A stretch of 32,176 nucleotides of DNA from an uncultured Opitutaceae bacterium (GTDB taxonomy: Bacteria > Verrucomicrobiota > Verrucomicrobiia > Opitutales > Opitutaceae). The stretch spans positions 1 to 32,176 of the forward strand of contig CAISPT010000143.1 in NCBI GenBank assembly GCA_903887455.1, given 5' to 3'. Below the pieces are notes generated by a model. The model had not been told where the DNA came from. It saw nothing but the letters and a program-made list of their open reading frames with translations, and did no database searches. Below, piece after piece: positions 1 to 32,176 of this stretch; position 1 is the first letter of the stretch, and every line of letters starts with the position of its first letter. A program made the translations under genes and the position numbers.

Positions 1-2516
1 GGCTGACGGCCGAGCAGGCCGAAAGGGCCCTGAAGGCGTCGGGCCCCAACACCGTGGCGGCCGGGGGCAGGAAGTCCATCGCCATGGACCTGCTGCACCG
101 CTGCAAGAACCCGCTCGTCATCCAGCTCCTGGTGATGTGCGCCCTCTTCTACTGGGCGGCGGACGACGCCGCGTCGGCCAGCATCGTCGGCGCCATGGTC
201 TTCCTGAGCGTCTTCCTCTCCTACTTCCAGGAGACCCGCTCCTCAAAGGCCGTCGAGAAGCTCCAGAAGATGGTGAAGACGACCGTGACGGTCGTCCGCG
301 ACGGCAAGGAGACCGACATCCAGCTCGAGGAGGTGGTGCCCGGGGACATCGTGATCCTCGCCGCGGGCAGCCTGATCCCCGCCGACCTTCGCATCCTCAC
401 GGCGAAGGACTTCTTCGTCTCCCAGTCCGCCCTGACCGGGGAGTCAATGCCGGTCGAGAAGAGCGCCGACAACAACCAGCCGGCGGGGCGGGTGCCCTTC
501 GAGTACACGAATGCCTGCTTCATGGGCAGCAATGTCCTCTCCGGGTCGGCGAAGGCCATCGTCCTTTACACCGGCGCCACCACCTTCTTCGGCTCGCTCG
601 CCGAGAAGCTGCTCTCCAAGAGAGAGGCGACGAGCTTCGACAAGGGCGTCACGGCGTTCACCTGGCTGATGATTCGGTTCATGATCGTGATGGTGCTCGT
701 GGTGTTTCTGATCATCGGGATCCGCGACCACAACTGGATCGAGGCGATGCTGTTCGGTCTCTCCATCGCCGCCGGGCTGACGCCGGAGATGCTGCCGATG
801 ATCATGACGGTGTGCCTCTCGAAGGGCGCGCTGATGATGTCGCGCAAGAAGGTCATCGTTAAGCACCTCCACGCGATCCAGAACTTCGGAGCGATGGACG
901 TCCTGTGCACCGACAAGACGGGCACCCTCACCCAGGACCACGTCGTGCTCGAACGCTACGTGGACGTCACCAACCGCGTGAGCGACGACGTGCTGCGCTA
1001 CGCGTACATGAACAGCTATTACCAGACGGGGCTGCGCAACCTTCTGGACCGAGCGATCCTTTCCCACACCGACCTGGACGTTGAGCTCAACTGCAAGAAG
1101 GTCGACGAGATCCCGTTCGACTTTAAGAGACGCCGCATGTCGGTCGTGATCGACTACGAGGACCGCCACGTCCTGATCTGCAAGGGTGCCGTGGAGGAGG
1201 TCATCTCCGTCTGTGACAACTACCAGGTCGACGACGACATCAACCCCCTGATCCAGCTGATCCGGGACGACCTGCTCGACGAGTACCGGACGCTGAGCGC
1301 GCAGGGCTACAGGGTCCTCGCTATCGCCTACCGGGAGTTCGACCGCTCGAAGCCCGTGTTCACGGTCGCGGACGAGTCGGAGCTGATCCTGCTGGGCTAT
1401 ATCGCGTTCTTCGACCCCCCGAAGGACACCTCCGCGCGCGCGATCGCGGCGCTCGGCCGCTCGGGCGTCGGGGTGAAGATCCTCACCGGCGACAACGAGC
1501 TGGTGACCCGAAAGGTCTGCGGCGACGTCGGGATGACGATCGCGAAGCTGCTGACCGGACCACAGCTCACCGCGATGGACGAGGCCACCTTTGCCAAGGA
1601 GGTGTCTGAGGCCAACGTGCTCGCGCGGCTGACACCCGACCAGAAGGAGAAGGTGATCAAGAGCCTCAGGTCGCAGGGCCACGTCGTCGGGTTCATGGGC
1701 GACGGGATCAACGATGTTCTCGCGATGAAGGCGGCCGACGTCGGCATCTCGGTCGACACGGCGGTCGACGTCGCCAAGGAGTCCGCCGACATCATCCTGC
1801 TCGAGAAGAGCCTGCTCGTCCTCGAGGACGGGATCATCGAGGGCCGCAAGGTGTTCGGCAACATCATCAAGTACATCAAGATGGGGGCCAGTTCCAACTA
1901 CGGTAACATGTTCAGCATGCTGGGGACCGCGTTTGTCCTGCCCGTGAACCTGCTGCCCATGCTCCCGACCCAGATCCTGGTGAACAACCTCCTCTACGAC
2001 ATCTCACAGGTGGGAATCCCCCTCGACAACGTTGACCCCGAGTACCTGGAGAAGCCCCGCCGGTGGAACATCAAGAGCATCCAGCGCTTCATGTTCTACG
2101 TGGGACCTATCAGCTCGATCTTCGACTACGCCACGTGGTTCCTGATGCTGTACGTCTTCGGATGCGTGGCGTTCGGCAAGAGCGGGACCTCGGAGTCGGC
2201 CAACGCCCACTTCGAGGAGCTCTTCCACACCGCCTGGTTCGTCGAGTCCCTGATCACGCAGACCCTGATCGTCCACGTGATCCGCTCGATCCGCATCCCG
2301 TTCTTCCAGAGCCGGGCGAGCAAGACGATGAGCTTCACCACCTTCCTGGTGATCGCCATCGGCATCTGGCTGCCGTTCTCCCCGTTCGCGAAGCTCCTGC
2401 GCCTCACGCCGATGCCCGCCGTGTTCTTTGCCTGGCTGGCCCTGTTCGCCGTCCTGTATTGCACCCTGACCCATATCGTGAAGACATGGTTCTACAGGCG
2501 CTTCGGCACTGACTAA
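1..2516 (+). CDS. mgtA: Mg2+-importing P-type ATPase, MgtA type (5' truncated)
   Basis: P-type ATPase of the inner membrane that would import Mg2+ at the cost of ATP. The reading frame is open back to the window edge (first full codon at base 3), so the N-terminus is missing; the GTG at 54 lies inside the gene. Visible in order: the actuator-loop TGES (435-446), the PEMLPMI stretch in transmembrane segment 4 typical of MgtA, the phosphorylation motif DKTGTLT (from 912; its Asp is the phosphorylated residue), and the hinge motif GDGIND (1698-1715), followed by several C-terminal membrane segments. The C-terminal half keeps MgtA-like stretches such as SSNYGN and YDISQ, which favours the Mg2+ group over Ca2+ or heavy-metal ATPases. 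Its stop lies 5 bases before the EIIA-domain gene, so the two are probably cotranscribed. The mgtA leader is outside the window. Substrate is inferred from family resemblance. Confidence 0.9.
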   Translation, partial: LTAEQAERALKASGPNTVAAGGRKSIAMDLLHRCKNPLVIQLLVMCALFYWAADDAASASIVGAMVFLSVFLSYFQETRSSKAVEKLQKMVKTTVTVVRDGKETDIQLEEVVPGDIVILAAGSLIPADLRILTAKDFFVSQSALTGESMPVEKSADNNQPAGRVPFEYTNACFMGSNVLSGSAKAIVLYTGATTFFGSLAEKLLSKREATSFDKGVTAFTWLMIRFMIVMVLVVFLIIGIRDHNWIEAMLFGLSIAAGLTPEMLPMIMTVCLSKGALMMSRKKVIVKHLHAIQNFGAMDVLCTDKTGTLTQDHVVLERYVDVTNRVSDDVLRYAYMNSYYQTGLRNLLDRAILSHTDLDVELNCKKVDEIPFDFKRRRMSVVIDYEDRHVLICKGAVEEVISVCDNYQVDDDINPLIQLIRDDLLDEYRTLSAQGYRVLAIAYREFDRSKPVFTVADESELILLGYIAFFDPPKDTSARAIAALGRSGVGVKILTGDNELVTRKVCGDVGMTIAKLLTGPQLTAMDEATFAKEVSEANVLARLTPDQKEKVIKSLRSQGHVVGFMGDGINDVLAMKAADVGISVDTAVDVAKESADIILLEKSLLVLEDGIIEGRKVFGNIIKYIKMGASSNYGNMFSMLGTAFVLPVNLLPMLPTQILVNNLLYDISQVGIPLDNVDPEYLEKPRRWNIKSIQRFMFYVGPISSIFDYATWFLMLYVFGCVAFGKSGTSESANAHFEELFHTAWFVESLITQTLIVHVIRSIRIPFFQSRASKTMSFTTFLVIAIGIWLPFSPFAKLLRLTPMPAVFFAWLALFAVLYCTLTHIVKTWFYRRFGTD

Positions 2517-2521
2517 CCTTT

Positions 2522-3328
2522 ATGCGCAGCATTCTCACCGCACTTCAGGACGGCCGGCTTTTTGAGCTGCCCGAGGCAGCCAGCAAGGACCGGGTCCTCG
2601 CCTTCCTGGCACGCATCCTAGACGCAAACCCGAAGATCGAGGCCGGCGCCGACGCGGTCGAGGAGATCAAGCTCCGGGAGCAGGAGTGCAACACCGGCAT
2701 CGGCCTCGGAGTGGCCGTCCCGCACATGCGCGCCCGCCAGGAGGAGGGGGAGCTGTTCTGCGCGATCGGCTGGTCCTCCCAGGGCATCGACTACGGCTCC
2801 TCGGACGGCATGCCCGTCCACCTGGCCGTGATGTACTACATCCCGGGCGCCCAGAAGAACGTCTACCTGAAGGAGATCTCCACCCTCGTTAAGGCGATCC
2901 GCAAGAGCGGCGGCATCGAGCCGATCGCGAAGGCCCCGGACCTGGGCGCCGTCCGCAACCTCCTGCTCGACTGGGTGAGCTCGGTGTTGTCGGACAGCGG
3001 CCCGGACGCCGTGGCCCGGATGATCAAGCTCGAGGTGAAGCAGGCCCAGGCGGCCCCCGCCCCCGCCGAGCCGGTCCACCAGGCGCCCATCCCGGGTGCG
3101 GCCAAGGCCACCGTCTTCTCGGTCCTGTCCGCGCCCCCGAAGGGCCTCTTCGTGCTGACCCCCGAGGCGGACTGGGGACAGGCCCTGGAGAAGGACGAGT
3201 CCCTGGGCCAGAGGCTGGCCGCCGGGGCGCCCTTTGCCAGCTCCGGACACCTCTTCTATGTCACGGGGTCGACCCCCTTCACCGGGGGAAGGGTCCTTTA
3301 CCACTGCGTGGCGGTGGCCATGGCCTGA
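2522..3328 (+). CDS. PTS EIIA (PtsN/fructose type) domain protein with unknown C-terminal region
   Basis: 268-aa protein. Residues 1-155 resemble a PTS EIIA type-2 domain: the segment GIGLGVAVPHMR places the phospho-accepting histidine at His68, in the usual G-x-AxPH context. In PtsN-like proteins this histidine takes phosphate from the nitrogen PTS and the protein regulates ion transport or metabolism rather than moving sugar. No EIIB or EIIC gene is nearby, which favours a regulatory role. An Ala/Pro-rich linker (about 173-195) leads into about 75 residues I do not recognise. The start codon is only 5 bases after the mgtA stop and has no clear Shine-Dalgarno, suggesting translational coupling to mgtA. 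Control of the Mg2+ transporter is an attractive but untested inference. Confidence 0.8.
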   Translation: MRSILTALQDGRLFELPEAASKDRVLAFLARILDANPKIEAGADAVEEIKLREQECNTGIGLGVAVPHMRARQEEGELFCAIGWSSQGIDYGSSDGMPVHLAVMYYIPGAQKNVYLKEISTLVKAIRKSGGIEPIAKAPDLGAVRNLLLDWVSSVLSDSGPDAVARMIKLEVKQAQAAPAPAEPVHQAPIPGAAKATVFSVLSAPPKGLFVLTPEADWGQALEKDESLGQRLAAGAPFASSGHLFYVTGSTPFTGGRVLYHCVAVAMA

Positions 3329-3402
3329 ATGTAGGGAATTGGCGGATTTGCCCGAGTCGTAACCGTTTCGACACGCTATTGGCACGGGCGGCGTGCACAT
3401 TC

Positions 3403-3423
3403 GGATGCGTAAACCACGCATCC
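3403..3423 (+). repeat. Perfect 7-bp inverted repeat just before a start codon
   Basis: GGATGCG, a 7-base spacer (TAAACCA), then CGCATCC. The second arm ends one base before the GTG start of the GT4 glycosyltransferase at 3425. It lies in the 96-base gap between the EIIA gene and that glycosyltransferase, the largest non-coding stretch in the window. No T-run follows, so it does not look like an intrinsic terminator. In RNA it would fold over the ribosome-binding region; in DNA it could be an operator. Only the repeat itself is seen; the role is unknown. I could not find a convincing -35/-10 pair in the gap. Confidence 0.55.
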
Positions 3424-3424
3424 A

Positions 3425-4597
3425 GTGAAACTCGCGATTGTAACCGAGACCTTTCCCCCGGAAATCAACGGGGTAGCCATGACCTTCGGGGTCATCGCCA
3501 GCGAGCTCGGCCGTCGCGGCCACTCGGTTGCAGTTTACCGTCCCTGGCGGCGCGACCTCCCCAAGGAGACGGCACGACCCGACTTCAGGCAGGTTCCCAT
3601 GCCGGGCATGCCGATCCCGGGTTATCCCCTTCTCCGGCTGGGTCTGCCGGCCGGCGGCTCTTTTAGGAGGTTGTGGGGGAGGGACCGGCCCGACCTGGTC
3701 CACGTGGCCACCGAGGGACCGCTGGGACTGTCGGCCATCCGGGCGGCCCGCGCGCTCGGGATCCCGGTGACCTCCAGCTTCCACACCAACTTCCACGCCT
3801 ACACGAGCCACTACCGGATCCCGCTCCTTAGGAGCCTGGCCCTCGGCTGGCTCAGGCACGTCCACAACCTCACCCGGCGCACCTTCGCCCCCACCCGGGA
3901 GATCTGCGGGGAGCTTTCGGGGGAGGGCTTCACCAACCTCTCGGTCCTCTCCCGCGGGGTGGACACTCGCCAGTTCAGGCCGGAGCGCCGCTCCTTCGCC
4001 CTTAGGAGCAGCTGGAACGCGGGTCCGGACGACCCGGTGGTGATCCACGTGGGCCGGATGGCCGCCGAGAAGAACTATCCCCTGCTCTTCAAGGCCTACG
4101 CCGCGATGAAGGCGGCAAACCCGGCATGCCGGTTCGTCCTGGCGGGCGAAGGCCCCCTGAAGCGCTCGCTCATGAGGGCTCATCCCGACTGCATCTTCGC
4201 GGGGTTCTTCTCCCGCGACGAGATCGGGCGCTACTACGCGTCGGCCGACATCTACATCCACGCAAGCCTCACGGAAACCTTCGGGAATGTGCTGACGGAG
4301 GCGATGGCGAGCGGTCTGGCCACGGCGGGGTTCGACTACGCCGCGGCCCGCATCTTCGTGAAGGACGGCGAGACCGGCCTGTGCGCCCCGTGCGACAAGC
4401 CCGACGCGCTGATCGCTGCGGCCGTGCGCCTGGCCACCGACCCCGCCCTGCGCGAACGCCTCAGGGCGAACGCGAGGCGCGCGGTCGAGGAGCAGTCCTG
4501 GGAGAAGGTGATCGAGACGTTCGAGAGCGACCTGGAGACCGAGGCGGGCAAGCCCGGGCATGCACCGGGAGCCGCACCCCTGCTAGCACAATCATGA
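3425..4597 (+). CDS. GT4-family glycosyltransferase (probable glycolipid synthesis)
   Basis: 390-aa GT-B fold, family 4 glycosyltransferase. The N-terminal acceptor domain opens with the typical VTETFPPEINGVA (residues 6-18). The donor domain carries HVGRMAAEKN (208-217) and the nucleotide-sugar E-x7-E motif (Glu284 and Glu292 in the ETFGNVLTE stretch). The GTG start at 3425 is chosen because the family signature begins almost at once; the next Met (3479) would cut it away. The relatives I recognise are lipid-acting mannosyl-, glucosyl- or sulfoquinovosyl-transferases (MgtA/SQD2/Agt-like), so diacylglycerol or a phosphatidyl lipid is a plausible acceptor. First gene of a four-gene block; its TGA overlaps the ATG of the next gene (ATGA, 4594-4597). 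Sugar and acceptor cannot be read from sequence. Confidence 0.85.
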   Translation: MKLAIVTETFPPEINGVAMTFGVIASELGRRGHSVAVYRPWRRDLPKETARPDFRQVPMPGMPIPGYPLLRLGLPAGGSFRRLWGRDRPDLVHVATEGPLGLSAIRAARALGIPVTSSFHTNFHAYTSHYRIPLLRSLALGWLRHVHNLTRRTFAPTREICGELSGEGFTNLSVLSRGVDTRQFRPERRSFALRSSWNAGPDDPVVIHVGRMAAEKNYPLLFKAYAAMKAANPACRFVLAGEGPLKRSLMRAHPDCIFAGFFSRDEIGRYYASADIYIHASLTETFGNVLTEAMASGLATAGFDYAAARIFVKDGETGLCAPCDKPDALIAAAVRLATDPALRERLRANARRAVEEQSWEKVIETFESDLETEAGKPGHAPGAAPLLAQS

Positions 4598-5727
4598 AGC
4601 ACCGCATCCTCGTACTGACCGCCGCCTATGGTGAGGGACACAATGCGGCGGCCCATGCGCTGGCCGCGGCTTTCAACGAGGACTCGCCGGGGACGGCCTC
4701 GGTGGTCGACATCTTCGCCCTGTCCTGCCCGAGGCTAAACCAGGTCGTTCGCAGGAGCTACCTGGCCGCAATCAACGGCACCCCGAGGCTCTGGAAGCGC
4801 CTGTACGCCCTGATGGACCAGCCCTGGTTCATGCCGAGCGGCCTGTGGATGCTCCGGGCCCAGGCGCGCATGCTCGAGCGCGTGATCGAGCGCGAGCGGC
4901 CGGTCGCCATCTGCAGCACGTTCCCGGCCTACGCGGCGCTCCTGGAGCGCATGCGCCGAGACGACGGACTGCTCGTCCCCCACTTCAACATCGTGACCGA
5001 CTCGATCAGCATCAACTCGGTGTGGTGGCGCCCCGGGTGCGACGGCTGGTTCGTCCCGAACGAGGACTCGGCGGAGGTGATGCGGCGCGCCGGTGTCGAC
5101 CCCGCCAAGCTCCACGTCCTCGGGTTCCCCGTGACGGCGTTCTTCCGGAAGAACGAGGCCACCATGGTGCGCCCGAGCCTGGAGGCCGGGGCCCCTCCCC
5201 GCATCCTCTACATCGTCAACTCCGGCACCAGGAACGCCGAGGCCACGTCCCGCCTGCTCCTTGCCGAGAGCGGCTGGGAGGTGACGATCACCGTCGGCCG
5301 GGATGAGGCGCTGAAGGGCACCCTCGCCGCGCTGGCCCGCGGACGGGCCGCCCGCACCGAGATCCTCGGATGGACCGACCGGATACCGGAGCTGCTGATG
5401 ACCCACCACGTTGTGGTCAGCAAGGCTGGCGGGGCCACGACACAGGAGGCCATCGCGGCCCGCTGCCCGATGATCGTCAACCAGGTCGTCCCCGGCCAGG
5501 AGGAGGGCAACTGCGAGCTGCTCCTCCGGCACTCGGCGGGCGCGCTGGCCACGACCCCGGCCGCGGTCGTCGCCACCCTGAAGGCCGCCTTCGCCGACCG
5601 CGGGCGCGGCTGGACGGGCTGGCGCTCCGCGCTTGAACCCATCGCGCGCCCCGACGCGGCCCGCGCCATCGCCTCCCATGTCCTCCAGATCGCCCAAGGC
5701 GCCCCCCTCGCTCCCGTAGAACTATGA
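4594..5727 (+). CDS. MGDG synthase/UgtP-like diacylglycerol glycosyltransferase
   Basis: 377-aa GT28-type glycosyltransferase. The N-terminal part matches the MGDG-synthase domain (GEGH at 13-16 in the TAAYGEGHNAAA stretch). The C-terminal part holds the UDP-sugar-binding region: GWTDRIPELL from 259, SKAGGATTQEA at 276-286 and PGQEEGN at 300-306, as in the UgtP and plant MGDG synthase families. Those enzymes transfer glucose or galactose from the UDP-sugar to diacylglycerol at the inner membrane. The ATG at 4594 is preferred over upstream in-frame starts because it sits in an ATGA overlap with the preceding stop and begins the conserved domain. The gene ends in another ATGA overlap (5724-5727) with the lipid kinase gene. 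Sugar and acceptor are inferred. Confidence 0.85.
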   Translation: MKHRILVLTAAYGEGHNAAAHALAAAFNEDSPGTASVVDIFALSCPRLNQVVRRSYLAAINGTPRLWKRLYALMDQPWFMPSGLWMLRAQARMLERVIERERPVAICSTFPAYAALLERMRRDDGLLVPHFNIVTDSISINSVWWRPGCDGWFVPNEDSAEVMRRAGVDPAKLHVLGFPVTAFFRKNEATMVRPSLEAGAPPRILYIVNSGTRNAEATSRLLLAESGWEVTITVGRDEALKGTLAALARGRAARTEILGWTDRIPELLMTHHVVVSKAGGATTQEAIAARCPMIVNQVVPGQEEGNCELLLRHSAGALATTPAAVVATLKAAFADRGRGWTGWRSALEPIARPDAARAIASHVLQIAQGAPLAPVEL

Positions 5728-6668
5728 AGGTGCGTTTCATCTTTAACCCGAGGTCCGGCCGCCCCAAGCGGAACGCCCCGCTCCTTCCCATGCTCCGGCG
5801 CTTCATCGCGGCCCGCGCCCTCGACGCCGACCTGGCATGCACCGAGGGGCCCGGGCACGCCACCGAGCTCGCCCGGGAGGCCGTCGACCGCGGCTGCCTG
5901 CGCGTCGTGGCCGTGGGCGGAGACGGCACTGTCAACGAGGTCGCCCAGGCGCTCATCCACGCCCCGGCCGCCATGGGACTGGTCCCCTGCGGCTCGGGCA
6001 ACGGGCTGGCACTCCACCTGGGCCTGCCGCGCCGGTTTGAGGGCGCACTGGAACTGGCGGCGGGAGCGAGCGGCAGGACGGCCGCCCTCGACACCGGCGT
6101 TGTGAACGGCCTGGTCTTCGTGAACGCCATGGGCCTCGGCCTGGACGCCGACGTGGCCCACCGTTTCAACAAGCTCACCAAGCGCGGCCTGCCGGCCTAC
6201 GCGAGGACGGCCCTCGCGGCTTTCACCACGAGGAAGACCGAGCGCTGCATCGTGACCGCCGGGGGGCGCCGCGAAACCGTCGACATGCTCCTGATCGCGG
6301 TCGCCAACTCCGACCAGTACGGCAACGACGCGAAGATAGCCCCCCTGGCTCGGGTCGACGACGGGGCGCTCGACCTGGTGGTCGTCAGCCCGGTCGGCTG
6401 GCTTTCGGCGGCCGTCCTCGGCGCCCGACTCTTCCTGGGCACGACCCACCTGAGCTCCGGGGTGCGCCGGATCCTCGGCCCCTCCTTCACGATCGAGCGT
6501 CCCGCCGCCGGCCTCATCCACACCGATGGGGAAACCCACTTCACGGGGGCCCGTATCGAGGTCTCCGTCCAGCCGCGGAGCTTGAGGATGATCGTTCCGG
6601 CGGACTGCCGAGCGGTCTCCTCGGGCAACGACAAGGCCACGGCGGGTTTCGCGCTTCAACTGCCATGA
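5724..6668 (+). CDS. Diacylglycerol kinase-family lipid kinase (DagK/YegS type)
   Basis: 314-aa member of the soluble diacylglycerol/sphingosine kinase catalytic family, which phosphorylates diacylglycerol or a similar lipid to a phosphatidic-acid-type product. The nucleotide-binding motif GGDGTVNE is at 65-72 and the second conserved motif, GSGNGLA, at 90-96. The N-terminal FIFNPRSG stretch is the usual opening of the fold. Length is normal for the family. It overlaps both neighbours by ATGA (5724-5727 and 6665-6668), tying its translation to two glycosyltransferases and a phosphoesterase. In that setting it could recycle diacylglycerol to phosphatidic acid and balance the glycosyltransferases that consume it. 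The exact substrate is not visible. Confidence 0.87.
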   Translation: MKVRFIFNPRSGRPKRNAPLLPMLRRFIAARALDADLACTEGPGHATELAREAVDRGCLRVVAVGGDGTVNEVAQALIHAPAAMGLVPCGSGNGLALHLGLPRRFEGALELAAGASGRTAALDTGVVNGLVFVNAMGLGLDADVAHRFNKLTKRGLPAYARTALAAFTTRKTERCIVTAGGRRETVDMLLIAVANSDQYGNDAKIAPLARVDDGALDLVVVSPVGWLSAAVLGARLFLGTTHLSSGVRRILGPSFTIERPAAGLIHTDGETHFTGARIEVSVQPRSLRMIVPADCRAVSSGNDKATAGFALQLP

Positions 6669-7519
6669 AGAAGCTACGCGTCAGGACCGTCATCATCTCC
6701 GACATCCACCTCGGGACCGTCGATTCGAAGGTCCAGGAGGTGAACCACTTCCTCCGGCACGTGCGCTGCGAGAAGCTGATCCTCAACGGGGACATCATCG
6801 ACGGATGGCAGCTCAAGCGCAACGGCCAGTGGACCAAGGCCCACACCCATTTCATCCGGATCGTGCTTAAGATGCTCGAGAAGCGCGACACGCAGATCGT
6901 GTACCTGCGGGGCAACCACGACGACATCCTCTCGAAATTCCTGCCGCTCGAGTTCGAGAACCTTCTGATCGTCGACGAGTACCTCCATGACGGGGCAAAG
7001 GGGCGCTACCTGGTGCTCCACGGCGACGTCTTTGACACGGTGACAAAGAACTTCGTCTTCCTGGCCCACCTGGGGGACTGGGGCTACCATGCCCTCCTCG
7101 CCATCAACCGGGCCTACAACGTGTGGAGGAGCTGGCGCGGGCTCGAGTACTGGTCGCTCAGCCGCGCGATCAAGGCGCGCGTCAAGTCGGCCGTGAGCCA
7201 CGTCTCCAACTTCGAGGAACACATCGCCGACCTGGCCCGCAGCCGGGGCTGCTCGGGGGTGATGTGCGGCCACATCCACACGCCCGCCGACAAGATGTTG
7301 GGCAACATCCACTACCTGAATTCCGGTGACTGGATCGAGTCCCTCACGGCCGTCGTGGAGCACTGGGACGGGAGCTACCAGCTGATCGAGTACTCGGACT
7401 TCCTGAAGGAGTTCCCCGTCGAGGCCGAGGGCGCCACCGTGGACGACTCCGAGGTCGCCCCGGCCGTGCAGCAGGCGCCCTCCCCCGCCCCGGCTCCCAC
7501 CGTGTCGCCGGTTGTCTGA
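6665..7519 (+). CDS. Calcineurin-type metallophosphoesterase, LpxH/PlcP-like
   Basis: 284-aa binuclear-metal phosphoesterase. All metal-ligand blocks are present: SDIHLG (Asp13, His15), GDIIDGW (Asp43), GNHD (83-86), HGD (119-121) and GHIH (202-205). Annotation pipelines usually call this family UDP-2,3-diacylglucosamine pyrophosphatase (LpxH-like). However, features such as LAHLGDWGYHAL, YWSLSRAIKARVK and GDWIESLTAVVEH resemble, from memory, the PlcP group, phospholipase-C-like enzymes that release diacylglycerol from phospholipids during phosphate starvation. The context of two lipid glycosyltransferases and a diacylglycerol kinase supports that reading. No lpx gene is nearby. A Pro/Ala/Val-rich tail of about 25 residues ends the protein. 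The start lies in an ATGA overlap with the kinase gene. LpxH activity remains a real alternative. Confidence 0.85.
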   Translation: MKKLRVRTVIISDIHLGTVDSKVQEVNHFLRHVRCEKLILNGDIIDGWQLKRNGQWTKAHTHFIRIVLKMLEKRDTQIVYLRGNHDDILSKFLPLEFENLLIVDEYLHDGAKGRYLVLHGDVFDTVTKNFVFLAHLGDWGYHALLAINRAYNVWRSWRGLEYWSLSRAIKARVKSAVSHVSNFEEHIADLARSRGCSGVMCGHIHTPADKMLGNIHYLNSGDWIESLTAVVEHWDGSYQLIEYSDFLKEFPVEAEGATVDDSEVAPAVQQAPSPAPAPTVSPVV

Positions 7520-7537
7520 CGCCGGCCTGAGGCGGGA

Positions 7538-7566
7538 TTGACAGGGGCCGGGGCGGCGATCGTCTT
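7538..7566 (+). promoter_or_regulatory. Possible sigma-70-type promoter for mnmA
   Basis: A perfect TTGACA lies at 7538-7543 in the 58-base gap before mnmA. The hexamer 17 bases downstream (7561-7566, CGTCTT) is a poor -10 match, so only the -35 element is convincing. The GC-rich spacer is in keeping with the genome. It would let mnmA be transcribed separately from the lipid gene block. Prediction by eye only. Confidence 0.3.
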
Positions 7567-7577
7567 GGTCCTCTGCC

Positions 7578-8660
7578 GTGAAAGAGCGTGAAAAGATCGT
7601 CGTCGCGATGTCCGGGGGCGTAGACAGCTCGGTCGCCGCCCTCCTGCTGAAGCAAAAGGGGTACGACGTCTCGGGCGCGTACATGAAGAACTGGATCAAC
7701 GAGGACGGCGTCGTCGGCCACTGCCCCTGGATGGAGGACATCGAGGATGCAAGGAGGGTCGCCGACCAGGTCGGGATCCCCTTCCAGGTCGTGAATCTCA
7801 TGCGCGACTACAGGGAGAAGGTCGTGCAGTACCTCCTGGAGGGCTACGAGCGGGGGCAGACGCCCAACCCCGACGTCATGTGCAACCGGGAGATCAAGTT
7901 CGGGGTGTTCCGCTCCTGGGCCCGGAGCCAAGGCTTCGGCGTGGTGGCGACAGGGCACTACGCCCGCCGGATCACGGCCCCGGACGGCTCCGTCTTCCTG
8001 AGCGAGGCAGCCGACTCCAACAAGGACCAGACCTACTTTCTTGCGCTCCTGGGCCAAGACCAGGTCCGGGACGCCCTGTTCCCGATAGGCGACCTGGAAA
8101 AGCCAGAGCTCCGCCGCATCGCGCGGGACGCCGGGCTGTCGACGGCCGACAAGAAGGACAGCCAGGGCATCTGCTTCATCGGCGAGGTGAAGATGGGCGA
8201 CTTCCTGAAGGCCTATGTGCCGGACCGGCCTGGCCCCATCGTGCGCGCGTCCGACCAGCGGGAGCTCGGGACCCACCGGGGTCTTCACTACTACACCCTC
8301 GGCCAGCGCCGGGGCATCCGTGTCCCCTCGAACACCGACCACGAGCGCTACGTCGTGGTCGGAAAGCGTCCCTCGGACAATGCGCTCCTGGTGGCCTTCG
8401 ATGGGCCCGAGGCGCCCGGGCTCTTCCAGACTGAGGTCCAGGTCCACTCGATCTCCTGGTGCGGCGCCCCCCCCTCCCCCGGGGCCCCGCTCGAGGGCCG
8501 GGTCCGCTACCGGGACCCGAGGGTCCCCCTCAATCTGGAGCAGACGGGCGGCGCCTCGGCGCTCGTGCGCTTCAAGGAGCCCCAGCGGGCCCTCGCGTCC
8601 GGCCAGGTGCTCGCCCTCTACGAAGGACCGAGGCTTCTAGGCGGCGCGGTCTACGCCTAG
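7578..8660 (+). CDS. mnmA: tRNA-specific 2-thiouridylase MnmA
   Basis: 360-aa cytoplasmic enzyme that adds sulfur to U34 of the tRNAs for Lys, Glu and Gln, using ATP and a persulfide relay. The ATP-pyrophosphatase P-loop AMSGGVDSS is at 10-18. The two catalytic cysteines are Cys102 ([13 protein letters not shown]) and Cys199 ([10 protein letters not shown]). The conserved TGHYAR and DQTYFL stretches lie between them, and the LGQRRGI motif lies in the tRNA-binding middle domain. Start is a GTG at 7578 placed just before the P-loop, as usual; length is normal. It is separated by 58 bases from the preceding gene, so it is probably not part of that block. Its TAG stop overlaps, on the opposite strand, the stop of the LysE-type gene. 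Confidence 0.95.
8657..8660. other. CTAG shared by two convergent stop codons
   Basis: The palindrome CTAG supplies TAG to mnmA on the plus strand (8658-8660) and TAG to the LysE-family gene on the minus strand (8659-8657). No intergenic space is left for a terminator between the two transcription units, so any termination must occur inside the opposite gene or depend on Rho. Confidence 0.85.
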
Positions 8661-9310
8661 CCGACCGAGGCGAGCGCCAGGGCGATCGCCAGGGCGAGGA
8701 GCACGGCCCCCATCACCCGGTCGATCCAATGCCCCCCGCGCACGAAGGCCGCCCTGACCGAGTCCCTTGTGAAGAGGAGCGAGACGGCTACAAACCAGCC
8801 CATCGTGGTCGCGCTCATCCATAGGCCATAGGCCCCTTGGACGAGCTTGGGGGTGCGCGGGTCCACGACCGTGGCGAAGATGGCGACGAAGAAGAGCGTG
8901 GCCTTGGGGTTAAAGACGTTGGTGAGGAATCCGGTGGTCCAGGCCGCGCGGGGCTCCGGCTCGGCCGGCCGCTCGGCGGCCGCCTTTGAGCCGAACGGGG
9001 ATTCTGCGGGGGCGTGGCGCGGACGGCTCAAAAGGCCCCTGACGCCGATCCAGGCCAGGTACGCCGCGCAGAGGAACTTCATGGTCTCGAACGCCACCGG
9101 GTAGGTCCTTAGGAGGATGCCGATCCCCAGGAGGGCGTAGGTCACGTGGACGAGGATCGCGCTGCCAATCCCCACGCTGGTCCAGACGGCCGCGCGCCTG
9201 CCGTGGGCCAGGCTCTGGCGCACCACCATCGCGAAATCCGGGCCCGGGCTCGCGACCGCGAGCATGTGGGCCACCGCGATCTTGACGAACTGGGGCCAGT
9301 AGCCGTGCAC
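8657..9310 (-). CDS. LysE/RhtB-family amino-acid exporter
   Basis: 217-aa integral membrane protein of the LysE/RhtB family, which exports amino acids such as lysine, homoserine, threonine or leucine. The N-terminal [11 protein letters not shown] is the family signature, and a second conserved block, [15 protein letters not shown], lies in the middle. Several hydrophobic segments are visible and total length is normal. A charged, Ala/Glu/Pro-rich loop separates the two halves. Start is a GTG at 9310; an AGGGG lies rather close upstream. The gene begins 6 bases after the TPR lipoprotein stop, making it the last member of the long minus-strand series. Substrate cannot be predicted. Confidence 0.85.
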
Positions 9311-9316
9311 GGGCCC

Positions 9317-9817
9317 CTAGGGGGTGAGTTCCTTGAGCCTCGGGTCGGCCGCCATCTTGTCGACCCCGCCCGATTCGACGAAGGCCTTCAGGGTCCGGTC
9401 GTCCGGGTGCTTCGCGAGGCTCTTCGCGGCGACCGAACGCGCCTCGTCGGCGCGGCCGAGTATCACCAGGACGTACGCCCTCCTCAGGACGGACATCGTG
9501 TTCGAGGGGTTGCGGTCCATGTCGTCCTCGTACGCCGACAGCGCCCCCTTGTAGGCGTCTCGCGCGCCCGACGGGTTGTGCATCCGCATCCGCACGACGG
9601 CAAGGTTGAGCCAGGTGTCCCCCTGGTCGGGGCAGAGCTTGACCGCCTTTGCGAACAGGTCCTCCGCCCGGCTCCATTCCTTCACCGTCACGGCGAAGTC
9701 GGCCTCGCTCGAGTAGCTGGCCGCCTCCTTGCGCTCGAGCGACGTGATCTCCTTCCGGTGGCAGCCCGCGAACGCAAGCGCTGCCATCAGGCACAGGGCG
9801 AATCGGGGGGTCATCAC
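9317..9817 (-). CDS. TPR-containing putative lipoprotein
   Basis: 166-aa protein with a short hydrophobic signal sequence ending in a lipobox-like AFAGC (Cys19), so it is probably lipidated and membrane-anchored after export. The rest looks like about three tetratricopeptide-type helical repeats (for example the [15 protein letters not shown] and [18 protein letters not shown] regions), which normally act as protein-binding scaffolds. Its ATG overlaps the stop of the upstream secretion ATPase gene (ATGA, 9814-9817). TPR lipoproteins often serve as pilotins or assembly factors for type II secretion or type IV pili, so a partnership with that ATPase is reasonable but inferred. I do not recognise a named family. 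Confidence 0.7.
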
Positions 9818-11526
9818 AAGTCGGGCGGCACCGTGGAGATCGCCTCCTCCATCGTGGAGAGCCCCTCCTTGACCTTCAGGAGGCTGTCCTGGTGGAGGGT
9901 TTTCATCCCCTGCCTCTGCGCGATCTTCTTAAGCTCCGCCGTGTCGAGCTTCTTGTTGATGCCCTCGATCAGCTCGTCGTTGGTGACCATCAGCTCGTGG
10001 ATGCCGACGCGGCCCCGGTAGCCCGTGCTGTTGCACTTCGGGCACCCCTTGGGGTTGTGCTTGTTGATCGGGCCGCTCCAGCCGATCGCCTTCTCCAGAA
10101 GCTCCTTCTCCCGGTCCTTCGGCTCGTACTGTATCTTGCACTGCTTGCACACGCGCCGCATGAGGCGTTGGGCGCACACGCAAAGGATGGAAGAGGAGAT
10201 CATGAACGGCTCGATCTCCATGTCGGTGAGGCGGGCGATGGTCGAGGGGGCGTCGTTCGTGTGGAGGGTCGAGATGAGAAGGTGGCCCGTGAGCGCGGCC
10301 TCGACGGCGATCTCAGCCGTCTCGATGTCTCGGATCTCACCCACCAGGATGATGTCGGGGTCTTGGCGGAGGAAGGCGCGCAGCGCCGTCGCGAAGGTGA
10401 GGCCGATCTGCCGGTGCATCTGCATCTGGTTGATGCCAGGAAGCGTGTACTCGATCGGGTCCTCGGCGGTGCGGATCACGATGTCCGGCGTATTGATCTC
10501 GTTGAGCGCCGAGTAGAGCGTCATCGACTTTCCGGAGCCGGTCGGCCCGCAGTGCAGGATCATCCCGTAGGGCTGGCGAATGCAGTCGCGGTAGCGCGAG
10601 AGGTTCTCCTCGCTGAAGCCGAGCGAGGTAAGCGGGAGCGTCGTCTTCTGCTTGTCGAGGATACGCATGACCACGCCCTCGCCGTGGTTAAGGGGCGCGG
10701 TGGACACGCGAAGGTCCAGGTCCAGGTTCTTCTTCGTGTACTGCTTAAAGACGATGCGTCCGTCCTGGGGAAGCCTGCGCTCGGAGATGTCCAGGTTGCA
10801 CATGATCTTCAGCCTCGCCACGAGTGCGGGACCGACCTTGACGGGGAGTCTGAGCTTCTCCTGGCACATGCCGTCCACCCGGTAGCGGACGATCACGTCC
10901 TTCTCCTGGGGTTCGATGTGAATGTCGCTCGCCCCCGCGAAATAGGCGTCCTCGATGATGCGGTTTCCCAGCTGGATGATCGGGCCTGATTCCTCGTTGA
11001 CGTCCGTGTCCGTCAGGATCTCGTTCTCGGCCTGGGTGCCGTACTCGGCGCCGATCTTCTGGACGACGTCGTCGAAGCCGGTCGACCGATCGTTCGCCTT
11101 GCTGAACTTCTCCTTGATGTCCTTCTCGCGGGCCAGCAGGCGGATCACCCGCTTGCCGGTCATCTCCTGGATCTTGGCGGGGAGCGTGACCTCGAAGGGG
11201 TTGGCGAACGCGACAAGGAGGAGGTCTCCGACCTGGCCCACCGGCAGGACAAGGTTCTCCTGGCAGAACTCCTGAGGTATCCGCTCGAAGGTGGAGGAGG
11301 CGATCTTGTAGCGCGCGACGTTGAACGGGGCCAATCCGAGCGCCCTGCCCTTGGCCACCAGGCACTGGAAGGCGGTGATCTTGTAGTCCTCCTGGAGCAG
11401 CCGGTCGAGGGCGTCGCCGTTCAGGTCCTGCGGGCGCGCCGCGATCGCGTCGCGCTGCTCGGCCGTCAGACGGCCCATGGCGATCAGCTTTGCGACGATC
11501 AGGGACTGGACTTTGCCAAGGGGCAT
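9814..11526 (-). CDS. GspE/PilB-family secretion or pilus-extension ATPase
   Basis: 570-aa cytoplasmic hexameric ATPase of the type II secretion/type IV pilus family. Residues 1-145 form a GspE N-terminal (MshEN-like) domain. The catalytic region has Walker A GPTGSGKS (327-334, Lys333), an Asp box around TAEDPIEY, and Walker [13 protein letters not shown] (389-400). A His box ([11 protein letters not shown]) follows. The tetracysteine zinc motif typical of GspE/PilB is intact (Cys460, Cys463, Cys495, Cys498). These features favour an assembly ATPase over a PilT-type retraction ATPase. No pilin, PilC/GspF or secretin gene is present in the window, so the system it serves lies elsewhere. It starts 9 bases after the GspE-N-domain-like gene and overlaps the TPR lipoprotein gene by ATGA. 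Confidence 0.9.
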
Positions 11527-11535
11527 GGTTTCGGG

Positions 11536-12168
11536 CTAGGCGGCCCCGGCCACGGGGGCCTGGGCGGGAGCGGGAGTGGGAGCCGCGGCGGGTGCGGCCT
11601 GGGACGGCACCGCGGCCGCCGGGGCGGAGGCCGCCGCGCCGGGCACGGGGAACGGCGCCTTTGAGTTTCCGGGGTTGCCGATCCGGTCGAGGTGCTCGGC
11701 TATCCCCTCCAGGGTCGTCCCGAACCAGAGGATGGGGCCATGGTGGCGCTTTTCCCAGTAGCTGCGGACGGCCGGGCTCAGGTAATAGGCAGAGGCCATG
11801 AAGGTGAAGTCCTCCTCCTGGTCAAACGGCACCGACCAGGTCGCCCAGCAGGCATCCATGTCCAGGCCCTTCTTCGCGTCGTCCGGAGGCTCGTAGCCCC
11901 TCAGGTCGACGAGCCCCAGGCCCTCGGTTTCGACAAGGTGCTGCAGGACGTCCTCCTCGCGGATCACCTTGATCTCGTAGGCCAGGACGCCGAGCACGGT
12001 GGCGGACCTCGGCTGGTTCGAGGCGATGATCTCAAGGAGGCGCTCGTTGGCCTTCTCCAAGTCCTCTATCTTCACAAGGTTGTGCTCGACCAGGCCCGCA
12101 CCTAGGAGACGGTTCGCCCGCATGAGCAGGGACCTGTTCTCCGGCGACATTTGGGTTCCACTTGCCAC
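11536..12168 (-). CDS. GspE N-terminal-domain-like protein with Ala/Pro-rich tail
   Basis: 210-aa protein of no named family that I recognise. Residues 13-95 (NRLLGAGLVEHNLVKIEDL, then IREEDVLQHLVETEGLGLVDL) follow the pattern of the T2SSE-N/MshEN domain found at the start of GspE/PilB ATPases: an LGxxLVexGLIt-type helix pair followed by an EEDLLxaLaeqxGLPxVDL-type unit. A middle region with Trp- and Phe-rich patches follows, and about 40 residues rich in Ala and Pro end the protein. No ATPase motifs are present. It lies directly upstream of the GspE/PilB gene (9 bases), so it may be a regulatory partner or a split-off duplicate of its N-domain. The start could be the GTG at 12168 or the ATG at 12150, which has a weak GGA upstream. 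Confidence 0.7.
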   Translation of the reverse strand: MASGTQMSPENRSLLMRANRLLGAGLVEHNLVKIEDLEKANERLLEIIASNQPRSATVLGVLAYEIKVIREEDVLQHLVETEGLGLVDLRGYEPPDDAKKGLDMDACWATWSVPFDQEEDFTFMASAYYLSPAVRSYWEKRHHGPILWFGTTLEGIAEHLDRIGNPGNSKAPFPVPGAAASAPAAAVPSQAAPAAAPTPAPAQAPVAGAA

Positions 12169-12185
12169 GGTGCTTGGAGTATGGG

Positions 12186-13223
12186 TCAGGCCGCCGCTGC
12201 TGGCGACAACTTTTCCTTCCTGCGGAACGCAGTCACCCTCTTTAACAATTCCTTCTTAAGGCGCTCCAAGCCCGACCCCTCGAGGCACGAGATCTCGACG
12301 GAGTCGACCTTGAAGCGCCGCTTGAAGCGCTTCAGGTTGGCGGCCGCGGCCGGCAGGTCCATCTTGTTGGCGGCAAGAAGCCTCGGCTTCTTCAGCAGGA
12401 TCGGGTCGTACAGCTTGAGCTCCGCCAGAAGCTGCCGGTAGTCCTCGGCCGGGTCACGCCCGTCGTTGCCGGCCATGTCGACGATGATCAGCAGAAGCGC
12501 GCAGCGCTCGACGTGCCTCAGGAACCGGTGCCCGAGGCCCCGGTTCTCGCTCGCGCCCTCGATCAGCCCGGGGATGTCCGCCAGGAGCAGCCGCCGGTTG
12601 CCGGCAACCTCGTCGTTAAACTCGATCACCCCGATCTGGGGGTGGAGGGTCGTGAAGGGGTAAGGCGCTGTCTTCGGGTGGGCCTTGGTGATCGCGTTCG
12701 TGAGCGAGGACTTGCCCGCGTTGGGGAACCCCACGAGCCCAACGTCGGCAATCGACTTTAGGACCAAGCGGTACTCCCCCTGCTCGCCGGGCTGGCCCGG
12801 GTTGGCGCGCTTCGGGGCCCTGTTGGTTGAGGTCTTGAAGTGGGTGTTGCCCCAGCCGCCGTTGCCGCCCTTGCAGAGGACGACGCGCTGGCCGTCCTCC
12901 ACGAGCTCCGCAACCACCTTGCCCGTGTCGGTGTCGGTGACGACCGTCCCCAGGGGGAGCCTGAGCACCGCGTCCTTGCCCTCCCTGCCGTTGCAATCCT
13001 TGCCAAGGCCGTGCTCCCCGCGCTCGCCCCGCCAGTGGGGCTTGAACTTATAGTCGACCAGGTTGTTCGTGTCGTGGGACCCGAGGAGGATCACGTCACC
13101 GCCGGCCCCGCCGTCGCCCCCGTTGGGGCCGCCCCACGGCTCGTACTTCTCCCGTCGGAAGGAAATACAGCCCCGCCCGCCGTCGCCGGCAGACACCTTA
13201 ATGACACATTCGTCGACAAACAT
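12186..13223 (-). CDS. obgE: Obg-family GTPase ObgE/CgtA
   Basis: 345-aa essential GTPase that binds the 50S ribosomal subunit and links ribosome assembly to growth and stress. The glycine-rich Obg fold fills residues 1-158 (for example GGPNGGDGGAGGDV at 31-44). The GTPase domain has G1 GFPNAGKSS (165-173), G3 DIPGLIEGA (216-224) and G4 NKMD (286-289). The short basic C-terminus lacks any extra domain. It starts 30 bases after the ftsZ stop without a recognisable Shine-Dalgarno, in the same direction, so it is likely read from the dcw transcript. obgE is more often found with rplU-rpmA, so its place behind ftsZ is noteworthy. Confidence 0.95.
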   Translation of the reverse strand: MFVDECVIKVSAGDGGRGCISFRREKYEPWGGPNGGDGGAGGDVILLGSHDTNNLVDYKFKPHWRGERGEHGLGKDCNGREGKDAVLRLPLGTVVTDTDTGKVVAELVEDGQRVVLCKGGNGGWGNTHFKTSTNRAPKRANPGQPGEQGEYRLVLKSIADVGLVGFPNAGKSSLTNAITKAHPKTAPYPFTTLHPQIGVIEFNDEVAGNRRLLLADIPGLIEGASENRGLGHRFLRHVERCALLLIIVDMAGNDGRDPAEDYRQLLAELKLYDPILLKKPRLLAANKMDLPAAAANLKRFKRRFKVDSVEISCLEGSGLERLKKELLKRVTAFRRKEKLSPAAAA

Positions 13224-13253
13224 GGCGAGATGCTACCGAAAAGGCTGCCGGGA

Positions 13254-14501
13254 TCAAATCGCTATCTTAATTCCTTTTCGGAGGTAGGTCGGCACGTCCA
13301 GGTCCTGCCCGTCGAAGAGGTTACGGTCCGTGCGCTCGAACTGACCCCGGCTCTCCACCTCCCCGAACCCGAACTCCTCCTGGGTGGGCTTGGGCCCGAG
13401 GAGCACCGGGGCCTCCGGGGCCTGGGGGGCTCCGGCCGGAGCCTCCGGCCTCGCCGCAGGCTCCCCGGTCAGGGAGGGGCGGGCCCTAACGGGCGCTGGG
13501 CGGCGGGTCACCGCGCCCCGGCTGCCCATGTCGCTTGTCCCGAGGACCGAAATCTCGACCTTGCCCTGCATCCCCTCGTCGATCACGGCCCCCATGATGA
13601 TGTGCGAGTCCCGGCCGAACTGGTCGGCGATCGCATTCATGATCTCGTTCACCTTGGGGAGCGTCAGGTCGGTCCCCCCGGTGATGTTGACCAGGAGGCG
13701 GTCTGCCTTCCTTGAAAACTCGGGCGTGTGGAGCAGCGGGCAGAGCTTGAGGCTTGCGATGGCTTCGGCGGCGGCGTTCTCGCCCTCGCCCTCCGATAGG
13801 CCGAAAAGGGTCTTCGCGCCCCGGTTCTGGAAGGCCTGCCGCAGCGTCGCGAAATCCACGTTTATGAGGCCGGTCTTGGAAAGCATCGACCAGATCGACT
13901 TCACGCCCCTGCCGATCCACTCGTCGGCACGCGCAAAGGAGTCGAGCACGGTCTCGTTCTCGGCAGCCTCCTGGAGAAGGATGTCGTTGGGCAGCGGGAT
14001 CACCGCGTCACAGGCCCGCCTGAGGGCCGCCAGGCCCTCCTCGGCCTGCTTTAGCCGGCGTCCGCCCTCGAAGCTGAACGGCAGAGTCACGAATGCGATC
14101 ACCAGGGCCCCCTGCTCGGCCGCGATCTCGGCCACGATCGGCGAGGCCCCGCCGCCGGTGCCGCCCCCCATGCCCGCGATGATGAACACCAGGTCCGTGT
14201 CCTTGACCACGGCGGCGATCTTCTCGCGGTCGTCCTCGGCAGCCTGACGGCCGAGCTCCGGGTCCCCGCCGGCCCCGAGCCCCCGGGTCGAGCCCATGCC
14301 GATCAGGACCTTGTCCTGCACCGGGGAGCTGGAGAGGGCCTGGCTGTCGGTGTTGATGACGCAGAGCTGGAGGCGCTCAAGGCTCTCCATCTTCAGGCGG
14401 TCCACGGCATTCGAGCCGGCGCCCCCCACGCCCACCAGCTTGATGGCGACATTGCGGTCCGCAAGGACCTGGGTCTCCAGGGGAAGTTCGTTGGGGTTCA
14501 C
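13254..14501 (-). CDS. ftsZ: Cell-division GTPase FtsZ (with unusual active-site residues)
   Basis: 415-aa tubulin-like GTPase that polymerises into the division ring. Start is the GTG at 14501, which overlaps the ftsA stop (GTGA, 14498-14501); the longer open frame to 14699 is only the shadow of ftsA. Conserved: GVGGAGSNAV (24-33), INTDSQAL (49-56), LGAGG (75-79) and the C-terminal peptide DVPTYLRKG that normally binds FtsA. Unusual: the tubulin signature reads GGGTGGG (112-118) where GGGTGTG is expected, and the T7 catalytic loop reads NVDFAT (214-219), with Thr219 where an Asp is expected. Asp80 stands where Asn is common (GANPEVG). The linker (about 325-395) is Pro/Ala-rich. All other dcw partners are present, so this is the only and probably functional FtsZ seen here. 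Confidence 0.93.
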   Translation of the reverse strand: MNPNELPLETQVLADRNVAIKLVGVGGAGSNAVDRLKMESLERLQLCVINTDSQALSSSPVQDKVLIGMGSTRGLGAGGDPELGRQAAEDDREKIAAVVKDTDLVFIIAGMGGGTGGGASPIVAEIAAEQGALVIAFVTLPFSFEGGRRLKQAEEGLAALRRACDAVIPLPNDILLQEAAENETVLDSFARADEWIGRGVKSIWSMLSKTGLINVDFATLRQAFQNRGAKTLFGLSEGEGENAAAEAIASLKLCPLLHTPEFSRKADRLLVNITGGTDLTLPKVNEIMNAIADQFGRDSHIIMGAVIDEGMQGKVEISVLGTSDMGSRGAVTRRPAPVRARPSLTGEPAARPEAPAGAPQAPEAPVLLGPKPTQEEFGFGEVESRGQFERTDRNLFDGQDLDVPTYLRKGIKIAI

Positions 14502-15712
14502 GTCGAGGCGAAGAGGCGGGTCACGTTGTGCAGGAACCCGCCCTTGTGGCGGGTGGTGGCGGTCCGGTCGCTTTGGACGCTCACCCCGTAGTAGAGGATT
14601 CCCAGGGCGGTGTGGAATCCCGGGTCGCGGAGGTTCTCGTTGACCCAGGTGGGAGCTTCGCCCAGGCGGGCCGAGGTACCGAAAACGTGCGAGGCGCACT
14701 CGGCGATGGCGGGCAGCTTGGCCCCGCCCCCCGTGAGGACAACGCCCCCCGCGCAGGACTCGGCCGAGAAGGACTGCCCGAGCTTCTTCTTCACGACCTC
14801 CAGGAGCTCAAACGCCCGTGCGGCCGTGATGCTCTCGATCGCATGCCGGGAAAACTGGCGGTCGCCGATCGAGAAGTTGCCGTCGAGCCAGACCTTCTCG
14901 TTCTTGTCGCGGGACTGGACGACCGCGCGGCCGAACCTGAGCTTGAGCTTCTCGGCCTGACCCTCTGTGAGCCTGAGGCCGATGCTCACGTCGTTGGTGA
15001 AATGGCTGCCCCCGACCGCGACCACGCCCGTCGTGTGGGGAACGCCGTTGCGGTAGAGGACGTAGTCGGTCGTTCCGGCGCCGATGTCGATGGCGAGGAC
15101 GCCGTTCTGCCGCTCCTCCATGCCGGTCACCATGTGGCCGCTTGCCAGGCTCGACAGCACGAGCTCCCTCACCTCAAGGTTGAAGCCGCGGATGACGTGG
15201 ATGTTGTCGGCGAGGCGTTGCTCCTGGCCGTGGACTGTCCAGTAGCCGACCTCGAGCTTCTGGCCCACCAGGTTCTCGGGCGAGGTCGGCACGAGCCGGC
15301 CGTCCACGCGGAAGGGGCGGCGGATGTTGTGCACCACCATCCTGCCCAACGGCAACTCCTTGGCCTTCGCGAGGTCGCAAACCGTGCGTATGTCGCTCTG
15401 CTCGATCATGTTGTCGGCAGCCTTAACGTTGAGCGTAGCCTCGTTGTAGAAGCCCTCGAGGTGCCCTCCGGTCTGGGCGAGATAGACATAGTCGATGCGC
15501 TCGTTGGCGTCGCGTTCGGCGATCTCCAGCGCGCTGTGGGTGCACTCGGTGGCGGCCCGGTAGTCGACGACGGAGCCCTTGATCACCCCGCGCGAGGAGC
15601 ATTCGCCGCATCCAATGATCGCGATCTCCCTTCCGGTGAATTCTCCGATCAGCGCCGTGACCTTCGAGGTGCCGATTTCCACGGCTCCGATAAAGGAGGT
15701 TTTAGAGCTCAC
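14498..15712 (-). CDS. ftsA: Divisome actin-like protein FtsA
   Basis: 404-aa actin/Hsp70-fold protein that anchors FtsZ to the membrane. The phosphate-1 segment VEIGTSKVTALIGE is at 11-24, the phosphate-2 segment AIDIGAGTTDYV at 207-218, and an adenosine motif (VVLTGGGAKLP) lies towards the C-terminal end. The SHS2 (1C) domain characteristic of FtsA sits between the two N-terminal parts. The last 14 residues (GGFLHNVTRLFAST) are a candidate amphipathic membrane-targeting helix. Start is a GTG at 15712, inside the end of ftsQ (11-base overlap). The stop overlaps the ftsZ start (GTGA), so FtsA and FtsZ are probably made in a coupled ratio. No Shine-Dalgarno is evident. Confidence 0.93.
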   Translation of the reverse strand: MSSKTSFIGAVEIGTSKVTALIGEFTGREIAIIGCGECSSRGVIKGSVVDYRAATECTHSALEIAERDANERIDYVYLAQTGGHLEGFYNEATLNVKAADNMIEQSDIRTVCDLAKAKELPLGRMVVHNIRRPFRVDGRLVPTSPENLVGQKLEVGYWTVHGQEQRLADNIHVIRGFNLEVRELVLSSLASGHMVTGMEERQNGVLAIDIGAGTTDYVLYRNGVPHTTGVVAVGGSHFTNDVSIGLRLTEGQAEKLKLRFGRAVVQSRDKNEKVWLDGNFSIGDRQFSRHAIESITAARAFELLEVVKKKLGQSFSAESCAGGVVLTGGGAKLPAIAECASHVFGTSARLGEAPTWVNENLRDPGFHTALGILYYGVSVQSDRTATTRHKGGFLHNVTRLFAST

Positions 15713-16709
15713 GGTGGATTTCGATGTGCGGTCCTGATATCAAGGGTGAGGAGGAGCCCGGCATGCGGGCCGAAGAGGCGTTCAGGGAGCTCGGCTGGAC
15801 CGGCCCCAGCGTGGGGGCGGCCTTGCCGTAGGTGACGGGAACCTGCGCCCCGAGCGCCAGGTTGACCTCCCGGAGCGGACGGGTCGGGTCTCCGGAGGCG
15901 TCGACGAGGAGGTCCAGGCGGGCGATCTGCCTCAGGTAGTCCTCCTTTGTTCCAAAGATGATCTTCATCCCGTCGCGGGTATGGACCTCGATCTCACCGT
16001 CCGTTGCGAGGCGCGCAAGCGAAATGACCTGCCAGGTCCGGTAAAGGTTCTCGGCCTCGAGCTTGGCTGAGGCCAGCAGGTCGGAAACCGCCCTCATCCC
16101 CTCGATCGGGGCCAGACCCGAGCCCGAGCGGGAGATCTTGATGCCGTCGACCCACGGCAGCGTCTCCACCATGGCCGGGTCGAATCCGGTCCCCTGGAAG
16201 GCTACCCCATCCCGCGAGACGAGGAACATGGACGGGGCCTTTCCGTCCGCCTGCGCCATCAGGCGGGCCACCGGCGAGCGCTCCGAGATCCGGACGGTGA
16301 GCGTGTCGGGAAAGTTGCGGACGATGGCCGCCGAACTCACCTGAGCGTCGGAGAGCACTTTCGCCCGGAGCTGCTCGAGGTTCAGGCCCATGAGGGTCGC
16401 GTTGGGCGCGATCGCCAGCGTCTTTGCCAGCCACACCTTGTCGAGAACCCCGTCGGTCGCGAGCACGAGGCTCTTGACCCTGTCGGATTTGGCGGCCTCC
16501 GGCATGGAGTCGGCGTTGTACCGGAGGACGGCGGCCACCTCCCATGCGCCCCAGGCCACACCGGCGATCACGAGGCTCCCGATCGCCACTCGCATCACGC
16601 CCATGGCCATGCGCCGGCGGCCCTCCCCTGACATCGCGCGCGGCCTCACCTGCTGGGGGATCTCCCTCCAGCTTCGGGTCTCAGGCAGAGTATGGGTGTC
16701 GTTGCTCAT
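15702..16709 (-). CDS. ftsQ: Cell-division protein FtsQ (POTRA domain)
   Basis: 335-aa bitopic inner-membrane protein: a cytoplasmic tail of about 36 residues with several basic residues, one membrane span (about 37-60), then a periplasmic part. Residues about 77-147 fit a POTRA domain (ending IVRNFPDTLTVRISERSPVARL), followed by the FtsQ-type beta domain (VEVHTRDGMKIIFG-like stretch). Identification rests on this architecture and on position between ddl and ftsA, as sequence is weakly conserved in this family. The extreme C-terminus is Pro/Ser-rich and probably disordered. It overlaps ddl by ATGA (16706-16709) and ftsA by 11 bases. In other bacteria FtsQ joins FtsL and FtsB to control septal peptidoglycan synthesis; an ftsB gene is not seen here. 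Confidence 0.85.
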   Translation of the reverse strand: MSNDTHTLPETRSWREIPQQVRPRAMSGEGRRRMAMGVMRVAIGSLVIAGVAWGAWEVAAVLRYNADSMPEAAKSDRVKSLVLATDGVLDKVWLAKTLAIAPNATLMGLNLEQLRAKVLSDAQVSSAAIVRNFPDTLTVRISERSPVARLMAQADGKAPSMFLVSRDGVAFQGTGFDPAMVETLPWVDGIKISRSGSGLAPIEGMRAVSDLLASAKLEAENLYRTWQVISLARLATDGEIEVHTRDGMKIIFGTKEDYLRQIARLDLLVDASGDPTRPLREVNLALGAQVPVTYGKAAPTLGPVQPSSLNASSARMPGSSSPLISGPHIEIHREL

Positions 16710-17641
16710 GTACGGCGTGCCGCCGCGGCAAGGCGGAAGCGCTCAACCGCTGGCGAAACCATCTCCCGGACCAAGGCCGTAAAATCCAGCCCCGCGCAGC
16801 GAGCGCTCTTTGGCAGCAGACTCATTTCCTTCATGCCGGGAAGCGTGTTTATTTCGAGCAAAAACGGCTCGTTTTCTGAGGAAAGCATGAAGTCGACGCG
16901 CGCATAGTCGCGGCAGCCGCAGGCCCCGAACGCGACCTCGGCGTGCTCCCGTATGCGCGCAGCAAGACCTTCGTCAAGCGGCGCCGGAGCCAGGTACTCG
17001 GTCATGCCGCTCGTGTACTTGCTCTGGTAATCGTAGACGCCCGATTTCGGGCGTATCTCGACGATGCCCATTGCCCTGCCTTTTAGAACGCCGACGGAAA
17101 GTTCCCTGCCGACGATCCGGCTCTCGGCGAGCCAGCGGCCGGCAGAAATCGAGGCTAGGGCTCCGGCGAGTGTCCCCGGGTCGTCCGCCAGCGTGAGGCC
17201 TACGCTGCTCCCCTCGTTGTTGGGCTTAAGAACGATCCGAGGGCCGAGCAGTCGGGCCAACTCGGCCGCCGTCGGCTTCGATTCCGGCCCGAACTCGATG
17301 CCCTTGACGACCGGGACACCCTTTTCGGATACCGTCTTTTTGGTGAGCGCCTTGTCCATGGTGAGGGCGCTCGCCTCCGCTCCGCAGCCGGCGTAGACGC
17401 CGCCGGCCGCGTCGAGGAGGCGCTGCATGCCGCCGTCCTCGCCAAAGGTCCCGTGGAGGGTCGAAAAGACGACATGGACCGAGGGATCATAGCCCTCGGG
17501 AAGCGCGTTGGCGGTGACCCCGAAGAGGCGCGTCGTGAAGGAGCGGCAGAGGGCCACCGCACAGGCGGCGCCGGAGCTCGAGGAGACTTCCTTTTCCGAG
17601 GAGGTCCCGCCTGCGAAAACTGCGATCACGGGTGTGTTCAT
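16706..17641 (-). CDS. ddl: D-alanine--D-alanine ligase
   Basis: 311-aa ATP-grasp enzyme that joins two D-alanines for the pentapeptide stem. Motifs: GGTSSEKEVS near the N-terminus, HGTFGEDG (63-70), the ATP-binding KPNNEGSSVG (139-148), and EINTLPGM in the metal/phosphate site. The YDYQSKY segment corresponds to the loop containing the Tyr/Lys pair of ordinary D-Ala-D-Ala ligases, so there is no sign of a vancomycin-resistance-type D-Ala-D-Lac enzyme. The ATG at 17641 overlaps the murC-murB stop (ATGA); upstream in-frame codons belong to the shadow of that gene. It ends in an ATGA overlap with ftsQ. Confidence 0.95.
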   Translation of the reverse strand: MNTPVIAVFAGGTSSEKEVSSSSGAACAVALCRSFTTRLFGVTANALPEGYDPSVHVVFSTLHGTFGEDGGMQRLLDAAGGVYAGCGAEASALTMDKALTKKTVSEKGVPVVKGIEFGPESKPTAAELARLLGPRIVLKPNNEGSSVGLTLADDPGTLAGALASISAGRWLAESRIVGRELSVGVLKGRAMGIVEIRPKSGVYDYQSKYTSGMTEYLAPAPLDEGLAARIREHAEVAFGACGCRDYARVDFMLSSENEPFLLEINTLPGMKEMSLLPKSARCAGLDFTALVREMVSPAVERFRLAAAARRT

Positions 17642-19950
17642 AGAACGTCCTTCCACTGCTTTCCGTAAAGGAGCACCTCGGGCTCGAGGTCGACGCCCTT
17701 GGCCTGGCGCACGCGCTCGCGGACAAGCTTCACGAGCGCCAGCACGTCGCCGCTGGTGGCGTCGCCCGTGTTGACGACGAAATTGGCGTGGACCCGCGAC
17801 ACCTCGGCCCCGCCCACCCGCACCCCCTTCAATCCGCTTTCCTCGATCAGGCGCCCGGCGGAGTTGTCCGGCGGGTTCTTGAAGATGCACCCCGCGCTCG
17901 GCTCCCTCGGCTGGGACTCGTGGCGCTTCTTCCTGTAGGCGTCGATCTTGGCCGCAACGGAGGAGGGGTTCTGGGTCGAAAGCGGCCTAATCACGGCCGA
18001 GAGGGCGATGGCCTCCCTCAGGTCATCGCAGCTGCGGTAGTCGACGCTCATGGCGCTCTTTGGAAGGTTGCGGATCTCGCCCCCGAGCGACATCAGCCGC
18101 ACCTCGTCGACCACGTCGAACATCCAGCCTCCCATGGCTCCCGCGTTCATGCGCAGGGCCCCGCCGACGCTCCCGGGTATCCCCTCCAGGAACTCGAATC
18201 CGGACAGGCCTGCCGCCGCGGCCAGGCCGCAGAGGTTCTTGAGCCTGAGCCCGGCGCCTACCCGCACCCTCCCGTCGTGGAGCACCTCGAAACCGGACCA
18301 CGACTTGTGCGCCAGGGAGAGCACCAGCCCGTCCACGCCGTCGTCCGGCACGATCAAGTTCGACCCCCGGCCAAGGATGAAGACGGGGACACCCTCACTG
18401 GCGGCCCTCCGGAGCAGGATCTGGACGTCCTCCTCGCTCGCCGGCTCCGCGTAGACCCGCGCAGCGCCCCCGACACGCATCGTGGTCTTCTGCGCCAGGG
18501 GTTCCTCGCGGACGATCCGCGCCCCTTTGGACACGCGCTTCCTGGCCTCCTCCGCGAACCGGTCCCACCGGGCCGCCATGGCGATGCCCAGGCGGAAGGC
18601 CTCGACGGAGGCCCTGGCCGTGCGCTCGATGTCGCCCGCGCCCACGAAAATGACGACGTCACCCGCCCGCGCCTCCCGGACAAGCGCCGGGATGCAGGCC
18701 GCCCCGTCCCCGGGCAGATAGCTGACCGGGAGCATGGGAGCACCCCTTTTGATCTCGGCGTAGACGTCCGCAGTCGTGCCCCCGGACATGGGGGCCTCGC
18801 CGGCCGGGTAGACGTCCAGCAGGTGGACCAGGTCGGCCAGGGCGAGCGAGGCGGCGAACTCCGCCTTGAATCGGGCCGTGCGGCTGTAGCGATGGGGTTG
18901 AAAGACCGCGATCAGGCGCCCTCCCGGGGAGAGGCGCCGCCTGAGGCTCGGTAGCAGGGCCCGGATCTCCGAGGGATGGTGGGCGTAGTCCTCCATGACG
19001 GTGAGGCCGGCCTCCATCATGACGACCGCCTGCCGCCTGCGAACCCCGGGGTACTCGGCGAGGAGATCCCTCGAAAGCACGGCCCCCATCAGCTGCGCGG
19101 CGGCGAGCGCCGCGGTCGCGTTGGTGGCGTTGAACTCGCCCGACGAGGCGACCGCCGCCTCTTCGATCCCGAATCGGCCCCCGAGCTTGAGCACCATGCG
19201 GCCCTCCTTGTCCGAGAATAGCATACCCGAGAACGTGCCGCTCCTTCCAAAGGTGAGGGCCGTCGGGGCAAGGCGCAGCGAGAGCGCGCAGGCGTCGCTC
19301 ACAAGCACCGCTCCCCTCGTGCGCCGGCAGAGCGCCCCGAACGCGGCCTCCAGGTCCTCCGGGCTGCGGTACCTGTCCGGGTGGTCCCAGTCGAAATTCA
19401 CGATGACGGTGATCTCCGGCGAGAACCCGTCGATCGTCCCGTCGCTCTCGTCGACCTCGGCCACCACCCACTCGTTCGACCCCACTGCGGCCGGCGGGGT
19501 TGCATCGTTGAAAAGACCGCCGGCGATGTATCCGGCTGGGAAGCAGGCGCGGCCGAGGGCCGTCACCAGCATCGCCGTCGTGGTGGTCTTGCCGTGGGAG
19601 CCACATACGGCGACCAGCTTCATGCCGCCCGTCACCTCGCTGAGCAGCTCGCCCCGCCTGACGACCGGAACTCCCGCGCCCTGGGCGGCGACACGGGCCG
19701 GGTGGTCGTCGCCTATCGCGGAGGACCGGACGACAAGGTCACAATCGCCGGGCAGGCAGCCCACGGCAACGCCCGCCGCGGCAAGGAGACCCGCCACGTC
19801 CGGGTTAAGGGCGTCGTCCTCACCGGACACCGCCCATCCGGACCGTGCCAGGTAGATCGCAAGAGGGGCCATTCCCATGCCCCCCACACCAAGGCAGTGG
19901 ATCACGCGCACTGGCCGGCCGAAGAGAGTCCTTGGCGTCTGCCCTCTCAT
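17638..19950 (-). CDS. murC-murB: MurC-MurB fusion: UDP-MurNAc--L-alanine ligase / UDP-GlcNAc-enolpyruvate reductase
   Basis: 770-aa two-enzyme protein. Residues 1 to about 455 are MurC, which adds L-Ala to UDP-MurNAc: N-terminal GVGGMGMAPLA (21-31), ATP loop CGSHGKTTTT (116-125), DYAHHPSEI (321-329) and HRYSR (353-357). Residues about 470-770 are MurB, the FAD/NADPH reductase that makes UDP-MurNAc: TTMRVGGAARV (489-499), ILGRGSNLIV, FLEGIPGSVGGALRMNAG (587-604) and AGCIFKNP (686-693), with Cys688 in the position of the proton-donating Ser/Cys. The short spacing of the last block fits type II MurB. The MurB product is the MurC substrate, so fusion joins consecutive steps in reversed order. 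The ATG at 19950 overlaps the murG stop (ATGA) and is preferred to upstream starts. The frame is uninterrupted across the junction. Confidence 0.93.
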   Translation of the reverse strand: MRGQTPRTLFGRPVRVIHCLGVGGMGMAPLAIYLARSGWAVSGEDDALNPDVAGLLAAAGVAVGCLPGDCDLVVRSSAIGDDHPARVAAQGAGVPVVRRGELLSEVTGGMKLVAVCGSHGKTTTTAMLVTALGRACFPAGYIAGGLFNDATPPAAVGSNEWVVAEVDESDGTIDGFSPEITVIVNFDWDHPDRYRSPEDLEAAFGALCRRTRGAVLVSDACALSLRLAPTALTFGRSGTFSGMLFSDKEGRMVLKLGGRFGIEEAAVASSGEFNATNATAALAAAQLMGAVLSRDLLAEYPGVRRRQAVVMMEAGLTVMEDYAHHPSEIRALLPSLRRRLSPGGRLIAVFQPHRYSRTARFKAEFAASLALADLVHLLDVYPAGEAPMSGGTTADVYAEIKRGAPMLPVSYLPGDGAACIPALVREARAGDVVIFVGAGDIERTARASVEAFRLGIAMAARWDRFAEEARKRVSKGARIVREEPLAQKTTMRVGGAARVYAEPASEEDVQILLRRAASEGVPVFILGRGSNLIVPDDGVDGLVLSLAHKSWSGFEVLHDGRVRVGAGLRLKNLCGLAAAAGLSGFEFLEGIPGSVGGALRMNAGAMGGWMFDVVDEVRLMSLGGEIRNLPKSAMSVDYRSCDDLREAIALSAVIRPLSTQNPSSVAAKIDAYRKKRHESQPREPSAGCIFKNPPDNSAGRLIEESGLKGVRVGGAEVSRVHANFVVNTGDATSGDVLALVKLVRERVRQAKGVDLEPEVLLYGKQWKDVL

Positions 19951-21077
19951 GGGGCCGCCTCCGCCGGCACGGGTGCGGGGGCGCGCTCTCGGGCTCCCGC
20001 CATCGCCTCGAGGTCGCCGAGTATCAACTCCAGGGAGTTGAGGCGGTCCATGCGCCGGAGGTTCGCCCTGAACTGCCGGAGAAGCCACTCGTTGGACGCC
20101 ACCTCCGCCACCTCGTCGAAGAGTTCGCCCATCGCCGACTCCTCGACGACGAGGCCCCCACCCTGGCGCTCAAAGAATGAGGCGTTGGCCCTCTGGTGGT
20201 CCGAGGCCGCATGGGGATAGGGAACTAGGATGGCAGGGACCTCGCAGCGGATGAGCTCCGCGAGCGTCCCGGCGCCGGCTCGCGACACCACGACGTCGGC
20301 CGAGGAGAGGAGCTCCGGGATGCGGTCGCTGAAGGGCACAAAATAGGAAGCCACGGGCTCGCCCGTCCTCGACTTGTGCACAATCTTCTCGGGCTCGCCC
20401 TTGCCGAGGCCCGTGACGCAGTAGACCTGAATGGACTCGAACGCGAGGGCCTCGAGCTTTCCCCGGGCCCAGGTGTTGAGGGCCGAAGCCCCCTGGCTGC
20501 CCCCGAGGATGACCAGAACCCTCTGGTCCTTGCTTAAGCCGAGCGCCGACCGGGCGGCGGCGGGGTCTAGGCGCACGATCTCCCTTCGAACGGGAAGGCC
20601 GGCGTTGCGCATGACCGAGGTACGAACCCCCGAGACCCGAATTCCGAGAGGCAGGTACAGCCGGGTCGCCAGCCCCCCGAGGACACGGATCGCCAGGCCG
20701 GGAACACGGTTGGCCTCGTGAAGGGCTACCGGGATCCTCTTGAGCCACCCGGCCAAGGCCGCCGGCGCGGAGGTGAACCCTCCGAATCCGACGACCGCCG
20801 ACGGTTGGAGGGACCCGACAAGGGACCTGCAGAACCGGAGGGCGGCAAGCTGCGCCGCCGCGAATCGCGCGAACCGGACCGGGTGCCACGAGAAGCCGCT
20901 CCCCGGCATCCTCAGGAAGGTGAGGTCCGGGTACTTCTCGATCAGCCGGGAATCGACCTTCTTCATGCTGATCAGCAGGGTCACCTCGTGGCCCCGCGCA
21001 ACGAGGCCCTCGGCCAGGGAAATTCCCGGGGAGAGGTGGCCGCCGGTTCCACCGCACGAAATGAGGAATCGGCTCAT
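19947..21077 (-). CDS. murG: MurG: lipid I N-acetylglucosaminyltransferase
   Basis: 376-aa peripheral membrane GT28 enzyme that adds GlcNAc from UDP-GlcNAc to lipid I to give lipid II. The N-terminal GGTGGH loop (9-14) and the second glycine loop ILGGSQGASALN are intact. The donor-site SRAGAGTLAEL and the DHQ motif near the C-terminus are also visible. An Ala/Pro-rich tail ends the protein. The ATG at 21077 overlaps the ftsW stop (ATGA, 21074-21077); the longer open frame upstream is the shadow of ftsW. Its stop overlaps the murC-murB start. Length is normal. Confidence 0.95.
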   Translation of the reverse strand: MSRFLISCGGTGGHLSPGISLAEGLVARGHEVTLLISMKKVDSRLIEKYPDLTFLRMPGSGFSWHPVRFARFAAAQLAALRFCRSLVGSLQPSAVVGFGGFTSAPAALAGWLKRIPVALHEANRVPGLAIRVLGGLATRLYLPLGIRVSGVRTSVMRNAGLPVRREIVRLDPAAARSALGLSKDQRVLVILGGSQGASALNTWARGKLEALAFESIQVYCVTGLGKGEPEKIVHKSRTGEPVASYFVPFSDRIPELLSSADVVVSRAGAGTLAELIRCEVPAILVPYPHAASDHQRANASFFERQGGGLVVEESAMGELFDEVAEVASNEWLLRQFRANLRRMDRLNSLELILGDLEAMAGARERAPAPVPAEAAP

Positions 21078-22237
21078 GCCAGGACCTCTCGCATCGAGCC
21101 GGCGCCCGTCGGCAAGCCGGCGCGGCCCCAGGTGCGCTGGGTGTTCATGAGGATTCCCACCAGGAGCCCCATCAGGAGAAGGTTGGAGAGGCCGGCGCTG
21201 ATGAACGGCAGGGACATGCCCTTGGTCGGGAGGACTCCGGTCACCACGCCCAGGTTGATGATCGACTGCAGGCACATGAGCAGGAGGCAGCCGGTCGCCA
21301 GCAGGAAGTGGAAGAGGTTGGGCGCCCTCCGGAGATGGGCCATGCCTGCGATGAACATGATCGCGAAGACCGCGACCACGCCGAGCGTGAACCAAAGGCC
21401 GAGCTCCTCGCCAACGACGGCGAAGATGAAGTCGGTGTGCGCCTCGGGCAGGAAGTTGATCTGCTGGCGCCCCTGGCCTAGTCCCGCGCCCGAGGTACCG
21501 CCGGCGGCGAAGGCCTCGAGCGACTGGTAGAGCTGGTAGGTGCCGCCCTGCTTGTTGCCCTCCACGTCCAGGAAAGCCGTGAAGCGACGCAGGCGGTTGG
21601 CGTTGTGGGCCACCAGGACGGCGAAAGCCGCGGCCGAAAGGGCGATGGTCGGAAGGATGTACCTCCATTTTGCTCCGGAGAGGAAAAGGAGGATCAGGCC
21701 CACGGAGAGCGCCAGGGCGGCCGTCCCAAAGTCGGGCTCAAGGAGGATAAGGCCCGCGAAGGCACCGATGATCGCCAGCGGATAGAGGTAACCCCGCTTG
21801 AAATCCCCTATCCTCGTCTGGTTAAGCGCCAGGTAGTGGGCCAGGCAGAACACCATTGCCAGCTTTGCGAATTCCGACACCTGGAGGCGAGCCGACCCAT
21901 ACCCGAGCCAGCGCCGGCTCCCCTTGACCGACACCCCAAGGTGCGGGATCAGGACCAGGACCAGAAGGAAAAGGGCGATGACCGCGATCCAGACCGAGGC
22001 GCGCCGCGCGTAGTCCAGGTTGATCCGGCTCGCCAGGAAGCAGAGGAATCCGGCGGCGAGCACGCCGACCACCTGCTTGTTGAGGTAGAAGTAGGGGTCC
22101 TGCTTGAGGGACACGCTTGCACTGAAAAGAATCGTGAGCCCGAGGAACGTCAGGCCCACGGCGCACACGACGATGACGGCGACAGGATTGGCGATGGACC
22201 CCGAGCGCGGGGGGGCGGCGGGCCTTTCGCTGTCCAT
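21074..22237 (-). CDS. ftsW: FtsW: septal peptidoglycan glycosyltransferase (SEDS)
   Basis: 387-aa polytopic inner-membrane protein of the SEDS family that polymerises lipid II at the septum together with the class B PBP FtsI. About ten hydrophobic segments are visible. Family blocks: KGSRRWLGYG then VSEFAKL (105-126), EPDFGTA (168-174), and LPEAHTDFIFAVVGEELG, whose Asp269 corresponds to the catalytic Asp of FtsW/RodA. A conserved PFISAGLSN-type segment lies near the C-terminus (GGS in many relatives, AGL here). The order murD-LysM-ftsW-murG points to FtsW rather than RodA. It starts 11 bases after the LysM gene stop. Confidence 0.93.
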   Translation of the reverse strand: MDSERPAAPPRSGSIANPVAVIVVCAVGLTFLGLTILFSASVSLKQDPYFYLNKQVVGVLAAGFLCFLASRINLDYARRASVWIAVIALFLLVLVLIPHLGVSVKGSRRWLGYGSARLQVSEFAKLAMVFCLAHYLALNQTRIGDFKRGYLYPLAIIGAFAGLILLEPDFGTAALALSVGLILLFLSGAKWRYILPTIALSAAAFAVLVAHNANRLRRFTAFLDVEGNKQGGTYQLYQSLEAFAAGGTSGAGLGQGRQQINFLPEAHTDFIFAVVGEELGLWFTLGVVAVFAIMFIAGMAHLRRAPNLFHFLLATGCLLLMCLQSIINLGVVTGVLPTKGMSLPFISAGLSNLLLMGLLVGILMNTQRTWGRAGLPTGAGSMREVLA

Positions 22238-22248
22238 CGGGCTATGCC

Positions 22249-23094
22249 TCAGGGGTTCTTGGGCGCGGGGCTGCCTGCGGCGTCCTCGATCCTAACTACC
22301 GGAACCTCGGTGGCGCTCGGCGGCTTCAGGCCCGCGTCGAGGTCCTGGTCCGCGGCGGGGACCGCGGCGGGCTTTGCCGAGGCTGAGGAAGGCGGGACCG
22401 TGGACTTGGAACCCTTGCCGGAGGAGGCCGCCCTTGCCGGGATCACGAGCTCCTGGCCGGGCTGGATCTTCCTCGGGTCCGTGATGTTGTTGGCAACGGC
22501 AATCTCTCCCTGCTTCACGCCGTACTTCCTAGCGATGGCACCAAGGGTCTCGCCGGGCTTCACGGTATGCTTCGTGGCCTCCGTCATGGGAGTCTTCTCG
22601 GAAGACGCGGGCTCGGCGGCCTTCGCGAAGGCCGGCGCGGTCTCGGCAGGGGTCGACTCCCCCGCGGTGGGGGCGCCGGACTTCGCCGGGATGATGAGCT
22701 TCTGGCCGACGTGAAGGGAGGCCGAGCCCCTCAGGTGGTTTGCCGAGGTCAGCTCCGACTTCGTGATTCCATTTTTCTTTGCGATGCTGCTCAGGGTGTC
22801 GCCCTTGCCCACGGTGTAGGTGGAGGCCGGGGTCACATCTGAGACCGGCTGCGTCGCAAGCGCAGAGGCGACGGTCGTGCCCGGACGGGTGGGGCTGTAG
22901 CGGATGCCGACGGATTCCGGCACCGAGATCGCAGCCGATGACGGGGTCGGAGCGTCCGCGCTCGGCGCCGCCGAGATCGGCGAGGACTCGGGGCCCGCCG
23001 CCTTGCTGTAGCTGCAGCCCGGATTCGCGAAAATGAGGATCAGCGCGAGCGCGTGAATGCCCGCTGCGATTCCAAGAATCTTTAGTATTTTCAT
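22249..23094 (-). CDS. Membrane-anchored protein with two LysM domains
   Basis: 281-aa envelope protein. A hydrophobic N-terminal segment (about 5-25) is followed by a Cys in the context ANPGC, which could be a weak lipobox; otherwise it is an uncleaved anchor. Two LysM domains, which bind N-acetylglucosamine in peptidoglycan, span 92-136 (YTVGKGDTLSSIAKKNGI) and 175-219 (HTVKPGETLGAIARKYGV), joined by Ser/Pro/Ala-rich linkers. No catalytic domain is visible, so it is probably a wall-binding structural or recruiting factor. It lies between murD and ftsW, where the classical cluster has no gene. The 62-base gap before it is the largest on the minus strand and holds a possible promoter. No Shine-Dalgarno is apparent; the bases before the ATG are pyrimidine-rich. 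Confidence 0.85.
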   Translation of the reverse strand: MKILKILGIAAGIHALALILIFANPGCSYSKAAGPESSPISAAPSADAPTPSSAAISVPESVGIRYSPTRPGTTVASALATQPVSDVTPASTYTVGKGDTLSSIAKKNGITKSELTSANHLRGSASLHVGQKLIIPAKSGAPTAGESTPAETAPAFAKAAEPASSEKTPMTEATKHTVKPGETLGAIARKYGVKQGEIAVANNITDPRKIQPGQELVIPARAASSGKGSKSTVPPSSASAKPAAVPAADQDLDAGLKPPSATEVPVVRIEDAAGSPAPKNP

Positions 23095-23121
23095 GGGAGA
23101 AAGGGTGTTTCCTGCGATGGG

Positions 23122-23149
23122 ATCAAAGGTTGTTGGTTGTTGCTGCCAA
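23122..23149 (-). promoter_or_regulatory. Possible internal promoter for the LysM gene
   Basis: Read on the minus strand: TTGGCA (23149-23144, five of six to the -35 consensus), 16 bases, then TTTGAT (23127-23122, four of six to the -10 consensus). It sits in the 62-base murD-LysM gap and would give a leader of roughly 20 bases. Found by eye only. Confidence 0.35.
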
Positions 23150-23156
23150 TGCTATC

Positions 23157-24434
23157 TCAAACTCGGGCCGAGCGCAGCTCGTTAACGGCCCGCTCGAAGC
23201 GGTCGCCCCGCTCCTCGTAGTTGCGGAACATGTCAAAGCTGGAGAACCCCGGGCTCATCAGAACGTCCCCGCTCTCGGGCGCAACCGAAGCGGCGGTGCG
23301 GACGGCGGCCTCCAGAGTCGGGCATTTCGTGTGCGGAAGGCCTACCGCGTCGCAGGCGGCGCCCAGCGCTGCGGAGGTCTCGCCAATCAGGACCGCGAAG
23401 GCCACGCGGGGAGAGACCCTTCGAATGAAGGCGGCGATGTCGCCCCCCTTTGAGCGGCCCCCGGCGATCAGGACAACTGGCTTCTTGAACGAGCCAAGGG
23501 CTGCCTCGACAGCGTGGAAGTTCGTCCCCTTGGAGTCGTTCCAATAGGTGACGCCGTCGATCGTGGCGACCCGCGTCAGGCGGTGCCGCCCGACCGTGAA
23601 GGTCCGGGCCGCCGCATAGAGGTCGACCTCCGCGAGGCCCTGCGAGCGCCACCACGCGGTCGCGAGGATGAAGTTCTCCCGCTGCGGATACTCGGCAAAG
23701 GCGGTCCCTTCCAGGCCCGGGTCCGGCGCCTGGCCCTCGGTGGCGATGCACGAACTCTTCGCCAGGGTCCGACCAAAGTGCGTCGCGTAGCGCTGGACCG
23801 ATGTTCCGGCGAAGAACTTGCTCGGCGGGGTTCGGAGCACGAGCTCCCACTTCGCCGCGAAATAGGCCTCGAGGCCCTCGTGCCGCTCCAGGTGGTCCTC
23901 GGCGAAGTTGGTCCACAGGAGGCTGTCCGCGCAGAAATGCCCCAGTCGCTCGGACTGGAAGGAGCTTACCTCGCAGACGGCCGTGATGTCCTGGCCCCCG
24001 CCCTCCTGGTCGGCGACAAGCTGGGAGAACGGTATGCCGATGTTGCCTGCGGCGTAGGCCCGTCGGCCAATTGAGGAGAGGGCGTGCGCGATGAATTCGG
24101 TGAGCGTCGTCTTCCCGTTCGTGCCCGTGATCGCCGCGATCCTCCCGCGCCAGAAGAGCGCGGCAAAGTCGATCTCGGCCATCCTTATGCAGGCCTTGTC
24201 CCTGGCCATTGTCAGCCAGGGGTGGTTAAGCGCGAAGCCCGGGGAGTAGATGACGAGGCCGTGCCGCTGCGCGGCCTCCGGCGTGAACTCGGTGCCGTTC
24301 TTGTCGTAGACGACCGCCGAGGCCCCGATCTTCCTCAGGAGCTCGACGGCTCCCTTTCCGCTCACGCCGCCCCCGAACACGGCGGCGGGCCGTGTTAGGC
24401 GCAGGCTCAGGGATTCCGGAAGCGAACGGTTCAT
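23157..24434 (-). CDS. murD: MurD: UDP-MurNAc-L-alanine--D-glutamate ligase
   Basis: 425-aa cytoplasmic Mur ligase that adds D-Glu to UDP-MurNAc-L-Ala. An N-terminal Rossmann-like domain begins with FGGGVSGKGA (20-29). The central ATP loop is TGTNGKTT (103-110), followed by WTNFAEDHLERH. The C-terminal domain has the NDSKGTN and SPGFSSFD/FRNYEERGDRF blocks that single out MurD from the other Mur ligases. Length is slightly below the usual 440-450 residues. Its ATG follows the mraY stop after a single base. After its stop comes the largest gap in the minus-strand series. Confidence 0.95.
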   Translation of the reverse strand: MNRSLPESLSLRLTRPAAVFGGGVSGKGAVELLRKIGASAVVYDKNGTEFTPEAAQRHGLVIYSPGFALNHPWLTMARDKACIRMAEIDFAALFWRGRIAAITGTNGKTTLTEFIAHALSSIGRRAYAAGNIGIPFSQLVADQEGGGQDITAVCEVSSFQSERLGHFCADSLLWTNFAEDHLERHEGLEAYFAAKWELVLRTPPSKFFAGTSVQRYATHFGRTLAKSSCIATEGQAPDPGLEGTAFAEYPQRENFILATAWWRSQGLAEVDLYAAARTFTVGRHRLTRVATIDGVTYWNDSKGTNFHAVEAALGSFKKPVVLIAGGRSKGGDIAAFIRRVSPRVAFAVLIGETSAALGAACDAVGLPHTKCPTLEAAVRTAASVAPESGDVLMSPGFSSFDMFRNYEERGDRFERAVNELRSARV

Positions 24435-24435
24435 G

Positions 24436-25548
24436 TCAGCGGATCTTCAGCGTGCCCAGACCGGCGAGAGCGAAGATGAGGGAGAGGATCCAGAACCTGA
24501 GGACGACCTTCGTTTCCGGCCATCCCTGCTTCTGGAAGTGGTGATGGATGGGGGCCATCAGGAAAAAGCGGCGACCCTGGCCCTCCCTCTTGCGGGTGAG
24601 CTTGAAGAAGCCGACCTGGATCACGACCGAGGCGGCCTCCCAAACAAAGACACCGCCGACGATGACCAGGGTGAGGGGCTGCTGGACCATAAAGGCGATG
24701 ATTCCGAGCAGGCCCCCAAGCGCGAGCGAGCCCGTGTCGCCCATGAAGAGCTCCGCTGGATGCGAGTTGTACCAGAGGAAGGCCACCCCGGCTCCGACGA
24801 GCGCACCGCACACGACTGCGAGCTCCCCCGTGCCCGGGACGAAGCTGATCAGAAGGTAGTCGGCGATCTTCGCGTTTCCGGCCGCGTAGGCCATGATTCC
24901 ATAGGTGAGCGCCACCGTGATCGTGCAGCCGATCGCCAGGCCGTCCAGGCCGTCCGTCAGGTTGATCGCGTTGGAGAATCCGACGATCCAGAGATAGACG
25001 AAGACCAGGAGCGCCGCAATCGGCATGCTCGCGATGATGGGATGCTTCACGAACGGTATCCAAAGCTCCCTGATCTTCTGAGAACTGGCGGGGTGGATCA
25101 AGAGCGCGGAAAGCGCCAGCAGCGTGATCACCGTCTGCCAGAAGATCTTCGCGCCGGAGGAGATTCCGTTGCGATTCTTGCGCACAACCTTCAGGTAGTC
25201 ATCGCGGAAGCCGACCGCCGTTAGGCCGGTGTAGACGAAGAGCGCCACCCCGACCCAGATGTTCGGGCCGGCCCATAGGAGCGAGCTGCCGAGGACGCTG
25301 GCGAAGATGAGAAGGCCGCCCATGGTGGGCGTGTTCTTCTTGTCAAAGCGGCTCGCGAGGTCGCCGGTGCGGTCGTCGTCGTAGTGCTGCCCAAACTTAA
25401 GGCGGCGAAGGTGGGAAATAAGCCACGGCCCAATGAGGAAGCCGATGAACGCGGCCGTCCCCGCGGCAAGGAGCGTCCGGAGCGTGATGTAGCGCAGGAT
25501 GCGCAGCGGGCCGAACACGTCGTCGTAGCCTGCAAGTATGCTAAGCAT
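24436..25548 (-). CDS. mraY: MraY: phospho-MurNAc-pentapeptide translocase
   Basis: 370-aa polytopic enzyme that transfers phospho-MurNAc-pentapeptide to undecaprenyl phosphate, giving lipid I. Signature blocks are intact: KKNTPTMGG, the Asp-Asp pair in GFRDDYLK, NLTDGLDGLA, GDTGSLALGG, and APIHHHFQKQGWPE near the C-terminus. About ten membrane segments are visible. The start overlaps the end of murF by 8 bases (25541-25548); the stop is one base before the murD ATG. Length and order are normal. Confidence 0.96.
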   Translation of the reverse strand: MLSILAGYDDVFGPLRILRYITLRTLLAAGTAAFIGFLIGPWLISHLRRLKFGQHYDDDRTGDLASRFDKKNTPTMGGLLIFASVLGSSLLWAGPNIWVGVALFVYTGLTAVGFRDDYLKVVRKNRNGISSGAKIFWQTVITLLALSALLIHPASSQKIRELWIPFVKHPIIASMPIAALLVFVYLWIVGFSNAINLTDGLDGLAIGCTITVALTYGIMAYAAGNAKIADYLLISFVPGTGELAVVCGALVGAGVAFLWYNSHPAELFMGDTGSLALGGLLGIIAFMVQQPLTLVIVGGVFVWEAASVVIQVGFFKLTRKREGQGRRFFLMAPIHHHFQKQGWPETKVVLRFWILSLIFALAGLGTLKIR

Positions 25549-26929
25549 GGGCGGCCTCCGCGATTCCTGCGCCCTGGAAGGCCCTCTCGAGCTCGTGGCG
25601 GCGACTTCCCTTCACAAAAATGGCACCCTTGAGCGAACCCAGCCGCTCCACGAGAGGGTCAACCGAGTCCGAGACCGTCACCTGGCTATCGGAGGCGCCG
25701 GAGAGCCTCGCACCCTCACGGACCGCACCGGCAAGGCCGCCCACGACGAAGAGACTGTCTTCCGGGCGCAGGCGAATAGACCGTCCAAGCTCGAGGTGGT
25801 AGCGCTCGCGGTCCGCGCCAAGCTCCTCCATGCACCCGATCAAAAAGGTCCTTGGCTCGTTGGCGGGCGCCACCTCGGCGAAGACAGCGAGCGCGTCGGC
25901 CATCGACGCGGGGTTCGCGTTGTAGCAGTCCAGATAGAGCCTGCGGCCGGGTTCGATCCGCCATTCGCCGCGCAGGGGGGCCGCGATCCACGAGCCGATC
26001 CGACGGCGGACGGCATCGGCTGGGACGCCGAGACCGAGCGCGGCGACAAGCGCCAGGGCCGCATTCTGGGCCATACCGTCCGACACCCGCCTGAGGTCGA
26101 CCGGGACCGACTCGCCCCGGAAACCCACGGTTATCGTCGTCGTCGTCGCGGAATGGGAAACGGTGAAGGTCATCCTTCCCGGCGTGGCCGGACCGGGGGA
26201 GCGCTCAAGGACACGCGCGCCCCTCGCTTCCAGGCTCTTGAAGGGCCCGAACGCGGCGCACGAGCCCGGGAAAACCGCCCGGGCCTTGTCGGAAAGAGCC
26301 TCCGGCAGGACCGCCTTCTCCCGGGCTACCCCCTCCAGACCGCCGAGTTCCTCGAGGTGGGCGGGGCCCACCATCGTGACGAGCGCCGCGTCGGGGGCGA
26401 TCATCGAGGCCAGGACGGACATCTCCCCCGGCGCGCTGATCCCGGCCTCCACCACCGCGAAGCTGTGGAGCGCCGGATCGAGCCTGCTGAGGGTGAGCGC
26501 AACGCCGATGTGGTTGTTGAGATTGCCCGAGGTCGCGAGGACGCCCGACCCCTCCCCTCCGAGCATCACGGAGAGGAGCTCCTTCGTTGAGGTTTTTCCG
26601 GCGCTGCCCGTTATGCCGACCACGGGGCCCCGGAAGTTCGTCCTGTGGCCGCGCGCGATCGCCTGGAGCGCCTTCAAGGGATCCGCAACCACAAGCTGGG
26701 CGACCGCTGCGCCCGGCACCTGGCGCTCAACGATAGCCGCCGGGGCCCCGGACCTTTCCGCGGCCGCCACGAAATCGTGGCCGTCCCTCTTTGGCGTCTT
26801 CAGTGCGACAAAAGCCTGACCCTCGCCGGTCCGGCGGGAATCCACGCAGAATCCCGCCACAGCGGACGGTGCGGAGGTCCAGCGGCCACCGGTCCAGGCT
26901 GCGAGCTGCTGTGGGTCGAAGGCCGGCAT
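25541..26929 (-). CDS. murF: MurF: UDP-MurNAc-tripeptide--D-alanyl-D-alanine ligase
   Basis: 462-aa Mur ligase that adds the D-Ala-D-Ala dipeptide made by Ddl, completing the cytoplasmic pentapeptide precursor. The N-terminal domain carries the CVDSRRTGEGQAFVAL block (28-43) shared by MurE and MurF. The ATP loop TGSAGKTSTK (107-116) has the MurF form with Ser-Ala in place of the Thr-Asn of MurD/MurE. GNLNNHIGVALTL follows, as expected for MurF. A short run of Thr codons (four Thr, near residue 275) is low complexity but in frame. Its ATG overlaps the murE stop by one base (TGATG). Confidence 0.95.
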   Translation of the reverse strand: MPAFDPQQLAAWTGGRWTSAPSAVAGFCVDSRRTGEGQAFVALKTPKRDGHDFVAAAERSGAPAAIVERQVPGAAVAQLVVADPLKALQAIARGHRTNFRGPVVGITGSAGKTSTKELLSVMLGGEGSGVLATSGNLNNHIGVALTLSRLDPALHSFAVVEAGISAPGEMSVLASMIAPDAALVTMVGPAHLEELGGLEGVAREKAVLPEALSDKARAVFPGSCAAFGPFKSLEARGARVLERSPGPATPGRMTFTVSHSATTTTITVGFRGESVPVDLRRVSDGMAQNAALALVAALGLGVPADAVRRRIGSWIAAPLRGEWRIEPGRRLYLDCYNANPASMADALAVFAEVAPANEPRTFLIGCMEELGADRERYHLELGRSIRLRPEDSLFVVGGLAGAVREGARLSGASDSQVTVSDSVDPLVERLGSLKGAIFVKGSRRHELERAFQGAGIAEAAHA

Positions 26930-28527
26930 CAGGTTCTCAGCGCCTTGATGGCGATCAGCTCCCGGACAACCTGCCTGTCGTCGAACGGAATCACGGTGTC
27001 GGCAAACTCCTGGTAGCCTTCGTGCCCCTTGCCGGCGATCAGCAGGCTGTCCCCGGGCTTAGCGCTGTCGAGGGCCAGGCTTATCGCGCGCCTGCGGTCG
27101 TCAATCCAGGTGATCTTCGCCGGGTCGGTGACGCCGGCCCGCATGTCCTCGAAAATCCTTGCCACCTGTTCGCTCCTGGGGTTGTCGGCCGTCGCGAAGG
27201 CGTGGTCGGCGAACTCCTGCACGGCAGCCACCATCCTCGGGCGCTTCGTCTTGTCGCGATTGCCGCCGCACCCGAACACGACGAGAAGCTTTCCGGGCGT
27301 GATCGCCCTGAGCATTCCGAGGGCGTTGCGCAGCGCGTCGTCGGTGTGCGCGTAGTCGACGAGAACGTTGAACGCCTGACCCTCCTCGATCCGCTCCATC
27401 CTCCCGGGGACCCCCTTGAATCCGGCCAGGCGGGCGGCGAACCCCTTCGGGTCGCGCCCGAGCGCCCATGCCGCGGCGCAGGCCGCGAGGACGTTGGAGA
27501 CATTGTAACGGCCGACCAGGGACGACTCGACGGCAACGGTACCCCCCGGCCAGGCGAGCGTGAACCCGGTGTCCCGGAACCTCAGGTTGACGGATTCGGC
27601 CCGCACGAGGGCGTCGGCATGCTCCCCAAACGTGACTAGCCGCATCCCGGGCGCCTCGGCGCGGATCCGCTCGGCGAGCCGCACGCCGTAGGGGTCGTCA
27701 AGGTTTACGACCGCCACCCTCGGACGGGGCCCCACCCCTCCCGCGAACAGCTGGGACTTAACCTCGAAGTACGACTCCAGCGTCTTGTGGAAGTCGAGAT
27801 GGTCCCTGGTGAGGTTCGTGAAGACGGCGACCTCGAACTCGAGCCCGAGGACGCGGTTCTGGGCGATTCCGTGCGAGCTCACCTCCATGACGGCGTTGCG
27901 GCACCCGGCGTCGCGCATCTGGGCCAGCATTCCGAAGATGTCGAGGGACTCGGGAGTGGTGCGGTAGCTCGGAACCGTCCTGACGCCCAGATCGTAACTG
28001 ATGGTGCCAAGCAGCCCCACCCGTTCGCTTTCGTTCAGCAGATGGCGGACGAGGTGGGTGACCGTCGTTTTGCCGTTGGTGCCGGTCACGCCGACGACCG
28101 AGAGGTCGCGGTCGGGGAACTTGTAGTAGCGCTGGGACACCCGGGCGAGCATGGCGCGAGCGTCGGCCACCTGGATGAACGTCACCTTTGCCGGCGGATG
28201 CCGCGGCATGGTCTGCCCGATGATAGCGGAGGCGCCGCGGCTGACGGCCTCATCGACGAAGGAGATGCCGTCGGAGCGGAGCCCCGGCAGGGCGAAGAAG
28301 AGGTTGCCGGGGACCACCCTTCGGCTGTCCATCACTAGGCCGGAGATCGGCCTTTCGAGGCTTCCCTTGATGGCGAGTGCCTCGCCTTCCTTGATGTAAT
28401 CGGAGAGTATGGGTGCCATTTTGAACGCTCGGTTGTACTCGAGGTATTCGCGGGTCCGGCGCTGCGCCTTGGGGCGATCGCGGAATGCGCGGACCAGCGC
28501 GTGGTCCTGTACGAGATAGCCAATCAC
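26929..28527 (-). CDS. murE: MurE: UDP-MurNAc-dipeptide--meso-diaminopimelate ligase
   Basis: 532-aa Mur ligase that adds the third residue of the stem peptide. ATP loop TGTNGKTT (148-155); Lys257 (FEVKSQLF) is the likely carbamylated lysine. DNPR (448-451), followed by SE, is the motif of enzymes specific for meso-diaminopimelate rather than lysine. The GTG at 28527 overlaps the ftsI stop (GTGA) and has a strong GGGAGGTG six bases upstream, so I use it. It adds 36 residues ahead of the usual family start (ATG at 28419, which would give 496 residues and has no Shine-Dalgarno). The extension has coding-like third positions. The stop overlaps the murF start (TGATG). Confidence 0.93.
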   Translation of the reverse strand: MIGYLVQDHALVRAFRDRPKAQRRTREYLEYNRAFKMAPILSDYIKEGEALAIKGSLERPISGLVMDSRRVVPGNLFFALPGLRSDGISFVDEAVSRGASAIIGQTMPRHPPAKVTFIQVADARAMLARVSQRYYKFPDRDLSVVGVTGTNGKTTVTHLVRHLLNESERVGLLGTISYDLGVRTVPSYRTTPESLDIFGMLAQMRDAGCRNAVMEVSSHGIAQNRVLGLEFEVAVFTNLTRDHLDFHKTLESYFEVKSQLFAGGVGPRPRVAVVNLDDPYGVRLAERIRAEAPGMRLVTFGEHADALVRAESVNLRFRDTGFTLAWPGGTVAVESSLVGRYNVSNVLAACAAAWALGRDPKGFAARLAGFKGVPGRMERIEEGQAFNVLVDYAHTDDALRNALGMLRAITPGKLLVVFGCGGNRDKTKRPRMVAAVQEFADHAFATADNPRSEQVARIFEDMRAGVTDPAKITWIDDRRRAISLALDSAKPGDSLLIAGKGHEGYQEFADTVIPFDDRQVVRELIAIKALRT

Positions 28528-30503
28528 CGAACACCTCCCATCGCAAACGCCGGGTGGGAATCGGCGTTGTCAATCGTGGGCCGGATGTCGAGGTAAGGGA
28601 TGAGCCGCTCGCCTATGCGCCTGAACACGGGGGCCGCGACCTTGGCCCCATAGGCCACGCCCCCGGGGCAGTGCGCGTCGGCGTCGTCGATGATCACGGA
28701 AATCGAAACCTGGGGGTGGCTGGCCGGAAAGAACCCGACAAAGGAGGCGACGTGGTCCTTGACCGAGTAGCGCATGGCGGTCGAGCCGTCCGGAAGGGTG
28801 ACCGGCATGAGCTTCTGGGCCGTTCCGGTCTTGCCGGCGCACTCGAATCCGGGGATGGCGGCAAGCGGGGCGGTGCCCTCGCTCGACACCACGCTCTGGA
28901 GCATGCGGGCCACCGTCTTCGCCGTCTGGCCCGATATCACCCGTCGCTCCTCGATCCGGCCAAAGGTGTAGACCAGCTCCCCATGGGAGTCCCGTATCTG
29001 GCGAATGATCTGTGGCTTAAGAAGGTATCCTCCTGATGCTATGACCATCATCGCCTGCTGCATCTGGAGCGGCGTCGCGGTCACCGACTGCCCCATGGGG
29101 ATGCGGGTGATCGTCATGCTGTCCCACTTGTCGGGCGCCTTCAGGTTGCCCGTGATCTCGCCACCGACAGGGAATCCAGTCTTCTGCCCAAACCCGAACG
29201 CCCGGGCATAGTCGTAAAAGCGCTTGTCGCCGAGGCGCATCGCAAGCTGCGCCGCGCCTTTGTTCGATGAGTGCGCAATGATCTCGGAGACGCTCAGCGG
29301 GTGATCGAAATGGTCTCCGACGTTCTCACGGGGGAGGCTCCGGGTGATGCCGTTGTAGTCGATCTTCTCGAGCGTGCAGTCGAACTCGGTCCGGGGAGTG
29401 ACGAGGCCGTCATTGAGTGCGCCCGAGGCCGCGACGATCTTGAACACCGAGCCCGGCTCGTATTCGTCGGCGACCGCGATGTTGCGCATGCGTCCCTGCT
29501 CCTCCTTCGAGAGCTTGTTGAAGCTGTTCAGGTCGAACGACGGGTAGTTGGCGAGCGCCAGGATGAAGCCGGTCTGCGGGTCGCTCACGATGATCGTCGC
29601 CTTCTGCGGCTGGTACTGCTCGGCGATCTTGGCCAATTCGTCCTCGGCGATGTGCTGGACCGTCGCGTCGATCGAGAGGGAAACGTTGAAGCCGTCGACC
29701 GCCGGAACCTCACGGGTGCGGAACTGCGCGAGCTCGTGGCTCTTGCCGTCCTTCTCGGACTCGAGCCAGCCGTTCTCGCCCCTGAGGTAGAAGTCGGCGT
29801 AGTGCTCCATACCGGCGACCGGCCGCTCCTCGCGGTCAACGTAGCCGATGATATGGGCGGCCAACTCGTTGTGCGGATAGTCCCTCCGGTAGACTCGGCT
29901 GCCGTAGACCCCGCGAACGCCAAGCTTGGTGATATCGGTGTAGACGGCCTCGGTAATCTGGTCGCTCAGCTTCGCCCATCGGATCGGCCGGTTTCCTTCG
30001 GTGTCGGGCTCGTCGAGCTGGGTCTCGTCCGCCTTGGAGGCCTGGGCCGCGTCGGCTTCCGCCGCCGCCGAGCCTTGATGGGGGGAATTGAGGGTGATGA
30101 CGGCCGCTGCGGCAGGCGGCGCTGAGACCCTGACCTCTGCCTTCGTGGACGCCGGACGAGTCTTCGTCGTGCAGATCCTTACGATCTCGCTCTCCGGCAA
30201 TCCGACCAGCGAGGCCAGTTTCGAAAACTTCGCGTGGTCCTCGGGGCGGACGAACTGCGGGTCCACTCCGAGGACGATGATCGAGCGGCTCGTCGCAAGG
30301 AGCGCCCCGTGGGAGTCCAGGATGTCGCCGCGGCGGGCGTTGTCCACGATCAGCTGCCTGCGGGCCTCGTCCACTGAGCGGAGGAGCTCATCCCTGTCGA
30401 TCACGTGCAGCCACACGAGCCTCGCCTCGAGTCCCACGAACATCGAGAGGACCAGGCTCGCGAGAAGGGCGATCCTGTAGCTGGAGGTGAAGCCCTTCGA
30501 CAT
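28524..30503 (-). CDS. ftsI: FtsI/PBP3-type class B penicillin-binding protein
   Basis: 659-aa septal transpeptidase that cross-links glycan strands made by FtsW. A short cytoplasmic tail and one membrane span (about 10-30) precede the pedestal domain, with the class B RRGDILDSHGALLA block at 58-71. The transpeptidase motifs are SxxK at Ser352-Lys355 (EPGSVFK), SxN at 412-414 and KTGT at 558-561. Residues about 115-176 are an Ala/Glu/Asp-rich, probably disordered insertion in the pedestal, including a run of alanines. No PASTA domain is present. It starts 13 bases after the ftsL-like gene and overlaps murE by GTGA. Confidence 0.95.
   Translation of the reverse strand: MSKGFTSSYRIALLASLVLSMFVGLEARLVWLHVIDRDELLRSVDEARRQLIVDNARRGDILDSHGALLATSRSIIVLGVDPQFVRPEDHAKFSKLASLVGLPESEIVRICTTKTRPASTKAEVRVSAPPAAAAVITLNSPHQGSAAAEADAAQASKADETQLDEPDTEGNRPIRWAKLSDQITEAVYTDITKLGVRGVYGSRVYRRDYPHNELAAHIIGYVDREERPVAGMEHYADFYLRGENGWLESEKDGKSHELAQFRTREVPAVDGFNVSLSIDATVQHIAEDELAKIAEQYQPQKATIIVSDPQTGFILALANYPSFDLNSFNKLSKEEQGRMRNIAVADEYEPGSVFKIVAASGALNDGLVTPRTEFDCTLEKIDYNGITRSLPRENVGDHFDHPLSVSEIIAHSSNKGAAQLAMRLGDKRFYDYARAFGFGQKTGFPVGGEITGNLKAPDKWDSMTITRIPMGQSVTATPLQMQQAMMVIASGGYLLKPQIIRQIRDSHGELVYTFGRIEERRVISGQTAKTVARMLQSVVSSEGTAPLAAIPGFECAGKTGTAQKLMPVTLPDGSTAMRYSVKDHVASFVGFFPASHPQVSISVIIDDADAHCPGGVAYGAKVAAPVFRRIGERLIPYLDIRPTIDNADSHPAFAMGGVR
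28532..28539 (-). promoter_or_regulatory. murE: Strong ribosome-binding site deciding the murE start
   Basis: GGGAGGTG on the minus strand, inside the last codons of ftsI, with GGAGG six bases before the GTG at 28527. Most genes in this window lack a clear Shine-Dalgarno, so this one is notable and supports the longer MurE with its 36-residue N-terminal extension. Confidence 0.6.
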
Positions 30504-30516
30504 GGAGGTCGCGGCG

Positions 30517-30915
30517 TCAGTGAGCCAGCGCGACGCGCAAGCTCACGGTCGCTGGCCCCTCTCCGAAGAGTTTGCGGTTGTGGAGGGATGCCAGGCGCAT
30601 GACCGGGTCCTCAGAGATGCGCTGAACCTGGGTTTCGCCCGGGGGCAGGAGCCCGAGGCGCCACTCGGCGTTGCGGCGGTTGAGGACCGACTCGTCCTGC
30701 TCCGCGGCGATGGCGGCGTCCGTCTCCTCGATGCGGCGCTCCAGGTCGGAGATGGATGCCTCGAGAACCTTGTTCGTGTTCGCGGCGACAGAGATCTGGT
30801 GGCGCATCCACACGGTGCCGAGGCCGATGGAGGCGCTGCCGCAGATGGCCACCAGCGTGTAGACCACGAACTGGTTCACGAAGGCCTGCGAGCTGCCTTG
30901 TTTGAGTGAGCGCAT
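30517..30915 (-). CDS. FtsL-like small bitopic division protein
   Basis: 132-aa protein with a hydrophobic span (about 15-37) followed by a heptad-rich, probably coiled-coil stretch (about 42-72). This is the architecture of FtsL, which pairs with FtsB/FtsQ and activates FtsWI. Sequence identity with known FtsL proteins is too low to see by eye, so the call rests on shape and on position between rsmH and ftsI, exactly where ftsL lies in the classical cluster. The C-terminal 60 residues (ending RVALAH) are longer than in E. coli FtsL. Its ATG overlaps the rsmH stop by one base (TAATG). Confidence 0.72.
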   Translation of the reverse strand: MRSLKQGSSQAFVNQFVVYTLVAICGSASIGLGTVWMRHQISVAANTNKVLEASISDLERRIEETDAAIAAEQDESVLNRRNAEWRLGLLPPGETQVQRISEDPVMRLASLHNRKLFGEGPATVSLRVALAH

Positions 30916-31871
30916 TAGAGTTTCCTGATGGCCCGGAGCTTCGCCGAGCGGCTGCGGGGGTTCTGCGCGACCTCCTCGTCCGAGGGGATCACAGGCCGGC
31001 GGGTCAGCGCCTCGGCGCTCCGGGTCCTCAGGTCGTTGGGAGTCGAGTCGTCGGCATTCTCCGCCTGTCCGCAGAGGCGGCGGAAGTACTGCTTCACTGG
31101 GCGGTCCTCAAGGGAGTGGAAGCTGATCGCGCAGAGGACGCCCCCCGGAAGGAGCTTTTCGAAGGCGGCCGGCAGAGCGCGCTCGATGGCGCCGATCTCA
31201 TCGTTGACGGCGATCCGGATCCCCTGGAACGACCGGGTCGCGGGGTGAATCCGGGAGGTGGCCCGGTCGCGGGCGGGAATGGCGGCGCTCACGAGCACCG
31301 CGAGCGACGAGGTGCGGCCGAGCGCTCCCGTCCCGCGCGCGGCGACGATCGCGTTCACGACGCGCCTCCAGTGGATCTCCTCGCCAAGGTCGCGGATCGC
31401 GCGGACCAGCATCTCCTGGGTCGCGGACTCAAGCCAGACCGAGGCAGGGACGCCGACCCGCGGGTCCATGCGCATGTCGGCCGGGGCGTCCGTCCTGAAC
31501 GAGAACCCCCGGGAGGGATCATCGAGCTGGAAGGACGAGAGGCCGAAGTCGAAAAGAATGCCGTTGAACCCCGACTCGGACACATTGGCCAGCCGAGCGA
31601 AATCGCTGTCGATCAGGGTGAACCGTCCGGGAAAGTCGGAGGCCAGGGCCGCGGCCCTTGCTGAAGCCTGAGGATCGCGGTCCAAGGCCACAACCTGGAC
31701 GCCGCTGTTGGCCTCAAGGATGGCGCGGGTGTGCCCTCCCCCGCCGAACGTGCAGTCGAGGTACCTCCCGCCGGCAACGGGGGCAATGAATCCCAGGACC
31801 TCCCTCAGGAGGACGGGCTGGTGGCCGGAAATCATATTCGCCTGAGCGAAATCAGGGAGTACCAGTCGCAT
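30915..31871 (-). CDS. rsmH: RsmH: 16S rRNA m4C1402 methyltransferase
   Basis: 318-aa SAM-dependent enzyme (formerly MraW) that methylates N4 of C1402 in 16S rRNA. Recognisable blocks: HQPVLLREV (17-25), the SAM-binding DCTFGGGGHT (39-48), ALDRDPQA, FDFGLSSFQLD, and SFHSLEDRPVKQYFR in the C-terminal part. The ATG at 31871 has AGGA about nine bases upstream. A second possible ATG at 31835, just before SGHQPVLL, is closer to the usual family start. Its stop overlaps the ftsL-like start. Length is normal. Confidence 0.95.
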   Translation of the reverse strand: MRLVLPDFAQANMISGHQPVLLREVLGFIAPVAGGRYLDCTFGGGGHTRAILEANSGVQVVALDRDPQASARAAALASDFPGRFTLIDSDFARLANVSESGFNGILFDFGLSSFQLDDPSRGFSFRTDAPADMRMDPRVGVPASVWLESATQEMLVRAIRDLGEEIHWRRVVNAIVAARGTGALGRTSSLAVLVSAAIPARDRATSRIHPATRSFQGIRIAVNDEIGAIERALPAAFEKLLPGGVLCAISFHSLEDRPVKQYFRRLCGQAENADDSTPNDLRTRSAEALTRRPVIPSDEEVAQNPRSRSAKLRAIRKL

Positions 31872-32073
31872 GGATGAGGGTCCTGGTGCGCTCGCGGCGC
31901 CGCCCTGCCACCAACCGGAGCACCAGGCCGTCGCGGACCCGGGGCACAGCGCAGGAATGCGCGACCGAGAAGTCGTTCGCGTCGATCCAGGCCGGGAAAG
32001 TTCTTGAAACAGCCATCGATGCCGCCTGGCGCAGCAACGCGCGCGTGGAGGAAATCTTCGTGGATTGATTCAT
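31852..32073 (-). CDS. Possible 73-aa protein between mraZ and rsmH
   Basis: An open frame begins with ATG at 32073, two bases after the mraZ stop, and ends 20 bases inside rsmH. It fills a space of just over 200 bases that would otherwise be non-coding, in a region where nearly all genes touch. Third positions in its middle and end are GC-rich, as in the neighbours. The product is basic (an Arg-rich GRRRERTR segment) with a short hydrophobic stretch before it, and I recognise no family. No Shine-Dalgarno is visible. It could instead be a leader region carrying regulatory RNA. Confidence 0.42.
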   Translation of the reverse strand: MNQSTKISSTRALLRQAASMAVSRTFPAWIDANDFSVAHSCAVPRVRDGLVLRLVAGRRRERTRTLIHATGTP

Positions 32074-32075
32074 GC

Positions 32076-32176
32076 TCAGATTCCGAGGCGGCGCATGATG
32101 TCGCCGAAGTTCTCCCCGGAGGTGCGCGCCTCGACCTTCTGCCACCGGGAAGGCGAATACATGTTGAACTTGGTCA
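32076..32176 (-). CDS. mraZ: MraZ, C-terminal 32 codons (partial)
   Basis: The minus-strand frame is open from the window edge to a TGA at 32078-32076. It encodes 32 residues beginning TKFNMYSPSRW and ending MRRLGI, which resembles the KFE/WxxxxW end of MraZ. MraZ is a SpoVT/AbrB-fold DNA-binding repressor of dcw clusters and is normally the first gene, directly ahead of rsmH. Both position and direction fit. The DNA-binding part and the dcw promoter lie outside the window. Confidence 0.7.
   Translation of the reverse strand, partial: TKFNMYSPSRWQKVEARTSGENFGDIMRRLGI

Follow-up and report, generated by a model that had tools for sequence, protein, structure and literature searches.

A PlcP-containing four-gene operon of an Opitutaceae bacterium as a candidate membrane-lipid remodelling unit linked to phosphate starvation

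Four overlapping genes in an Opitutaceae MAG (Verrucomicrobiota) probably constitute, judging by their sequences and genomic contexts, a membrane-lipid remodelling unit of a phosphate-starvation (PhoB-type) regulon. They lie in a 32,176-nucleotide stretch of DNA (hereinafter the window) and code for a GT4 glycosyltransferase, a second glycosyltransferase of the UgtP/MGD1 type, a YegS/DgkB-type lipid kinase and a PlcP-type metallophosphoesterase. The first-pass annotation had read this block as a lipid-remodelling operon, and the comparisons presented below lend support to that reading.

Operon organization and conservation

The block at 3425–7519 is a real four-gene unit: as initially claimed, the genes are joined by three ATGA overlaps (at 4594, 5724 and 6665), and both the open reading frames and the Pfam families confirm the arrangement. 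All four genes are on the + strand. The first (3425–4597, with a GTG start) codes for the GT4 protein, a predicted diacylglycerol (DAG) glycosyltransferase that would add the first sugar, and the second (4594–5727) for the UgtP/MGD1-type enzyme, a predicted DAG or glycosyl-DAG transferase. These are followed by genes for a predicted diacylglycerol kinase (5724–6668) and for the PlcP-type protein (6665–7519), a predicted phospholipase C that would release DAG. A search for a sigma-70-like promoter in 3300–7620 recovered none, and an Rfam search of the window at gathering thresholds returned zero matches.

The gene-neighborhood survey of relatives proposed at the outset points to more than a chance arrangement: of 42 loci, 19, all from the same family, have the complete set with its order unchanged, and 33 have the GT4 and phosphoesterase genes together. 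These loci represent one per genome, from relatives that are not mutually independent; a partial second match (G008:C138) is excluded, and genes diverged past the tblastn threshold score as absent.

Immediately upstream of the operon, an inverted repeat with an 8-bp stem and an AAACC loop (3403–3423, + strand) ends one base before the GTG start and might form a hairpin in the 5′ leader; such a hairpin appears in the predicted fold. It is genus-restricted, being present in 9 of the 11 aligned congener sequences (window included), in which 95.8% of cells are paired and three pairs are changed on both sides. The hairpin pattern has zero further exact matches elsewhere in the bacterium's own genome.

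The glycosyltransferases and the lipid kinase

The GT4 protein matches PF13439 and PF00534 above the Pfam cut-offs. Its top NCBIfam matches are both lipid transferases and both below cut-off, namely the GlcN-PG synthase model (131.5 bits, cut-off 480) and the alpha-MGlcDAG synthase model (100.5 bits, cut-off 400). It shows 31% identity to P. aeruginosa Agt1, and possesses an Agt-like GRMAAEKN motif (GRVAxEKN with one conservative change) and the catalytic histidine in SFHTNF. The catalytic aspartate of Agt sits in a TDTFG motif and corresponds to Asp256 of GTcp (PMC8231724). While this aspartate is kept in all five Pseudomonadota Agt-type rows of the GT4 alignment, its position is occupied by a glutamate in the window protein and, overall, in 52 of 53 Verrucomicrobiota rows (a set including the window and some duplicate loci). 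Given this replacement of the diagnostic residue, we reject the assignment of the GT4 protein as a standard Agt, which corrects the first-pass annotation on this point.

The second transferase scores 71.7 bits against MGDG_synth (PF06925, cut-off 25) and 164.9 bits against the diglucosyl-DAG synthase model PRK13609, which is below the equivalog cut-off of 500. Among solved structures it matches a processive DAG beta-glucosyltransferase (9wde, 1.4e-24) and MGD1 (4wyi, 5.8e-21). UgtP/YpfP of Bacillus and chloroplast MGD1 are thus members of the same family; however, the window enzyme is far below the UgtP equivalog cut-off and is here tied to PlcP.

The kinase contains DAGK_cat (PF00781) and YegS_C domains above the Pfam cut-offs, scores 127.1 bits against TIGR00147 (cut-off 118.65), and matches the solved structures of YegS (2bon) and DgkB (2qv7). 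As a YegS/DgkB-type enzyme it would recycle DAG, although a kinase co-induced with PlcP would undo the work of the latter and waste ATP unless it were controlled, which counts against our favored explanation. The substrates of YegS-type kinases are diverse and not all of them are known, and one could envisage that this one acts on another lipid, such as a sphingoid base, a ceramide or a glycolipid, with the operon making a phosphorylated lipid or one with a different backbone instead of recycling DAG. The kinase is also undetected beside PlcP in 19 of the 42 loci and is therefore not essential to the core. Nevertheless, we hold this alternative to be unlikely: the operon kinase is the sole PF00781 match in its own assembly, where a search for DgkA found no match, and DAG is the common metabolite expected for the remaining three enzymes.

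The upstream array and its link to phosphate genes

A Pho-box-like array is located at 3346–3385 (+ strand), 40–79 bp upstream of the GT4 start, with the half-sites TTTGCC, CGTAAC, CGACAC and TGGCAC in an 11-bp phase; like Pho boxes, it consists of direct repeats with an 11-bp period upstream of phosphate genes. Motif discovery de novo in the operon upstreams (with eleven congeners kept out of the training and the window kept in) gave a log-likelihood of 218, as compared to 60–72 in six shuffled sets, and the array is the top match in the window to the position weight matrix (19.1 bits, with the runner-up at 13.2). Across 11 aligned congener upstreams (window included), three of the half-sites contain invariant bases. 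When the motif was cross-validated between groups, with named loci assigned to family by hand, it scored above the 95% null in 12/12 and 8/15 instances, and in 10/12 and 14/24. Where genes are split or the GT4 gene is missing (L046, L051, L064, L067 and L077), the site precedes whichever gene comes first. A 15-bit match near the first gene is absent in 8 of the 42 loci, and in several loci the match is on the opposite strand. Lipid-region DNA outside the GT4 upstreams, taken as a control, also shows a raised rate, with 23 matches in 439 kb, or 5.2 per 100 kb versus 0.6 in shuffled sequence; many of these precede split lipid-unit genes or fall in pst neighborhoods, and some are unexplained.

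The published Pho-box consensus CTGTCATNNNNCTGTCAT was rejected as a description of the window site, its best fit being 8 of 14 matches against a shuffle mean of 8.6, which is not above chance; even before the plcP genes of P. aeruginosa and S. meliloti it reaches only 10/14. In a scan of GT4-bearing loci (2 of 53 upstreams dropped as duplicates), the plain E. coli consensus exceeds all its shuffles in just 1 of 51 upstream regions (L109); the operon site is a variant. The best PhoB-like protein of the bacterium's own genome scores 254.3 bits, below the cut-off of 296.2.

A pattern of three half-sites, drawn up after the lipid and pst arrays had been seen, has 77 matches in 37 genomes of the family, versus 18 for a reversed control. 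Thirty-three of these lie on the same strand before the lipid operon (16, within 4 kb before the phosphoesterase gene) or pst (17, within 4.5 kb before pstC), while 42 fall elsewhere. The window's own assembly has four matches, including the operon array, one before a phosphate-selective porin gene and one before dnaA; judging by shuffled sequence, some 1.7 matches would arise by chance in a genome as large as this one, a rough figure derived from one shuffled match. In the same genome, pstS is preceded by four half-sites in the same phase, which score only 12–13 bits with the matrix, and pst is on a different contig from the operon. More generally, pst is found within 20 kb of the operon in 11 of 40 genomes, and in one locus (L193) a porin–pstS–pstC–pstA–phoU–phoB cluster comes after the operon. 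This linkage set comprises 40 of the 43 phosphoesterase-bearing genomes, i.e., 39 in which pstC exceeds the cut-off plus G038, in which it falls short, with G002, G007 and G011 left out; the pst regions are 40 places in 39 genomes, pstC having a match in 55 genomes and exceeding the cut-off in 41. The phosphate link, which had been inferred beforehand, gains genomic support from the arrays common to pst and from the pst neighborhoods.

These observations bear on the idea that the operon is constitutive, with the transferases making structural glycolipids, PlcP and the kinase balancing the DAG pool, and phosphate being no signal. In Firmicutes, structural glycolipids are the products of UgtP-type enzymes, and the lack of Agt's diagnostic aspartate in the GT4 protein fits such a role; yet the array shared by the operon, pst and the porin gene, the linkage to pst and the sites carried by separated genes render it very unlikely.

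The phosphoesterase

PlcP is a phospholipase C that hydrolyzes phospholipids to DAG, reportedly in a Mn-dependent manner. The window phosphoesterase matches Metallophos (PF00149) above the Pfam cut-off, and the motifs SDxHLG, GDxxD, GNHD, HGD and GHIH, which we take to be the metal-site motifs of calcineurin-like esterases, are invariant in 12 aligned phosphoesterases, including those of S. meliloti and P. aeruginosa. It scores 294.2 bits with a PlcP profile (built from six sequences, two of them verified proteins and the other four unverified homologues) versus 55.4 bits with an LpxH profile, the leave-one-out scores being 364–417 and 185–268 bits, respectively. Its identity is 46.5% to P. 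aeruginosa PlcP and 40% over 272 aa to Sinorhizobium meliloti PlcP (SMc00171), as compared to 22% to E. coli LpxH. The tree described below also points to PlcP. The protein is thus PlcP-like and not LpxH, in line with the first-pass reading. The accompanying expectation that it would normally be labelled LpxH holds only for relatives on plasmid records, which carry the annotation "UDP-2,3-diacylglucosamine diphosphatase"; the window protein itself is far below the NCBI LpxH cut-offs (PRK05340, 43 bits against 134; TIGR01854, 20.8 bits against 190.35). The first-pass annotation had further reasoned that clear placement with LpxH, together with the absence of any other LpxH or LpxI, would refute its reading, and the outcome does not refute it: the genome codes for a separate LpxI (LpxI_C match, G000:C114, 139.3 bits) and for LpxC, and the phosphoesterase is therefore not needed for lipid A. 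The four other metallophosphoesterases found in the assembly yield zero matches to LpxH models.

Hence, the notion that the phosphoesterase is the organism's LpxH and the block a part of lipid A/outer-membrane synthesis has next to no chance of being right. In its favor are a common superfamily, the labels of the plasmid-record relatives and an AU test: on a tree built from the window, 15 references and 42 selected loci, this test does not reject a split that places the window and LpxH together (p-AU 0.257; long branches were flagged), and it does not discriminate between the readings. These points are outweighed by the NCBI cut-offs, the profile scores, the presence of both LpxI and LpxC, and a Parabacteroides distasonis strain that has a PlcP-like gene and, on another record, an LpxH-like gene.

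Comparison with known remodelling systems

PlcP–glycosyltransferase remodelling is already known, mainly from other phyla, as is a PlcP homologue in a verrucomicrobium; what is new is the four-gene, array-bearing and pst-linked form. The lipid renovation system of P. aeruginosa, PlcP–Agt1/Agt2 (PA3219–PA3218 and PA0842; PMC8528852), likewise has a PlcP homologue beside a GT4, a Pho box upstream (here a Pho-box-like array) and DAG as the hub. In contrast to it, the window operon has the reverse order (glycosyltransferase first), a Glu-type GT4 and a different site sequence, and adds the UgtP/MGD1-type transferase and the lipid kinase. Marine plcP genes are described beside glycosyltransferases and with putative Pho boxes, a verrucomicrobium being among the PlcP carriers (Sebastian et al., PMC4796936). 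In none of the six context types, as worded in the main text of that study, does plcP occur together with a GT4, an MGDG_synth-type transferase and a kinase; the word "kinase" is absent from that text, whereas the window operon has one. In the S. meliloti record examined, plcP is without an adjoining transferase and is flanked by genes for an AHL synthase, a LuxR protein and an MFS transporter.

Functional implications

We posit that under low phosphate a PhoB-like regulator would bind the 11-bp-phased array and thereby turn on all four genes. PlcP would remove the head groups of phospholipids, leaving DAG, to which the GT4 and UgtP/MGD1-type transferases might add one or more sugars to give phosphorus-free glycolipids. 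The kinase, in turn, might convert DAG to phosphatidic acid, preventing its build-up and letting phospholipid synthesis restart when phosphate returns. A more far-reaching proposal, to which we give even odds, is that a single Pho-controlled transcription unit gives the Opitutales a DAG hub that is both self-contained and reversible: PlcP would feed DAG, two unrelated transferases would use it up to make mono- and di-glycosyl lipids, and the kinase would serve as a dedicated reverse gear. Under this proposal, the Glu-type GT4 would have gained its activity on DAG apart from Agt, and the transferase joined to PlcP would have been recruited separately in every phylum, namely Agt in Pseudomonadota, the Glu-type GT4 in Verrucomicrobiota and an MJ1255-like enzyme in Bacteroidota.

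The analysis names candidate glycolipid enzymes for Verrucomicrobiota and suggests that the relatives labelled as lipid A enzymes are likelier to be phospholipases. If the remodelling reading is true, lipid swapping under phosphate starvation would be built into a family of Verrucomicrobiota, beyond Proteobacteria and Flavobacteria, and the site motif would allow the Pho regulon of that family to be read from sequence.

The operon and its phosphoesterase

The window, which is contig C143 of an assembly of 3.34 Mb in 376 contigs (completeness 93.5%), codes on the forward strand for a GT4 glycosyltransferase (ORF at 3425–4597), a UgtP/MGD1-type transferase (UGT; ORF at 4594–5727), a YegS-type lipid kinase (ORF at 5724–6668) and a metallophosphoesterase (ORF at 6665–7519), with an ATGA overlap common to every adjacent pair. 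The downstream neighbor is mnmA, and a magnesium P-type ATPase (MgtA-type) and a PTS EIIA-like gene directly precede the operon (54–3328); the EIIA gene was detected in 8 of the 12 congener loci as against none of the 30 others. A hairpin (GGATGCGT-AAACC-ACGCATCC) lies at 3403–3423, one base 5′ of the GTG start, and is shared by 9 of 11 aligned congener sequences, including the window, with both-side changes at three pairs. The hairpin pattern as tried has no exact match elsewhere in the window's genome, and the element might possibly control translation.

The nearest named relatives of the phosphoesterase come from Opitutaceae MAGs (bog_1449, 83%; palsa_1446, 93% over 233 aa), on which ground the host is assigned to the Opitutaceae (Verrucomicrobiota). 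The protein is 46.5% identical to a P. aeruginosa protein in record L088 and 40% identical (272 aa) to an S. meliloti protein in record L086. Against LpxH stand the 22% identity to E. coli LpxH and the 55 bits on the LpxH profile versus 294 on a PlcP profile built from two verified and four unverified proteins; leave-one-out scores are 364–417 for PlcP and 185–268 for LpxH. In a tree the protein belongs to the PlcP side, which holds 52 of the 58 rows (support 100/99), and a very long branch separates it from LpxH. The tree adds little to the profile scores, since the program flagged long branches and an AU test did not reject holding the window and LpxH together (p 0.257). Judged from its sequence, the window phosphoesterase is PlcP and not LpxH.

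The L086 protein is identified as SMc00171 because genes for an AHL synthase and a LuxR regulator lie alongside, the verified S. meliloti PlcP gene being a neighbor of sinI/sinR. The record itself (CP090106.1) is titled pSymB, spans 3.7 Mb and holds this AHL synthase/LuxR/PlcP region, which is chromosomal in S. meliloti; a label swap is possible. L088 (NZ_CP137508.1) is a P. aeruginosa plasmid record with a copy of the plcP-agt1 region, and two further plasmid records of that species have a plcP match. Two observations assign the L088 protein to PA3219/PlcP: the next gene codes for a GT4, and identity with the S. meliloti protein is 46.6%; PMC8528852 gives 46% between the two species' PlcPs and places PA3218 immediately downstream of PA3219.

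The first-pass annotation read these genes as a candidate lipid-remodelling operon, subject to the phosphoesterase not grouping with LpxH in a genome devoid of another LpxH or LpxI. That reading survives this test, because the genome has an LpxI_C match of 139.3 bits and an LpxC match (found in 53 and 52 of the 57 genomes searched, respectively), and the phosphoesterase is PlcP. The other four of its five metallophosphoesterases (one ApaH/Ser-Thr phosphatase-like, one TIGR00282, one weakly TIGR03767 and one without an NCBIfam match) gave no LpxH match at E 0.001.

TRANSFERASES and the kinase

The GT4 protein has GRMAAEKN and the catalytic His, with Glu at the position of Asp256 in GTcp/Agt; according to a passage of PMC8231724, D256E costs GTcp over 90% of its activity. 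Glu occupies this site in 52 of 53 Verrucomicrobiota rows (the window and some duplicates included), L118 having Asp, and also in a Thiodictyon GT4 adjoining PlcP, while all five Agt-type rows from Pseudomonadota have Asp. The two NCBIfam models that the window GT4 matches best describe lipid transferases, and it scores well below the cut-off of each. The UGT matches structures of processive DAG beta-glucosyltransferase and MGD1; a second, weak MGDG_synth protein is seen at G000:C161:1663–2160 in the same assembly (26.6 bits). The kinase matches YegS/DgkB structures and is the sole PF00781 match in the assembly, in which a DgkA search found no match.

Conservation of the gene neighborhood

The phosphoesterase is found in 43 of 57 genomes, the window's included (33/37 in the family, 10/20 outside). 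All four genes occur in the same order in 19 of 42 neighborhoods, and are present in 11 of the 12 other genomes of the genus. The remaining neighborhoods combine the phosphoesterase with GT4 and UGT without the kinase (4/42), GT4 and kinase (3/42), UGT (2/42), kinase (1/42), GT4 (7/42) or none of the three (6/42). Among the best 80 loci listed, Verrucomicrobiales also have GT4 with the phosphoesterase, and 35 of 40 Bacteroidota loci (within L122–L167) have a different transferase 3′ of it. Therefore, PlcP is retained, with the transferase varying by phylum.

In Bacteroidota, including gut Bacteroides and Parabacteroides, a PlcP-like gene is followed by an MJ1255-like glycosyltransferase (L087:5977–7898), whose L087 copy scores 66.7 of 195.9 bits and matches Pfam Glyco_trans_1_3. 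LpxH-like genes stand separate from this pair (L183, L184), which is a candidate second lipid-remodelling pair.

A Pho-box-like array and the pst genes

The published Pho-box consensus gave nothing above chance in the window. De novo search of 40 upstream regions recovered nTTTcACnnAATCGTAAC (log-likelihood 218 vs 60–72 in six shuffled sets), mostly 65–130 bp before the GT4 start. The motif repeats directly every 11 bp, as PhoB sites do. Trained on 24 family regions from other genera, it exceeded the 95% null in 12/12 genus regions (window included) and in 8/15 from other families or orders. Training on the latter 15 instead gave the consensus TGTGACGAAATTGTCACA and put 10/12 genus and 14/24 family regions above that null. 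The window array, TTTGCC-CGAGT-CGTAAC-CGTTT-CGACAC-GCTAT-TGGCAC (3346–3385, ending 39 bp before GT4; spacers included), is the strongest match in the 32 kb.

At 34 of 42 loci the 200 bp before the first lipid gene or the phosphoesterase contain a match scoring 15 bits or more, some on the other strand; 19 of these were in the training set, and 11 of the other 15 are congeners of the window, itself trained on. Loci without GT4 upstream (L051, L064, L067, L077) have the site before UGT or the phosphoesterase, and L046, where the kinase lies apart, has an extra site pair before the kinase. At this threshold and distance L065, L066, L068, L071, L072, L075, L078 and L079 have no match.

In 11 of 40 genomes with the phosphoesterase and a pstC match (39 over cut-off), across 9 genera, pst lies within 20 kb. 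At locus L193 a porin (Porin_5) comes 0.4 kb past the operon, followed by PstS, PstC, PstA, PhoU and a regulator of PhoB-like type that scores 249 of 296 bits; the simple gene finder called no pstB there. The window's genome has pst on a different contig, with TTTAAC-GGGAG-TGTCAC-TGGGC-CGTCAC-GCATC-TGTAAC upstream of pstS, which the matrix scores at only 12–13 bits. In 14/40 pst regions a match of at least 15 bits falls in the 1.9 kb preceding the pstC domain. Matches number 7.8 per 100 kb in pst regions against 1.1 after shuffling; for lipid regions outside GT4 upstreams the figures are 5.2 and 0.6.

A three-half-site pattern, drawn after the lipid and pst arrays were known and without the Porin_O_P site, finds four places in the window's genome, namely this operon, pstS, a Porin_O_P gene and dnaA, against about 1.7 expected from shuffles. 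The Porin_O_P (phosphate-selective porin) match is just 5′ of the gene (L242:1501–1527), and that before dnaA (L240:1501–1527) could be fortuitous or could tie replication to phosphate. Across 37 family genomes there are 77 matches versus 18 for a reversed control. Of the 77, 16 precede the lipid operon and 19 precede pst (17 in the same orientation, 2 on the opposite strand), while 42 lie elsewhere.

Proposed function

Remodelling by PlcP and a glycosyltransferase is already established (PMC4796936, PMC8528852), and PMC4796936 names a verrucomicrobium among PlcP carriers; PMC9239053 reports no PlcP in verrucomicrobial methanotrophs, and PMC5193443 describes an Agt homologue in Desulfovibrio. 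Our literature search found no paper joining plcP, diacylglycerol kinase and glycosyltransferase, and Verrucomicrobi* together with Pho box only in PMC4796936. The listed papers that pair plcP with Verrucomicrob* or lipid remodelling, or Opitut* with the Pho regulon or glycolipids, contain no report of this operon. What is new in Opitutaceae is an operon of four genes with a non-Agt GT4, a Pho-box-like array and pst as a neighbor.

Going by protein family and context, we propose that at low phosphate a PhoB-like regulator would act on the array and thereby drive transcription of all four genes. The kinase would return excess DAG to phosphatidic acid, the weakest step of the scheme; PlcP would make the DAG, to which GT4 and UGT would add sugar.
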